Origin: Zavarzinia marina | Lineage (GTDB): Bacteria > Pseudomonadota > Alphaproteobacteria > Zavarziniales > Zavarziniaceae | Direction: 5' to 3' | Assembly (NCBI RefSeq): GCF_021568905.1 | Contig: NZ_JAKGSB010000006.1 | Coordinates: forward strand, 62,001-126,000 | Length of the DNA: 64,000 bases | Shown here: positions 1-64,000 of the stretch, piece by piece | How positions within the stretch are numbered: the stretch's first letter is position 1 | Layout: every line of letters begins with the position of its first letter | The notes under the pieces: model-generated | The model's database searches: none | Seen by the model: the letters and a program-made list of their open reading frames with translations, nothing else | Told to the model about the DNA's origin: nothing | Translations under genes and position numbers: made by a program

Positions 1-3
1 CGG

Positions 4-645
4 TCATCGCCCCTCTCCCGGATAGCTCGCTTCGCCGGCGGCGAAGATGCGGGCGACGCCGTCGAGCACGTCGTCGGAAGCCGAGGGCACGGTCGCCGCC
101 ACCGGCGTGGGCGCCGGGCGCGGCGCGGCGGCCGAACGGGTGGGCGCCGCCGGCGCCGGCTTGGGCGCGGCGGGTTTGGCCGGCACGGGCGTGACCACGG
201 CGGCGCGCGGTCCCGTGGGGCGGGGCGTGGCGGGCGCCGGCGCCAGCGACGCCCAGGCGGGCTTCAGCGTCGGGACCACCGGCAGACCCGGGGTCGCGGC
301 CAGCAGGGGCACCGGGCTGGTCGACGCATCGGGGCTGGCGTCGGGCACGCCTTCGCCTTCCGGCACGATCGGGCGCATCGGCAGGCGGTCCAGGGTGGTG
401 ATCTGGGTCGGCTTCAGGGGCTGCAGGTCGAGATAGCGCTCGGCCAGGTCCTGGATGCGCGCGGGCTGGTTCAGATAGGCCCATTCCGCCTGCAGCACCT
501 GGATCGCCTGATGCTCGCGCGCGACGTCGCGATGGAGCGCGCGGGCTTCCTGCTCGAGTTGCCCGACCTCGTATTTCACCTGATAGAGCACGGTGGGCGC
601 ACCGATCGCCAAGGCGACGGTCGCCAGCGTCAGGAATCTGTTCAT
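4..645 (-). CDS. ftsL: Cell division protein FtsL-like, long Pro/Ala-rich tail
   Basis: Bitopic inner-membrane divisome protein that in known systems complexes with FtsB and FtsQ and helps activate FtsWI. The 213-residue product has a short cytoplasmic start, one hydrophobic segment at about residues 5-22 and a heptad-like stretch at about 24-60. After that comes a very long Pro/Ala-rich region (about 100-200) that ordinary FtsL proteins of roughly 110-130 residues lack. The ATG overlaps the rsmH stop codon by 4 bases, so the two are probably translationally coupled. Its place after mraZ-rsmH is the standard dcw position; ftsI would be expected just beyond the left edge. The identification rests on position and topology because FtsL sequence is poorly conserved. 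Confidence 0.82.
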
Positions 646-1619
646 GACCGCCCCCCTTCCTCTCCGGGCCAGGCCGGCGCCGCGGTCCGCCTTGCCGCGC
701 GCAGCCGGGCCGAACGGGCCCTGGCGTTGATCCTGATCTCCTGTTCCGTCGGCTTGGCCGCACCCCGGAACAGCAGTTCGAAGCTGGGCGCCCGTCCGCC
801 GGCACGGACGGGCGCATGACGCGAGGGGCCGCCCGAAGTGCCGCTGCGCGCCGCGAGGAACCGCTTCACCGCGCGGTCCTCCAGGCTGTGGAAGGAGACG
901 ACCGCCAGCCGCCCGCCCGGCCGCAACAGCCGTTCGGCGGCGGCGAGACCACGGTCCAATTCGCCCAATTCGTCGTTCACGGCGATGCGCAGCGCCTGGA
1001 AGGTGCGCGTCGCGGGATGGATGCGGTCGCGCGCCGCCGCCGGTCCCATGGCCCGGGCGACGATCTCCGCCAGCGCCGCCGTCCGGGTGATCGGCCCCGC
1101 TTCCCGCGCCTTCACGATGAAGCGCGCGATCCGGCGCGAGGCGCGTTCCTCGCCGAAGTCGTAGATCAGGTCGGCCAGCGCCGCCTCTTCCGTCTCGTTG
1201 ACGAGATCGGCGGCACTGCGCCCCTGCCCGCCCATGCGCATGTCGAGGGGGCCGTCCTCGCGGAAGGAAAAGCCGCGCTCCGCCTGGTCGAGTTGCATGG
1301 AGGAGACGCCGAGGTCGAGGGCGACGCCGTCCACCGCGTCGATGCCGCGTTCGGCGAGAAGCCCCTGCATGTCGCCGAAGCAGCCGTGGATCATGGCGAA
1401 GCGGCCCTCGTGCTCCGTTTCCAGCGCCTGGCCGCGCGCGACCGCCGTCGGGTCGCGGTCGATGCCGTAGACGAAGGCTTCGCCCGCCGCCAGCAGGGCA
1501 CGGGTATAGCCGCCGGCGCCGAAGGTGCCGTCCACCATGGTCTCGCCCGCCCGGGGCGCCAGCACCTCCACCACCTCGCGCCCGAGGACGGAGACATGGG
1601 GGCCGTCGGTATTGATCAT
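642..1619 (-). CDS. rsmH: 16S rRNA (cytosine-1402-N4)-methyltransferase RsmH
   Basis: SAM-dependent methyltransferase that modifies C1402 of 16S rRNA in the ribosomal P site. The 325-residue protein carries the SAM-binding loop GTFGAGGYT at residues 31-39 and the [11 protein letters not shown] stretch typical of the family, and its length is normal. I chose ATG 1619, which gives the usual short leader. A TTG at 1628 that overlaps the mraZ stop codon (TTGA) would add three residues and is possible. It is the second gene of the dcw cluster, between mraZ and ftsL, with a 4-base overlap into ftsL. Confidence 0.95.
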
Positions 1620-1624
1620 CCCGG

Positions 1625-2119
1625 TCAATGCGCACCCCCATCGCCACGGGGCGGTTTGGCCAGCGCGCGGCCGGGCCAGGCGAGGCGGGCACGGTTGTCG
1701 CGCGTGATCTGGGCCGCCTTGGCGTTCATCTCCGCGAAGGCGCCCGGTTCCCAGATGCGGAATTGCTGGCCGAGGCCGACGAAGACCAGTTCGCCCGTGA
1801 TGCCGGCATGGGCCAGCAGGCCCTCGGGCAGGGTGACGCGCCCCTCGCCGTCGAGGGCGAGCTGATGGGACGAGCCGAAGATGGCGGTGGTGAAGGCTTC
1901 GCGTTCCTCGGAGAAGGGCGGCAGATCGTCGACGGCCTCGGCCAGGCGCTCGAAATACTGGGCGCCGGAGCCGTCGATGGCCGGAAAATCGAGGGACGGA
2001 TAGACGAAGATGCCGTTGAAGCCCTGGGACTGCACGAGCGCGCGAAAGGGCGGCGGGACCGAGACCCGCCCCTTCTTGTCCACCCTTCCGGTGTATGTCG
2101 ACGTGAACAACGCCAGCAT
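1625..2119 (-). CDS. mraZ: Transcriptional regulator MraZ
   Basis: DNA-binding protein of the SpoVT/AbrB fold that represses its own dcw operon in the bacteria studied. The 164-residue protein has two tandem MraZ modules, marked by DKKGRVSVP at residues 14-22 and DGEGRVTLP at 90-98, which is the normal architecture. ATG 2119 is preferred over the adjacent TTG 2122. It is first in a leftward operon with rsmH and ftsL. A phased array of TGGG repeats lies 59-92 bases upstream of the start codon and is the likely autoregulatory operator. Confidence 0.95.
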
Positions 2120-2177
2120 CAACGCCCCCAGGCCACCCCGGCCGAACGCGGGATCAGGGGCAATCGCGCCTGCGGGG

Positions 2178-2232
2178 TGGGCATGATTGGGATATCATGG
2201 GCAAACTTGGGCCGTCAATGGACAGGCGTGGG
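2178..2232. promoter_or_regulatory. MraZ box array (dcw operator)
   Basis: On the + strand TGGG occurs at 2178, 2188, 2198 and 2208, exactly one per 10 bp, with a further TGGG at 2229. MraZ is known to bind tandem GTGGG-like repeats spaced by one helical turn upstream of its own gene. The location just upstream of mraZ fits autoregulation. Confidence 0.75.
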
Positions 2233-2327
2233 AAATCCATGGATTCCTGCGCCATTTGAAGCCGTCTGTCGTATTCAACGCCGCCCTGTCGGTGCCAGAC
2301 TGCGAAAATCATGCGCGGAGGAGGCGA

Positions 2328-3191
2328 ATGACCGGGGCGGTGCAGCAATGGCTCGTCGGCCTGCCGACCTTCGCCGCCATCCTGGCGGTCGCCGGCGGCC
2401 TGGCCGCCGTCGCCAATGGGACCCTGTGGCTGGTCGGGCGCTGGGTTCCGGCCGAGCGTCGGCGGCGGCACAACGAAATCACGGGCATGGTGCTGGAGGC
2501 ATCGGGCACGCTCTATGCCGTGCTGCTGTCCTTCGTCGCGATCGCGGTGTGGGAGGATTTCAAGCGCGCCGACGCCATCGTCCGCTCCGAAGCCAATCTG
2601 GTCGGCAATCTCTATCGCGCCACCATCGGCCTTGCGCCCGACCAGGCGGAGGACATCCGCCACAAGCTCTTCGTCTATGCCGAAATCGTCGCCGGCGACG
2701 AATGGCCCGGCATGATGCGCGGCGAAAGGGATGCCGCCGCCGGCTGGCAATTGCTGGACCGGGTCCACCTCGCCCTCGTGACGATGCGCGATGCCGCGCA
2801 CGGCAGCGCCGCCGTCGAGACCGAGATTCTGGCCCGGCTGAACGATCTCTACGATGCCCGGCGCGACCGTTTCGACGCGGCGAGCGCCAGCCTGCCGCCG
2901 GTGCTGTGGTGGAACCTGATCGCGGGCGGCGTCATCGTGCTGGGGCTCTGCGTCATGCTGGGCTGCGAGAGCCGGCGCGTCCATGTCCTGCTGACCACCG
3001 CCCTTTCCGCCTCGATCGGCCTGGTGCTCGCCTTGATCGTGCTTCTGGATGCGCCGTTCCGGGGCATCAACCACGTCTCGGACGCGCCCTTCGCGGCCCT
3101 GGTCCGGACGGTCGGGGCGCACGATTTTCCGGGTGCCGACCTGCCGACCACCCCCCGCGCGGTCCCGCCGCCCCCCCATGTGACGGATTGA
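2328..3191 (+). CDS. DUF4239 membrane protein (bestrophin-like)
   Basis: Probable inner-membrane protein of 287 residues. Hydrophobic segments are visible at about residues 10-32, 52-70, 192-215 and 222-242, with a soluble helical part of roughly 110 residues between the two pairs. This layout and the ASGTLYAVLLSFVAIAVWE-type stretch match DUF4239, a family sometimes called bestrophin-like whose function is not established. ATG 2328 has a GGAGGAGG-type ribosome site directly upstream. The reading frame stays open back to 2187, but that extension runs into the MraZ box array and is not needed. It is divergent from mraZ and probably a single gene. Confidence 0.75.
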   Translation: MTGAVQQWLVGLPTFAAILAVAGGLAAVANGTLWLVGRWVPAERRRRHNEITGMVLEASGTLYAVLLSFVAIAVWEDFKRADAIVRSEANLVGNLYRATIGLAPDQAEDIRHKLFVYAEIVAGDEWPGMMRGERDAAAGWQLLDRVHLALVTMRDAAHGSAAVETEILARLNDLYDARRDRFDAASASLPPVLWWNLIAGGVIVLGLCVMLGCESRRVHVLLTTALSASIGLVLALIVLLDAPFRGINHVSDAPFAALVRTVGAHDFPGADLPTTPRAVPPPPHVTD

Positions 3192-3269
3192 CCGGACCGG
3201 CAAAGCCGGAAACACTCCCCCGACAAAAAGTCAGCAATGGCGAGAAATCAGAGCTGGAGAGAGACGCCC

Positions 3270-4619
3270 GTGGCCGAAACCGAGACGATCGACGTCACAT
3301 CCCCCCTGACCCTGCCCTGCGGCCTGACCTTGAAGAACCGCCTGGCCAAGGCCGCCATGACGGAAGGTCTGGCGGACACCCGCAACCGGGTGACGCCCAC
3401 CCTGGAAACCCTCTACAAGCGTTTCGCCGAGGGCGGCTGCGGCCTGCTGATCACCGGCAACATCCAGGTCCATCCCGACAATCTGGAACGCGCGGCCAAT
3501 GTCGTCGTCGCGCCGGGCATGGATCAGGCGGCGCTCGACGGGTTGCGGCGCTTCGCCGAAGCCGGGCGCCGGAACGGCACCGCGCTCTGGGGCCAGATCA
3601 GCCATGCCGGGCGCCAGACCCCGATCGCGGTCAACAAGACGCCCCAGGCCCCTTCCGCCATCGCCCTGCCCCTGCCCGGCAAGCAGTTCGGCGTGCCGAA
3701 GCCGATGACCGAGGCCGAGATCCAGGACGTCGTCTCGCGCTTCGCCTTCGCCGCCCGCACCCTGAAGGAAGCGGGTTTCGACGGCGTGCAGATCCATGGC
3801 GCCCACGGCTATCTGATCAGCCAGTTCCTGTCGCCCCGCGCCAACGCGCGTACCGATGCCTGGGGCGGATCGCTGGAGAACCGCGCGCGCCTGCTGCTCG
3901 AAGTGGTGCGGGCGGTGCGGGCCGCCGTCGGTCCCGGCTTCGGCGTCGGCGTGAAGCTGAATTCCGCCGACTTCATGAAGGGCGGCTTCGGCGACGACGA
4001 GGCGGTGACCGTCGCCCGCTGGCTGGAGGCGGAAGGGATCGACCTTCTCGAAATCTCCGGCGGCTCCTACGAACGCCCGATCATGATGGGCAACGAAACC
4101 ATGGCCAGCGACACCAAGGCGCGGGAGACGCGCCGCGCCTCCACCATCGCCCGCGAAGCCTATTTCATGGATTACGCCCGCACCATGCGCGCCGCGGTGA
4201 GGACGCCGCTGATGGTGACCGGCGGCTTTCGCTCCCGCGCCGCCATGGACGAGGCGCTGGCGAGCGGCGCCTGTGATCTGATCGGTCTCGCCCGGCCGCT
4301 GTGCGTGACGCCCGCCGCCCCCCTCGGCATTCTCGACGGCAGCCTGGCCCGGCTGGACGATTGGGAGAGCCGGCTGCGGGTCGGTCCGGGGCGCTGGCTC
4401 GGCCCGGCCTCGCCCCTCGATCTCGTCAAGCTGGTGAACGGCTTCGGCGCCCAGGGCTGGTTCTGCCTCCAGCTCATGGCGATCGGCGAGGGCCGGGAGC
4501 CGAACACCGGCCTCGGCGTGCTGCCCGCCTTCATCCGTTACCAGATCGGCGAAGCGCGCAGCGCCAAGACCATGCTCGGGGCCCGCAAGGCCGCCGGGGT
4601 TCAGCCGGGCGGGGTGTAG
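3270..4619 (+). CDS. NADH:flavin oxidoreductase, Old Yellow Enzyme family
   Basis: FMN-dependent oxidoreductase, likely acting on activated C=C bonds with NAD(P)H. The (beta/alpha)8 barrel signatures are clear: the SHAGRQT motif near residue 113, HGAHGYLISQFLSP around 175-188 and the DAWGGS motif just after. At 449 residues the length fits single-domain OYE proteins with a C-terminal extension, not the larger 2,4-dienoyl-CoA reductase form, because no Fe-S/FAD domain follows. I chose GTG 3270 because GGAGAGAG lies at normal distance and homologues begin near the SPLTLPCG stretch. An in-frame ATG at 3237 is the alternative. The 3' end overlaps the convergent copper oxidase gene by 19 bases. 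The substrate is unknown. Confidence 0.88.
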   Translation: MAETETIDVTSPLTLPCGLTLKNRLAKAAMTEGLADTRNRVTPTLETLYKRFAEGGCGLLITGNIQVHPDNLERAANVVVAPGMDQAALDGLRRFAEAGRRNGTALWGQISHAGRQTPIAVNKTPQAPSAIALPLPGKQFGVPKPMTEAEIQDVVSRFAFAARTLKEAGFDGVQIHGAHGYLISQFLSPRANARTDAWGGSLENRARLLLEVVRAVRAAVGPGFGVGVKLNSADFMKGGFGDDEAVTVARWLEAEGIDLLEISGGSYERPIMMGNETMASDTKARETRRASTIAREAYFMDYARTMRAAVRTPLMVTGGFRSRAAMDEALASGACDLIGLARPLCVTPAAPLGILDGSLARLDDWESRLRVGPGRWLGPASPLDLVKLVNGFGAQGWFCLQLMAIGEGREPNTGLGVLPAFIRYQIGEARSAKTMLGARKAAGVQPGGV

Positions 4620-6022
4620 ACCACTTCCGTCATCATGCCTGTCGCCATATGCGGCAGGTTGTGACAGTGGAACAGCCAGCGTCCCGCGTTGTCGGCATCG
4701 AAGGCGATGCCGACCGTGGCGCCGGCCGGCACCAGCACCGTGTCGCGCCGCGCGCCCTGGACGGCCACGCCATCGATCGAGACGACGTCGAAATGATGGC
4801 CGTGCAGGTGCATGGGATGCGCCATCATGCTGTCGTTCACGATCTCGACCAGGACCCGGCGCCCCGCCTCGACCGCGACCGGAATGCGGTCGGCCCAGCC
4901 GCGCCCGTCCATGGTCCAGGCATAGGGCATCATGGTGCCGCCGAGCACGACCCGGCGCCGGATCTCTACCGGCCGCGCCGACGTCCCGAGCGGGCGCAGC
5001 AACCGCTCCACCGACAGATCCGCCGGGGGCGCCGTCTCGCCTGCGCGCTCCGCGATCCGCGCGACGGCGGCGCCTTGTGCCGCCAGCACGATGCCGGTGC
5101 GGATGGTGTCGCCCTCGCGCTGGGCGAGGACAGGGACCGTGGCGCCGGCCGGCACCTCGATCAGCAGGTCGGCGCGCTGGCCCTGGGCCAAGGGCATGAG
5201 CTTCAGGGAGAGCGGCTGTACCGGATTGCCGTCGACCGCGACGAGGCTGGCCTCGGCACCGCCGAAGTCGAGCCAGAAGGCCGTCGCCGCCGCCCCGTTG
5301 ATCAGGCGCAGGCGCACCCGCCCGCCGCGCTCGACCCGCACGACCTCGGGATCGTCGAGGGTGCGGTCATTGGCGAGGAAGGCATTGAAGTCGATGTCGT
5401 TCAGGTCCATGCCGCCCATGCCCGGCATGCCGTGGCCCATGGCGGCGTGATCCATCATGCCATGGTCCATCCCATGGCCCATCTGGGCGCCGAGGCCGGC
5501 GACGAGTGTTTCCGGATCCTCGAAGGCGAAATCATGGAGCAGGACGACGACCTCCTGCGCATCCGCCGCCTGTTCTTCCTTGCGGCGCACGATCAGGGGT
5601 GCCGCCAGCAGGCGCATCTCCTGCAGCCCCAGGTGCGAATGCATCCAATGGGTGCCGGGGCGGGCGGCGAAATCATAGTCGGCGAAACCGCCGGGCGCGA
5701 TCGGGTCGACATAGAGGGTCTGGCTCACCCCGTCCTGGTCCGGCGGCGGCGTCTGGCCATGCCAATGGACGATGGTCGCTTCATCCAGGTCGTTCTTCAG
5801 GCGCAGGCGGAAGGCTTCGCCCGCGTCGAGGACGAGACCATGGCCGCCGCCCGCCCGTTCTATGCCGAAGACGCCGGCCGCCCGGCCCTTGACCTCGATG
5901 CTGCGCCGGACGACGCGAAGTTCGTGACCGGCGGCGGCCCGCGCCGCGCCGGGAATGAGGGGAAGTGCCGCCAAGGCAGCGGCGGACGCCAGCAGGTGGC
6001 GCCGCGAAATCATGGTGTTCAT
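4601..6022 (-). CDS. Periplasmic multicopper oxidase (CopA/CueO type)
   Basis: Three-domain multicopper oxidase of 473 residues, probably a periplasmic Cu(I) oxidase in copper detoxification. A Tat signal starts with SRRHLL near the N-terminus. The copper ligands are all present: HWHG at 86-89, HSH near 128-130, HPMHLHGH at 402-409 and HCHNLPHMATGM at 452-463, so the T1, T2 and T3 centres should be intact. A Met/His-rich insert at about 175-205 (repeats of MGHGM and GMDHGM type) resembles the CueO methionine-rich region that binds Cu(I). ATG 6022 was chosen over TTG 6031. It lies 54 bases downstream of a small exported Cys-rich protein, probably in one operon. Confidence 0.92.
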   Translation of the reverse strand: MNTMISRRHLLASAAALAALPLIPGAARAAAGHELRVVRRSIEVKGRAAGVFGIERAGGGHGLVLDAGEAFRLRLKNDLDEATIVHWHGQTPPPDQDGVSQTLYVDPIAPGGFADYDFAARPGTHWMHSHLGLQEMRLLAAPLIVRRKEEQAADAQEVVVLLHDFAFEDPETLVAGLGAQMGHGMDHGMMDHAAMGHGMPGMGGMDLNDIDFNAFLANDRTLDDPEVVRVERGGRVRLRLINGAAATAFWLDFGGAEASLVAVDGNPVQPLSLKLMPLAQGQRADLLIEVPAGATVPVLAQREGDTIRTGIVLAAQGAAVARIAERAGETAPPADLSVERLLRPLGTSARPVEIRRRVVLGGTMMPYAWTMDGRGWADRIPVAVEAGRRVLVEIVNDSMMAHPMHLHGHHFDVVSIDGVAVQGARRDTVLVPAGATVGIAFDADNAGRWLFHCHNLPHMATGMMTEVVYTPPG

Positions 6023-6076
6023 GGCATTCAATCCGTCTGATCGTGGGCCGGCGCGGAGCCGGATGCGGTAACGGGA

Positions 6077-6445
6077 TCAGACGGCGGGGCGCGGCGGGCG
6101 ATAGGGCGGCGCATAGCCCGCCCCATCCTTCTTCTGGGTGATCATGACGCGGAAATCGCCCGGAACCGGCCGGACCGGTTCGGGAGCGCGGAGGGCCGGA
6201 GTCGGGACGGCGGCGAACATCGGACAGGCGGCGCCGGTGCAGCAGGTGGGCACGGCCTTCACCGGCCCGTGGCCGGCCCCGTCGCAGCCGGCGGCGGCGC
6301 CCTGCGCCATCGTCGGACCGGGCGCGGGCGCCGAAATCCCCGTCGCCGGCAGGACAGCGAACACAAGGCAGGCGGCAACCGCGAGCCAGGTCGCGATCGC
6401 GCGCCAGCGGCGCATCCAGCCATGGCGATCCGGCCTCGGCCGCAT
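6077..6445 (-). CDS. Small exported Cys-containing protein, copper operon
   Basis: Unrecognised protein of 122 residues. A basic N-terminus and a hydrophobic stretch at about residues 15-35 look like a signal peptide or anchor. The mature part is Pro/Ala-rich and contains Cys 54, 68, 69 and 74 in a CC-x4-C arrangement followed by a Met. ATG 6445 is supported by GGAGG eight bases upstream; longer in-frame starts lack such a site. It precedes the multicopper oxidase on the same strand, and the Cys/Met/His content suggests metal binding. DUF2946-like small copper-associated proteins are a possible relative, but I cannot confirm that. Confidence 0.65.
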   Translation of the reverse strand: MRPRPDRHGWMRRWRAIATWLAVAACLVFAVLPATGISAPAPGPTMAQGAAAGCDGAGHGPVKAVPTCCTGAACPMFAAVPTPALRAPEPVRPVPGDFRVMITQKKDGAGYAPPYRPPRPAV

Positions 6446-6472
6446 CCCGAACCTCCGACGAAAGACGCCGCA

Positions 6473-6501
6473 CATATGTGCCCTTCCGCGCCGTCTGGCA
6501 A
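6473..6501 (-). promoter_or_regulatory. Candidate promoter of the copper oxidase operon
   Basis: Read on the minus strand, TTGCCA is followed after exactly 17 bases by CATATG, 28 bases before the start codon of the small exported protein. The -10 element lies inside the perfect palindrome CACATATGTG (6471-6480), which could be a regulator site. This is a pattern match only. Confidence 0.35.
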
Positions 6502-6589
6502 GCGGCGTCGATTTTCCACCTCGATCGCGGCAAATGTTGATCCAGCGCAATGCCGGCGAACCCCGGCCGAGCAATTCTCTCTTTCGGAG

Positions 6590-6721
6590 AGGCGATACTC
6601 CTCCCTGCCTCTCCAGCCCGCGTTATCGAGGGCTCGCGACGCCGCCTTCCCCAGGGCGGCGCGAACGCACCCCGGACGGCAGCCACTCCCTTCCCCTTGT
6701 GCCGTCCGGGGGTCTTTTTTT
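6590..6721 (+). ncRNA. Candidate small RNA ending in a strong terminator
   Basis: A textbook intrinsic terminator at 6670-6721 faces rightward, but no rightward gene lies upstream of it: both upstream genes run leftward. The preceding 80 bases can fold into AGCCC/GGGCT (about 6614-6633) and CGCCGCC/GGCGGCG (about 6640-6661) hairpins. Unpaired C-rich stretches such as CTCCTCCCTGCC (near 6599) and CTTCCCC resemble the anti-Shine-Dalgarno loops of alphaproteobacterial regulatory RNAs. The 5' end is a guess and no convincing promoter was found. It could instead be the end of a long antisense transcript of the copper operon. Confidence 0.35.
6670..6721 (+). terminator. Intrinsic terminator, rightward
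   Basis: The arms CCCCGGACGGC (6670-6680) and GCCGTCCGGGG (6701-6711) pair perfectly and are followed by TCTTTTTTT. The T-run is only on the rightward side, so this ends a + strand transcript upstream of hsp20. Confidence 0.75.
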
Positions 6722-6837
6722 CGCTGACAACAGGCTGAAAGTTGACGGCCGTCAATGCGCGCACCCGGGCCCGTGCCCATATATGGAGGTGACCGCGAGG
6801 CTCTGTGCCCCCAGTCGAGAACAAGGAGGACCATGAC

Positions 6838-7302
6838 ATGAAACTCCGGACTCTCATGACCCCCGGCGGCCGCGCACCGGCCGCTCACAACGACAACCCC
6901 TTCACGGCCCTGCGCCAGGAGATCGACCGACTGTTCCATGACGCGACCACGGGCCTCGGGCTTGGCGATGCCATGCCCCACATGGACGTGGTCGAGACCG
7001 ATGCGAACATTACGGTGACCGCCGAACTGCCGGGCATGGAGGAGAAGGACGTCGAGGTCACGCTGGCGGACAATGTCCTGACCATCCGCGGCGAGAAGAA
7101 GGTGGAGCGCGAGGAGAAGGGCGAGACCCGCCACGTCGTCGAACGCACCACCGGCACTTTCGCCCGGACGATCGAGATGCCCGCCGGCATGGACCCGGCG
7201 GCCGTCAAGGCGACCATGGACAAGGGGGTGCTGACCGTCGTCATGCCGAAACCGGCGACGGCGGCCGAACCCCGGAAGATCGAGGTCACCCGCGTCGCCT
7301 GA
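6838..7302 (+). CDS. Small heat shock protein, Hsp20/alpha-crystallin family
   Basis: ATP-independent holdase chaperone that binds unfolding proteins under stress. The 154-residue protein has a short N-terminal arm and an alpha-crystallin domain at about residues 45-145. That domain shows the expected ELPGMEEKDVEV and GVLTVVMPK signatures. ATG 6838 is set by a perfect AAGGAGG eight bases upstream; an in-frame GTG at 6805 has no such support. It has its own downstream terminator, so it is probably monocistronic. A CCCATAT stretch at 6776 resembles the heat-shock sigma factor -10 element, but no matching -35 was found, so regulation is open. Confidence 0.93.
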   Translation: MKLRTLMTPGGRAPAAHNDNPFTALRQEIDRLFHDATTGLGLGDAMPHMDVVETDANITVTAELPGMEEKDVEVTLADNVLTIRGEKKVEREEKGETRHVVERTTGTFARTIEMPAGMDPAAVKATMDKGVLTVVMPKPATAAEPRKIEVTRVA

Positions 7303-7320
7303 CAGGGGGCGCGGCTTCAT

Positions 7321-7354
7321 CGTCCCGGCCGGGCCACCGGCCGGGACGGCTTTT
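7321..7354 (+). terminator. Intrinsic terminator after hsp20
   Basis: The 12-bp arms CGTCCCGGCCGG and CCGGCCGGGACG enclose a GCCA loop and are followed by GCTTTTCT. The structure starts 19 bases after the hsp20 stop codon. Confidence 0.75.
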
Positions 7355-7382
7355 CTCCCACATGGCGGAAGGAGAGGCTGCC

Positions 7383-7658
7383 ATGGACAAATACGATCCC
7401 CTGAGAGCCTGGCTGAGGGCCGGCGGCAGCCGCCTCGTCACACTGTCCTTCGACGAGATCGACCATATGGTGCACGGCCTGCCGCGCACCGCCTTCGAGC
7501 GCGAGCAATGGTGGTCCAACGACGATGACGCCCCCGGAGACGATGCGCCCGGAGACGACGCGCCATGCCATGCCTGGCGCGATGCCGGCTATCTGGCCCA
7601 TGCCGATCGTGGCCGGGGCCTGGTCGCCTTCACGCGGGCCCATCCCTGCGGCTGGTGA
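7383..7658 (+). CDS. DUF7662 domain protein
   Basis: Small soluble protein of 91 residues with the opening KYDPLRAWL and the pattern EIDHMVHGLPRTAFEREQWW. Both are characteristic of the uncharacterised DUF7662 family, which often appears alone or fused to other domains. ATG 7383 has GGAGAG at normal distance. An Asp-rich tandem insert made of APGDD units (encoded at about 7531-7563) sits between the conserved Trp-rich part and the C-terminal strand region; it looks like a local repeat expansion. It stands between hsp20 and rnpB and has no recognisable partner. Function unknown. Confidence 0.72.
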   Translation: MDKYDPLRAWLRAGGSRLVTLSFDEIDHMVHGLPRTAFEREQWWSNDDDAPGDDAPGDDAPCHAWRDAGYLAHADRGRGLVAFTRAHPCGW

Positions 7659-7671
7659 TACGACGGCGAAA

Positions 7672-8074
<403 letters not shown>

Positions 8075-8078
8075 GCAA

Positions 8079-8107
8079 GGCGTAGCGGTTTCCCGCGGAC
8101 TGCGCAA
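8079..8107 (-). promoter_or_regulatory. Candidate rnpB promoter
   Basis: On the minus strand TTGCGC (8107-8102) is separated by 17 bases from TACGCC (8084-8079). This places transcription start within a few bases of the P1 helix of RNase P RNA, which fits a promoter for a structural RNA with no leader. Confidence 0.45.
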
Positions 8108-8163
8108 GGGCCCGCCCTCTCACGCCGCTTCGCTTTCGGCGCGGTTCATGCTCTGGTGCTGCG

Positions 8164-9402
8164 GTGACCGAGATTTCTTCCATGCCGGAACGCGACAACA
8201 GAATCCACGTCAAGGCGGGCGACATCGTCATGGCCCAGGGCGAGGCGGGCCATTGCGCCTATCTGATCGAGTCCGGCCGGATCGAGATCCTGCTGACCGC
8301 GCCGACCGGCGAGCGGCAGTTCATCGGCACGCGCGGCCCCGGCACGTTGATCGGCGAGATGGCGATCATCGACGAAGGAACGCGCAGCGCGACCATCCGG
8401 GCGATCGAGGACTGCGCGCTCCTCGAAATCTCGCGGGCGGACTTCGCGCGCCGCCTCGATGGCGCCGACCCCATCCTGCAGATGGCCATGCGCACCATCC
8501 TGGCACGCTTTCGCGACCTGATGCAGCGCTCGCGCCTCATGCACGACGTGGCCCACCCGCCACTGCTGACGGTGGAGGACGTGGAGCGCGACCATGCCCA
8601 TCTGCCCGGCGCGGTCGAGGCGATCACCATCGCCAACGAATTCAGGCCCGCCCTCGAAGCGGGCGAGATCACCCTGCACTACCAGCCCATCGTCGACCTG
8701 CGGGATGGCCGGCCGGCCGGCTTCGAAGCCCTGATGCGCTGGCACAGGCCCGGCCGGGGTCCGCTCTCGCCCGACATATTCATCCCGGTGCTCGAGGCCA
8801 GCGGCCAGATCGTCGCCGCCTCGGACTGGGTACTGCGCGAGGCGCTGCGCGCGCTCGGCCGGATCGAGGCGGGCAGCGGCCGGCGCGGTCTCTTCATGAG
8901 CGTGAATTTCTCGGCCCAGGATTTCACCACACCCGATTTTCCCGACCGCCTGCTCGAGGCCATCGGCGCCGCCGGCATCGCGCCGTCGCAGGTCCATCTG
9001 GAAATCACCGAACGCTTGCTGATGGCAAAGCCGGAGGATGCGCAAAAGACCCTGACGCGCTGCCGCCAGGCCGGCATGGGCGTCTCCATCGACGATTTCG
9101 GCACCGGCTATTCGTCCCTCAGCTATCTGCGGGCGTTTCCGATCGACACCTTGAAGATCGACCGTTCCTTCGTCACCGACATGACGGCGAACGACAATTC
9201 CATGGCCCTGATCAGTTCGATCGTCGCCCTTGGCAAGAACATGGGCCTGAAGCTGATCGCCGAGGGGATCGAGACGCGGGACGAGGCCGCCATGCTCCGC
9301 AACATGGGCTGCAACCTCGGCCAGGGCTATTTCTTCGCGAGGCCCATGGCGGAGGAAGCGGTCACCGCCTTCGCGGCCCAGGACCGCACGATCGCGTTCT
9401 GA
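8164..9402 (+). CDS. cNMP-binding domain / EAL phosphodiesterase
   Basis: Predicted cyclic-di-GMP phosphodiesterase of 412 residues with a regulatory cyclic-nucleotide-binding domain. Residues about 12-125 form the cNMP fold, with GEMAIID at 64-70 and RSAT at 74-77 in the phosphate-binding cassette. Residues about 155-405 are an EAL domain. Its catalytic set looks complete: E188 of EAL, N248, E280, D310/D311 of DDFGTGYSS, K331, E367 and Q387, so activity is expected. No GGDEF domain and no membrane segment is present, so it should be soluble. GTG 8164 is taken as the start; ATG 8182 is a reasonable alternative. It is divergent from rnpB. It suggests that cAMP, cGMP or another nucleotide tunes c-di-GMP breakdown. 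Confidence 0.9.
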   Translation: MTEISSMPERDNRIHVKAGDIVMAQGEAGHCAYLIESGRIEILLTAPTGERQFIGTRGPGTLIGEMAIIDEGTRSATIRAIEDCALLEISRADFARRLDGADPILQMAMRTILARFRDLMQRSRLMHDVAHPPLLTVEDVERDHAHLPGAVEAITIANEFRPALEAGEITLHYQPIVDLRDGRPAGFEALMRWHRPGRGPLSPDIFIPVLEASGQIVAASDWVLREALRALGRIEAGSGRRGLFMSVNFSAQDFTTPDFPDRLLEAIGAAGIAPSQVHLEITERLLMAKPEDAQKTLTRCRQAGMGVSIDDFGTGYSSLSYLRAFPIDTLKIDRSFVTDMTANDNSMALISSIVALGKNMGLKLIAEGIETRDEAAMLRNMGCNLGQGYFFARPMAEEAVTAFAAQDRTIAF

Positions 9403-9405
9403 TCG

Positions 9406-9999
9406 TCATTCGAGGGCGCCGGCGCCACCGTCCACCCAAGCGCAGGCCAGCCCCACTTTCGCCGCATCGTCGACGCCGCGTTCATCGAGGTCGCGCCAGG
9501 TGAGGAAATGCAGCGCGTGGTTGACGGTCGCGACGATCGCCGGCCCCGAGCGCGCCAGCGACGACACGAGGTCCGCGCCGACGCCCGCCATGAAGGCCGC
9601 GACTTCGGCCATCGGCGCCCGAAGCGCCGGCACGTCGTCGACGTCCCGGAAGGATACGGTCCACATGCGGCGCGTCACCCCGTAGTAGGCATAGAAGGCC
9701 CCGAGCGCGGCGCGCAGCCGCTCCATTCCGCCGAGGCCGGCCCAGGTCGCCGGGTCGGGCGGCGGATGCAGACCCAGCCAATGCGCCGTGCAGGCCTGGA
9801 ACACGGCCGTCTCGTCCGAGAAATGTCGGTAGACCGTAAGCCGCTGCACCCCTGCCGCCTCGGCGATGGCGCTGATCGTCGTCGCGCGGGGACCGATCGT
9901 CTCGTGCAGGCGCATGGTCGCCTCGACAATGCGCAGGCGCGTCTCCTCCTGCCCGTGCGCGCGCTTCTTCAGCTGGTATGACCGCTTCGTTCCGCTCAT
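9406..9999 (-). CDS. TetR family transcriptional regulator
   Basis: Probable repressor of 197 residues. The N-terminal helix-turn-helix at about residues 20-65 contains ATTISAIAEAAGVQRLTVYRHF, a standard TetR signature split here by only conservative changes; the C-terminal ligand domain is not assignable to a substrate. It is divergent from the MBL-fold/SnoaL/YdhR operon with 99 bases between the start codons. A good sigma-70 promoter for that operon lies in the same gap, so it most likely controls these neighbours and itself. Confidence 0.85.
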   Translation of the reverse strand: MSGTKRSYQLKKRAHGQEETRLRIVEATMRLHETIGPRATTISAIAEAAGVQRLTVYRHFSDETAVFQACTAHWLGLHPPPDPATWAGLGGMERLRAALGAFYAYYGVTRRMWTVSFRDVDDVPALRAPMAEVAAFMAGVGADLVSSLARSGPAIVATVNHALHFLTWRDLDERGVDDAAKVGLACAWVDGGAGALE

Positions 10000-10027
10000 T
10001 CGGTAAACATGCGCGATCAATGAAAAC

Positions 10028-10056
10028 TTGACAAGGGCCCGCCTGCCCCCTAGAAG
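10028..10056 (+). promoter_or_regulatory. Sigma-70-type promoter of the MBL operon
   Basis: TTGACA at 10028-10033 and TAGAAG at 10051-10056 are separated by exactly 17 bases. They lie in the divergent gap between the tetR-like gene and the MBL-fold gene, 43 bases before the latter's start codon. Confidence 0.6.
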
Positions 10057-10098
10057 CAATTTCGATGAACATATCTGATCACTGAAATAAGGCCAATC

Positions 10099-10869
10099 AT
10101 GACGACAATCACCATTCCCACGCAGGGAGCCCCCCAGGCGGTGACCGAAGCCTGGACGGCCCTGCCCGCCTGGCTGCCCGTGCCGGACCTCGGGCTTCTG
10201 TCCGTGAACGCCTTCGTGCTGAGGGGGCGGGAGCCGCTTCTGGTCGACACCGGCCTCCAGGCGCTGGAGGCGGAGTTTCTCGCCGCCCTCGCCCAGGTGG
10301 TCGCACCCGAGGATTTGCGCTGGATCTGGCTGAGCCATGCCGACGCCGACCACATCGGCAACCTGCGGCCGGTGCTGGAACGGGCGCCCAGGGCACGCGT
10401 GGTCACCAATTTCCTCGGTGCAGGCAAGATGGGGATGATGGGCGGTTTCGATCTCTCGCGCGTTCATATCCTCGCCGAAGACGAGGTGTTGGAGGTCGGC
10501 GGGCGCATCCTGCGGCCGCAACGTCCGCCCTATTGCGACGCGCCCGAGTCCCTCGGCTTCCATGACGCGACCGACGGCGTCCTCTTCGCGGTGGATTGTT
10601 TCGGTGCCCTTCTCCCCACGCCCGTCGCGGACGCAGAGGCCATCCCCGAGGCCCGCCTGCGGGCGGGGATCGAGGCCTGGTCGGCGATCGACGTGCCCTG
10701 GCTCACGCGGCTGGACCGGGCATGGCTGCGCCGCGCCCTTGCCGATCTCGAACGTCTGACGCCAGCCCATGTCCTGTCCGGGCATCTGCCGCCCAGCCGC
10801 GACCTCGCGCGCCTGGCCCGCATCGTGACCGAAATCGCCCCCGTCGGCGACACGCGCCGTGTCGCCTGA
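10099..10869 (+). CDS. MBL-fold metalloprotein with HxDxDH motif
   Basis: Metallo-beta-lactamase-fold protein of 256 residues, function not assigned. The metal-site motif reads H80-A-D82-A-D84-H85 within LSHADADHIGN. The usual second His of HxHxDH is therefore Asp, as in some flavodiiron-related and oxygen-binding diiron proteins, where that position is acidic. Other likely ligands are D169 in AVDCFGA and the His of SGHLPPS near the C-terminus. There is no flavodoxin or rubredoxin domain. It is the first gene of a rightward operon with a SnoaL-like and a YdhR-like protein, and is divergent from a TetR regulator. A redox or detoxification role is an inference from this setting. Confidence 0.82.
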   Translation: MTTITIPTQGAPQAVTEAWTALPAWLPVPDLGLLSVNAFVLRGREPLLVDTGLQALEAEFLAALAQVVAPEDLRWIWLSHADADHIGNLRPVLERAPRARVVTNFLGAGKMGMMGGFDLSRVHILAEDEVLEVGGRILRPQRPPYCDAPESLGFHDATDGVLFAVDCFGALLPTPVADAEAIPEARLRAGIEAWSAIDVPWLTRLDRAWLRRALADLERLTPAHVLSGHLPPSRDLARLARIVTEIAPVGDTRRVA

Positions 10870-10887
10870 AACCCAGAGGAGAGAATC

Positions 10888-11331
10888 GTGACCACCAACG
10901 AAATCGAACGCAACAAGGCGACCGTCGCCCGCTTCCTGGCCGGTACCCATTCGGCCGATATCGAAGCGGTGTCGGTCATCGACGAAACCGTGGTGCCGCA
11001 TATTCGCTGCCACGGCTTCCCCGGCTTCCCGGGCGGAGAATTCGCCGACCGCGACAGCTACAAGGCCTTCTTCCGCGTGTTCCGCCAGTCGTTCAGCGAC
11101 ATGGACTTCACGACGTTGCATACGGTCGCGGCGGGCGACTACGTCTCCGCCCATTGGTCGATCGAGGCGACCCACAGCGGAAGCTTCCAGGGTATCGCGC
11201 CGGACGGCCGCCGGGTCGTCTTTGACGGCGTCGCGCTCTACCGGCTGGAGGACGGCCGCATTGCCGAAACCTGGCTGCGCATCAACGAGCCGATGCTGAT
11301 CGCACAGCTCGGCGTATCGGCGGCGGCCTGA
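10888..11331 (+). CDS. SnoaL-like ester cyclase family protein
   Basis: Small alpha+beta-barrel protein of 147 residues. The pattern of RNKATVARFL at the start, GRRVVFDGVALYRLEDGRIAE in the last third and the terminal INEP stretch fits the SnoaL-like polyketide cyclase/NTF2-like superfamily. Members include ester cyclases and many proteins of unknown activity. GTG 10888 is preceded by GAGGAGAG. It sits 18 bases after the MBL-fold gene and 28 before the YdhR-like gene, so all three are probably one transcript controlled by the TetR regulator. Confidence 0.8.
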   Translation: MTTNEIERNKATVARFLAGTHSADIEAVSVIDETVVPHIRCHGFPGFPGGEFADRDSYKAFFRVFRQSFSDMDFTTLHTVAAGDYVSAHWSIEATHSGSFQGIAPDGRRVVFDGVALYRLEDGRIAETWLRINEPMLIAQLGVSAAA

Positions 11332-11359
11332 CGACGCCCCGGTCCTGAAGGAGACGACG

Positions 11360-11692
11360 ATGCGGAACAACCCGGCCCTGCTCACCGTCACCTACCAGGT
11401 GGCGGGGGCGCCCCACGCCTTCCTCGACAGGGCAGGCGAAGAGGCCGGCCGGATTGCCTCGGTGCCTGGCCTCGTCTGGAAGATCTGGGCCTTCGAGCAC
11501 GAGACCGGCCTCGGCAGCAGCTGCTATCTCTTCGCCGACCGGGCGAGCGCGCGCCGCTTCGCCGATGGCCCGGCCTTGGCCGCCCTTCGCGCGCATCCTC
11601 TGATCACTCATGTCGGCTGTCGCCTCGGGGTGGTCCAGATCGCCCTGTCCGCGATCACCCGCGCCGGGCCCGTCATCAGCCTCGCGCACTGA
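11360..11692 (+). CDS. YdhR-like putative monooxygenase
   Basis: Compact ferredoxin-like protein of 110 residues related to the YdhR family (dimeric alpha/beta barrels annotated as putative mono-oxygenases). The support is the central PGLVWKIWAFEHETGLGSS stretch followed by YLFADRASARRFADGPA, which is the family hallmark. AAGGAG precedes ATG 11360. Last gene of the TetR-linked operon. Its 3' end overlaps the convergent amidase gene by 17 bases. Biochemical activity of the family is unsettled. Confidence 0.78.
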   Translation: MRNNPALLTVTYQVAGAPHAFLDRAGEEAGRIASVPGLVWKIWAFEHETGLGSSCYLFADRASARRFADGPALAALRAHPLITHVGCRLGVVQIALSAITRAGPVISLAH

Positions 11693-12383
11693 AGCCCGTC
11701 TCGCGCAGACGGCGCGACAGGAAGGCGAGGCGCCCTCGCGTCTCGTCATCCGCCCGGCCATCCACCCGCGCGGGACGCCAGTGGCGCTGGAAGGCGGCCA
11801 ACACATCCGCCAGCGTCGCCCCCTCGAAACCATAGCCGAAGGCGGCGAGATCCTCGGCGAGGCCGGCCGGATCGGCCGGCGCCGGATCGGTGCCGGCCTC
11901 CCAGAAGCCCACGCCCTCGCCCGCCAGCCACCGCCAGTCGAACAATTCGCCCGGATCGGTCTTGCGGGCCGGCGCCGAATCCGAATGACCGATGACATCG
12001 AAGGGGGCGATGGCGTGGCGCGCCAGGATGTCCCGTCCCAGCGCCGCGAGGCTGCTCATCTGCGCTGCCGGGAACGGGCGATAGCCCCACTCGTGGCCGG
12101 GGTTCACCAATTCGATGCCGATCGAGCGGGCGTTGACGTCGCCGAGCCCGCGCCACGATCCGGCGCCGGCATGCCAGGCCCGATCCGCCTCCGCCACCAG
12201 GCGGAAGACGGTGCCGTCCTCCTCGATCAGATAATGGCTGGAGACCTTGGCGGCGGCATCGCGCAGCCGCGCCAGGGCGGCGGCACCGCTGGTCATGCCG
12301 GTGTAGTGGATCATCAGGATCGAGACGGGCATGCCGTCCCGGCCGTCGAAATTGGGTGAAGGCCTTTCGATCACGTCGATCAT
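11676..12383 (-). CDS. N-acetylmuramoyl-L-alanine amidase, AmpD/AmiD type
   Basis: Zinc amidase that cleaves the bond between MurNAc and the stem peptide in peptidoglycan or anhydro-muropeptides. The 235-residue protein has a PGRP-like amidase_2 domain at about residues 10-160. Likely zinc ligands are the His in LMIHYTG, the His in VIGHSD and the Asp of RKTDPG. A peptidoglycan-binding-type helical domain occupies about 180-230. No signal peptide is visible, so a cytoplasmic recycling role is more likely than an outer-membrane one. Its ATG overlaps the stop codon of the upstream EamA gene by 4 bases. Recognition of AmpD versus AmiD function is not possible here. Confidence 0.88.
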   Translation of the reverse strand: MIDVIERPSPNFDGRDGMPVSILMIHYTGMTSGAAALARLRDAAAKVSSHYLIEEDGTVFRLVAEADRAWHAGAGSWRGLGDVNARSIGIELVNPGHEWGYRPFPAAQMSSLAALGRDILARHAIAPFDVIGHSDSAPARKTDPGELFDWRWLAGEGVGFWEAGTDPAPADPAGLAEDLAAFGYGFEGATLADVLAAFQRHWRPARVDGRADDETRGRLAFLSRRLRETGFSARG

Positions 12384-13252
12384 GGCGCCGTCCCCGCGAT
12401 CTTCCTCTCGCGCAGCATGATGATGGCGACGCCGGTCAGGGTCATCGCGCTGCCGACGATCATGCGCGGCGTCAGCGCGTCCCCCAGCAAGGTGACGCCG
12501 AACATGATGCCGAGCACGGGCGCCAGCAGCATCATGGGCGCCGTCAGGGTGACGGGATAGCGCTGGAGCAGGCGGTAGTTGGCGGCATGGGCGACCAGGG
12601 AGGAGCCGAGCGCGGTATAGAGCACCGCCGCCCAGCCGATCGCCGACGCCTCCGCCATCGCGGCCCCCTGTTCCGCTTCGAAGAGAAAGGACAGCAGCAG
12701 CATGGACGGCCCGGTGACCAGGCCCATCCAGGCCTGGAGGGCGAAGACCCCGACCCCGCGCAGCCGGCGCATGATGATCATCGCGACCGCCATCGAGAAG
12801 GCGGCGGAGACGCAGAGGAACAGCCCGTCGAGATAGTTGAAGACGTGAGGATCGAAGCCGATCACCGCGACGCCGGCGAAGGAGAGCACGATGCCGGCGA
12901 TGCGCCGCCAGCGAATCGTCTCCTTGAGGACGGCGACGCCGAGGATGGTGACGAAGGGAATATTGAGCTGGATCGCCACCGCGGCCGAGGAAATGTCCCC
13001 CACCCGGTCGATGCCGATGAAGAGAAGGCCGAAATGCATCAGCCCGGCGGTCACCGCGACCCAGAGCACGGGGCGCCACTGATCGCGCGGCACGCGCGGG
13101 ATCAACGGCGCCAGCAGGACCGCGATCAGGGAGAAGCGAAGGCCGGTGAGCAGCATGGGCGGCAATTCGTTCACGCCGAGCTTGGCCGCGACGAAATTGA
13201 AGCCCCAGACCACGTTCACCACCAGCACGAGGAAGATGTCGATGGGCGCCAT
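12380..13252 (-). CDS. EamA/DMT family transporter
   Basis: Ten-helix drug/metabolite transporter of 290 residues made of two EamA repeats, each about 140 residues. The first opens with the VVWGFNFVAAKLG motif and the second contains the ALGSSLVAHAANYRLLQRYPV stretch in two halves. The hydrophobic pattern is regular through the whole length. ATG 13252 is preceded by GAGGGGG. It is translationally coupled (ATGA) to the peptidoglycan amidase downstream. Export of an amino acid or metabolite is typical of the family, but the substrate cannot be read from sequence. Confidence 0.88.
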   Translation of the reverse strand: MAPIDIFLVLVVNVVWGFNFVAAKLGVNELPPMLLTGLRFSLIAVLLAPLIPRVPRDQWRPVLWVAVTAGLMHFGLLFIGIDRVGDISSAAVAIQLNIPFVTILGVAVLKETIRWRRIAGIVLSFAGVAVIGFDPHVFNYLDGLFLCVSAAFSMAVAMIIMRRLRGVGVFALQAWMGLVTGPSMLLLSFLFEAEQGAAMAEASAIGWAAVLYTALGSSLVAHAANYRLLQRYPVTLTAPMMLLAPVLGIMFGVTLLGDALTPRMIVGSAMTLTGVAIIMLRERKIAGTAP

Positions 13253-13392
13253 GCCCCCTCGATAGCAGCGCGCCGACGGCGCCACCATTGCGCCTCTTGC
13301 ATGGCCGTCGTCATCGGACCGGCAATGGCGGCTTGACCCGGCACGCTGCGGCGCGTCAAAGATGGTGCGGAGCAACGTCGCTGGAGAGCCCC

Positions 13393-14106
13393 ATGACCAG
13401 GACTTGTCTTGTGCTGCGCCATCTCGCCTTCGAGGATCTGGGCCTGATCGAGGGCGTGCTCCTCGAGCGCGGCTTCGCGATCCGCACGCAGGAGGTCGGC
13501 GTCGACGACATCGCCGCCCTCGATCCCGCGGCCGACGATCTGGTGATCGTGCTGGGCGGCCCCCTCGCCGCCTATGAGGACGATCTCTACCCCTATCTGC
13601 GCGACGAGATCGCCTTTCTCTCCGCCCGGCTGGAAGCCGATGGGGCGATCCTCGGCATCTGCCTCGGCGCCCAGCTCCTCGCCGCCGCCGCCGGCGCCGC
13701 CGTCTATCCGGGAGCGGAGAAGGAAATCGGCTGGGCGCCGGTCACCCTGACCGCCGCCGGCCACGCCTCGCCCATCGCCGCCATCGACGGCCACGACGTG
13801 CTGCATTGGCACGGCGATACCTTCGACCTGCCGGACGGCGCCGTGCGCCTCGCCTCCACCGGGACCACGCTCAATCAGGCCTTCGGCATCGGCGACCGGG
13901 TGCTCGGCCTGCAATTCCACATCGAGGTGCTGCCCGAACGTTTCGAGACCTGGCTGATCGGCCACCGCGCCGAACTGGGCACCCTGCGCAGCCCGTCGAT
14001 CGCCGGCCTTCGCGCCGATGCCGCGCGCGTCGGCGCGCGGACGGCGGCGGCCGGCCGCAGGGTGGTCACGGATGCCCTGACCCGGGCCGGGCTCGCCGCG
14101 CCTTAG
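13393..14106 (+). CDS. Class I glutamine amidotransferase (GuaA-like domain)
   Basis: Stand-alone class I glutamine amidotransferase of 237 residues. The nucleophile C90 sits in GICLGAQL, and the catalytic His-Glu pair is in LQFHIEV at about 171-177, so the triad is intact. GGP at 55-57 marks the oxyanion region. No synthetase domain follows, so it is like the free-standing proteins annotated as GMP synthase-like amidotransferases. These may act on small molecules or as gamma-glutamyl hydrolases. GAGAGCCCC precedes ATG 13393. It is followed by isocitrate dehydrogenase after 116 bases; no functional link is evident. Confidence 0.85.
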   Translation: MTRTCLVLRHLAFEDLGLIEGVLLERGFAIRTQEVGVDDIAALDPAADDLVIVLGGPLAAYEDDLYPYLRDEIAFLSARLEADGAILGICLGAQLLAAAAGAAVYPGAEKEIGWAPVTLTAAGHASPIAAIDGHDVLHWHGDTFDLPDGAVRLASTGTTLNQAFGIGDRVLGLQFHIEVLPERFETWLIGHRAELGTLRSPSIAGLRADAARVGARTAAAGRRVVTDALTRAGLAAP

Positions 14107-14222
14107 TCTTTCGCAGGGCTGGACAAGCCCTCCCCGAGGGCATAGGCCAGCCGCCAGTCGCCGACTTCCATCCCGGGCGCGGCGCCCGGACATTCCCCCG
14201 AAGGCCGAGGAGTAGCGCAGTC

Positions 14223-15251
14223 ATGGCATCTGTCCCGACGGTTCCCGCAACGTTGATCCCCGGGGACGGCATCGGCCCCGAAATCGTCGATTCCGTCACC
14301 ACCGTCCTGGATGCGCTGGGCGCGCCCTTCGACTGGGACCGCCAGGCCGCCGGCATGGCCGGCATCGACGCCGCCGGCGATCCCCTGCCCCAGGCGACCC
14401 TGGACAGTATCGCGCGCACCGGCCTTGCCCTGAAGGGGCCGCTGACCACGCCGTCGGGCGGCGGCTATCGTTCCGTCAATGTGCGCCTGCGCGAAGCGTT
14501 CAAGCTCTACGCCAACGTCCGCCCCGCCCGCACCATCGTGCCCGGCGGGCGCTACGAGGACATCGACCTGGTGCTGATGCGCGAGAACCTCGAAGGTTAC
14601 TACGTCGCGCACGAGCACTTCATCGGGCTCGCCGGCGATCCCCATGCCGTCGCCATCAGCCAGGGCGTCACCACCCGCGAGGGCTGCCGCCGCATCATCC
14701 GCTATGCCTTCGAATACGCCGTGAAGCACGGCCGCAAGAAGGTGACCCTGGTTCACAAGGCCAATATCCTGAAGGCCATCACCGGCCTCTTCCTCGAGGA
14801 AGGGCGCGAGATCGCCAAGGATTACGCGGGCAAGGTGGCGGTGGACGAGCGGATCGTCGATGCCTGCGCCATGCAGCTCGTCATGAACCCCTGGCAGTTC
14901 GACGTGATCGTGACCACCAATCTGTTCGGCGACATCCTGTCGGACCAGATCGCCGGCCTGGTCGGCGGCCTGGGCATGGCGCCCGGCGCCAATATCGGCG
15001 AGGACGCGGCGATCTTCGAGGCGGTCCACGGCTCGGCGCCGGACATCGCGGGCAAGGGCATCGCCAACCCCCTCGCCCTGATGCTCGCCGCCGGCCTGAT
15101 GCTGGATCACATCGGCCGTCAGGACCTGTCGTCGCGCCTGAAGACCGCGATCGACCAGACCCTGAACGTCGACCAGATCCGCACCGGCGACCTGGGCGGC
15201 AAGGCCAGCACTAGGGAACTGACCGAAGCCCTGGTCAAGCGGATCGGCTGA
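14223..15251 (+). CDS. NAD-dependent isocitrate dehydrogenase
   Basis: Decarboxylating dehydrogenase of the isocitrate/isopropylmalate family, 342 residues, probably isocitrate to 2-oxoglutarate in the TCA cycle. The substrate loop SVNVRLRE has the Ser and Asn that mark isocitrate dehydrogenases instead of the Leu-rich loop of isopropylmalate dehydrogenase. LYANVRP and [10 protein letters not shown] follow as expected. The coenzyme region reads [11 protein letters not shown]. The Asp-Ile pair at this place indicates NAD preference, whereas NADP enzymes carry Lys-Tyr. GAGGAG precedes ATG 14223. Homoisocitrate or another malate-type substrate is less likely but not excluded. Confidence 0.88.
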
Positions 15252-15281
15252 GGTCACACGGGAGGGGCGGTACCTCGCCCC

Positions 15282-17351
15282 TCACCCTGAAAAGCCCTTA
15301 CCCTCGTCGGCGAGCTTCCGCAGCAGGCCGGCGGCCTGCCATTGCGGCGTGCCCAATCGGGCATGGAAGGCGTCGATGCCGGCGACGACCGTACCCAGGC
15401 CCTGCTGTTCACCCCAGAACATGGGGCCGCCGCGATAGGCGGGGAAACCGTAGCCGTTCAGCCAGACCGCATCGATGTCGGAGGCGCGGGACGCGATCCC
15501 CTCCTCGAGGATGCGTGCGCCTTCGTTCACCATCATGAACATGCAGCGTTCCAGGATTTCCCGGTCCGGGACATCGCGCGTCGCGATGCCGGCCTCGGCG
15601 CGATAGGCGGCGATCAGGGCGTCGGTCTCGGCGTCCGGGATGGGCGTGCGGCTGCCCTTCTCGTAAAGATAGATGCCGGCGCCGGTCTTCTGTCCGTAGC
15701 GGCCTTTCTCCGCCAGCGCGTCGAGCCAGTTCGGCGCATCCACGTCCGGATCGTTCGCCTTCCGCCGTTCCTCGCGGATGCGCCAGCCGACGTCGAGGCC
15801 GGCGAGATCCGAGGTCGCGAAGGGCCCCATGGCGAAGCCGAACCCGGTCAGCACCTTGTCGACCTGCTGCGGCGTCGCGCCCTCGTTGACGAGGGCGATG
15901 GCCTCGCGGTTGCGGGCATGGAGGATGCGGTTGCCGACGAAGCCGTAGCAGACGCCGACCATGACCCCGACCTTGCCGATCCTCTTCGCGACATCCATCA
16001 CCGTCGCCTGAACGTCGGGCGCCGTTTCCTTGCCGCGCACGTTCTCCAGCAATCTCATGACATTGGCCGGGCTGAAGAAATGCATGCCGACCACGTCCTG
16101 CGGCCGCCTGGTCGCGGCCGCGATCTCGTCGATGCTCAGCGTCGAGGTATTGGTCGCGAGCACGGCGCCCGGTTTGCAGATCGCATCCAGCTTGCCGAAG
16201 ATTTCGTGCTTCACGGCCATGGATTCGAAGGCCGCCTCGATCACCAGATCGACCGTCGCCAGATCGCCATAGTCGAGACTGCCGGTGATCAGCGCCATGC
16301 GCGCCTCGACCTCCGCCGGGGTGATCCGGCCCTTGGCCGCGGTCGCCTCGTAATTGCGCCGGATGGTGGCGAGACCGCGGTCCAGCGCCGGCGCCACCGT
16401 CTCGATCAGGATGACGGGAAGTCCCGCGTTGGCGAAGCACATGGCGATGCCGCCGCCCATGGTGCCGGCACCGATGACGCCCACGCTCTCCACCGGGCGC
16501 GGTTTCACGTCGGGGCCGAGGCCCGGCACCTTGGCCGCTTCGCGCTGGGCGAAGAAGGCGTGGATCAGGCCGGCGCGCTGGGGCGAATTCAGGCAGTCGA
16601 GGAACAGGCTGCGCTCGTTGGCGATCGCCTCGTCGAACGGCAGGCGGCTGGCCGCCTCGATCGATTCGACACAGCGGAGCGGCGAATAGAGGCCGCGCGC
16701 CTTCCTGGCGACCGCCGCCTTCACACCCTCGAACAGGGCGGCATCGCCTTCGAGGGGCAGGTCGCGGGTACGGCGATGGCCGACACCCTCGGCCGCGAGG
16801 TTGCAGGCGGCGGCGACCACGTCGCCTTCCGCCACGCGGTCGACGATGCCCGCTGCCTCGGCCTTCCGGGCATCCAGGGGGCTGCCGTCGACGATGATGT
16901 CGACCGCGGCCTGGACGCCGGTCAGGCGCGGCAGGCGCACGGTGCCGCCGGCGCCGGGAATGAGGCCCAGCTTCACCTCGGGCAGGCCGACCTGGGCGAA
17001 GGGGGAGGCGACGCGATAATGACAGCCGAGCGCGAGCTCGAGACCGCCGCCCAGCGCCGTGCCGTTGATCGCCGCGATGACGGGCTTCGAGGCGTTCTCG
17101 AAAGCGGCGATGACGTCGGGCAGCGAGGGGCCCTGGGGCGGCTTGCCGAATTCGCGGATGTCGGCCCCGGCCGAGAAGGTCTTGCCGGCCCCGGTCAGCA
17201 CCAGGGTTTCGACCGCGTCATCCGCCAGCGCCGCCTCGAGACAGGCTTTCAGCCCGGCCCGGACCGCCTGACCCAGCGCATTCACCGGCGGGCTGTCGAT
17301 GGTGATCACCGCGACGGCGCCCTTGCGCTCCCATTTGACCGCTTCGCTCAT
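15282..17351 (-). CDS. FadJ-like enoyl-CoA hydratase / 3-hydroxyacyl-CoA dehydrogenase
   Basis: Bifunctional beta-oxidation enzyme of 689 residues. Residues about 5-190 are a crotonase domain with the oxyanion stretches FSAGADIREF and NGTALGGGLELA and the acidic LPEVKLGLIPGAGG motif. Residues about 293-470 form the NAD-binding domain, starting with GVIGAGTMGGGIA; the catalytic His is in MHFFSPANVMRLLE. Two C-terminal dehydrogenase repeats follow (about 475-575 and 605-685). No thiolase gene is next to it. An isomerase activity, as in FadB, is possible. It converges on isocitrate dehydrogenase with a GC-rich hairpin between them. A tRNA gene lies upstream on the same strand. Confidence 0.92.
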   Translation of the reverse strand: MSEAVKWERKGAVAVITIDSPPVNALGQAVRAGLKACLEAALADDAVETLVLTGAGKTFSAGADIREFGKPPQGPSLPDVIAAFENASKPVIAAINGTALGGGLELALGCHYRVASPFAQVGLPEVKLGLIPGAGGTVRLPRLTGVQAAVDIIVDGSPLDARKAEAAGIVDRVAEGDVVAAACNLAAEGVGHRRTRDLPLEGDAALFEGVKAAVARKARGLYSPLRCVESIEAASRLPFDEAIANERSLFLDCLNSPQRAGLIHAFFAQREAAKVPGLGPDVKPRPVESVGVIGAGTMGGGIAMCFANAGLPVILIETVAPALDRGLATIRRNYEATAAKGRITPAEVEARMALITGSLDYGDLATVDLVIEAAFESMAVKHEIFGKLDAICKPGAVLATNTSTLSIDEIAAATRRPQDVVGMHFFSPANVMRLLENVRGKETAPDVQATVMDVAKRIGKVGVMVGVCYGFVGNRILHARNREAIALVNEGATPQQVDKVLTGFGFAMGPFATSDLAGLDVGWRIREERRKANDPDVDAPNWLDALAEKGRYGQKTGAGIYLYEKGSRTPIPDAETDALIAAYRAEAGIATRDVPDREILERCMFMMVNEGARILEEGIASRASDIDAVWLNGYGFPAYRGGPMFWGEQQGLGTVVAGIDAFHARLGTPQWQAAGLLRKLADEGKGFSG

Positions 17352-17461
17352 CTCTCCTCCGCGTTTTTGCCGGCGCCGTCGTCGCGGGCCGGAGTCGCGG
17401 GGGATTGTGCGTCATTCCGAATGCGGAAACACCCCCATAGACCGCGTGCATGCGGCCAAGG

Positions 17462-17494
17462 AAAAACCCCGGACGGCGGGCCGTCCGGGGTTTT
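17462..17494 (-). terminator. Intrinsic terminator after tRNA-Leu
   Basis: Arms CCCCGGACGG and CCGTCCGGGG enclose CGGG, with AAAAA on the left and TTTT on the right. It can work in both directions; on the minus strand it closes the tRNA-Leu transcript with five T residues. Confidence 0.75.
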
Positions 17495-17499
17495 CAGAT

Positions 17500-17585
17500 T
17501 GGTGCGGTCGAGAAGACTCGAACTTCCACGGGTGTTACCCCACAAGCACCTCAAGCTTGCGCGTCTACCATTCCGCCACGACCGC
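17500..17585 (-). tRNA. tRNA-Leu (anticodon GAG)
   Basis: An 86-base class II tRNA with long variable arm. The acceptor arms GCGGTCG and CGACCGC pair, the anticodon stem CAAGC/GCTTG encloses loop TTGAGGT giving anticodon GAG, and the T loop GTTCGAGTC is standard. The 3' CCA is encoded. It reads CUC and CUU codons, and a terminator follows after five bases. Confidence 0.97.
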
Positions 17586-17645
17586 TCCGTGGGCAGGCGC
17601 GGGTGGTAGCAAATTCGGCAGACCGAGGCAAGGGGTTTCACCCCT

Positions 17646-17903
17646 TCAATCGGCCGCGCAGGAAAAACTGGCGATGCGCTCGCCGTCGATCTCGCCCACG
17701 GCATCCAGGATCGCGGCGCGGCCGTATTGGGCGCAGTGCAGCCGCGCCTCTTCGTTGGCTTCATTCAATTCGTCGATATCGTCGTCGATGGTGACGACAT
17801 AGGCCTGCGGTGTCGCGGTCAGCGGCGCGGGATCGGACGCGCAGGCCGAAAGGCCCAGCAGCGACAGGGGCAGGATCGCGAGAATCGGGCGGACATGCGC
17901 CAT
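17646..17903 (-). CDS. Small lipoprotein, function unknown
   Basis: Predicted lipoprotein of 85 residues. The N-terminal signal ends in the lipobox LSAC at residues 18-21, after which an acidic segment (IDDDIDELNEANEEAR) and two further Cys residues follow. The two Cys near residues 57 and 82 could form a disulphide in the periplasm. GGAG lies about ten bases upstream of ATG 17903. It stands between tRNA-Leu and cysH, both on the same strand, with no evident partner. No family recognised. Confidence 0.68.
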   Translation of the reverse strand: MAHVRPILAILPLSLLGLSACASDPAPLTATPQAYVVTIDDDIDELNEANEEARLHCAQYGRAAILDAVGEIDGERIASFSCAAD

Positions 17904-17979
17904 GGCTTTCACTCCGTCGAACGAAAGCCCCCAGACGATTGCTAAACGGTGGCGGGGCCGCAGGGTTCCCGCCCCCCGA

Positions 17980-18711
17980 TCAGATGCCCGAACCGTCCGC
18001 TTCGAAGTGGATGCCGCATTCGCGCTTCTCGCTGCCGGCCCAGCGGCCGTCACGATAGTCGCCGCCCTCGGAAACCCGGTCGGTGCAGGGCATGCAGCCG
18101 ATGGAGAGATAGCCGTCCTCGACCAGCGGGTGTGCCGGCAGGTCATAGGCGGTGCGATAGGCTTCCAGCATCTCGCTGTCCCAGGAGATCAGGGGATTGA
18201 CCTTCACCCTTCCGTCGGCGGCCTCGAGATTGGGCAGGGCGGCGCGTTCGGCGGTCTGGAAACGCTTGCGGCCGGTGATCCAGGCATCGAAGCCCTGAAG
18301 GGCGCGGGCCAGCGGCTCCACCTTGCGCAGGCGGCAGCAGGCATCCGGATTGTCGCGCCACAGGACCCCGTCCGGATCGCGCATGGCGACCGCCTCGGCA
18401 TCGGGTTCGATGGTGCGCACGTCGGTCAGGCCGAGCAGCTTGGTCAGGCGGTCGCGATAGCGCAGCGTCTCGCCGAACAGCTTGTCGGTATCGAGGAAGA
18501 TCACCGGAATGCTCGGATCGACCTTGGCGACGAGGTGGAGCAGCACGGCCGATTCCGCCCCGAAGGACGAGACCAGGGCGATGCGGCCCTTGAATTCGAG
18601 CTGGGACATGACCTTGATCAGCCCCTCGCCCTCCAGCGGGCCATAGAGGTTGCGCAGCGAAGCCGCGTGGTCGCGGGCCCATTGCCGCCGGTCGGGTGCC
18701 AGCGCGTTCAT
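17980..18711 (-). CDS. cysH: Adenylyl-sulfate reductase, CysH family
   Basis: Assimilatory sulfate reduction: reduces APS (or PAPS) to sulfite with thioredoxin or glutathione. The 243-residue protein has the PP-loop stretch SSFGAESAVLLHL and a Cys pair in DACCRLRK. A further pair lies in GCMPCT, and the redox Cys is in ECGIH near the C-terminus. The CC and CxxC pairs bind a 4Fe-4S cluster and indicate the plant-type APS-specific enzyme, unlike the cluster-free enterobacterial PAPS reductase. ATG 18711 overlaps the upstream siroheme gene stop (ATGA) and has AAGGA at good distance. ATG 18720 would leave no spacer. Sulfite reductase is not in this window. Confidence 0.92.
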   Translation of the reverse strand: MNALAPDRRQWARDHAASLRNLYGPLEGEGLIKVMSQLEFKGRIALVSSFGAESAVLLHLVAKVDPSIPVIFLDTDKLFGETLRYRDRLTKLLGLTDVRTIEPDAEAVAMRDPDGVLWRDNPDACCRLRKVEPLARALQGFDAWITGRKRFQTAERAALPNLEAADGRVKVNPLISWDSEMLEAYRTAYDLPAHPLVEDGYLSIGCMPCTDRVSEGGDYRDGRWAGSEKRECGIHFEADGSGI

Positions 18712-19268
18712 GCCAGCCATTCCTTCTCGTCCAGAAAAGCATCGGAGCGCCGCGAGACTTCCTTCGCCGGCACCCCCTGTTCACGCCAGCCCTGGCGCAA
18801 GTCCGCCAGTTCCGCCAGCCGCTCCACCCATTCGGGTCCGTAATCCGTCTCCAGCCGGCGGCGCAGGCGACGCGCCAGCGCCGGGCTCTTGCCGGCGGTG
18901 GAGACCGCGATGGTCAGATCGCCGCGCCGCACCAGGGCCGGCAGATGCACGTCGCAGAGATCGACGACATCCTCGACATTGATCAGGGCGCCCGCTTCCC
19001 GCGCCGTCCGGGCCACGCTCTCCGCCTCCACGCGGTCGAGACCGGCGATGACGACGAGACGCACCCCGGCGAGATCGGCGGCCCCCGGCAGGAAGGGCCG
19101 CAGCCTGTCACCGGCCGCCGCCGCCAGCGCCGGCCCCGCATCGAGAACATGGACCGCGACCCGAACGGCGCCCGCCTCGTCGATCAGGCGCAGGCGCTTG
19201 AGCATGATCTCTCCCCGGCCGACGACGGCGACCGGAAGACGCGACAGATCGAGCGCAATTGGCAGCAT
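18708..19268 (-). CDS. Precorrin-2 dehydrogenase / ferrochelatase (siroheme synthase N-part)
   Basis: Makes siroheme from precorrin-2 by NAD-dependent oxidation and iron insertion; siroheme is the cofactor of sulfite and nitrite reductases. The 186-residue protein starts with the Rossmann region LPVAVVGRGEIMLKRLRLI. It continues with the family stretch INVEDVVDLCDVHLPALVRRGDL (given in parts: INVEDVVDLCDVHLPA then LVRRGDLTIAVSTAGKSPA). It corresponds to the CysG N-terminal half or Met8p/YlnF; the methyltransferase half is absent. ATG 19268 was chosen from several in-frame starts because homologues begin near MLPIALDL. It is translationally coupled to cysH. Confidence 0.88.
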   Translation of the reverse strand: MLPIALDLSRLPVAVVGRGEIMLKRLRLIDEAGAVRVAVHVLDAGPALAAAAGDRLRPFLPGAADLAGVRLVVIAGLDRVEAESVARTAREAGALINVEDVVDLCDVHLPALVRRGDLTIAVSTAGKSPALARRLRRRLETDYGPEWVERLAELADLRQGWREQGVPAKEVSRRSDAFLDEKEWLA

Positions 19269-19465
19269 CACAACCCTCGACGGCCGAAGCGAGGCACGGC
19301 CCAAAGACTGGCCGACCCGGCGGTCCGGGCCGATTGATCGAAATCATATGGGGGAATGATCATTTTTACGCAACGAATAATCAATTGGAAATTTTGAACA
19401 GTATTTAATTGTGTTAATTGCCCTTTAAGAGCCGGCTCTCCAGAATGGGCGCAGGAGGATGCCCC

Positions 19466-19651
19466 ATGACGGAACTCGCCTCGATCGCCGTGGCCATGAA
19501 CACCAGCCAGACCAGGACCGAAGCGTCCCTGGCCATGGTCAAGCAGAACGCGGATTTTCAAAGGCTTGCGGTCGAAACCCTGTTGGAGACGATGGATGCC
19601 GTGCCGGCGGCCCCGCCGGGCATGGGCGCGCAGGTCGACGAATACGCCTGA
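19466..19651 (+). CDS. YjfB-like putative motility protein
   Basis: Very small protein of 61 residues with the pattern IAVAMNTSQTRTEASLAMVKQ and LAVETLLETMDA, which fits the YjfB family of putative motility proteins (short helical products often near flagellar genes). ATG 19466 has AGGAGG nine bases upstream. The preceding 120 bases are AT-rich compared with the rest of the window, so its promoter is probably there. It converges on a short fliN gene. Function in the family is unproven. Confidence 0.68.
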   Translation: MTELASIAVAMNTSQTRTEASLAMVKQNADFQRLAVETLLETMDAVPAAPPGMGAQVDEYA

Positions 19652-19735
19652 CGTCTTTTCTCGATCGTCGTGACCAGGGCATGGCGCGGCGTGCCGCCTG
19701 CCATGCCCACGATGCATAGCCTGGAACGGGCGCCC

Positions 19736-19972
19736 TCAGCGATCCTTGCCGAACAGCAGTTCCGTGACCGAGACGGCGATATGCTCGCCCGACAGCACCA
19801 CTTCGCCGCGGGCGATGGGGCGGCCGTTGGCGAGGATGATCACCGGCTCGCTCTCCTTGGCGTCCAATTCGATCACGGCGCCGCGCCCCATCTTCAGCAA
19901 TTGATGGATGGGCATGGTCGACTGGCCGAGCACGACCGATATATCAATGAAGACTTCGCCGACGGCGGACAA
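19736..19972 (-). CDS. fliN: Short flagellar motor switch protein FliN
   Basis: C-ring component of the flagellar motor; the 78-residue product is essentially one SpoA/FliN domain. The sequence DISVVLGQSTMPIHQLLKMG, then GAVIELDAKESEPVIILANG and ARGEVVLSGEHIAVSV, is diagnostic. I place the start at TTG 19972, because GGAGGG lies seven bases upstream. A TTG at 19999 would add nine residues without a good ribosome site. The usual fliF/G/M neighbours are absent here. Only a YjfB-like gene lies next to it, so it is either an isolated motor gene or a second fliN copy. Confidence 0.85.
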   Translation of the reverse strand: MSAVGEVFIDISVVLGQSTMPIHQLLKMGRGAVIELDAKESEPVIILANGRPIARGEVVLSGEHIAVSVTELLFGKDR

Positions 19973-20043
19973 GGCAGCACCCTCCGAAATGTGTCCCAAG
20001 TCTCGCCCGCCAGCGTTAGCATCGGGTTAACAGGACAGCCCCC

Positions 20044-20757
20044 ATGAACGCTCAGCCCCCCCTTTCCGACCCCACCTGCCCCACCTCCACGGCCATCGAA
20101 TGGGTGGTCGAGCCCGGCCTGCTGGACTATCCGGCGGCGCTGGCCGCCATGGAGGCGCGGGTGGAGGCGATCCGGGCCGGTACCGCGCCGGAGCGGATCT
20201 GGCTGGTCGAGCATCCGCCGCTCTATACCGCCGGCACCAGCGCCGCCGCCGACGAGCTTCTGGCGCCGGACCGTTTCCCGGTCTATGACGCCGGGCGGGG
20301 CGGGCGCTTCACCTATCACGGGCCCGGCCAGCGCGTGGTCTACGTCATGCTGGACCTGACGCGCCACGGCCGCGACCTTCGGGACTTCGTCTGCAAGCTG
20401 GAGAAATGGGTGATCGCCGCCCTGGCGCGCTTCAACGTGACGGGCGAAATGCGCGACGGCCGCGTCGGCGTCTGGGTGACGCGGGGCGAGGCCCCCTTCC
20501 AGCGCGAGGACAAGATCGCCGCCATCGGTGTCCGCGTGCGGCGCTGGGTGACCTTTCACGGCCTGTCCCTGAACGTGGAGCCGGATCTGTCGCATTTCGG
20601 CGGCATCGTGCCCTGCGGCATCAGCCAGCACGGCGTGACATCGCTGGTCGACCTGGGCCTGCCGGTCACCATGGACGATGCCGACATCGCCCTGATGGAT
20701 ACGTTCGAGGAAATCTTCGGCCTGCCCCTGGCCCACGGCACCGAGGCGGCGGCCTGA
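20044..20757 (+). CDS. lipB: Lipoyl(octanoyl) transferase LipB
   Basis: Transfers the octanoyl group from acyl carrier protein to lipoyl domains of 2-oxoacid dehydrogenases and the glycine cleavage system. The 237-residue protein has [12 protein letters not shown] at 85-96, the catalytic Lys157 in DKIAAIGV and the nucleophile Cys191 in [10 protein letters not shown]. All family-defining residues are present and length is normal. ATG 20044 is the start, with only a weak ribosome site (GGACAG). It is divergent from fliN and converges on a hypothetical membrane-anchored protein gene. Confidence 0.95.
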
Positions 20758-20761
20758 CCGA

Positions 20762-21457
20762 TCAGTCGCGAGACGCGAGGGCGCGGGACGCGTCGGCGGT
20801 GTCGAAGCGGCTGGACGACTGCAGGCGGTCGACGATCAGATGGCTGAGGCTGACCGCCCCGCCCTCGCCGTCCACGTCGGGATCGATCAGCACGCGCAGT
20901 TTCGCCGGATCGCCACCGGCGGGCACCGGCACGATCACCGTATAGCTTTCGTAATTGCCGCTGCCGGCCTCGAAGCGGGTCCATTGCCCGGCCTTGCCGT
21001 CGACCGAAAGGGCGAGGGCGAAACGCCGCGCCGGGTTCTGGCGATCGGCACGGGCCCAGACGGTGAAGCGGGCGATATGGCCCGTCAGTTCCGCGCCCAC
21101 GGCGGGCGGCACGGCGATCCAGGCGGCATCGGTATCGGTCGAATCGTCGGCAACCGTCGCCTGGCGGGTGCCGGTCAGGCGCACGGCGGTCCCCATTTCC
21201 TCCTGCACCGGCGCAAGCGCCAAGGCGGTGCGCGGGGCCAGCACCACGCGCGTGTCGCCGCCGGCCGGCTGCAGGGGCAGCACGGTCAGCCGCTCGATCC
21301 GGCCGGCCGTCACCGCGGGGGCGGTCCGGTCCGGCACCGCGCGCACCTCGGCCGCCTGCGCCGTCGCCATTCGCTCGGCGGTCATGTCGTAGCCGATGGC
21401 GCCCAGGACGGTCGCCAGGGCAAGCACACCGACGGCCCATGTCAGAAATCGGTACAT
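20762..21457 (-). CDS. Membrane-anchored protein, function unknown
   Basis: Unrecognised protein of 231 residues. One hydrophobic segment at about residues 4-24 acts as an uncleaved anchor or signal; the rest is soluble and beta-rich. It includes a segment around residues 125-215 (FTVWARADRQNPARRFALAL and the VDGKAGQWTRFEAGSGN stretch) that resembles a carbohydrate-binding jelly-roll in tone, though I cannot assign a family. GGAG is six to eight bases before ATG 21457. It is the last gene after acylphosphatase and a small membrane protein on the same strand. Confidence 0.6.
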   Translation of the reverse strand: MYRFLTWAVGVLALATVLGAIGYDMTAERMATAQAAEVRAVPDRTAPAVTAGRIERLTVLPLQPAGGDTRVVLAPRTALALAPVQEEMGTAVRLTGTRQATVADDSTDTDAAWIAVPPAVGAELTGHIARFTVWARADRQNPARRFALALSVDGKAGQWTRFEAGSGNYESYTVIVPVPAGGDPAKLRVLIDPDVDGEGGAVSLSHLIVDRLQSSSRFDTADASRALASRD

Positions 21458-21584
21458 CGAGGCTCCGGGGGATAAGCCAATCTGATTTCGCAACTGCGTG
21501 CGAAGTTTTCAACCCACGAAACCGCCGGGGGTTCCTTGCGCTGAGCGCGCATCTCCGCCCGCTCGGGCGCCCGATCCCGCGACG

Positions 21585-21875
21585 TCAGATTTCGCGGGTG
21601 ACGGTCACCTTCCGGCCCCGGGTCAGATACATCATGATGCCGAGGGTCGCCGCGCCGAAGAACCAGATGGCGAAGAGCACCGAGATACCGATGCCGGCGG
21701 TGAATTTGGCGACCGCCGCTTCGGCGCCCGGGGCGGCATCGCGCGCGACCCGGCTCAGGATCGCGGTGCCGACGAAGACCCGCACCGCCATCACCGCGTT
21801 GAAGGTCCAGAACAGGACCGCCACGATCCAGCCGAAAACGCCGCGCCGGCGCTTCTCGATGGTTTCGGTCACCAT
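21585..21875 (-). CDS. Small two-helix membrane protein
   Basis: Hypothetical inner-membrane protein of 96 residues. Two long hydrophobic segments at about residues 14-40 and 60-84 are joined by an Ala-rich loop, and both termini are charged (KRRR near the start, RGRKVTVTRE at the end), giving a hairpin topology with both ends probably cytoplasmic. GGGAGGG precedes ATG 21875. It lies 61 bases downstream of acylphosphatase. No family or function recognised. Confidence 0.65.
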   Translation of the reverse strand: MVTETIEKRRRGVFGWIVAVLFWTFNAVMAVRVFVGTAILSRVARDAAPGAEAAVAKFTAGIGISVLFAIWFFGAATLGIMMYLTRGRKVTVTREI

Positions 21876-21936
21876 GTGCTTCCCTCCCGAGATGCGGAAT
21901 GCTGCCCGACCGGCGTGCCCCTGTCCACGCGCGCCG

Positions 21937-22212
21937 TCAGACGGTCGCTTCCTGGCGGAACCCCCGGGGCGGACGCTCCGGGTCCTCGGAAATGTCGATG
22001 CCGTCGACCCAGCCGGCCGGCGGGCCCCGGCGGCAGGCCGCCAGCAATTCGTCCAGCGCCGCCGGATCGCCATGGGCCAGGAGTTCGACCGTGCCGTCCA
22101 TACGGTTGCGCACCCAGCCGTCGAGGCCGAGTCTGGTGGCGACGCCGACGGCGAAATGGCGATAGCCGACACCCTGGACCTTGCCGCGAATGACGAAACG
22201 CAGGGTCTTCAT
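21937..22212 (-). CDS. Acylphosphatase
   Basis: Hydrolyses acyl phosphates such as acetyl phosphate or carbamoyl phosphate. The 91-residue protein has the signature GKVQGVGYRHFAVGVA at residues 10-25, including the catalytic Arg in the GYR part. GLDGWVRNRMDGTVE follows with the catalytic Asn. Length and fold are standard. ATG 22212 has TTGGAGG six bases upstream. That ribosome site lies immediately after the T-run of the terminator that closes the carboxylase operon. Confidence 0.92.
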   Translation of the reverse strand: MKTLRFVIRGKVQGVGYRHFAVGVATRLGLDGWVRNRMDGTVELLAHGDPAALDELLAACRRGPPAGWVDGIDISEDPERPPRGFRQEATV

Positions 22213-22224
22213 GGCATGCCTCCA

Positions 22225-22260
22225 AAGCAAAGGGCCCCGGCGAGGGGATCGCCGGGGCCC
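22225..22260 (-). terminator. Intrinsic terminator after the carboxylase alpha gene
   Basis: A 12-bp stem, GGGCCCCGGCGA with TCGCCGGGGCCC, encloses a five-base loop. On the minus strand it is followed by TTTGCTTT. It begins about 20 bases after the stop codon of the carboxylase alpha subunit; the T-run is short, so termination may be partial. Confidence 0.55.
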
Positions 22261-22280
22261 GTCATACGCATGATGATCGA

Positions 22281-24281
<2,001 letters not shown>

Positions 24282-24300
24282 GTCGTAACCCACCAGCCGA

Positions 24301-25833
<1,533 letters not shown>

Positions 25834-26036
25834 CAGTTCCCCCTAATGCCGCGCCGTTTGGGGACGGCTGCGGTGCGGCAGCACGATTGGCGCATGCCGC
25901 GGATGCGAAAGACCCGGGTCTCGTATCACCAAACCGACGCATGTTCCAGTACGACGGACGGGGGGAGCCCGGAGTGGGTCTTTTTTGTGACCTCCCCCCT
26001 TTCCCGCCCCCCTTCCCCGGCGGCATCCCCCCGCCG

Positions 26037-26732
26037 TCAGGCGCGGAGCAGGCCGAGGAAGCGGTGTGCGTGGCCGAGATCGGCGCGCTGGCGGGCGGCG
26101 CGGTCGGCCGCTTCCGCGTCCTCGCCCCATTGCTCGATCTGATAGTCGTCGTCGATGCGGCTGGCCTTCCAGGCATCCTCCAGCGCCATTTCCCCTTCCG
26201 CCACGGCGAGCGCCAGGACGAGGGAGCCGAGAATGCCGACCATCGTATGCAGGGCGGCGAGATCGGCGTCGCTGCGATGATCGAGGACGGCGGCCATGCG
26301 GGGCACCACCGTCTCGGGCTGGGCGACCGGCATCAGGCCGGCGGTCACAGCCAGTTCGGTATCGAAGCGCCGGCGCACCCAGTCGATCCAGGGATCCCAG
26401 GCTTCGGCCTGGCGCGCGATCAGGTCGTCGGGCTCGGTCGCGCGATAGCAGACGAGGTCGGTGCCGGCCCAATTGGCCATTTCGGCGACCACCTCGGCGC
26501 GGAGATCCGCCACCCGGTCGAGGGCCGTATTGGCGAAGCGGGTGAGCGCCAGGGTCTCCGGCTTGAAATCCACCGGCTGGGCGTTCCATTCCGCCGCCAG
26601 GGCTTCGGCGAGGGCCCGCGTCGGCACCGTCAAGGGCCGCTTGGCCGGGGTGCGCATGGGCCTGCCGTCCAGGGTGACGGTGAAGCCGTCCCCGGCCTCG
26701 GCCGGGGCGGCGGTCTTCCAGAAACGCTTCAT
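26037..26732 (-). CDS. ATP12-type F1-ATPase assembly chaperone
   Basis: Chaperone that in mitochondria binds the F1 alpha subunit during ATP synthase assembly; alphaproteobacteria carry the homologue. The 231-residue protein has the family start RFWKTA, then VTLDGRPMRTPAKRPLTVPT, the DLVCYRATEPDDL region at about 93-107 and the final GHAHRFLGLLRA motif. ATG 26732 overlaps the stop codon of the pseudouridine synthase gene by 4 bases. It is the last of three coupled genes (crcB-like, rluC-like, ATP12). Presence of this family is a marker for Alphaproteobacteria. Confidence 0.92.
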   Translation of the reverse strand: MKRFWKTAAPAEAGDGFTVTLDGRPMRTPAKRPLTVPTRALAEALAAEWNAQPVDFKPETLALTRFANTALDRVADLRAEVVAEMANWAGTDLVCYRATEPDDLIARQAEAWDPWIDWVRRRFDTELAVTAGLMPVAQPETVVPRMAAVLDHRSDADLAALHTMVGILGSLVLALAVAEGEMALEDAWKASRIDDDYQIEQWGEDAEAADRAARQRADLGHAHRFLGLLRA

Positions 26733-27742
26733 TCGTCCAGTTCCGCGAAGGCATCGTCCCCGGCCGTCGCGTCGAAACCGAGGAGCTTGAAACTTTCGGC
26801 CATATGGCCCGGCAGCGGTGCCGTCACCCGCAGCCGCCCGCCGTCGGGGTGGGCGATGTCGAGGCTCCGGGCATGGAGGTGCAGCTTGCGGCTGACGCCC
26901 CCGGTCAGGAAGGCTTCGGCGCCGCCGTATTTGCCGTCGCCCACGATGGGCGTGCCGAGGAAGGCGGCATGGGCGCGCAATTGGTGGGTCCGCCCGGTCT
27001 GCGGCCGCATGGCGAGCCAGGCGACGCGCCCGCCCGCCTGTTCCACGACCGTATAGAAGGTGACGGCGCGCTTCGCCTCGTCGTCGTCCTCCGGCCTGGT
27101 GATGGCACGCATCTTCTCGTGGCCGGCCGGGCCTTCCTTGGCCAGCGCGACGTTGATCCTGCCGCGCATCGGCTTGGGCAGGCCGGCGACCAGGGCCCAA
27201 TAGGTCTTGGCGGCATCGCGCGCCTTGAACGCCTTGGCCAAGCTGGCCGCCGCCGCCCGGTCCCGCGCCAGGACGAGGACGCCGGAGGTATCCTTGTCCA
27301 GGCGATGCACCAGCTTCGGGCGTTCCGCCGAACCGAAGCGCAGACCATCGAGGGCGGCGTCGAGATGGGCGTCGGACAGGCCGCTGCCGCCCTGGACCGC
27401 GAGACCCGGCGGCTTGTTGACAACGATCACCCGCTCGTCGCGATGGATGATCGCCTTCTTCAGGGCCTCGGCGATTTCGGCGAGCTTGCCGGTCAGGGGC
27501 TTCGGCCCGTCCGACGCGGGGGCGGGCCGGGGCGCCTCGCCCAGCGGCGGCACGCGCACCTCGTCCCCGGTCGAAAGCCGGTCGGATGCCTTCACCCGGC
27601 CACCGTTGACCCGCACCTGGCCGGTGCGCAGCAGTTTTTCCAGGCGGCCGTGGCCCAGGTCCGGATAGTGGCGCTTGAACCAGCGGTCCAGGCGCATGTC
27701 GGCATCCGCCGCCTCGACCTGACACAGGGTGACCGATTTCAT
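26729..27742 (-). CDS. RluC/RluD family pseudouridine synthase
   Basis: Converts specific uridines in 23S rRNA to pseudouridine. The 337-residue protein has an S4 RNA-binding domain at about residues 15-75 and a catalytic domain from about 95. That domain carries the HRLDKDTSG motif at 146-154, with D149 as the catalytic Asp. RPQTGRTHQLRAHA follows. The sequence looks like RluC (positions 955/2504/2580 in E. coli numbering), but target sites cannot be inferred with confidence. It shares 4-base overlaps with crcB upstream and ATP12 downstream. Confidence 0.92.
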   Translation of the reverse strand: MKSVTLCQVEAADADMRLDRWFKRHYPDLGHGRLEKLLRTGQVRVNGGRVKASDRLSTGDEVRVPPLGEAPRPAPASDGPKPLTGKLAEIAEALKKAIIHRDERVIVVNKPPGLAVQGGSGLSDAHLDAALDGLRFGSAERPKLVHRLDKDTSGVLVLARDRAAAASLAKAFKARDAAKTYWALVAGLPKPMRGRINVALAKEGPAGHEKMRAITRPEDDDEAKRAVTFYTVVEQAGGRVAWLAMRPQTGRTHQLRAHAAFLGTPIVGDGKYGGAEAFLTGGVSRKLHLHARSLDIAHPDGGRLRVTAPLPGHMAESFKLLGFDATAGDDAFAELDE

Positions 27743-28122
27743 GATGCCATGACCTGCCGTCCGATATAGAAGCCGAGCACGACGCCCGCCAGCCCGAGCA
27801 CCACGGAGCCGACGACATAGAGCAGGGCGAGCCCCCCCTCGCCCCGGTCCCAGAGCGCCAGCGCATCGAGGGAGTAGGCCGAGAAGGTGGTGAAACCGCC
27901 GAGCAGCCCGGTCATCAGGAACAGGCGCAGGGGATCGTTGCCGCCCCGCGTCACCATCACGGCGCCGAGCACGCCCATGACCGCACTGCCGATCAGATTG
28001 ACCGCCATGGTGCCGGCCGGAAAGCCCGACCCGACCATGGATTGCGCCAGGCGCACCACCGCGAGGCGGAGCGCGGAGCCGACCGCGCCACCGAGTGCCA
28101 CCATGGCATAGGCTTGAAGCAT
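27739..28122 (-). CDS. crcB: Fluoride channel CrcB/FluC
   Basis: Dual-topology fluoride-specific channel that exports toxic F- as a dimer. The 127-residue protein has four transmembrane helices and the two hallmarks GGAVGSALR near residue 11 and GFTTFSAYS near residue 76, the latter containing the central Na+ site and the Phe-box stretch. ATG 28122. No fluoride riboswitch is obvious in the 77 bases between this gene and azlD. Coupled by ATGA to the pseudouridine synthase gene. Confidence 0.93.
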   Translation of the reverse strand: MLQAYAMVALGGAVGSALRLAVVRLAQSMVGSGFPAGTMAVNLIGSAVMGVLGAVMVTRGGNDPLRLFLMTGLLGGFTTFSAYSLDALALWDRGEGGLALLYVVGSVVLGLAGVVLGFYIGRQVMAS

Positions 28123-28199
28123 GCCCGCCTCCCCTCAACGCCTTACCCACAAGGCCGCGCACGCTATCCGCCAGCGGCCATTCCGGCAAGCAGGATAGA

Positions 28200-28502
28200 T
28201 CAGGCGGCCAGGGCGCGGAAGCCGGCCGCCGCGACGATACCGATGACGATCACCGCCGTCAGCGGCAGGCGCCAGGCGGCGAGCAGCACGGCGGCCCCGG
28301 CCAGCGTCTCGGCCCAGCCGGTGGCGAGCAGGGTCGGCGCCACGATCGCCGCCAGCACCGCGACCGGCATCGCCTCCAGCCCGGCGGCAAGCCGCCCGCG
28401 CCATTCGATGCCCGCCGGCAGCAGCAGGCCGACGAGCCGGCAGGCGACCGTCGCCGCCATCATGGCGAGAATGGCGAGCAGCGTATCGGGATCGACGCTC
28501 AT
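28200..28502 (-). CDS. azlD: Branched-chain amino acid exporter small subunit AzlD
   Basis: Small partner of AzlC in the two-component branched-chain amino acid exporter (also called BrnE). The 100-residue protein shows four hydrophobic segments and the pattern ATVACRLVGLLLP at the start and a long alternating hydrophobic tail. ATG 28502 overlaps the azlC stop codon by 4 bases. It lies at the downstream end of the azlC-azlD pair. Confidence 0.86.
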   Translation of the reverse strand: MSVDPDTLLAILAMMAATVACRLVGLLLPAGIEWRGRLAAGLEAMPVAVLAAIVAPTLLATGWAETLAGAAVLLAAWRLPLTAVIVIGIVAAAGFRALAA

Positions 28503-29209
28503 GATGCCGCCCTCGGCCCGAAGGCGGCGGCCAGAATGCCGGCGAGGGCACCCGCCATGATCGACCAGGCCCCGGGCCAGACCAGATGGACGAGGACGGC
28601 GGTGCCGCTGCTCGCCAGTAGGGTCAGGGCGAAGCCGGGCCGGGCGCGATAGGTGAAGATCAGGAAGACGAAGATGGCGATGAAGGTGAAGTCGAGACCG
28701 AAGGCCTTCGGGTCGGGCAGCATTCTGCCGAGCACGGCCCCCGCCAGCGTCCCCGCCACCCAGGACGGATAGAAGAAGGCGACCAGCCCCGCGTAGAAGG
28801 CCGGCGTCAGGGGCCGGCCCCGGCCCCGCGCCTCGGCGAAGGCCCAGATCTCGTCGACCATGAAGAACAATGCGACCGGCCGCGCCCAGCGCGGAAAGCG
28901 CCCCAGCCGGCGCATCAGGGAAACGCTCATCAGGCCGTGACGCATGTTGACGACGAGCGCCGTCAGACCCAGCGTCAGCCAGGGCGCCGGCAGGGTCCAG
29001 CCGTCGAGCGCGACGAATTGCGACGCCCCGGCGAAGACCAGCGCCGACATCAGCCCGCTTTCCGCGATCGACAATCCCCTGTCCACCGCCAGCGCCCCGA
29101 TCAGCACGGCGAAGGGCACGGCGGCGGCGATCGCCGGCAGGGTGGCGAGGACGCCGTCGCGAAATTCGGTGAGGGTGGAATCGGCTGTGGGAAAGGACGT
29201 TTCTGACAT
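28499..29209 (-). CDS. azlC: Branched-chain amino acid exporter large subunit AzlC
   Basis: Large inner-membrane subunit of the AzlCD (BrnFE-like) exporter, 236 residues. SLMSALVFAGASQFVALD-type sequence near residue 55 and the NMRHGLMSVSL motif near 88 are family hallmarks, and seven hydrophobic segments can be counted. ATG 29209. The AraC-type gene that lies upstream on the same strand is a frequent companion of azlCD and the likely regulator. A REP-like inverted repeat separates the two genes. Confidence 0.88.
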   Translation of the reverse strand: MSETSFPTADSTLTEFRDGVLATLPAIAAAVPFAVLIGALAVDRGLSIAESGLMSALVFAGASQFVALDGWTLPAPWLTLGLTALVVNMRHGLMSVSLMRRLGRFPRWARPVALFFMVDEIWAFAEARGRGRPLTPAFYAGLVAFFYPSWVAGTLAGAVLGRMLPDPKAFGLDFTFIAIFVFLIFTYRARPGFALTLLASSGTAVLVHLVWPGAWSIMAGALAGILAAAFGPRAAS

Positions 29210-29295
29210 GCGGCACCGGGCGTGATCGGGCGCGCAGTATGCCGCCCCGTCCCACCCCGGTCTTGGACGAAAATCACAGTCCCCCTTCCCCCAAT

Positions 29296-29376
29296 CGTCA
29301 TCCCGGCGAAGGCCGGGATCTCGTGACCAGAATGCGCTTTTGCCTTGGGGGAGGTCCCGGCCTTCGCCGGGACGAC
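29296..29376. repeat. REP-like inverted repeat pair
   Basis: Two arms, CGTCATCCCGGCGAAGGCCG at 29296-29315 and its near-inverse CGGCCTTCGCCGGGACGACG ending at 29376, face each other across 30 bases. Each arm is itself a palindrome (TCCCGGC-GAAG-GCCGGGA). Such elements are scattered between genes in many alphaproteobacterial genomes. It may stabilise mRNA ends or act as a processing hairpin. Confidence 0.78.
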
Positions 29377-29388
29377 GGGAAAGGGGCG

Positions 29389-30261
29389 TCAGTTCGCGTA
29401 GAGCCGGCCATAGGCGCCGGGCGCGATGCCGACGCGGGCCTTGAAGGCGCGGTTGAGATGGCTCTGGTCGCAGAAGCCGCAGGCGGCGGCGACTTCGGCC
29501 GGGGCCCCGCCCGCCGCCAGCAGGCGCCGCGCCGCGCGGACACGGCGATCGTTCAGCCAGGCATGGGGCGTCAGGCCGGTCGCCCGGCGCATGGCCCGGA
29601 TCAGCCGCGCCCGGGGCAGGCCGGCGATGCGCGACAGGGTGGCGAGGTCCGGCGCCTCGGCATAATGCGCGTCGAGGAAATCCGTGACGCGGGTAACCGC
29701 CACCGTCTCCTGCCCCGCCGGCCGCGCGAGACCGGCACGAAGCGCCCCGTCGACGCCGTGGCGCGCCATCACGGTGGCGAGGACGGCGAACATCCCCTCT
29801 TCCGCGGCCAGGGGATCGGCGCCCGCCTCCGCCGCGCGATGAACCTGGGCAAGGCGCGCCGCCAATGCCGGATCATGCACCAGGAAGGCACCGAAGCGGG
29901 GCGCCGCACCGGCCCGCTCGGCCACGTCCCCCGCGATCGCCGCCAGGAGCGCGGGTGCCGGATAGGCGATCCGATAGGCATAGCCGCCCGGCCCCGGCGC
30001 ACCGTCGTGGACCGTGCCGGGCTCGATCAGGAAGAGATCGCCCGGCCCGGCGAAACCCCGGTCGATCCCGATCGAGAACCGTTCCTGCCCCGCGATGACG
30101 GTGCCGATGACATATTCGTCGTGGGTGTGGGGCGCATAGGCATAGGTATGGAACCGTGCCGCCAGGCATTCCACCGCGAGCGCCGGCGCGGCGCGGAAGA
30201 AGCGTGCCGTCTCCCCGCCCGCGAGCGGCCGGTCGAGCCTGTCGTGGTCCGCCGCCGTCAT
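29389..30261 (-). CDS. AraC family transcriptional regulator
   Basis: Transcription factor of 290 residues. A cupin-like ligand domain occupies about residues 25-130 (HTHDEYVIGTVIAGQERF near 45-62). The paired helix-turn-helix region is at about 190-285, with the second HTH ending in EVAAACGFCDQSHLNRAFK. ATG 30261 overlaps the rarA stop by one base (TGATG). The family is commonly found beside azlCD exporters, which are the next genes downstream, and may activate them in response to an amino acid. It does not lie divergent to a target, so the regulon is inferred only from proximity. Confidence 0.87.
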   Translation of the reverse strand: MTAADHDRLDRPLAGGETARFFRAAPALAVECLAARFHTYAYAPHTHDEYVIGTVIAGQERFSIGIDRGFAGPGDLFLIEPGTVHDGAPGPGGYAYRIAYPAPALLAAIAGDVAERAGAAPRFGAFLVHDPALAARLAQVHRAAEAGADPLAAEEGMFAVLATVMARHGVDGALRAGLARPAGQETVAVTRVTDFLDAHYAEAPDLATLSRIAGLPRARLIRAMRRATGLTPHAWLNDRRVRAARRLLAAGGAPAEVAAACGFCDQSHLNRAFKARVGIAPGAYGRLYAN

Positions 30262-31610
30262 CACTCCCCGCGCTGGCGCTTGCGCCGGAGGTCGGCCCAG
30301 TGATCCAGGCGGCGGCGGATTTCGTGCTCGAAGCCCTTGCCCTTGGGGTTGTAGAAATTCTGGCGATCCATCGCCTCGGGGAAATAGTCCTGGCCGGAGA
30401 AATCGTCGGGCGCGTCGTGGTCGTAGGCATAGCCGTCGCCATAGCCGAGATCCTTCATCAGCCGGGTCGGGGCGTTCAGGATGTGCTTGGGCGGCATCAG
30501 GCTGCCGGTCTCCTTGGCGGCGCGGCGCGCGGCGCCGTAAGCCGTGTAGGCGGCATTCGACTTGGGCGCGGTCGCCAGATAGATGACGGCATTGGCGATG
30601 GCGAGCTCGCCCTCGGGACTGCCCAGGAAGTCGTAGGCATCCTTGGCCGCATTGGCGACCACCAGGGCCTGGGGATCGGCGATGCCGATGTCCTCCACGG
30701 CGAAGCGGACCAGGCGGCGCGCGATATAGAGCGGTGTTTCGCCCCCCGCCAGCATGCGCGTGAACCAATAGAGCGCCGCATCGACGTCGGAGCCGCGCAT
30801 CGACTTGTGGAGCGCCGAAATCAGGTTGTAGTGGCCTTCCTGGGCCTTGTCGTAGAGGGGCGCGCGGCGCTGCACGATCTCCGTCAGGCCCTCGATATCC
30901 ACCGGTTCCGCCTCGGGCCCGAGATCGAGCAGTTCCTCGGCGAGGTTGAGGAGATAGCGGCCGTCGCCGTCCGCCATGTCGAGCAGGGCCGCGCGCGCCT
31001 CGGGCTTCAGGGGCAGGGCATGGCCCGATAGCACCTCGGCGCGCTGGAGGAGCTGTTCCAGCGCATCCCCCTCCAGCCGGTTGAGGACGAGGACCTGGGC
31101 GCGGGAGAGCAGCGCGGCGTTCAGTTCGAACGAGGGGTTCTCGGTCGTCGCCCCGACCAGGACCACGGTGCCGTCCTCGACATAGGGCAGGAAACCATCC
31201 TGCTGGGCGCGGTTGAAGCGGTGGATCTCGTCGACGAAGAGCAGCGTGCGCCGCCCCATGCGCCGTCGCTGGCGCGATGCCTCGAAAACCTTCTTCAGGT
31301 CGGCGACGCCCGAGAAGATGGCCGATATCTGTTCGAAGTCATAGCCCGCCGCCTTGGCCAGCAGGCGGGCGATGGTGGTCTTGCCGGTTCCCGGCGGGCC
31401 CCAGAGGATGAGGGACGACAGGCGTCCCGCCTTGATCATGCGCCCGATCGGACTGTCCGCCGCGACGATGTGATCCTGGCCCACCACATCCTCCAGCCTT
31501 GCCGGCCGCAGCCGGTCGGCCAGCGGGCGCGAGGCGTCGTCCGCCGGCGCCGCATCGGGCGCCGGCGGCGATTTGGGACCGAGTCCCGCCGCTTCGAACA
31601 GATCGCTCAT
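30261..31610 (-). CDS. rarA: Replication-associated recombination protein RarA
   Basis: AAA+ ATPase (MgsA/RarA) that acts at stalled replication forks. The 449-residue protein has the Walker A box GPPGTGKT at 71-78 and the Walker B stretch LLFVDEIHRFNRAQQD, followed by the C-terminal oligomerisation region with HKSMRGSDVDAALYW and PPKHILNAPT. The length is normal. ATG 31610 lies 13 bases after the Deg protease stop codon, so both are probably cotranscribed. An AraC-type gene follows with a one-base overlap. Confidence 0.95.
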   Translation of the reverse strand: MSDLFEAAGLGPKSPPAPDAAPADDASRPLADRLRPARLEDVVGQDHIVAADSPIGRMIKAGRLSSLILWGPPGTGKTTIARLLAKAAGYDFEQISAIFSGVADLKKVFEASRQRRRMGRRTLLFVDEIHRFNRAQQDGFLPYVEDGTVVLVGATTENPSFELNAALLSRAQVLVLNRLEGDALEQLLQRAEVLSGHALPLKPEARAALLDMADGDGRYLLNLAEELLDLGPEAEPVDIEGLTEIVQRRAPLYDKAQEGHYNLISALHKSMRGSDVDAALYWFTRMLAGGETPLYIARRLVRFAVEDIGIADPQALVVANAAKDAYDFLGSPEGELAIANAVIYLATAPKSNAAYTAYGAARRAAKETGSLMPPKHILNAPTRLMKDLGYGDGYAYDHDAPDDFSGQDYFPEAMDRQNFYNPKGKGFEHEIRRRLDHWADLRRKRQRGE

Positions 31611-31623
31611 GCCGACAGGTTAC

Positions 31624-33051
31624 TCATCGCGGCAGAATGGTCGAGATCTCCCGTCCGCCGCGCTCGATGGTCAGGCGCCAGGCGCGGGACGGCGCCTCGA
31701 TCGCGGCGGCCAGTTCCTTGGTGCTGGCAACCTTGGTGCCGTTCACTTCGAGCACGCGGTCGCCGACCTTGAAGCCGACCCGGTCGGCGGGCGTGCCGCC
31801 CTCGATCTCGGCGATGACGACGCCCTTGTCGCCGGTGTCGCGGCCCATCTCTTCCGCGACGGCCGGCGAGAGGTTGAGCACGGTCGCGCCGGAGAAGGGA
31901 TTGCGGCCACTCATCACCCGCTTGTCGCGCGCCGGCTTCTCGGGCGGGGCTTCCAGGGGGATCGTGACCGCCACCGCCTCCCCCTTCCGCCACAGGCCCA
32001 GCTTCAGCTTGCCGCCGACGTCATGGGTGGCGAGGCGGAAGGACAGGGCGTCCTCGTCGCCGACCGGATGGCCGTCGACCGACAGGATGACGTCGCCCAC
32101 CTTCACGCCGCCGCGCGCCGCCGGCCCGTCGGCGACGATGCTGTTGACCAGCACCCCGCGCGGCCGGTCGAGGCCGAGGCTGGAGGCGAGGTCGGAGGTC
32201 AGCGGCTGGCCGCTGGCGCCGAGCCAGGGGCGGACGATGCGCCCGCCGCTCTTCGCCGCCGCGATCACGCTGCGCACCATCGACGACGGAATGGCGAACC
32301 CGATGCCGAGCGAGCCGCCGTCGCGCGAATAGATCGACGAATTGATGCCGACCAGACGGCCCTTCAGATCGATCAGGGCGCCGCCCGAATTGCCGGGGTT
32401 GATGGCGGCATCGGTCTGGATGAAGAAGCGGTAGTCGGAGACGCCGACCTTGGTGCGCGCCACGGCCGAGACGATGCCCTGGGTCACGGTCTGGCCGACA
32501 CCGAAGGGATTGCCGATGGCGAGCACGATGTCGCCCACTTCGACCGCGTCGGAATCGGCGAGGTTCAGGGTCGGCAGGCTTTCGCCGCCGGCATCGAACT
32601 TCAGGACGGCGAGATCGGTACGGGGATCGGCGATCTGCAGCTTCGCCTCGAATTCGCGGCCGTCCGAAAGCGCCACCGTGATTTCGTCGGCGCCCTCGAT
32701 CACGTGGTTGTTGGTGACGATGGTGCCGTCGCTGCCGAGGATGACGCCGGAACCGAGGGAACGCTCGACGCGCTCGCGCGGCATGCCGCGCATCTGATCG
32801 CCGAAGAAGCGCCGGAAGAAGGGATCGTCCATCATCGGGTTGCGCACGGCGACGCGCTTGCGGGTGTAGATGTTGACGACCGCCGGAGTCGCCGCCTTCA
32901 CCACGGGGGCGAAGCTGAGCAGGACCTGGGCCTGCGATTCGGGCACGGCCCGCGTTTCATCGGCGTGGGCAAGGACGGGCAACGACAGGGCGGGCACCAG
33001 GACGGCGGCGGCCAGACGGACGGCAGCCGCCGTGTTCAGCAATCTCTTCAC
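31624..33051 (-). CDS. Periplasmic serine protease, DegP/DegQ family
   Basis: Trypsin-like HtrA protease and chaperone of the envelope, 475 residues. A signal peptide covers about 1-30 and ends in LAHA. The catalytic triad H116 (NNHVIEG), D146 (RTDLAVL) and S222 (GNSGGAL) is intact. Two PDZ domains lie at about 280-370 and 385-470. GTG 33051 is chosen because GAGGAAG precedes it; the open frame extends 33 bases further without an ATG supported by a ribosome site. It follows the ribosomal operon terminator and precedes rarA. Confidence 0.92.
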   Translation of the reverse strand: MKRLLNTAAAVRLAAAVLVPALSLPVLAHADETRAVPESQAQVLLSFAPVVKAATPAVVNIYTRKRVAVRNPMMDDPFFRRFFGDQMRGMPRERVERSLGSGVILGSDGTIVTNNHVIEGADEITVALSDGREFEAKLQIADPRTDLAVLKFDAGGESLPTLNLADSDAVEVGDIVLAIGNPFGVGQTVTQGIVSAVARTKVGVSDYRFFIQTDAAINPGNSGGALIDLKGRLVGINSSIYSRDGGSLGIGFAIPSSMVRSVIAAAKSGGRIVRPWLGASGQPLTSDLASSLGLDRPRGVLVNSIVADGPAARGGVKVGDVILSVDGHPVGDEDALSFRLATHDVGGKLKLGLWRKGEAVAVTIPLEAPPEKPARDKRVMSGRNPFSGATVLNLSPAVAEEMGRDTGDKGVVIAEIEGGTPADRVGFKVGDRVLEVNGTKVASTKELAAAIEAPSRAWRLTIERGGREISTILPR

Positions 33052-33082
33052 CGGATCTTCCTCTGAACGAATGAAGGGCCCC

Positions 33083-33114
33083 AAAGAAAAGGGGCAGTCC
33101 CGAAGGACTGCCCC
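33083..33114 (-). terminator. Intrinsic terminator after rplQ
   Basis: Perfect arms GGGGCAGTCC and GGACTGCCCC enclose a CGAA loop (TTCG on the transcribed strand), followed on the minus strand by TTTTCTTT. It closes the whole ribosomal gene cluster. Confidence 0.9.
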
Positions 33115-33159
33115 GATCTTACCACCGAATGTGGCGGAACGCGGACCGTGGCCCGGTTC

Positions 33160-33576
33160 TCACTCCTCGTCGGCGTCGATTTCCTGGACCGGGCCCGAAT
33201 CCAGGCCCTTGGCCGAGACGTCGCGGTCGACCAACTCGATCACCGCCATGGCGGCGGCGTCGCCGCGGCGGAAGCCCGCCTTCAGCACGCGGGTGTAACC
33301 GCCGGCGCGGTTGGCGTAGCGCGGACCGACGACGTCGAACAGCTTGCCGACGATCGCCTCGTCATAGAGCTGCGACAGGGCGATGCGACGCGCGGTCAGG
33401 TCGCCCTTCTTGCCGAGGGTGATGAGCTTTTCCACGTAGGGCCGCAGCGCCTTGGCGCGGGGCAGCGTGGTGGTGATCTGTTCGTGCTTCAGCAGCGACG
33501 CGGCCATGTTGGCGAACACGGCGCGGCGGTGCGAAGCATCCATGCCGAGCTTCACTCGGGCAACGCGGTGGCGCAT
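33160..33576 (-). CDS. rplQ: 50S ribosomal protein L17
   Basis: Large-subunit protein of 138 residues. The N-terminal [19 protein letters not shown] part is the family signature; the C-terminal 25 residues form an acidic tail (QEIDADEE) longer than in E. coli. ATG 33576. Last gene of the ribosomal cluster, after rpoA, with a strong terminator about 45 bases downstream. Confidence 0.96.
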
Positions 33577-33621
33577 GGGTTACTCCCGTTCCTAATCCAG
33601 TGAGGCGGCTTCCGCCCGGCC

Positions 33622-34638
33622 TCAGAAATGATTCTCTTCGAGGCGCTTGGCGAGCTCCTCGATGTTCTCCGGCGGCCAGTCGGGCACTTCCATGCCGAGG
33701 TGCAGGCCCATCTGCGCCAGAACTTCCTTGATCTCGTTCAGCGACTTGCGGCCGAAGTTCGGGGTGCGGAGCATTTCCGCCTCGGACTTCTGGATCAGGT
33801 CGCCGATGTAGACGATGTTGTCGTTCTTCAGGCAATTCGCCGAGCGGACCGAAAGCTCCAGCTCGTCGACCTTGCGCAGCAGATTGCGGTTGAACTTCGG
33901 CTCCAGCGGGGCGGCCTCGCGCACTTCCTGGCGCGGCTCCTCGAAGGAGATGAAGCGCTGGAGCTGGTCCTGGATGATGCGCGCGGCGATCGCGACGGCG
34001 CGATCCGGCTCGATCGACCCGTTGGTCTCGACCTGCATGACCAGCTTGTCCAACTCGAGGTTCTGGCCCTCGCGGGTGTTCTCCACGCGATAGGCGACCT
34101 TCTTCACCGGGGAATAGAGGCTGTCGACCGGGATCAGGCCGATCGGGGCGTCTTCCGGACGGTTGCGGTCGGCCGGGACATAACCCTTGCCGTTCTGCAC
34201 CGTGAATTCCATGTGGACCTTGGCGCCGTCATCGAGGCTGCACAGCACGAGGTCGGGGTTCAGGATCTCGATGTCGGACGGCACCGTGATCTGGCCGGCC
34301 GTCACCTCGCCCGGGCCCTGGGCCTTCAGGGTCATGCGACGCGGGCCCTCGGCATGCATGCGAAGGGCGATCTGCTTGATGTTCAGGATGATGTCGGTCA
34401 CGTCCTCGCGGACACCGGCGATCGAGGAGAACTCGTGCAGCACGCCGTCGATCTTCACGGCGGTGACGGCGGCACCCTGCAGCGAGGACAGCAGCACGCG
34501 GCGCAGCGCGTTGCCGAGCGTCAGGCCGAAGCCGCGCTCCAGCGGCTGGGCCACGACCGTCGCGAACCGGCGCGGGTCGTCACCGGGCACGACCTCGATC
34601 TCGGCCTTCTTGAGATTCTTCCAATTGTCCTGGATCAC
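33622..34638 (-). CDS. rpoA: RNA polymerase alpha subunit
   Basis: Scaffold for RNA polymerase assembly and target of activators, 338 residues. The N-terminal dimerisation domain occupies about residues 1-235 ([20 protein letters not shown] near 23-42). The C-terminal DNA-binding domain is at about 260-325 ([16 protein letters not shown] and [17 protein letters not shown]). Start is GTG 34638, supported by GAGG upstream; no in-frame ATG is close. Between this gene and rpsK lie 153 bases with two GC-rich hairpins that may affect mRNA processing. Confidence 0.97.
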
Positions 34639-34791
34639 GACTTCGACCTCATCCTAAACCGTCAACACGCAGGCCCAATTCATCCGGATCATCTGCGGGA
34701 CGGGCGATATGGGGAGTCCGGTACACCGGCGATCCCGGCCAGGCCGGGACCGTAAACCTGAGGCGGGCGATCGCTCGTCCGCCCCGAATAA

Positions 34792-35181
34792 TCAGACGCG
34801 ACGACGCTTCGGCGGGCGGCAGCCGTTGTGCGGGATCGGGGTCACGTCGCGGATCGACGTGATCTGGAAACCGACCGCCTGCAGCGCGCGCAGCGCCGAC
34901 TCGCGGCCCGAACCCGGACCCGTCACCTCGACCTCGAGGACGCGCACGCCGTGCTCCTGGGCCTTGCGGCCGGCGTCTTCGGCGGCGACCTGCGCGGCAT
35001 AGGGAGTCGACTTGCGGCTGCCCTTGAAGCCCATGGTGCCGGCCGAGGACCAGGAAATGGCATTGCCCTGGGCGTCGGTGATGGTGATCATCGTGTTGTT
35101 GAAGCTGGCATTCACATGCGCGACGCCCGAGGTGATGTTCTTGCGCTCGCGACGCTTCACCCGTGCCTTTTCAACGGCCAT
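34792..35181 (-). CDS. rpsK: 30S ribosomal protein S11
   Basis: Platform protein of the small subunit, 129 residues. Recognised by [20 protein letters not shown] and the C-terminal [22 protein letters not shown] 35181. Lies between rpsM and rpoA in the alpha operon. Confidence 0.97.
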
Positions 35182-35279
35182 CTCTCACTACCTTCCAAAG
35201 AACGCGCTGCGCGTCCGCTGAACCCGATCGGGCTCGACTTTCGAAAGAGGTCGGGCGCGGACGCGCGCCCTCGCCCTGA

Positions 35280-35648
35280 TTACTTCTTCTTGCCGGCGAT
35301 CGGCTTCGCGGGGCCCTTGCGGGTCCGCGCATTGGTGTGGGTGCGCTGGCCACGCACCGGCAGGCCGCGACGGTGGCGCAGACCGCGATAGCAGCCGAGG
35401 TCCATCAGCCGCTTGATGTTCATCGCGACTTCGCGGCGAAGGTCACCTTCCACCATGTAGTCGCGGTCGATCACTTCGCGGATCTGGCTGACTTCGGCTT
35501 CGGAAAGCTGGTTCACCCGCTTGCCGTCCTCGATGCCGACCTTGGCGACGATTTCCTTGGCCTTGAACAGACCGATACCATGAATGTAGGTCAACGCGAT
35601 CTCGACCCGCTTGTTGGTCGGAATGTTGACACCTGCGATACGAGCCAC
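35280..35648 (-). CDS. rpsM: 30S ribosomal protein S13
   Basis: Head protein of the small subunit that contacts tRNA and S19, 122 residues. [20 protein letters not shown] opens the protein, and the Arg-rich [20 protein letters not shown] motif is near the C-terminus. Start is GTG 35648 with AGAGGT upstream. First gene of the alpha operon. The 241-base gap to adk probably contains a leader or promoter, but no rpmJ, which is absent here as in most alphaproteobacteria. Confidence 0.97.
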
Positions 35649-35889
35649 CGCTAACCTCTTCGTGACGTTCTGTTCGTCTTTACCAAAACCTAGCCCTTCG
35701 CCGCCGCGCCGCGTCCTTCCTGCGGAACAGGTCCCCGGGGATTGTCCCCTTGGACGAACCGTCCTCTTGCACAAAGGGTCTGCGCGCCGCAGAGCTGGCC
35801 CTGCCGACGAGAAGGGCGGATTATATGAGTCGGCAGGTCCATGTCAATCGTATTGGGCGCTCCTGGCGCGCCCATCACATGCTTCCCGT

Positions 35890-36546
35890 TCAGGCGGTCG
35901 CGAATCCGAGCACCGCCTCGATCTGGCGGGTCACCTCGTCGATCGCCGCCATGCCGTCCACGGTGCCGAGCACGCCCTTGCTCTCGTAATAGGGCAGCAG
36001 GGGGGCGGTCTGGGCGTGGAACGCTTCGAGGCGGCTGCGCACCGTCTCGGCGTTGTCGTCGGCCCGGCGCTTGAATTCGGTCGAACCGCAGATGTCGCAG
36101 ACGCCCGCGACCTTCGGCTGATGGAATTTGTCGTGATAGCCGGCATTGCACTTGGCGCAGGTGTAGCGGCCCGAGACGCGCTCCACCAGGATCTCGTCGT
36201 CGACCTGCATGTCGATGACGTGATGCAGCTTCATGCCCCGTTCCGCCAGCATGGTGTCCAGCGCCTCGGCCTGCGCGACGGTGCGCGGGAAGCCGTCCAG
36301 GATGAAGCCGTTCTTGCAGTCGTCCTGGGCGATGCGGTCGGCGATGATGCCGACGACGATGTCGTCGGAGACGAGACCGCCCGCCGCCATCACCTCTTTC
36401 GCCCGCTTGCCCACTTCGGTGCCGGCGGCGACAGCGGCGCGCAGCATGTCGCCGGTTGAAAGCTGCACGAGACCGTGCGCACGCTCGAGACGCTGTGCCT
36501 GGGTGCCCTTACCGGCGCCCGGCGGTCCGAGAAGGATGAGATTCAT
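35890..36546 (-). CDS. adk: Adenylate kinase, zinc-type lid
   Basis: Interconverts ATP + AMP and 2 ADP. The 218-residue protein has the P-loop GPPGAGKGT at 7-15 and the DGFPRTV motif at 84-90. Cys 130, 133, 150 and 153 in the lid form a structural zinc site of the long-lid type. ATG 36546 overlaps the secY stop by 4 bases, so translation is coupled. This secY-adk-rpsM order is standard. Confidence 0.96.
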   Translation of the reverse strand: MNLILLGPPGAGKGTQAQRLERAHGLVQLSTGDMLRAAVAAGTEVGKRAKEVMAAGGLVSDDIVVGIIADRIAQDDCKNGFILDGFPRTVAQAEALDTMLAERGMKLHHVIDMQVDDEILVERVSGRYTCAKCNAGYHDKFHQPKVAGVCDICGSTEFKRRADDNAETVRSRLEAFHAQTAPLLPYYESKGVLGTVDGMAAIDEVTRQIEAVLGFATA

Positions 36547-37886
36547 TTCCCCCTGCCCTTCAGTTTCGACTTGCGGATCAGGCCCTCGTATTGATGCGCA
36601 AGCAGATGACTTTGAATCTGGGCGACCGTGTCCATGGTCACGCTCACCACGATCAGCAACGAGGTACCGCCGAAGTAGAACGGCACCGAATATTGGGTGA
36701 TGAGGATTTCCGGCAGGATACAGACCGCCGAAAGATAGGCGGCCCCCACCACCGTCAGCCGCGTCAGAATATGGTCCAGATGGTCCGCCGTGCGCTTGCC
36801 CGGCTTGATACCCGGAATGAAGCCACCGTATTTCCGCAGATTCTCGGCCGTTTCCGTCGGATTGAAGACGATCGCGGTGTAGAAGAAGCAGAAGAACACG
36901 ATGCCCGCTATATAAAGCGCCATATAGAGCGGTTGGCCATGCGCCAAAAGTCGGGTGACCGTCTGCAGCCACTCGGGCCCGCCGGTGCCGGCGAAATTGG
37001 CCACCGTCACCGGCAGCAGCAGCAGCGACGAGGCGAAGATCGGCGGGATGACGCCGGCCGTGTTGAGCTTCAGCGGCATGTGCGAGCTCTCGCCGCCGAA
37101 CATCTTGTTGCCCACCTGGCGCTTCGGATATTGCACCAGCACCCGGCGCTGGGCCCGCTCGAAGAACACGATGAAGGCGACGACCGCGACCACCAGCACC
37201 AGAATGGCGATGATCACGAAGGCCGACAGGGCGCCCGTGCGGCCCAGTTCCAGGGTCCGGATCAGCGCCGTCGGCAGCGCCGCGACGATGCCGGCGAAGA
37301 TGATCAGCGAAATGCCGTTGCCGACCCCGCGCGCGGTGATCTGTTCGCCCAGCCACATCAGGAAGACGGTGCCGCCGGTCAGCGTGATCACCGCCTCGAG
37401 CCGGAAGCCGAGGCCGGGGTCGATGACCGCCCCCATGCCATTGGCGCTCATGCCCTCGAGACCGACGGCGATGCCGTAGGCCTGGACCACCGCCAGCCCG
37501 ACGGTACCATAGCGGGTGTACTGGTTGAGCTTCTTGCGGCCCGACTCGCCTTCCTTCTTCAGCGCCTCGAGCGAGGGCGAGATGGAGGACAGGAGCTGCA
37601 CGATGATCGATGCCGTGATGTACGGCATGATGTTCAGGGCGAAGATCGTCATCCGCCCCAGGGCACCGCCGGCGAAGACGTCGAACATGCCCAGAATGCC
37701 GCCCTGGTTCTGCGCGAAGATCGCGGAGAGCGCGGCGGGGTCGACGCCCGGAATGGGAATATAGGTGCCGAGGCGGTAGATGATCAGGGCGCCGAGCGTG
37801 AACCAGATACGGCGCTTGAGTTCCGTGGCCTTGGAAAACGAGCTCCAGGAAAGATTCGCTGCGAGCTGTTCGGCGGCGGATGCCAT
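36543..37886 (-). CDS. secY: Protein translocase subunit SecY
   Basis: Central pore of the Sec translocon, 447 residues with ten transmembrane helices. The YIPIPGVDPAAL loop near residue 42, NIMPYITASIIVQLL near 85 and QYPKRQVG in the cytosolic loop near 255 are family signatures. ATG 37886. Coupled by a 4-base overlap to adk; rplO precedes it with a 152-base gap. Confidence 0.97.
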   Translation of the reverse strand: MASAAEQLAANLSWSSFSKATELKRRIWFTLGALIIYRLGTYIPIPGVDPAALSAIFAQNQGGILGMFDVFAGGALGRMTIFALNIMPYITASIIVQLLSSISPSLEALKKEGESGRKKLNQYTRYGTVGLAVVQAYGIAVGLEGMSANGMGAVIDPGLGFRLEAVITLTGGTVFLMWLGEQITARGVGNGISLIIFAGIVAALPTALIRTLELGRTGALSAFVIIAILVLVVAVVAFIVFFERAQRRVLVQYPKRQVGNKMFGGESSHMPLKLNTAGVIPPIFASSLLLLPVTVANFAGTGGPEWLQTVTRLLAHGQPLYMALYIAGIVFFCFFYTAIVFNPTETAENLRKYGGFIPGIKPGKRTADHLDHILTRLTVVGAAYLSAVCILPEILITQYSVPFYFGGTSLLIVVSVTMDTVAQIQSHLLAHQYEGLIRKSKLKGRGK

Positions 37887-38038
37887 CGCGATCCTCCTCG
37901 GGGCTTGGCGGCCGGATCAGGTGGCCCGCCCCACGCACATTGGACGAGAACTCGTAAAAACAAGTCCGAAAGACGCGAAAATCCGCGCGCCGGCCAGGAC
38001 CGCCTCAGCGGCCCGCCGACGCGCGGACTCGACCTATG

Positions 38039-38590
38039 TCAGCCGCGGGCCGCTTCGCGCGCTTCGCGCTTGGCGATCTGGGCCTTGCGGCGTTCGGCCT
38101 TCTTGCCTTCCTTGCGCGGCACTTCGCGCTTCGGAATGATGTTCACCGTGCCGCCAGCGGCCTGGACCGCCTCGACCGCCTTGGCCGAAGCCGCGTCGAC
38201 CTCGAAGGTCAGCGCCACCTTGATCTCGCCGTCGGCGAGCAGGCGCACCGGGAAGCCACGACGCAGGCCGAGAACACCGGTCTCGGACAGCACCGCCGGG
38301 GTGACGGTGGCACCGGCCTGGATCCGGCCGGCGTCGACCGCCGCCTGGATCTTGCCGAGGTTCACCGGCAGATAGGCGACGCGGAACAGGTTCTTGAACC
38401 CGCCCTTCGGCAGCCGGCGGTGGATCGGCATCTGGCCGCCTTCGAAGCCCTTGATGGCGACGCCGGAGCGTGCCTTCTGGCCCTTCACGCCGGCGCCCGA
38501 GGTCTTGCCCTTGCCGGAACCGATACCGCGGCCGACGCGCATGCGCGACGGACGCGAACCGGGATTGTCGGCGATTTCTGTCAGTTTCAT
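38039..38590 (-). CDS. rplO: 50S ribosomal protein L15
   Basis: Late-assembling large-subunit protein, 183 residues. The Gly-rich [20 protein letters not shown] at about 18-37 is diagnostic. The C-terminus carries an extra basic tail of about 25 residues ([18 protein letters not shown]), longer than the E. coli protein. ATG 38590. Lies between rpmD and secY. Confidence 0.97.
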
Positions 38591-38626
38591 TTCGACATCC
38601 TCACGCTGGTGCGGTTTCGGGCCGGC

Positions 38627-38812
38627 TTATTCAGCCGGCTCGACCTTCACGAGGTGTTTCACCTTCTCGATCATGCCACGCACGGCCGGGGTATCCTCGA
38701 CCACGCTGACACGGTGCAGCTTGTTCAGGCCGAGCCCGACCAGGTGAGCTTCCTGCACCTTGGGGCGACGCAGCGGGCTGCGCACCTGGGTCAGTTTCAC
38801 TTTCGCGCTCAT
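38627..38812 (-). CDS. rpmD: 50S ribosomal protein L30
   Basis: Small large-subunit protein of 61 residues with the [20 protein letters not shown] start and the [13 protein letters not shown] motif. ATG 38812. Seven bases separate it from rpsE upstream; rplO follows. Confidence 0.96.
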
Positions 38813-38819
38813 GATCCGA

Positions 38820-39383
38820 TCACTCCGCCGTGGCTTCCGCCGCCTCGGTCTCGGCCTCGGCCTTGCGGCCCTGGCCCATGAGATCCGAGACGCGCTTGCC
38901 GCGCTTCGCCGCCACCGAACGGGGCGACAGGCTCTTCTCCAGCGCGTCGAACGTGGCGCGGACCATGTTGTGCGGGTTCGAGGAACCCAGCGACTTGGTC
39001 ACCACGTCATGGACGCCCAGGGTTTCGAAGACCGCGCGCATCGGGCCGCCGGCGATGATGCCGGTACCCGGAGGGGCCGCGCGCAGCACCACGCGACCGG
39101 CGCCGTGACGGCCCTCGATGTCGTGATGCAGGGTGCGGCCTTCGCGCAGGTGGACGCGGATCAGCTTGCGCTTAGCCGCCTCGGTCGCCTTGCGGATGGC
39201 TTCCGGCACCTCGCGGGCCTTGCCGTGGCCGAAGCCGACCCGGCCCTTGCGGTCGCCGACGACCACCAGGGCCGCGAAACCGAAACGCCGACCGCCCTTC
39301 ACCACCTTGGCGACGCGGTTGATGTGGACCAGCTTGTCGACCAGTTCGTCCTGCTGGCGTTCGCCGTCGTGTTGACGTGCCAT
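38820..39383 (-). CDS. rpsE: 30S ribosomal protein S5
   Basis: Decoding-accuracy protein of the small subunit, 187 residues. Contains the [19 protein letters not shown] double-stranded RNA-binding region and [23 protein letters not shown] 39383 chosen because the protein then starts with the usual basic, Gln-rich leader; upstream frame extension lacks a ribosome site. A 22-residue Ala/Glu-rich tail is present. Confidence 0.96.
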
Positions 39384-39405
39384 TTCTACGTCCTTTCCAG
39401 CAGGC

Positions 39406-39765
39406 TCAGAACTCGAGACCGCCCTCTCGGGCGGCATCGGCGAGCGCCTTCACGCGACCATGATAGAGGTAGCCGCCACGGTCGAAGACGACCGCGCCGA
39501 CACCGGCTTCCTTGGCGCGCTTGGCGACGAGGAGGCCGACGGCCTTCGCCGCCTCCATGTCCGCGCCGGTCTTGAGCGTGCCCTTCAGCTCCTTGTCGAT
39601 CGTCGACGCCGCGGCGACCGTGCGGCCGCTCACGTCGTCGATGACCTGGGCATAGATGTGCTGCGACGAACGGAAGACGCTGAGGCGCGGCCGACCATTC
39701 GCGAGTTTGCGCAGGCGGATGCGGGTCCGCTCCCTGCGACGTTCGAAGGTGTCCTTGATCGCCAT
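39406..39765 (-). CDS. rplR: 50S ribosomal protein L18
   Basis: 5S rRNA-binding protein of 119 residues. [18 protein letters not shown] and the final [20 protein letters not shown] are diagnostic. ATG 39765, five bases downstream of the rplF stop codon. Confidence 0.97.
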
Positions 39766-39770
39766 GTTCG

Positions 39771-40304
39771 TTACTTCTTCTTGCCTTCCTTGCGGAAGAT
39801 CCGCTCGGTCGAATACTTGATGCCCTTGCCCTTGTACGGCTCCGGCCGGCGCCAATCGCGAATGTCCGCCGCGAACTGACCGACGTGCTGGGGATTGATC
39901 CCCGAGACCGCGATCATCGTGGGCTTCTCGCACTTGACGTCGATGCCTTCGGGAATGGGCATCACGACATCGTGGGAATAGCCGAGGTTGAGCTGCAGGT
40001 TCCGGCCCTGGACCGCGGCGCGGTAACCCACGCCGTTGATCTCCAGGTCCTTGCGGAAGCCTTCGGTCACACCCTTCACCATGTTGGCGACCAGGGTGCG
40101 GGCCATGCCCCAACGCTCACGCGCACGCTTTTCCTTCGAGCGCGGCGTCAGCGAAACGGCATTGCCGTCCAGCTTCACCTCGATCTCGTCGACGATACGG
40201 TGCTCGAGCTGGCCCTTCGGCCCCTTGACCGTGATGTCCTGGCCCTCGACGGTGACGTTCACGCCGGCGGGAAAGACCACCGGCTTCTTGCCGATACGCG
40301 ACAT
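39771..40304 (-). CDS. rplF: 50S ribosomal protein L6
   Basis: Large-subunit protein near the factor-binding site, 177 residues with two related alpha/beta domains. [15 protein letters not shown] opens it, and the C-terminal [11 protein letters not shown] motif is present. ATG 40304. Part of the spc operon between rpsH and rplR. Confidence 0.97.
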
Positions 40305-40326
40305 GTTCCTGCCCTCCTTGCCGAGA

Positions 40327-40725
40327 TCAGAACACGCGGCACAGCACTTCACCGCCAACATTGGCGGCACGTGCTGCGGCGTCGGACATCACGCCACGCG
40401 GCGTCGACAGGATCTGGATGCCGAGACCGTTGCGGTAGGTCGGCAGATCCCTGATCGACGAATAGACGCGGCGACCGGGACGGGACACGCGATCGATCAC
40501 CTGGATGACCGGCAGGCCCTCATGATACTTCAGCTCGATCTCGATCTCCGCCGAACCATTGTCGGCGGTCGCCGCCGTATAGCCACGGATGTAGCCTTCG
40601 GACGCCAGGACATCGAGAACGCGCGCGCGCAGTTTCGACGCGGGGGAACGCACAGTCGCCTTGCCGGCGGACTGACCGTTACGGATACGCGTCAGCATAT
40701 CGCCGAGCGGATCGCTCAGTGCCAT
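40327..40725 (-). CDS. rpsH: 30S ribosomal protein S8
   Basis: Central-domain 16S rRNA binder of 132 residues; in E. coli it is the translational repressor of the spc operon. Recognised by [14 protein letters not shown] at the start and [14 protein letters not shown] near the end. ATG 40725. Lies between rpsN and rplF. Confidence 0.97.
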
Positions 40726-40736
40726 CGCGGTTCTCC

Positions 40737-41042
40737 TTACCAGCTCGACTTGACCATGCCGGGAATCTGGCCGGACGAGGCCAGTTCACGCAGGGCAACA
40801 CGGGAAAGCTTCAGCTTGCGATAGTTGCCGCGGGGACGACCCGAGACCTCGCAGCGCAGGCGGACGCGAACCTTCGCGCCGTTGCGCGGCATTTCCGCAA
40901 GCTTCAGGGTGGCGGCGAAGCGCTCTTCGTCGGTGATCGACTGATCCATGACGATGGCCTTCAGCCGGGCGCGCTTGGCGGCGTGCTGAGCGGCCAGCTT
41001 GGCGCGGCGCTTGTTCTTTTCGACGGCACTCGTCTTTGCCAT
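40737..41042 (-). CDS. rpsN: 30S ribosomal protein S14 (zinc-free type)
   Basis: Head protein of 101 residues, the long zinc-independent form without CxxC pairs. The [19 protein letters not shown] motif is near the C-terminus. ATG 41042, eleven bases after the rplE stop codon. Confidence 0.97.
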
Positions 41043-41052
41043 GTGCCTATCC

Positions 41053-41610
41053 TCAGTTGGCGAACGGCAGGTCGAAGGCCGCGAGGAGCGCCTTGGCTTC
41101 CTCGTCCTTCTCCGCCGTCGTGCAGATGACGATGTCCATACCGCGAACGGTGTCGACCTTGTCGTAGTTGATCTCGGGGAAGATGATCTGCTCCTTCAGG
41201 CCCATGGCGTAGTTGCCACGGCCGTCGAAGCTCTTCCCGTTGAGACCACGGAAGTCGCGAACGCGCGGCAGCGCGATCGTCACCAGGCGATCCAGGAATT
41301 CATACATGCGGTCGGCGCGCAGCGTGACCTTCACGCCGACGGGAGCACCTTCACGCAGCTTGAAGCCCGCGATCGCCTTGGAGGCCTTGGTGATCACCGG
41401 CTTCTGACCCGCGATCGCGGTCATGTTCTCGACCGCGCCCTGGATCTTCTTGCCGTCGGTCGCGGCTTCGCCGACGCCCATGTTGATCACGATCTTCTCG
41501 AGGCGCGGCACCTGCATCGGGTTCTTGTACGAGAACTGCTCGAGCAGCTTGGCGCGGATGACCTCGTTGTACTGCCGCTTCAGGCGCGGCTCGATACGGG
41601 TGTCAGACAT
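41053..41610 (-). CDS. rplE: 50S ribosomal protein L5
   Basis: 5S rRNA-binding protein of 185 residues that contacts the P-site tRNA. The motif [20 protein letters not shown] and [20 protein letters not shown] are diagnostic. ATG 41610 overlaps the 3' end of rplX by 8 bases. Confidence 0.97.
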
Positions 41611-41941
41611 CGATCACATCTCCCGAACGCTTGGCCACGCGGACCTTGCGGCCGTCCTCGAGCGTCTTGAAGCCGATGCGCGAGGGCTGGCCGTCGCGCG
41701 GATCTTCGATCGCGAGGTTGGACACATGGATCGGCGCTTCCTTCTCGACGATCCCGCCCTGGGTGGTCTGGGTCTGCCGGGTGTGGCGCTTCACGACATT
41801 GACGCCCGCGACGACGGCGCGCGCCTCGGCGGGCAGGACGCGCACGACTTCACCGTGCTTGCCCTTGTCCTTGCCGGTCAGCACGACGACCTTGTCGCCC
41901 TTGCGGATGCGCAGCTTCTGATGATCCGGATGGGCAGACAT
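41603..41941 (-). CDS. rplX: 50S ribosomal protein L24
   Basis: Assembly-initiator protein of 112 residues with the KOW motif in [22 protein letters not shown] 41941 overlaps the rplN stop by one base; the GTG immediately upstream (41944) is an alternative. Overlaps rplE by 8 bases at its end. Confidence 0.97.
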
Positions 41942-42309
41942 CACAGCACCTCCGGCGCGAGGGAAATGATCTTCATGTGGTTGCGGCCACGCAGCTCGCG
42001 CACCACCGGCCCGAAGATACGGGTGCCGATCGGCTCGTTCTGCTTGTTGATCAGGACCGCCGCGTTGTGGTCGAAACGGATGGCCGTCCCGTCCGCGCGG
42101 CGGACTTCCTTGGCCGTCCGCACGACGACGGCGCGATGAACGTCGCCCTTCTTCACGCGGCCGCGGGGAATCGCCTCCTTGACGGAGACGACGATGATGT
42201 CACCGACGCTGGCATAGCGGCGTCCCGCGCCGCCCAGCACCTTGATGCACATCACCCGACGCGCGCCCGAATTGTCGGCCACGTCCAGGTTCGTCTGCAT
42301 CTGGATCAT
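41941..42309 (-). CDS. rplN: 50S ribosomal protein L14
   Basis: Intersubunit-bridge protein of 122 residues. [19 protein letters not shown] and the [16 protein letters not shown] region are diagnostic. ATG 42309. Start of the spc segment, after rpsQ. Confidence 0.98.
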
Positions 42310-42335
42310 GTTTCGCTACTCCTAAGTACCCGGCG

Positions 42336-42599
42336 TCAGGCCTGGGTAATGGGCTGCCCGTCCGCGCCCACGGCGCCGATGACCACCCAGGTCTTCAGCT
42401 TCGAGAGCGGACGGCATTCTTCGATGTTCACGATGTCACCGACCTTGTACTGGTTGGTTTCATCGTGTGCGTGGTACTTCTTCGACCGACGCACAACTTT
42501 CTTCATGACCGGGTGCATCACGCGGCGCTCGACCTTGACCACGACGGTCTTGTCGGTCTTGTCGCTGACGACGACGCCCTGCATCACTCGCTTCGGCAT
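42336..42599 (-). CDS. rpsQ: 30S ribosomal protein S17
   Basis: Primary 16S rRNA-binding protein of 87 residues with an OB fold. [20 protein letters not shown] and the [14 protein letters not shown] motif identify it. ATG 42599. Last gene of the S10 segment. Confidence 0.97.
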
Positions 42600-42633
42600 C
42601 TGGTTTCTCCCAAAGACGCGTTCCTCGGCCCGA

Positions 42634-42840
42634 TCAGGCCGAGGCAGCCGCCTTTTCCTTCAGAACGGTCAGGATCTTCGCGATCTCGCGACGCACGGCC
42701 CCCTGCCGGGCCGTATTCTCAAGCTGGCCGGTCGCCTTCTGAAAGCGCAGGTTGAACTGCTCCTTCTTCAGGACCGTCAGACGGTCAGTCAACTCGTCGG
42801 TCGTCTTGAGGCGCAGATCTGTAGCCTTGACGCTCGCCAT
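42634..42840 (-). CDS. rpmC: 50S ribosomal protein L29
   Basis: Two-helix protein of 68 residues at the polypeptide exit tunnel. [19 protein letters not shown] is diagnostic. ATG 42840 is preferred over TTG 42846, which overlaps the rplP stop codon. Confidence 0.97.
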
Positions 42841-42842
42841 TT

Positions 42843-43262
42843 TCAAGCTCCCTCACCAAGCCGGGTGACGAATTTCGTCGCGATCGGCAGTTTGGCGGCG
42901 CCGCGGGCGAAAGCCTCGCGCGCCAGGTCCACCGGCACACCGTCCATCTCGAACATGATGCGACCGGGCTTCACGCGGCAGACCCAGAGCTCGGGCGAAC
43001 CCTTGCCCTTACCCATGCGGACTTCGGTCGGCTTCTTCGAAACCGGCACGTCCGGGAAGATGCGGATCCAGACGCGACCCTGACGCTTGATGTGGCGGGT
43101 GATCGCGCGGCGGCAGGCTTCGATCTGGCGCGCCGTGATGCGCTCCGGCTCCAGGGCCTTCAGGCCGAAGGCGCCGAAGTTGAGCGCGGTGCCGCCCTTG
43201 GCATTGCCGTGGATCCGGCCCTTGAAGGCCTTGCGGAACTTAGTACGCTTCGGTTGCAGCAT
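42843..43262 (-). CDS. rplP: 50S ribosomal protein L16
   Basis: Large-subunit protein near the A-site tRNA elbow, 139 residues. [20 protein letters not shown] and [20 protein letters not shown] are diagnostic. ATG 43262, six bases after the rpsC stop codon. Confidence 0.98.
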
Positions 43263-43268
43263 GGCGAA

Positions 43269-44045
43269 TTACTCCGCGTCGGGCTCGGCCTGCGCCGGCT
43301 GGCCGCGGCCGCGATCGCCCCGGCGGTCACGCCGGTCGCGATGCTCGCGCGGCTCGCGCTCGGGGCGGGCCTGATTGGCTTGCTCGGCCAGGCGCTTGTC
43401 CTGGGCCATCGGGTCGTGGGCCATGATCTCGCCCTTGAACACCCAGACCTTCACGCCGCAGGTGCCCATGGCGGTATGCGCCGTGCCGAGACCGAAATCG
43501 ATGTCCGCGCGAAGCGTGTGCAGGGGCACGCGGCCCTCGCGGTACCATTCGATGCGGGCGATTTCGGCACCGCCGAGACGGCCGCCGCAGTTGATGCGGA
43601 TGCCGCCGGCGCCGAGGCGCATGGCCGACTGCACCGAGCGCTTCATGGCGCGGCGGAAGGCCACGCGGCGCTCGAGCTGCTGGGCGATGTTCTCGGCGAT
43701 CAGCTTGGCGTCGATCTCGGGCTTGCGGATCTCGACGATGTTCAGGCTGACCTCGGACTTGGTCATCTTGGCGAGTTCGGCGCGCAGCTTCTCGATGTCC
43801 GCGCCCTTCTTGCCGATGACCACGCCCGGACGGGCGGTATGGATGGTCACGCGGCACTTCTTGGCCGGACGCTCGATCACGACGCGGGCGATGCCAGCCG
43901 AGGAGAGCTTCTTCTCGAGGAACTTGCGGATCTTCAGGTCTTCATGGAGAAGCCCGGCGAAGTCCTTCTTGCTCGCGTACCAGCGGGAATCCCAGGTGCG
44001 GTTGATCCCGAGGCGCAGGCCGATCGGATTGACTTTCTGACCCAT
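43269..44045 (-). CDS. rpsC: 30S ribosomal protein S3
   Basis: mRNA-entry protein of the small subunit, 258 residues. [20 protein letters not shown] opens it and the KH-domain stretch [15 protein letters not shown] lies near residue 60. A C-terminal charged tail of about 45 residues rich in Arg/Glu/Asp ([16 protein letters not shown]) exceeds the E. coli length. ATG 44045, following rplV by four bases. Confidence 0.97.
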
Positions 44046-44049
44046 CGCC

Positions 44050-44436
44050 TTACTCCTCCGCCGCCTCGGCGCGTTCACGCACGACGACGGTGATGTTCGA
44101 GAATTCCTTGACGACGCCCGCCGCGCGGCCACGGGCGCGCGCATGGAAGCGGCGCATGGCCAGCGAACGACCGACGGTCGCCTGCGACACCACCAGGCTG
44201 TCGATGTCCAGCTGGTGGTTGTTCTCGGCGTTGGCGATCGCGCTCTCGAGCACCTTCTTCACGTCGCGCGCGATGTGCTTCTTCGAGAAGGTCAGCTCGG
44301 CCAGCGCGGTCGAGACCGCCTTGCCGCGGATCTGCTGCGCGACGAGGTTCAGCTTGCGGGTCGACGAACGCAGGTTGTTGCCGATCGCCATCGCCTCGTT
44401 CTCGGCCACCCGGCGAGGGTTCTTGGACTGGGACAT
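44050..44436 (-). CDS. rplV: 50S ribosomal protein L22
   Basis: Exit-tunnel protein of 128 residues; its beta-hairpin reaches the constriction. [20 protein letters not shown] and [20 protein letters not shown] identify it. ATG 44436 lies three bases from the end of rpsS. Confidence 0.97.
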
Positions 44437-44438
44437 CC

Positions 44439-44717
44439 TTACTTCCTCTTCGCCTTCTTGTCGGCGGCGTGGCCATAGTAGGTCCGCGTCGGCGCGAATT
44501 CGCCGAGCTTGTGACCGACCATGTCCTCGTTCACCAGCACGGGGATGAACTTGTGGCCGTTGTAGACGCCGAACGTCAGCCCCAGGAACTGGGGCAGAAT
44601 GGTCGAGCGGCGCGACCAGGTCTTGATGACTTCCTTGCGGCCCGAGGTGCGAGTGGCTTCTGCCTTCTTCAGCAGATAACCGTCGACGAACGGACCTTTC
44701 CAAACTGAGCGAGTCAC
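44439..44717 (-). CDS. rpsS: 30S ribosomal protein S19
   Basis: Head protein of 92 residues that pairs with S13. [19 protein letters not shown] and [17 protein letters not shown] are diagnostic. Start is GTG 44717; the frame remains open further upstream inside rplB but without family support. Confidence 0.97.
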
Positions 44718-44728
44718 GGCGGTCTCCG

Positions 44729-45562
44729 TTACTTCTTCTTGGCGTGACGCGAGCGCAGGATGAAGGCGTCGGACCGCTTGTTGTTGCGGGTCCGCTTGCC
44801 CTTCGTCGGCTTGCCCCAAGGCGTCACGGGATGGCGACCGCCGGAGGTCCGGCCTTCACCACCACCATGCGGGTGATCGATCGGGTTCATCGCGACACCG
44901 CGAACCGACGGGCGGATGCCCATCCAGCGCGCGCGGCCGGCCTTGCCGATCTTGGTGTTCTGGTTGTCGGGGTTCGAGACGGCACCGACCGAGGCGAGGC
45001 ATTCGCCGCGAATCATGCGCTGCTCGGTCGACGACAGCCGAACGATGACATAGGCGCCGTCGCGACCCACGATCTGGGCGTAGGTCCCGGCGGAGCGGGC
45101 GATGGCGCCGCCCTTGCCGATCTTCATCTCCACATTGTGGACGATGGTGCCGATCGGCAGGTTCTTCAGGGGCGCGGCATTGCCCGGCTTCACGTCCACA
45201 CGCTCGCCCGAGACGACGGTATCGCCCACGGCCAGGCGCTGCGGCGCCAGGATGTAGGAGAGTTCGCCGTCCTCATAGCGGATGAGGGCGATGAAGGCGG
45301 TGCGGTTCGGATCATATTCGATCCGTTCCACCGTCGCCGGCACGTCGAACTTGCGGCGCTTGAAGTCCACCAGGCGGTAGGCCTTCTTGTGACCGCCACC
45401 GACGCGGCGCATGGTGATGCGGCCGTGGTTGTTGCGGCCGGCGTTCTTCGTCAGGCCTTCGGTCAGGGTCTTGACCGGCTTGCCCTTGTAGAGGCCGGAG
45501 CGGTCGATCAGCACCGTGCCGCGGAGCGACGGGGTGATCGAGCGGAAAGTCTTCAACGCCAT
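44729..45562 (-). CDS. rplB: 50S ribosomal protein L2
   Basis: Core large-subunit protein needed for subunit joining and peptidyl transfer, 277 residues. The conserved [20 protein letters not shown] region lies near 220-239, containing the essential His, and [20 protein letters not shown] is near the start. ATG 45562. Confidence 0.98.
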
Positions 45563-45565
45563 GGC

Positions 45566-45859
45566 TTAGATCCCGGTCGTCACGTCGATCGACTGGCCCT
45601 CGGCCAGGGTCACGACGGCCTTCTTGACATCCGACCGCTTGCCGATGCGACCACGGAAACGCTTGGTCTTGCCTTCGGTGCGGATGGTGTTGACGGCGGT
45701 CACCTTCACCTGGAACAGCTTCTCGACGGCGGCACGGATTTCCGGCTTGGTCGCGGTCAGCGGCACCTTGAAGACAACCTGGTTATGCTCCGACGCGGCG
45801 GTGGACTTTTCAGTGATCACCGGCGACAGGATGATGTCGTAATGGTTCAGCTCGCTCAT
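45566..45859 (-). CDS. rplW: 50S ribosomal protein L23
   Basis: Exit-tunnel rim protein of 97 residues that docks SRP and trigger factor. [20 protein letters not shown] and [20 protein letters not shown] identify it. ATG 45859 overlaps the rplD stop by 4 bases. Confidence 0.97.
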
Positions 45860-46473
45860 TTCAGGCGGGCCTCCAGGCTTTCGACCGCCGCCTTGGTCAG
45901 CACCAGCTTCTCACGACGCAGGATGTCGTAGACGTTGGCGCCGATCGTGGGCAGCACGTCGACATGCGGAATGTTGCGGGCGGCGCGGGCGAAGCCCTCG
46001 TTCAGCTCGGCGTCGACCACCAGGACCGAATTCCAGCCGAGGGTCGCGAACTTCGCCTTCAGGGCGGCGGTCTTGCCGTCCTCGAAAGCGGCGTTCTCGA
46101 GAACGATCAGCTGACCGGCCTGAGCCTTCGCCGAAAGCGCGTTGCGCAGCGCGAGCTTGCGCACCTTCTTCGGCAGGTCGAAGCCATGATCGCGCACCAC
46201 TGGCCCCATGGGCTTGAAGCCGCCGCGGAACTGGGTGGCCTTCTTCGAGCCGTGACGGGCATGGCCCGTCCCCTTCTGGCGGTACATCTTCTTGGTGGTC
46301 GCGGTGATCTCGCCCTTGGTCTTCACGCGGTGCGTGCCGGCCTGGCGCTTCGCCAACTGCCACAGCACCATGCGGTGCAGGATGTCGGCGCGCGGCTCCA
46401 GACCGAAGACCTCGTCGGCGAGGTCGATCGAACCGGCGACGGTCGCGTCGAGGGTCGTAATGTCGGCCTTCAT
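45856..46473 (-). CDS. rplD: 50S ribosomal protein L4
   Basis: Large-subunit protein of 205 residues; in E. coli it also represses the S10 operon. The [19 protein letters not shown] loop is diagnostic. ATG 46473. Coupled to rplW by ATGA. Whether it controls a leader here is unknown; no S10-type leader was recognised upstream of rpsJ. Confidence 0.97.
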
Positions 46474-46476
46474 CTA

Positions 46477-47187
46477 TCAGCCCTCCGTCGACGCGGGCGC
46501 TTCTTCAGCGACCGGCGCCTTCTTCACCGCACCCGGCAGGGGCAGCTCGCCGTGCTTCGCCTTCACGGCGTCGCGCACGAGCACATAGGAGCCCTTGGCA
46601 CCCGGGACGGCACCCTTGACCAGGATGAGGCCCCGGCCTTCATCCACCTTGGCCACTTCGAGGTTCTGCACGGTCACGCGCTCGGCACCCAGGTGGCCGG
46701 CCATCTTCTTGCCCTTGAACACCTTGCCGGGGTCCTGGCGCTGGCCGGTCGAACCGTGGGAGCGATGCGAGATCGAGACGCCGTGGGTGGCGCGCAGGCC
46801 GCCGAAGTTCCAGCGCTTCATGACGCCCTGGAACCCCTTGCCCTTGCTCTCGCCGGTCACGTCGATCTTCTGGCCGGGCACGAAATGCTCGGCCGAAAGC
46901 TCGTCGCCGACGTTCAGCATGGCGTCTTCCGTCACGCGGAATTCGACCAGCTTCATCTTCGGCGCGACGTTGGCCTTCGCATAATGGCCACGCATCGGCT
47001 TCGACACGTTCTTGACCTTGGCCGTGCCCGAGCCGAGCTGAACGGCGGTGTAGCCGTCGTTCTCGACCGTGCGGGTGGCGACGACCTGCAGGCTGTCGAT
47101 CTGCAGCACCGTCACCGGCACATGGGCGCCGTCGGCCGCAAAGAGCCGCGTCATCCCGATTTTCTTGGCGATCACACCGGAACGCAT
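46477..47187 (-). CDS. rplC: 50S ribosomal protein L3
   Basis: Early-assembly large-subunit protein of 236 residues. [13 protein letters not shown]-like start and the central [16 protein letters not shown] and [20 protein letters not shown] motifs are present. A 25-residue Ala/Pro/Glu-rich tail follows the core. ATG 47187. Confidence 0.97.
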
Positions 47188-47197
47188 GGCATCACCC

Positions 47198-47506
47198 TCA
47201 GAGCTTGATCTCGACGTCGACGCCGGCGGCGAGGTCGAGCTTCATCAGCGCGTCCACCGTCTGGGGCGTCGGGTCGACGATGTCGAGGAGACGCTTGTGA
47301 GTCCGAATCTCGAACTGCTCGCGGCTCTTCTTGTCGATGTGCGGCGAACGCAGCACCGTGAATTTTTCGATCCGGGTCGGCAGCGGGATCGGTCCCCGAA
47401 CCCGCGCACCGGTCCGCTTCGCCGTATTGACGATCTCGCTGGTCGACTGGTCGAGCACGCGATGATCGAACGCCTTCAGGCGGATGCGGATATTCTGGCT
47501 GTCCAT
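47198..47506 (-). CDS. rpsJ: 30S ribosomal protein S10
   Basis: Head protein of 102 residues that also acts as NusE in antitermination. [20 protein letters not shown] and [20 protein letters not shown] are diagnostic. ATG 47506; it directly follows tuf, so the str and S10 operons are fused here. Confidence 0.98.
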
Positions 47507-47535
47507 CTCAACAATCCTCGAACGCGCGCCCGGCC

Positions 47536-48726
47536 TTACTTGTCGATTCCGGCGACGACGCCGGCACCGACGGTGCGGCCGCCCTCGCGGATCGCGAAGC
47601 GAAGACCTTCGTCCATCGCGATCGGGGCGATCAGCTCGACCGTCATCGCGACATTGTCACCCGGCATCACCATCTCGACGCCGTCCGGCAGCGTCACGAT
47701 GCCGGTCACGTCCGTCGTCCGGAAATAGAACTGCGGACGGTAGTTGGTGAAGAACGGGGTGTGGCGCCCGCCCTCTTCCTTCGTCAGGATGTAGGCTTCG
47801 GCCTTGAACTTCGTGTGCGGCGTGATCGAGCCCGGCTTCGCCAGAACCTGACCGCGCTCCACGTCGTCGCGACCAACGCCGCGCAGCAGCGCGCCGATGT
47901 TGTCGCCCGCCTCGCCCTGGTCCAGCAGCTTGCGGAACATCTCGACGCCGGTCACCGTCGTCTTCTTCGTCGCGCGAAGACCGACAATCTCGATTTCCTC
48001 GCCGACCTTCACGATGCCGCGCTCGACACGGCCGGTCACGACGGTGCCGCGGCCCGAGATCGAGAACACGTCCTCGATCGGCATCAGGAACGGACGGTCC
48101 TTCGGACGCTCCGGCTGCGGGATGTAGTCGTCAACCGCCGCCATCAGCTCCAGAACCGCGTCATGACCCAGCTTCTTGTCCGAGTCGTTCAGCGCGCACA
48201 GCGCCGAGCCCCGGATCACCGGAATGTCGTCGCCCGGGAAGTCGTAGGACGACAGCAGCTCGCGAACCTCGAGCTCCACAAGGTCCAGCAGCTCCTCGTC
48301 GTCGACCATGTCGCACTTGTTCAGGAACACCACCAGCGACGGCACGCCCACCTGGCGCGCCAGCAGAATGTGCTCGCGGGTCTGCGGCATCGGGCCGTCG
48401 GCAGCCGACACGACCAGGATCGCGCCGTCCATCTGCGCCGCACCCGTGATCATGTTCTTCACATAGTCGGCGTGGCCCGGGCAGTCGACGTGCGCGTAGT
48501 GCCGGTTCGCCGTCTCGTATTCGACGTGCGCCGTCGAGATCGTGATGCCCCGCGCGCGCTCCTCCGGCGCCTTGTCGATCATGTCATAGGCCGTGAACGA
48601 CGCACCGCCCGTCTCCGCCAGGACCTTGGTGATCGCCGCCGTCAGCGACGTCTTGCCATGGTCGACGTGACCGATCGTACCGATGTTGCAATGCGGCTTG
48701 TCCCGCTTGAAACTTTCCTTGGCCAT
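47536..48726 (-). CDS. tuf: Elongation factor Tu
   Basis: GTPase that delivers aminoacyl-tRNA to the ribosome, 396 residues. G1 GHVDHGKT at about 19-26, G3 [12 protein letters not shown] and G4 NKCDMVDD are intact; the domain II/III boundary looks normal. ATG 48726. Lies between fusA and rpsJ. A second tuf copy is common in such genomes but is not in this window. Confidence 0.98.
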
Positions 48727-48759
48727 TCTAGGCTCTCCGTAACGTTATCGGTTGCGAAC

Positions 48760-50838
<2,079 letters not shown>

Positions 50839-50850
50839 GATACGCTCCCG

Positions 50851-51704
<854 letters not shown>

Positions 51705-52034
51705 CAGTCCCTGCCTTCTCTTCCCTCGTTCGGGTCACGCAAGCTCCGCCAGAAGTGTCAAAGAGCGGTCTTACGCAACAAAGCCGGCCATGCAGTACCT
51801 TATTCGGCACTGCCGCCGACCAAATCTCGTGGCCCTCTACCGCGCCGAAGCGCCGTATCGGGCCGATGTCCGGTTACTCGTACTCGTCGACGCCGCGTTT
51901 AGGTTGAACCCCTACCACCGCCGTCCGAGTGGAGGCGCGAACATATGGGGGGCCTTACGAGTCGTCAAGCGGAAAGCTGCGGCGGCGGAAACATGACCCA
52001 TGCGGCAGCCGCAGGCCTGTCCTTCTTACGCCGG
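51705..52034. other. Upstream region of the str operon, no gene seen
   Basis: About 330 bases without a credible gene. It must contain the promoter for the leftward ribosomal cluster. A consensus TTGACA reads leftward at 51761-51756, but no good -10 follows at 16-18 bases. AT-richer stretches near 51880-51915 could hold another promoter. No terminator hairpin was seen for the rightmost boundary. Confidence 0.4.
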
Positions 52035-52484
52035 TCAGGGCCGAAAGGCCAGGAGCACGGCGCCACCCGCGACCATCGCGACCCCCAGCCAATTGACCGC
52101 CGACAGCCGCTCGCCGAGGAAGATGGCGGCGAAGACGGCGACGAAGACGATGCTGAGCTTGTCGACCGGCGCCACCCGGGCGGCATCGCCGAGTTTCAGC
52201 GCCCTGAAATAGCAGAGCCACGACGCCCCCGTGGCCGCCCCCGACAGCACGAGGAACAGCCAACTCCGCCCCGGCACGCCGGCGGGCGACTGCCAGTGGC
52301 CGGAAGCCCAGAGGATGCCGGCGGTGAAGCAGAGGATGACGACGGTGCGCACGAAGGTCGCGAAATCGGGATCGACCTCGGCCACGCCGATCTTGGCGAG
52401 GATCGCCGTCAGGGCCGCGAAGCCGGCCGCCAGCAGGGCCCAGAACAGCCAGCCGGACGGCCAGGCGGACAGCAGGTCGCGCAT
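52035..52484 (-). CDS. Single-repeat EamA membrane protein
   Basis: Half-size drug/metabolite transporter-like protein of 149 residues with about five hydrophobic segments. The stretches ALLAAGFAALTAILAKIGVA and WLCYFRALKLGDAARVAPVDKL (in two parts) belong to one EamA repeat, so it probably dimerises or pairs with another half. ATG 52484 lies 17 bases after the amidase stop codon and could be cotranscribed. Family members of this length are common and their substrates unknown. Confidence 0.8.
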   Translation of the reverse strand: MRDLLSAWPSGWLFWALLAAGFAALTAILAKIGVAEVDPDFATFVRTVVILCFTAGILWASGHWQSPAGVPGRSWLFLVLSGAATGASWLCYFRALKLGDAARVAPVDKLSIVFVAVFAAIFLGERLSAVNWLGVAMVAGGAVLLAFRP

Positions 52485-52500
52485 TGCCCCTTCTCCCCTC

Positions 52501-53904
52501 TCAGGCGGGACCCGGCACCGGCGCCGCGACGACGCCGGCCGCCTCGAGCGCGGCGGCGGCGCGAAGAACGAGATCCTCGCGCCAGGGCGCGGCGATGAGT
52601 TGGACGCCGATGGGCAGCCCGCCGGGTGCCGCGGCCGGCACCGGCACGGCGCAGACCGGCAGGCCGATCGCGGAGATCGGCTGGGTGAAGAGGCCGAACA
52701 TGGGGCGCAGCGGCACGGTCTTGCCGCGCAGGTCCATGGTCTTCTGGCCGACCTTCGGCGCGCACATGGGGGTGGCGGGCGCGATCAGCAGGTCGAATTC
52801 CTCGAACAGGGCCGCCGCCCGGCCGGCGTACCAGCGCCGCACCTGATGGGCCCGGACCGACCAGGCGGCGGGCAGCAGGGCGCCGGCGAGGAAACGGTCC
52901 CGCGTCTCGGGATCGAAGTCCGCCGCCCTGGCGCGCAGCCGGCCCAGGTGAAAGGCGGCGCTTTCCGTATTGGTGATGATGAAGGCCGCGGCCCTGCCTT
53001 CCGCCGCCCCCTCCAGTTCGACGGTCGCGCGGGCGCCCAAGGCCCCGGCCACCAGACCGACGGCGCGCGCCGCCTCGGGCATGCCTTCGGTATCGAAGTG
53101 ACCGCCGAGCACGGCGACCTGCAACCCGCCGATGCCGGCATCCAGGATCGGCGAGACGGCTTCGACCGGCCGCTTCACGCAGGCGTGGTCCTCCGCGTCG
53201 TGCCCCTGCATCAGGTCGTAGGCGAGAGCGAGGTCGGCCGTGCAGCGGGCGAAGGGCCCCAGATGGTCGAGACTGTCGCAGAAGGGAAAGCTGCGGCTGC
53301 GCGGCAGGCGGCCATAGGTCGGCTTCAGGCCGAAGATGCCGCACAGCGACGACGGCACCCGGATCGAGCCGTTGGTGTCGGAGCCGAGCGAGATCGGCGC
53401 CAGCCCGCCCCCGGTGGCGGCACCGCAGCCGGACGAGGAGCCGCCGGCCATATGGTCCGGGTCGTGGGGGTTGCGGCAGGCGCCGTCGTGAAAATTCTCG
53501 CCCGTGAAGTCATAGGCGTATTCGCCCATGTTCAGGCCGCCCAGGATGACCGCGTCCGCCGCCAGCAGGCGTTCCACCAGCACGGCGTCGCGCCGTGCCG
53601 GGTTGCGCTCGCGGTTGATCAGGCTGCCGGCCCGCGTCGGCAGGTCCTCGAGATCGAACAGATTCTTCACCGCGAAGGGCACGCCGGCCAGCGGCCCCAG
53701 GCGCTCGCCCCTGGCGTGGCGATCGTCGATCGCCTGGGCGATGGCGAGTGCCCGTTCGGCGGTGACGTCGGTATAGGCGTTCAGAGTGGGATCGACGGTC
53801 GCGATCCGGTCGAGAAAGAGGCGCGTGACCGCGACGGCGGTGGTGCGCCCGTCGCGGACGGCGGATGCGATCTCATGGGCCGGGGCGAAGGGATCGACGC
53901 TCAT
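52501..53904 (-). CDS. AtzE/HpxY-like amidase
   Basis: Amidase-signature hydrolase of 467 residues. The Ser-cisSer-Lys triad is visible: K80 in GVPFAVKNLFD, S156 in GGSSSGCG and nucleophile S180 in GSDTNGSIRVPSS. The GSDTNGS form, with Asn instead of the usual second Gly, fits the AtzE branch. That branch includes 1-carboxybiuret hydrolase of the cyanuric acid pathway and the HpxY protein of oxalurate catabolism. ATG 53904 overlaps the stop of the 70-residue AtzG-like gene by 4 bases. Neighbouring AtzG-, AtzH- and biuret-hydrolase-like genes support this branch over GatA. The exact substrate is inferred. Confidence 0.88.
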   Translation of the reverse strand: MSVDPFAPAHEIASAVRDGRTTAVAVTRLFLDRIATVDPTLNAYTDVTAERALAIAQAIDDRHARGERLGPLAGVPFAVKNLFDLEDLPTRAGSLINRERNPARRDAVLVERLLAADAVILGGLNMGEYAYDFTGENFHDGACRNPHDPDHMAGGSSSGCGAATGGGLAPISLGSDTNGSIRVPSSLCGIFGLKPTYGRLPRSRSFPFCDSLDHLGPFARCTADLALAYDLMQGHDAEDHACVKRPVEAVSPILDAGIGGLQVAVLGGHFDTEGMPEAARAVGLVAGALGARATVELEGAAEGRAAAFIITNTESAAFHLGRLRARAADFDPETRDRFLAGALLPAAWSVRAHQVRRWYAGRAAALFEEFDLLIAPATPMCAPKVGQKTMDLRGKTVPLRPMFGLFTQPISAIGLPVCAVPVPAAAPGGLPIGVQLIAAPWREDLVLRAAAALEAAGVVAAPVPGPA

Positions 53905-54113
53905 GCCCCCTCTCCCTTGGGTGCCACCGGCTCGAAGGTGCCGTCGAGGTCCAGGGTATCGGCCGGCACCGGCGCCGCTTCGACCAGGGCCGCCATGTCG
54001 GCGGCGAGCTTCAGGAACTGGAGAACGCCGGGGCGCTGCGACGGGGTGATGGTCAGGCCGAGAAGGGCGGCATTGGCGTCTAGACAGGCTTCGGGATCGA
54101 AATCGGCAGGCAT
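53901..54113 (-). CDS. AtzG/HpxX-like small subunit (DUF4089)
   Basis: Small helical protein of 70 residues related to AtzG, which forms a stable complex with AtzE much as GatC does with GatA. The pattern LDANAALLGLTITPSQRPGV and FLKLAADMAALVEAAPV fits DUF4089. The start codon ATG 54113 is followed by the usual acidic leader, and the ATGA overlap with the amidase indicates equimolar production. A strong terminator lies between it and the permease gene upstream, so this pair may need its own promoter. Confidence 0.78.
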   Translation of the reverse strand: MPADFDPEACLDANAALLGLTITPSQRPGVLQFLKLAADMAALVEAAPVPADTLDLDGTFEPVAPKGEGA

Positions 54114-54167
54114 GAGCACCTCGAACGGACGGCGACAGGCAGGCAGGCCATGGGCAGAGCATACAGT

Positions 54168-54223
54168 GAAAAAGGTGCCGCCCCGAGACGCTTCTCGGCG
54201 GGCCGGGAAGCGTCTCGGGGCGG
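54168..54223 (-). terminator. Intrinsic terminator between permease and amidase genes
   Basis: Perfect 17-bp arms CCGCCCCGAGACGCTTC (54178-54194) and its inverse (54207-54223) enclose twelve bases; on the minus strand CACCTTTTT follows. It closes the permease transcript 54 bases after its stop codon. Confidence 0.85.
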
Positions 54224-54276
54224 TGTGGCGCCGGGATCCCGCGGGAGACCCCGAAAGCGGCCTTGTGGTGCGAGCC

Positions 54277-55860
54277 CTATTCCGCGGGTTCGGGGACCGG
54301 GTGATTGTGCCCGCCCCCGACGTTGACGGCCGACGGCACGACCCGGCGCGAGGCGAGCGCCAGGAAGGCGGCGACCAGGACATAGCCGGCGACCACCGTC
54401 GGGCTTTCGCCGATGCCGATCGAATGGCTGTGCATGAAGCCGAAGAAGGTCAGCGCCGCCGCCGCCAGGGCGAAGATGCTGGCCTTCATGAACTGGCGTT
54501 CGATGATGAAGACGGCGATGGCGCCGAGCATCAGCCCGCCCAGGATGGCGCCGCCGCCGAGCACTTCGAGCCCGTGGTAGAGCACGCCGTTCATGCCGAG
54601 CTTGTCGATGCCGACGGCCGCCGCCGAGGTGCCGGCGGCGCCGAGGGCGCCGTCGATCTGAACCTTGGCCCAATCCGCCAGATGGGGCGTCAGCGCCAGC
54701 ACGATGGCGGGGGCATGGCGATGCGGGGTCTCCTGGAAGGCCTGGGAGCCGATGAGCATGCCGATATAGAGAAGGATGGGCGAGATCGCCACGACCGGCA
54801 CCAGGGCCAGCAGCACGGCGATGATGCCGAACCACGACAGCACGATGACCATGGCGCCGACGGCCGCCGAATAGCCGATGCGCCCGCCCATGGCCTTCCA
54901 GCCCGGATGGCCGATATAGACCGCGTTGATGAAGGGATTGCCCATCAGGCAGCCGATCAGGGAGACGACGCCGTCCGCCGTCAGCACCCGCGTGGTCGGA
55001 TAGGCGTCGCCCGCGACTTCCGCCGATTCCACATTGTCCATGGCCTCGACAAGGTCGTAGATGCCGAAGGGAATGGCGGTGACCAGGATGATGCCGAGGA
55101 AGTTGAAGCCGTGGAAGACATGGTCGAAGGCCGGGATCGGGATCGAGAAACCGAAGGACGAGAAGGCCTCGCCCAGCCCCGCGACCGACATGCCGCCGAA
55201 ATCGAAGCCGAACAGGGTGGAGCCCCAGGCGATGACCATGCCGGCGGCGATGGCGACCAGACCGGCCGGAATGCCCTTCGGATATTTCAGCCCGCCGAAC
55301 CAGGCCATGAGGATGACGCAGAAACAGGCGAGCCCGATCACCGGCGTCATGAACATCTCCAGCGCCGGCTTCATCGAGATGAAGGTGACCGAGACGCCGG
55401 CCAGCGTGCCGAGGAGGGCGGCGCGCGGCGTGATGCGCCGGATATAGGGCGCGACGAAGCCGCCGACCATCAGCACGAAGCTCTGGATGAAGACCCAGGT
55501 CAGGCCCGCTTCCCAGCCCATGATCGGATCGCCGGTCGAAAGCGAGATCGGCAGCATGATGACGAAGGTGACGACGAACATATGCGGCACGGAAATGCCG
55601 GACGGCAGGGCGCAGACGTCGGTGCGCCCGGTCTTCAGCGCCAGCCGATAGGCGAGAAATGCGTAATATCCGGTCGACAGGCACATCATCAGGCCCATGG
55701 CGGGCAGGATGCGGCCGAAGACGATGTCGTCCGGCATCTTGAGGACGAAGCGCAACAGGCCGGTCAGCACCAGCATGTTGACGAGGATGTTGGTGCCGAA
55801 CCCGAAGAAGGCGTTGAAGTCGCCCGGTGTCCAGATTTTCGGCTTGGTAAGCGCCGTCAT
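54277..55860 (-). CDS. NCS2-type xanthine/uracil-like permease
   Basis: Multispanning transporter of 527 residues from the NCS2/AzgA-like permeases that move nucleobases and related heterocycles. Many hydrophobic segments are visible from residue 18 to 505. The loops TGRTDVCALPSGISVPHMFV and RRITPRAALLGTLAGVSVTF (each about 20 residues) match the subgroup, and EAMDNVESAEVAGDAYPTTR is the conserved acidic motif. A His-rich tail (GGGHNHPVP) ends the protein. ATG 55860. It lies just downstream of the biuret-hydrolase-like gene and probably imports that pathway's substrate. Confidence 0.87.
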   Translation of the reverse strand: MTALTKPKIWTPGDFNAFFGFGTNILVNMLVLTGLLRFVLKMPDDIVFGRILPAMGLMMCLSTGYYAFLAYRLALKTGRTDVCALPSGISVPHMFVVTFVIMLPISLSTGDPIMGWEAGLTWVFIQSFVLMVGGFVAPYIRRITPRAALLGTLAGVSVTFISMKPALEMFMTPVIGLACFCVILMAWFGGLKYPKGIPAGLVAIAAGMVIAWGSTLFGFDFGGMSVAGLGEAFSSFGFSIPIPAFDHVFHGFNFLGIILVTAIPFGIYDLVEAMDNVESAEVAGDAYPTTRVLTADGVVSLIGCLMGNPFINAVYIGHPGWKAMGGRIGYSAAVGAMVIVLSWFGIIAVLLALVPVVAISPILLYIGMLIGSQAFQETPHRHAPAIVLALTPHLADWAKVQIDGALGAAGTSAAAVGIDKLGMNGVLYHGLEVLGGGAILGGLMLGAIAVFIIERQFMKASIFALAAAALTFFGFMHSHSIGIGESPTVVAGYVLVAAFLALASRRVVPSAVNVGGGHNHPVPEPAE

Positions 55861-55876
55861 GATCCCACCCCCTGCA

Positions 55877-56569
55877 CTATTCCGCCGCTTCTGCGGCGGA
55901 TGCCTCGAGCGCCGAAACGACCCTGGCCGCATCGGTCACCCACCCAAAGATGCCGCCTTGCGCCTTCACCATGCGCAGCGCGACGTCGTGAAATTCGGGA
56001 AAATAGGAACCGCAGGCGTCGCCCACGGCAATGCAGCGATAGCCGCGGTCGTTGCCCTCGCGGATCGTCGTGTGGACGCAGACCTCGGTGGTGACGCCGC
56101 AGACCAGCAGCGTGTCGATCGCCTTGTTGGCGAGGACGAGCCCGAGGTCGGTGGCGAAGAAGGCCCCCTTGCCCGGCTTGTCGATCACCACCTCGCCCTC
56201 GATCGGATAGAGTTCGGGGATGATGTCCTGGCCCGGTTCGCCCCGGATCAGGATCCGGCCCATGGGCCCCGGCGCGCCGATCCTGTGGGTCGGGCTGCCC
56301 CGGTTCACCTTGGCCGGCGGCGCGTCGGAAAGATCGGGGCGATGGCCCTCGCGGGTGTGGACGACCAGCATGCCGGCACGGCGCGCCGCCGCCAGCAGGG
56401 CCTTGGCCGGCGGGATCGCCTTCGCCAGCAGGGAGACGTCGTTGCCCAGCGTCTCGCCGAAACCGCCAGGTTCGAGAAAGTCGCGCTGCATGTCGATGAT
56501 GACCAGCGCCGTCTTCTCGACCGACGCGCTGATCTTCCCCGGCTCTGCATCGATGATCATCGTCGTCAT
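55877..56569 (-). CDS. Isochorismatase-like cysteine amidohydrolase, biuret-hydrolase-like
   Basis: Cysteine hydrolase of 230 residues. The catalytic triad is present as D26 in IIDMQRDF, K131/K134 in DKPGKGAFF and C164 in GVTTEVCVHTT, the nucleophile. The blocks REGHRPDLSDAPPAK and GRILIRGEPGQDIIPEL strongly resemble biuret amidohydrolases and related ureido-hydrolases. ATG 56569 has AAAGGAGG seven bases upstream. It is the first gene of a leftward unit with the NCS2 permease and is divergent from the AtzH/HpxZ-like gene. Biuret, ureidoacrylate or allantoate-like ureides are candidate substrates; biuret is the best fit by motif and neighbours. Confidence 0.88.
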   Translation of the reverse strand: MTTMIIDAEPGKISASVEKTALVIIDMQRDFLEPGGFGETLGNDVSLLAKAIPPAKALLAAARRAGMLVVHTREGHRPDLSDAPPAKVNRGSPTHRIGAPGPMGRILIRGEPGQDIIPELYPIEGEVVIDKPGKGAFFATDLGLVLANKAIDTLLVCGVTTEVCVHTTIREGNDRGYRCIAVGDACGSYFPEFHDVALRMVKAQGGIFGWVTDAARVVSALEASAAEAAE

Positions 56570-56590
56570 GCCCAGCCTCCTTTGTTGTCT

Positions 56591-56600
56591 TGTATGCAAT
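56591..56600. promoter_or_regulatory. Candidate operator TGTATGCAAT
   Basis: TGTATGCAAT just upstream of the biuret-hydrolase-like gene matches TGTATACAAT at 56730-56739, with a half-site TGTATGCG at 56693. GntR/FadR-type repressors bind such TGTATACA palindromes. No regulator gene of that type is in the window. Confidence 0.35.
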
Positions 56601-56729
56601 GCAAGAGGCGGACCAAGCCCCACCGCACCTGCGAATGCGGCGTAGCCGTCTGTTTTCAAAGGGTATTTGGAGAGGTCGTGAAGTGATTAAACTGTATGCG
56701 AGGCATTGTTGATGCTCAAAAAAACAGCA

Positions 56730-56746
56730 TGTATACAATTTATAAT
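56730..56746 (+). promoter_or_regulatory. Candidate operator and -10 element for the AtzH-like gene
   Basis: TGTATACAAT (56730-56739) contains the palindrome TGTATACA and abuts a perfect TATAAT at 56741-56746, 42 bases before the AtzH/HpxZ-like start codon. Binding there would block initiation. No convincing -35 was found. Confidence 0.4.
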
Positions 56747-56787
56747 CAGTGACGCCGCAAAATGGCCCGTTTGCGCAGGAGAGCAGG

Positions 56788-57198
56788 ATGAGTGAGACGC
56801 CCCTTCCCGGCCCGGTCCCGGGCTTCGCCGTCGACGATCCGGCGACCGTCGCCGAAATCACGGCGGCCTTCGAGGCCTACGAGCGGGCGCTGATGGCGAA
56901 CGACGTCGCGGCACTCGGCTATTTCTTCTGGTCCGATCCCCGGGTGCTGCGCTACGGCCCGACCGAGAACCTCTATGGCCCGGAAGCGATCGCGAACTAT
57001 CGCGCGGCGCGCGACGTGACCGACATGGCCCGGCGCCTGGAAAACACCCGCATCCACGCCTTCGGTCCCGATTTCGGGGTGGCCAATACCGAATATGTCC
57101 GCCTGAAGTCCGGCAAGCGCGGCCGCCAGACCCAGGTCTGGGCCCGCCTCGCCGACGGCTGGCGCATCGTCTCGGCCCACGTCAGCCTTTTGCCCTGA
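56788..57198 (+). CDS. AtzH/HpxZ-like protein (DUF3225)
   Basis: NTF2-fold protein of 136 residues related to HpxZ of oxalurate catabolism and AtzH of the cyanuric acid pathway, the latter reported to act on dicarboxyurea. Recognised by FEAYERALMANDVAALGYFF followed by WSDPRVLRYGPTENLYG and the terminal WRIVSAHVSLL. AGGAGAG precedes ATG 56788. It is divergent from the biuret-hydrolase-like gene. Together with AtzG- and AtzE-like genes it completes an hpxXYZ/atzGEH set. Confidence 0.86.
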   Translation: MSETPLPGPVPGFAVDDPATVAEITAAFEAYERALMANDVAALGYFFWSDPRVLRYGPTENLYGPEAIANYRAARDVTDMARRLENTRIHAFGPDFGVANTEYVRLKSGKRGRQTQVWARLADGWRIVSAHVSLLP

Positions 57199-57215
57199 AA
57201 CCCAAGAGGGAACGC

Positions 57216-57250
57216 AAAAGGGCGGAACCTCGCGGCTCCGCCCTTCTTTC
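57216..57250. terminator. Bidirectional terminator between AtzH-like and TRAP genes
   Basis: Arms AAGGGCGGAACC and GGCTCCGCCCTT (one mismatch) enclose TCGC, with A-rich sequence left and CTTTC right. It separates convergent transcripts from the AtzH-like and dctP-like genes. Confidence 0.65.
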
Positions 57251-57264
57251 GCGCCGGAACGCGG

Positions 57265-58353
57265 TCAGCCGCAGGAATAGAGACCGCCGGCCTTGTTGAT
57301 GATGCCGTTGTATTCCTTGAAGATGCCGACGACCTTGGCCTTCAGCTCGCTCTCGGCCGCGATCTCGTCCCAGAACTTCAGGGCGGCCTGCTCCACCTGG
57401 CCCCATTCGCCGGCGGGAATGGTGCGCAGCTTCAGCTTGTCGCCGGTGGCGCGCAGCTTCGCCTCGCCGCCCCAGTACCACTGGTTGCGATAGGTGTGGC
57501 TGGCCTCGACGCAGGCCATGTAGAGCTCCTTCAGGTGCTCCGGCAGCTCCATCCACTTCTTCTCGTTGGCATACCAGGAACCGATCCAGGCGCCGGAGAT
57601 ATTGTTGGTCAGGAAGTGGTCGGTGACGTCGGCCCAGCCCACCGTGTAATCCTCGGTGATGCCCGACCAGGACATGCCGTCCAATTCGCCCGTCTGCACC
57701 GCGACCTGCACGTCCTCATAGGGCAGCGTCACCGGCACCACGCCGAACTGGGCGAGGAAACGGCCGGCGGTCGGGAAAGTGTAGAGGCGCAGCCCCTCCA
57801 GATCGGCGAGCGACTTCACTTCCTTCTTGGTGTTGAAGTTGCACGGATCCTGCCCCGCGGCCGAAAGCCAGACCACGCCGCCCGCCTTCTTGTAGGCGTC
57901 GCGCCAGATGTCGGCCAGGCCGTATTGCTGGAACAGGGTCGGCACGTCGAGAGCGTGCTTGGTGGCGAAGGGGAAGTAACCGCCGAAGACCGAAACCTCG
58001 ACCGGCGCCGACATGCTGTCATCGTCGGAATGGACGGCGTCGATGGTGCCGTTCTGGAGCGCGCGGAACAGCTCGCCCGTCGGCACCAGCTGGTCGGCGT
58101 AATAGACCTCGATCTCCATCTCGCCGTTGGCCGCCTTGTTGAAGGCGTCGACGAAGGGCTTGGTCACGAACTGGCCGAGGACGGAACCGGCATAGGTCTG
58201 CAGGCGCCACTTGATGGGTTCCGCCGCCTTGACGTAGGGCGCGCCGATCGTGGTGGCCGCCGCCGTGGCGACGGCACCGGTGCCCGCCTTCTTCATGAAA
58301 TCGCGCCGGCTGGTGCTCTTGGGCGCCGTCAGGTCCTTGATCTTCTTCGTCAT
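57265..58353 (-). CDS. TRAP transporter solute-binding protein DctP family
   Basis: Periplasmic solute receptor of 362 residues for a TRAP uptake system. A Tat signal SRRDFMKKAG at about residues 18-27 indicates folded export. The mature protein has the family motif QTYAGSVLGQFVTKPFVDAF and the conserved region SLADLEGLRLYTFPTAGRFL. These usually bind organic acids through an Arg salt bridge. ATG 58353 is preferred over ATG 58356 by its spacing from GGAGG. It is the last gene of the SDR-dctQ-dctM-dctP unit. Substrate unknown. Confidence 0.92.
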   Translation of the reverse strand: MTKKIKDLTAPKSTSRRDFMKKAGTGAVATAAATTIGAPYVKAAEPIKWRLQTYAGSVLGQFVTKPFVDAFNKAANGEMEIEVYYADQLVPTGELFRALQNGTIDAVHSDDDSMSAPVEVSVFGGYFPFATKHALDVPTLFQQYGLADIWRDAYKKAGGVVWLSAAGQDPCNFNTKKEVKSLADLEGLRLYTFPTAGRFLAQFGVVPVTLPYEDVQVAVQTGELDGMSWSGITEDYTVGWADVTDHFLTNNISGAWIGSWYANEKKWMELPEHLKELYMACVEASHTYRNQWYWGGEAKLRATGDKLKLRTIPAGEWGQVEQAALKFWDEIAAESELKAKVVGIFKEYNGIINKAGGLYSCG

Positions 58354-58380
58354 CATCTGCCTCCACAATGAACGCTGGTC

Positions 58381-59703
58381 TCAGCCGTAGAAGTAATCGG
58401 GCAGCCAGGTGGCTATCCCCGGGAAAGCGCCGATGATGATGAGCGTGAAGATCATCAGCGCGACGAAAGGCACGATGGAGCGATAGATGTCCGGCAGCGT
58501 GATCTCGGGCGGCGCCATCGATCGCATCAGGAAGAGGTTGTAGCCGAAGGGCGGCGTCAGATAGGCGACCTGGCAGGTGATGGTGTAGAGCACGCCGTAC
58601 CAGATCAGGTTGAAGTCCAGTTCCGCCGCCAGCGGGATGAACAGCGGCGCCACGATCACCAGCATCGCCGTATCGTCGAGGAAGACGCCGAGGATGAGGA
58701 AGGTGAGCTGCATCAGGATCAGCACCGTCCAGCGGTCGAGGCCGAGGTCGGCGAGGAAGAGCTGCTCGATCGACTTCACCGCGCCCAGCCCGTCGAACAC
58801 CGCGCCGAAGCAGAGCGCCGCCAGGATGATCCACATGAACATGCAGGAGATCGCCAGCGTCTTCCGCGTCGTGTCGTGCAGCACCTTCCAGGTCATGCGC
58901 CCGCGCGCGATGGCGGCGACGATGGAGGCGGTGGCGCCGACGGCCGAGCTTTCGACCAGGCTGGTGACGCCGGTCAGGAACAGCCCGGTCATGGAGACGA
59001 AGATCGCGAGCGGAATGATGCCGGCGCGCAGCAGGGCGAACTTGTCGGACCAGGAATAGCTGGCGCGCTCCTCCTTCGACAGCGGCGGACCGAGATGCGG
59101 CTGAAACCCGTTCCGTATCACGATGTAGAGGATGAACAGCGCCGCCATCAGGAGGCCGGGAAAGACGCCGGCCATCCACAGATGCCCGACCGGCTGGCGC
59201 GCGATCATGCCGTAGAGCACGAGGACGACCGAGGGCGGCACCAGGATGCCGAGGGTCGAGCCCGCCTGGATGACGCCGGTCACCATGATCTTGTCATAGC
59301 CCCGGCGCAGCAGTTCCGGCATGGCGATGGTGGCGCCGACCGCCATGCCGGCGACCGAAAGCCCGTTGATCGCCGAGATGATGACCATCAGCAGGATGGT
59401 GCCGATGGCGAGCCCGCCCCGGACCGGCCCCATCCAGACGTGGAACATGCGGTAGAGATCGTCGGCGATCCGCGATTCCGCCAGCATGTAACCCATGAAG
59501 ACGAAGAGCGGCAGGGTCAGCAGCGGATACCACTTCATCAGCTTCATGGCGGCGGAGAAGCTCATCTGCGCCGAACCGTCGCCCCACAGCAGCAGGGCGG
59601 AGGCGGCGCCGACGAAACCGATGACCGCGAACACCCGCTGCCCCGTGAGCAGCAGGACCATCATGCTGGAGAACATGAGGAGGGCGATGAGATCGTAGCT
59701 CAC
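58381..59703 (-). CDS. TRAP transporter large permease DctM
   Basis: Large membrane subunit of 440 residues with about twelve transmembrane segments that drives Na+-coupled uptake. AAINGLSVAGMAVGATIAMP and VIQAGSTLGILVPPSVVLVL regions match DctM, and the end contains TCQVAYLTPPFGYNLFLMRS. The start is GTG 59703, overlapping the dctQ stop (GTGA). The family is often labelled mannitol/chloroaromatic-type. Confidence 0.93.
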   Translation of the reverse strand: MSYDLIALLMFSSMMVLLLTGQRVFAVIGFVGAASALLLWGDGSAQMSFSAAMKLMKWYPLLTLPLFVFMGYMLAESRIADDLYRMFHVWMGPVRGGLAIGTILLMVIISAINGLSVAGMAVGATIAMPELLRRGYDKIMVTGVIQAGSTLGILVPPSVVLVLYGMIARQPVGHLWMAGVFPGLLMAALFILYIVIRNGFQPHLGPPLSKEERASYSWSDKFALLRAGIIPLAIFVSMTGLFLTGVTSLVESSAVGATASIVAAIARGRMTWKVLHDTTRKTLAISCMFMWIILAALCFGAVFDGLGAVKSIEQLFLADLGLDRWTVLILMQLTFLILGVFLDDTAMLVIVAPLFIPLAAELDFNLIWYGVLYTITCQVAYLTPPFGYNLFLMRSMAPPEITLPDIYRSIVPFVALMIFTLIIIGAFPGIATWLPDYFYG

Positions 59704-60209
59704 GAGACGGCCTCGCCCTTGATCACCGCCCAATCCTTGAACAGGATCGCGACCGACTGCAGGAGGGCGAGGCCGATGCCGATGCACATGACCACCTTCA
59801 CCGGGGCGACATAGGGCCGCCAGGCGGAGAAGCTGCGCTCGCCGGTCTCGAAGGCATAGACCGTACTGTCGATGGCGCCATAGAACAGCAGGCAGATGAA
59901 GAACAGCATGGCGAGGTCGGTGAAGATGTTGACCTTGGCCTTGCGCGTCACGGTCCAGCCGCCATAGAGCAGGTCCATGCGCACATGTTCCTCATGTTTC
60001 AGCGACCAGGCCCCGCCCAGCAGGTAATAGGCGACCATGACGAACTGGCCCAATTCCACGCCCCAATTGATGGGCAGGAAAAACACCTTCATGATCGACG
60101 AATAAAGCAAAAGAAAAAGCAGCGCGAATACGAGGTACATCGCGACGAGGCCAGTGTAATGACTGACCGTATCCATCACTCTTATATAGGTCTTAATCGC
60201 TTTCGGCAT
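59700..60209 (-). CDS. TRAP transporter small permease DctQ
   Basis: Four-helix membrane subunit of 169 residues joining receptor and large permease. ALLFLLLYSSIMKVFFLPIN and the GGAWSLKHEEHVRMDLLYGG motif (conserved His-x-x-His-Val-Arg region) identify DctQ. ATG 60209. Coupled to dctM by a 4-base overlap. Confidence 0.9.
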   Translation of the reverse strand: MPKAIKTYIRVMDTVSHYTGLVAMYLVFALLFLLLYSSIMKVFFLPINWGVELGQFVMVAYYLLGGAWSLKHEEHVRMDLLYGGWTVTRKAKVNIFTDLAMLFFICLLFYGAIDSTVYAFETGERSFSAWRPYVAPVKVVMCIGIGLALLQSVAILFKDWAVIKGEAVS

Positions 60210-60294
60210 ACGCCCACCCCCGAAACACCATTAAGCCGATCCCGATCAAAGCCTATCTCAGGCCAATGCGGCCCGATACCTAATTTTTAGGCAA

Positions 60295-61062
60295 TCAGGC
60301 GGCGCTGAAGCCGTTGTCGACGAAAATTTGTGCACCATTGACGAAGCTCGCCTCGTCGGAGGCGAGGAAGAGGGCCGCCCTGGCGACTTCCTCCGGCTCG
60401 CCGATGCGGCCCTGCTGGGCCGCCAGCGCTTCGTCCGAAACGTCGACGCCCAGCGCCTGGAGATCCTTCACCTCGCGAAGGCCGTGGGGTGTCCGGATGA
60501 AGCCGGGGCAGACGGCGTTGCAGCGGATGTTGCGGTCGCGGAATTCAACCGCTATGGCGCGGGCGAACATGTGGCACGCGCCCTTGGTGGTGTCGTAGAG
60601 CACTTCCATGGGCGTGGCATAGACCGCCGAAATGGAGGACGTGCAGACGATCGAGCCGCCGCCCGCCGCGATCATCCCGGGCAGCACCGCCCGGGTCATC
60701 AGGAACATGGAGCGCACGTTGACGGCGTGCAGCCAGTCCCATTCCGAGACCGTGATGTCGAGGAAGGGTTTGATGACGATGGTGCCGGCGTGATTGAACA
60801 GGGTGGTGACGGGACCGAGCGCCTCGGTCGCCCTGGTGACGGCGGCCTGGACCTGGGCTTCGTCCGACACGTCGGCGGCGAAGGCTTCGGCCGTGCCGCC
60901 GGCGGCGCGGATCGTCTCGACCGTCTCCCGCGCGGCGGCTTCGTTGATGTCGACGATGGCGACCCTGGCCCCTTCCGCCGCGAAGAGTATGGAAGCGGCG
61001 CCGCCCATGCCGGTCGCCCCGCCGGAAATGATCGCCACCTTGCCGTCCAGACGCCCCGCCAT
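60295..61062 (-). CDS. Short-chain dehydrogenase/reductase
   Basis: NAD(P)-dependent SDR of 255 residues, classical type. Coenzyme motif GGATGMG at 14-20, NHAG at 90-93 (NHAG in place of the usual NNAG), catalytic Ser142/143, Tyr156 and Lys160. D38 in VDIN suggests NAD preference. ATG 61062 chosen because homologues begin with a short leader before GKVAIISGG. It is the first gene of the unit that ends with the TRAP transporter. Likely it oxidises the imported hydroxy acid or alcohol, or reduces a ketone; substrate unknown. Confidence 0.92.
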   Translation of the reverse strand: MAGRLDGKVAIISGGATGMGGAASILFAAEGARVAIVDINEAAARETVETIRAAGGTAEAFAADVSDEAQVQAAVTRATEALGPVTTLFNHAGTIVIKPFLDITVSEWDWLHAVNVRSMFLMTRAVLPGMIAAGGGSIVCTSSISAVYATPMEVLYDTTKGACHMFARAIAVEFRDRNIRCNAVCPGFIRTPHGLREVKDLQALGVDVSDEALAAQQGRIGEPEEVARAALFLASDEASFVNGAQIFVDNGFSAA

Positions 61063-61223
61063 CGCACATACTCCACAACCGGCCCGCGGCCGTTTGCCGG
61101 GCCGCAAATTTGTTTCCTGTGGCGATATGGTGGTTGCTGCGCCCGCGTTGCGTACATATCCCCAAAGGGATAGTTTTTGGGCACTTCAAGGCCCGGCAGC
61201 GCGAGGGAGACGCAATCTTGGGC

Positions 61224-62015
61224 ATGGCCCAGTGGCATGACCGCACACCGATACTGGTTTCCCTGATCGGCCGGCCGGATTTCGGCCCGGCGCTGGACCT
61301 TGCCCTGTCCCAGGTCGCGGCTTTCGACCTGACCTGTGTCTTCGCCTATCCGGGGGAGGAACGGCCACTTCTGCTCCACGACGGGCTGCGCGGCGTTTCC
61401 TCCCCGGCCATCATGGCGAATTACCTTAACGGCACCTATCTGCTGGACGCGGTCTATGCCGCCTGCCGCCGCCCCGTGCCGGACGGCCTGTATCGCCTGC
61501 GCGAACTGGCGCCGGACGATTTCTTCGAGGGCGACTATTTCAAGTCACCGGCCGTCCATCCCTGCATTTCGATGGAGACGGGGACCCTGGCGGAAGAGAT
61601 CGTCTTCATCGCCGCCCTCTCGCCCTCGACCCGCCTCGCCTATTCGCTGATGCGCCAGAACGGCCGCGAGACATTCACCGAGACGGAGATGGAGGCGCTG
61701 CGCACCGCCGCCCCCATGGTCACGGCCCTGCTCGCCCAGCACTGGCGCAGCCATGTCCCGGCCGACGGCGCGGTGGACGGCGCCCTCCTCGAACGCGCCT
61801 TCTCGAGCTTCCGGCCCGGCACCCTGACGGCTCGGGAACAGACCATCGTCAGCCTGGTGCTGCGCGGCCATTCCTCCCTCTCCATCGCCCGCCTGCTCGA
61901 TATCGCCGAAGGCACGGTGAAGAACCACCGCAAGCACATCCACGCCAAACTCGGCATCTCCAGCCAGACCGAACTCTTCAACCTGTTCATCGGCCATCTG
62001 ATCGGGGAGGCGTAG
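61224..62015 (+). CDS. LuxR-type transcriptional regulator
   Basis: Regulator of 263 residues. The C-terminal LuxR HTH at about 200-260 reads LTAREQTIVSLVLRGHSSLS and continues with IAEGTVKNHRKHIHAKLGIS; it is standard. The N-terminal 180 residues have no recognisable signal domain and are not an acyl-homoserine-lactone binding domain by eye. ATG 61224 is used; TTG 61218 is closer to the GGGAGA ribosome site and may be real. It is divergent from the SDR gene and so probably controls the SDR-TRAP operon. Confidence 0.86.
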   Translation: MAQWHDRTPILVSLIGRPDFGPALDLALSQVAAFDLTCVFAYPGEERPLLLHDGLRGVSSPAIMANYLNGTYLLDAVYAACRRPVPDGLYRLRELAPDDFFEGDYFKSPAVHPCISMETGTLAEEIVFIAALSPSTRLAYSLMRQNGRETFTETEMEALRTAAPMVTALLAQHWRSHVPADGAVDGALLERAFSSFRPGTLTAREQTIVSLVLRGHSSLSIARLLDIAEGTVKNHRKHIHAKLGISSQTELFNLFIGHLIGEA

Positions 62016-62030
62016 AGCCGGCATTCCAAC

Positions 62031-62057
62031 GTCTTCATTTTTGATTATAATGAAGAC
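62031..62057 (+). promoter_or_regulatory. Promoter and palindromic operator of the parDE-like pair
   Basis: GTCTTCAT (62031-62038) and ATGAAGAC (62050-62057) are perfect inverted repeats 11 bases apart. A consensus TATAAT (62046-62051) lies inside. RHH antitoxins usually bind such palindromes over the -10 to repress their own operon. Confidence 0.7.
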
Positions 62058-62078
62058 GCATATCTTGGAGGATGGCCC

Positions 62079-62333
62079 GTGTCCCGCACCACGACGATGA
62101 CCGTCCGCGTCAGCGGCGCCCTCAGCGAATTTGTCGCCTCGAATGTCGGCGAGGACGGCAGCTATGAAAACGTCAGCGAATATATTCGCGACCTCATTCG
62201 CCGCGACAAGGAACGGGTGGAGCGTGAAGCCTTCGACCGCCTGAAGGCCGAACTGACGCGAGCTTTCGCCGCGCCCGAGACATCCTACCGGCCGATCACC
62301 GCCGCCGAAATCGTCGCCCGCAACGAAGACTGA
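62079..62333 (+). CDS. ParD-like antitoxin
   Basis: Ribbon-helix-helix protein of 84 residues. The N-terminal strand TTTMTVRVSGALSEFVAS is followed by the RHH helices NVSEYIRDLIRRDKERVE, and the flexible C-terminal half (AELTRAFAAPETSYRPITAA) should wrap the toxin. GTG 62079 has GGAGG seven bases upstream. It precedes a ParE-like toxin gene by seven bases. Confidence 0.87.
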   Translation: MSRTTTMTVRVSGALSEFVASNVGEDGSYENVSEYIRDLIRRDKERVEREAFDRLKAELTRAFAAPETSYRPITAAEIVARNED

Positions 62334-62340
62334 GCGGCCC

Positions 62341-62652
62341 ATGGCCACGGTCCGCGTCCAGGAATCCGCCACGTTCCGGCTCGACGAGATTTATCGCTAT
62401 ACCCGCGACCGCTGGGGCCGCGATCAAGCCGCCGCCTATATCACCGGCCTCTTCGCCAGCTTCGACATGATCGAGCGCCGGGGCGTGACCTCCCGCCCCA
62501 TCCCCGCCGAATTCGGCCTCGACGGTTACGTTTATCGTTACCAGCGCCACTTTGTCTATTGGCGCCGGCTCTCTGACGGCGACATCGGTATCGTCACCAT
62601 CCTGCACGAGCGCATGCATCAGATCGACCGCTTCCGCGACGATTTCGTGTGA
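62341..62652 (+). CDS. ParE-like toxin (RelE/ParE superfamily)
   Basis: Toxin of 103 residues; ParE proteins inhibit DNA gyrase. The sequence LDEIYRYTRDRWGRDQAAAY and GLDGYVYRYQRHFVYWRR, ending with VTILHERMHQIDRF, fits the RelE/ParE fold. Family is clear; whether it targets gyrase or mRNA cannot be told from sequence. ATG 62341. It forms a type II toxin-antitoxin pair with the upstream gene. Confidence 0.88.
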   Translation: MATVRVQESATFRLDEIYRYTRDRWGRDQAAAYITGLFASFDMIERRGVTSRPIPAEFGLDGYVYRYQRHFVYWRRLSDGDIGIVTILHERMHQIDRFRDDFV

Positions 62653-62749
62653 CGGAACTTGCCCCCATTATCATCCTGACCCGGGCCGAAACCTTTCACG
62701 AGCGGGCGCCTTTTCCGGATGAAAGCGTCGGGGCGGCCCGTCCTTTGGC

Positions 62750-62784
62750 AAAAGAAAAGGCCCGGGACGTCACCGTCCCGGGCC
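62750..62784 (-). terminator. Intrinsic terminator after rpoC
   Basis: Arms GGCCCGGGACG (62759-62769) and CGTCCCGGGCC (62774-62784) enclose TCAC; the minus strand then reads TTTTCTTT. It ends rpoC transcription 25 bases after the stop codon, so rpoC is not cotranscribed with rpsL here. Confidence 0.9.
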
Positions 62785-62808
62785 TTGTCGTTCGTGCCGT
62801 CACACCGC

Positions 62809-64000
62809 TCAGGCGGCGTCGGGGTTGTCCTCGACAGCCGGCATGTCGCCGCGTTCGAGGGCCGCCAGTTCCTTGTCGCGGTCGTGGGCGACTTCCTTCA
62901 GGCGGTTCATCATGGCGCCGGTACCCGCCGGGATCAGGCGGCCGACGATGACGTTCTCCTTCAGGCCGACCAGGCTGTCGACCTTGCCGGCGGTCGCCGC
63001 TTCGGTCAGCACGCGCGTGGTTTCCTGGAAGGACGCCGCAGAGATGAAGGAGCGGGTCTGCAGCGAGGCCTTGGTGATGCCCTGCAGAACCGGGCTGCCG
63101 GTCGCGGGGCGCAGGCCCAGCTTGATCGTCCTTGCGTTCTCTTCCTCGAACTCGACGCGGTCCACCTGCTCGCCCTGGAGGAAGGTGGTGGCGCCCGAGT
63201 CCTCGATCTCGACCTTCTGCAGCATCTGGCGAACGATCACCTCGATGTGCTTGTCGTTGATCTTCACGCCCTGGAGCCGGTAGACGTCCTGGATCTCGTT
63301 GACGAGATAGCGGGCGAGCGCCTCGACGCCCATGACCTTCAGGATGTCGTGCGGCGCCGGATTGCCGTCGAGGAGATAGTCACCCTTCTGGATGATGTCG
63401 CCTTCCTGGACCGTGATGTGCTTGCCCTTCGGGATCAGATATTCCTGGGCATCGGCATCGTCGCCTTCCAGCGGCTGCAGGATCAGGCGGCGCTTGTTCT
63501 TGTAGTCCTTGCCGAATTCGACACGGCCCGAACGCTCGGCGATAATCGCGTGATCCTTCGGCCGGCGCGCCTCGAACAATTCGGCGACGCGCGGCAGACC
63601 GCCGGTGATGTCGCGGGTCTTGGCCGATTCCAGCGGGATACGGGCCAGCACGTCGCCGGCGTTGATCTTGCCGCCGTCCTCGACCGAGAGGATGGAGCCG
63701 GCGGCCAGGAAGTAGCGCACTTCCGTGCCGTTCGGCTGCAGGACCGGGTTGCCGGCCTCGTCGCGCAGACCGATGCGGGGACGCAGGTCGCCCGCCTTCG
63801 GCTGGCCACGCCAGTCGACCACTTCCTTCGAGGCGATACCCGTCGCCTCGTCCATCACCTCGCGCATCGACACGCCTTCGACGAGGTCCATATAGGCCGC
63901 GTAACCTTCGCGTTCCGAGATGATCGGCAGGGTCCGGGGATCCCATTCGACCAGCTTGGTGCCCTTGGTCACGGTCTGGCCGTCGTCGACGAAGAGACGC
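62809..64000 (-). CDS. rpoC: RNA polymerase beta' subunit, C-terminal part (window edge)
   Basis: The last 397 codons of the catalytic beta' subunit; the gene continues past the right edge. Recognised by the [20 protein letters not shown] stretch, [20 protein letters not shown] (trigger-loop-downstream region) and [16 protein letters not shown]. The stop is at 62809-62811 and is followed by a strong terminator. The missing N-terminal 1000 residues and rpoB should lie to the right. Confidence 0.96.

Follow-up and report, generated by a model that had tools for sequence, protein, structure and literature searches.

Gene content and surroundings of the locus

We examined a 64,000-bp stretch of the Zavarzinia marina genome (referred to as the window in the rest of the text), in which a first-pass annotation had proposed a gene set coding for an AtzE, its 70-residue AtzG partner, an AtzH/HpxZ-like protein, an isochorismatase-fold enzyme and a permease. 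All five genes are present where that annotation had placed them (Table 1) and stand far above chance; family scans put AtzE, AtzG and AtzH over curated cut-offs. The longest open reading frame of atzH starts with a GTG at 56749, and the gene caller favours the ATG at 56788. Any regulatory region shared by the divergent genes trtA and atzH would lie in the 218-bp gap that separates them.

Table 1. Coordinates (window numbering) and assignment of the genes and intergenic region of the locus.
Feature	Position	Strand	Basis or remark
EamA half-size transporter, optional neighbour	52035..52484	-	PF00892; match in 1/3 same-genus loci
atzE, predicted 1-carboxybiuret amidohydrolase, 467 aa	52501..53904	-	TIGR02715 and NF006631 over cut-off; triad conserved
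atzG-like gene, small AtzE partner, 70 aa	53901..54113	-	PF13318; 4-bp overlap with atzE start
permease, 527 aa, predicted NAT/SLC26-type fold, proposed triuret importer	54277..55860	-	position 3' of trtA; predicted fold
trtA, predicted triuret hydrolase (isochorismatase-like cysteine hydrolase), 230 aa	55877..56569	-	62% identity to PDB 6XIX; signature FNAEYI
intergenic stretch trtA/atzH, 218 bp	56570..56787	.	bounds from gene starts only
atzH, putative 1,3-dicarboxyurea decarboxylase/amidase-like NTF2-fold protein	56788..57198	+	PF11533; divergent from trtA
TRAP transporter DctP/M/Q, adjoins the set, outside the conserved unit	57265..60209	-	no match, 3 same-genus loci

The set is flanked by the 3' part of rpoC on one side and by rpsL-rpsG-fusA-tuf on the other (rpoC, rpsL, rpsG and tuf were assigned by family matches, fusA by eye). 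It lies beside rpsL in all three same-genus survey genomes, with rpoC on the other side in two of the three fetched stretches, and the order AtzH/TrtA/permease/AtzG/AtzE is kept in all three as well as on the Paroceanicella plasmid pD4M1A. The AtzG gene of genome G343, overlooked by the gene caller, was recovered by tblastn. Among the matches listed, the closest named TrtA locus is that of a Zavarzinia metagenome-assembled genome (TrtA 89%). Two candidates for membership of the cluster, the TRAP transporter and a short-chain dehydrogenase/reductase (SDR; 60295-61062), were rejected, as neither was matched in the stretches fetched for the three same-genus loci.

Predicted functions of the gene products

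The cysteine hydrolase (PF00857, 154.2 bits) has as its top PDB matches 6XIX and 6XJ4, both of which are the triuret hydrolase TrtA of Herbaspirillum sp. BH-1 (PMC7948467). It shares 62% identity with this protein (6XIX; 131 of 212 aligned residues), and the catalytic, substrate and specificity residues that were checked are identical throughout (15/15). The isochorismatase-like triad D24/K129/C162 corresponds to D26-K131-C164 in the window protein, and the substrate residues E72, K132 and Q202 are kept as E74, K134 and Q204. The Herbaspirillum study names six positions (F35, N41, A134, E160, Y187 and I205) that set TrtA apart from the biuret hydrolase BiuH; replacing F35, N41 or Y187 by the residue found in BiuH leaves less than 10% of the triuret activity, E160D leaves about half, and A134S is harmless (PMC7948467). 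The window protein carries the TrtA-type letter at all six (FNAEYI, compared to YYSDTV for the BiuH type). Across the loci examined, FNAEYI was found in 100 of 105 TrtA-called proteins, the remaining five differing at one position, while 27 of 29 BiuH-called proteins start with YYSD; of the two that do not, one is encoded on a Salipiger plasmid and the other is the second family member in the genome of the window. From its sequence, the window enzyme is thus a predicted triuret hydrolase, and we refer to it as TrtA.

AtzE exceeds the cut-offs of TIGR02715 (636 bits, cut-off 425.75) and NF006631 (666.7 bits, cut-off 461), retains the Lys-cisSer-Ser triad (K80, cis-Ser156 and Ser180) and has an AtzG-like partner gene, all of which places it in the AtzE family; the GSDTNGS motif reported by the first-pass annotation is also present. 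Its best PDB match is 6C62 (471 bits), a deposit that bears the title 'Biuret hydrolase' and has the sequence of AtzE from pADP-1. Identity is 52% with pADP-1 AtzE and 49% with Klebsiella HpxY. The AtzG-like protein matches PF13318 (41.8 bits, cut-off 24), and BLASTP gives no alignment between it and pADP-1 AtzG. AtzH matches PF11533 (158.4 bits) and NF033625 (151.8 bits, cut-off 135), is 49% identical to pADP-1 AtzH and shares eight of nine pocket residues with it, including Tyr22 and Arg46, F94 being replaced by Tyr. Klebsiella HpxZ has all nine, so that AtzH and HpxZ are not told apart by these residues. AtzEG was reported to deaminate carboxybiuret, which is the product of TrtA, and AtzH probably converts dicarboxyurea to allophanate (PMC6219798; PMC7948467).

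With the threshold relaxed to E≤10, Pfam still gave no family for the permease or for any of three homologues, and no NCBIfam family was found for it either. An AlphaFold model (32 homologues, mean pLDDT 83.4) resembles the transporters UapA, UraA, SVCT1, AZG1 and SLC26 (VIA-align Z of 30.1 for UapA, 27.6 for AtSULTR4;1 and 27.3 for UraA), so that the protein is predicted to adopt a NAT/SLC26-type fold. The earlier description of the permease as NCS2-type holds for this predicted fold; the SLC26 rows score alike, and NCS2 is not singled out among the relatives. In 64 of the best 80 named loci from at least 589 relatives, trtA is directly followed by a permease gene of the same orientation, with a median gap of 74 bp (range 18-1529); at L065 a permease match was seen in one scan and fell below the threshold used in another. 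In a survey of 385 genomes of the class, permease matches were found in 13 genomes at E≤1e-40 and in 11 at E≤1e-100, and those 11 stand beside TrtA in ten cases and beside a BiuH-type protein in one. Because of its steady place behind trtA, our best guess is that the permease imports triuret. The Paroceanicella and Terrarubrum copies of this permease are annotated 'regulator' in the database.

The genome codes for AtzF on another contig (833.7 bits, over cut-off), directly after the gene for urea carboxylase (1850 bits), and for a urease alpha subunit. No protein over the BiuH cut-off was found in the genome. The second BiuH-family protein (221 bits), the only other strong match, has the letters DKCQNE and three changed substrate residues; in the same-genus genomes, by contrast, a BiuH-type protein is encoded away from the set in three of three. 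Carboxybiuret therefore seems to reach allophanate mainly through AtzEGH in this genome. AllG was not found in the genome by a search run without a positive control. It had been suggested that the route could be self-contained, which is not fully the case, AtzF being encoded on the other contig.

Triuret is rich in nitrogen and arises as a by-product of uric acid and of urea fertiliser. We consider it likely that the window set is a cluster for the use of triuret as a nitrogen source. Triuret would be imported by the permease and hydrolysed by TrtA to 1-carboxybiuret and one ammonia, a chemistry that has been shown for the Herbaspirillum enzyme (PMC7948467). By analogy with the Pseudomonas ADP proteins, AtzE and AtzG would then convert 1-carboxybiuret to 1,3-dicarboxyurea with release of a second ammonia, and AtzH would decarboxylate 1,3-dicarboxyurea to allophanate, from which AtzF would release the last two ammonias. 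Carboxybiuret breaks down to biuret by itself, with a half-life of about 20 min (PMC7948467). AtzEGH, in place of the TrtB and BiuH steps, would outrun this spontaneous decay; biuret is probably a dead end in this genome, because no BiuH was seen there.

Association of trtA with atzE, and other candidate substrates

The genes near trtA were counted at the best 80 named loci from at least 589 relatives, many with short flanks. Within 10 kb of TrtA, AtzE was found at 10 of these 80 loci, BiuH more often, at 16, AtzF at 12 and AllG at 4, and neither AtzE nor BiuH was present in the fetched flanks, many of them short, of 55. AtzE and BiuH occurred together at one of the 80 (2 expected) and at three more loci, the loci with both being L131, L153, L184 and L199; mutual exclusion of the two was therefore dropped as an argument. 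A cupin lies beside TrtA at 6 of 24 BiuH-containing loci and at none of 21 AtzE-containing loci, two loci being in both counts; as a guess, the cupin at the BiuH-containing loci could be TrtB.

In the class survey, a TrtA-type match of about 250 bits or more was found in 35 of 385 genomes (residues were checked in 22 of these 35) and AtzE at E≤1e-100 in 31. The two co-occur in 19 of the 385 genomes compared to 2.8 expected, a statistic that ignores kinship, and lie within 11.5 kb of each other in 9 of the 35 TrtA-type genomes. In genome G283 the set is split, with TrtA and the permease in one place and an AtzE of the TrtA-associated type, together with AtzH, 2.9 Mb away. The association of TrtA with AtzE occurs in other lineages too. 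An AtzE tree of 53 rows (52 AtzE and one outgroup), from a sample gathered partly through TrtA and hence biased, contains a starred clade (support 99/99) of 15 rows, made up of the window, 13 other rows from TrtA loci and one row from an AtzF locus. AtzE of pADP-1 and Klebsiella HpxY fall outside this clade and belong to another starred group, which has four rows. On the tree, 7 changes of the TrtA label are required, at least 4 of which are imposed by starred branches, whereas shuffled labels require 17.3 on average; the label is thus strongly clustered, yet was gained or lost several times.

These distributions bear on the possibility that TrtA acts on triuret while the neighbouring AtzEGH serves another ureide, such as oxalurate, the neighbourhood being a general nitrogen-scavenging island. 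AtzE without nearby TrtA is indeed common, as 22 of the 31 AtzE survey genomes lack this linkage, 12 of the 22 being without a TrtA-type match of about 250 bits or more. However, the supported AtzE clade is nearly confined to TrtA loci (14 of 15 rows), the two genes co-occur far beyond the expected number, kinship aside, and the substrate of AtzEG is the product of TrtA, so that we regard a separate ureide as improbable, though the best placed of the alternatives.

We find it quite unlikely that, in the TrtA branch to which the window protein belongs, the substrate has changed from triuret to another linear ureide. Near the active site this branch does have letters other than the canonical ones (for example VCGVTTEVCVHTT compared to VAGVTTEVCVQTT), but the 15 residues that were checked, all of which contact or position the substrate, are the same.

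The first-pass annotation had taken the hydrolase to be biuret-hydrolase-like and biuret to be a likely substrate, and BiuH is in fact its best NCBIfam model (E = 6.4e-80). Nevertheless, its score on that model (NF050097) is 267.7 bits, below the cut-off of 370 bits and close to that of another TrtA (253.3 bits, compared to 422.8 bits for a BiuH used as a control), and its six discriminating residues are all of the TrtA type. AtzEGH would moreover be idle in a biuret route, because biuret hydrolysis gives allophanate directly and leaves AtzEG without a substrate. A biuret hydrolase is thus very improbable here, and the residue signature groups the enzyme with another ureidohydrolase; the annotation itself had named such a grouping, by phylogeny, as speaking against biuret.

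The oxalurate (HpxXYZ) route of purine breakdown is equally hard to sustain. AtzH passes the NCBIfam HpxZ cut-off, but pADP-1 AtzH is annotated HpxZ too; the window AtzE stands outside the tree group that holds the Klebsiella protein, the neighbouring gene codes for the predicted triuret hydrolase, and no HpxW orthologue was found in the genome, the sole match to the HpxW query being 31% identical (two control records were positive). The absence of HpxW noted earlier for the window therefore extends to the whole genome, and the same is true of cyanuric acid hydrolase: a cyanuric acid (atzD) operon was rejected because the AtzD/TrzD family is absent from the genome and was found in three of three control records.

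Alternative modules downstream of TrtA and comparison with known systems

E. coli BL21(DE3) codes for a TrtA homologue with 65% identity and the same FNAEYI signature, followed on its 3' side by AllH, FdrA, AllG, carbamate kinase, a stand-alone allophanate hydrolase C-terminal domain and a cytosine-type permease. When complete E. coli genomes were searched with a 1.7-kb probe that covers the hydrolase and AllH, 1547 of 5426 gave a match to at least 80% of the probe, and 125 of 1614 matching places were on plasmids; the remainder of the operon was read in BL21 and p135-1 only. Genes allFGH-allK were reported beside trtA/biuH in comammox bacteria (PMC12625717), and the E. coli TrtA-AllFGH case was not found in the open papers searched. 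We hold it about an even chance that TrtA is a common entry enzyme with three interchangeable modules, namely BiuH with AtzF (published), AtzEG with AtzH and AtzF (the window) and AllFGH with carbamate kinase (E. coli, Edwardsiella and others), and that the permease, for which Pfam has no family, is dedicated to the import of triuret and comes from a family without a known substrate until now. If so, the use of triuret rather than of cyanuric acid would be a main role of AtzGEH in nature, at least in some Alphaproteobacteria.

The 2018 AtzH paper leaves open the role of the many atzG-atzE-atzH clusters that lack atzD (PMC6219798). For one group of these, a triuret hydrolase next door offers a concrete and testable answer. 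If this answer is correct, triuret breakdown would gain a second enzymatic branch together with a candidate transporter, and enzymes familiar mostly from the degradation of herbicides may have a natural by-product of uric acid as their substrate. No TrtA-AtzEGH cluster was found in the open papers searched, which did not include two key ones, on TrtB and on AtzEG; as far as these papers go, the route joins known parts in a new way.

The Klebsiella HpxXYZ oxalurate set (L145) resembles the window in its homologous AtzG/E/H-type proteins and differs in AtzE, which is 49% identical and in another tree group, and in HpxW, for which the genome has only the 31% match. The pADP-1 atzDGEHF cyanuric acid operon (PMC6219798; L144) shares the AtzG, AtzE, AtzH and AtzF chemistry from carboxybiuret on. 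Its carboxybiuret is derived from cyanuric acid by AtzD, whereas that of the window would come from triuret by TrtA; the two AtzE proteins are 52% identical and belong to different clades, and the window genome has no atzD. With the published triuret pathway of Herbaspirillum sp. BH-1, TrtA-TrtB-BiuH-AtzF (PMC7948467), the window has in common the entry enzyme TrtA (62% identical) and the end point, allophanate and AtzF. In Herbaspirillum, however, carboxybiuret is handled by TrtB and BiuH, for which the window would use AtzEG and AtzH, and AtzF is encoded elsewhere in the window genome, unlike in that pathway. Finally, whereas an ABC transporter, bmpA-nupABC, was reported beside such triuret genes (PMC12625717), the window has a permease of its own.

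Genomic setting of the catabolic set

The trtA–permease–atzGEH set lies within the rpoBC-str gene region, between rpoC and rpsL, and it also adjoins rpsL in all three same-genus genomes. The window further carries a ParE-like toxin gene preceded by a small ORF, for which a Pfam search returned no match.

Features in the window and in comparison loci
Feature	Position	Strand	Remark
rpoBC-str region, both flanks	window 47536-51704 and 62809-64000		
Small ORF, then ParE-like toxin gene	window 62079-62652		toxin gene PF05016, 33.7 bits
ChrR-like cupin, ~110 aa, adjoining TrtA	L059:8999-9331	-	
ChrR-like cupin, ~110 aa, adjoining TrtA	L061:10688-11029	+	
TrtA-type-headed operon, E. coli BL21(DE3)	L218:9012-17199		
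Two tandem isochorismatase-like hydrolases, Salipiger plasmid	L149:112-1487		near AtzG/E/H genes

Neighbors of TrtA and a variant hydrolase pair

A ChrR-like cupin adjoins the triuret hydrolase TrtA in 6 of the 24 loci with BiuH and in none of the 21 with AtzE; this cupin is possibly the carboxybiuret decarboxylase TrtB. The tandem Salipiger hydrolases bear the signatures WSADAL and WAADSL, which are of neither TrtA nor BiuH type, and perhaps act on a different ureide.

TrtA-type operons of E. coli and related arrangements

A TrtA-type hydrolase heads an operon in E. coli BL21(DE3) and likewise in the chicken E. coli plasmid p135-1, followed in both by AllH-FdrA-AllG, carbamate kinase, PF21986 (the allophanate hydrolase C-terminal domain, here encoded stand-alone) and a cytosine-type permease. 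This operon could constitute an energy-conserving route for triuret or a ureide. When 5426 complete E. coli genomes were searched with a probe covering its first two genes, 1547 had a match. As in the E. coli operon, AllG and carbamate kinase accompany TrtA at seven further loci (L050, L052, L056, L057, L137, L138 and L141), whose hosts are Rhodospirillaceae MAGs, Edwardsiella and Alphaproteobacteria.
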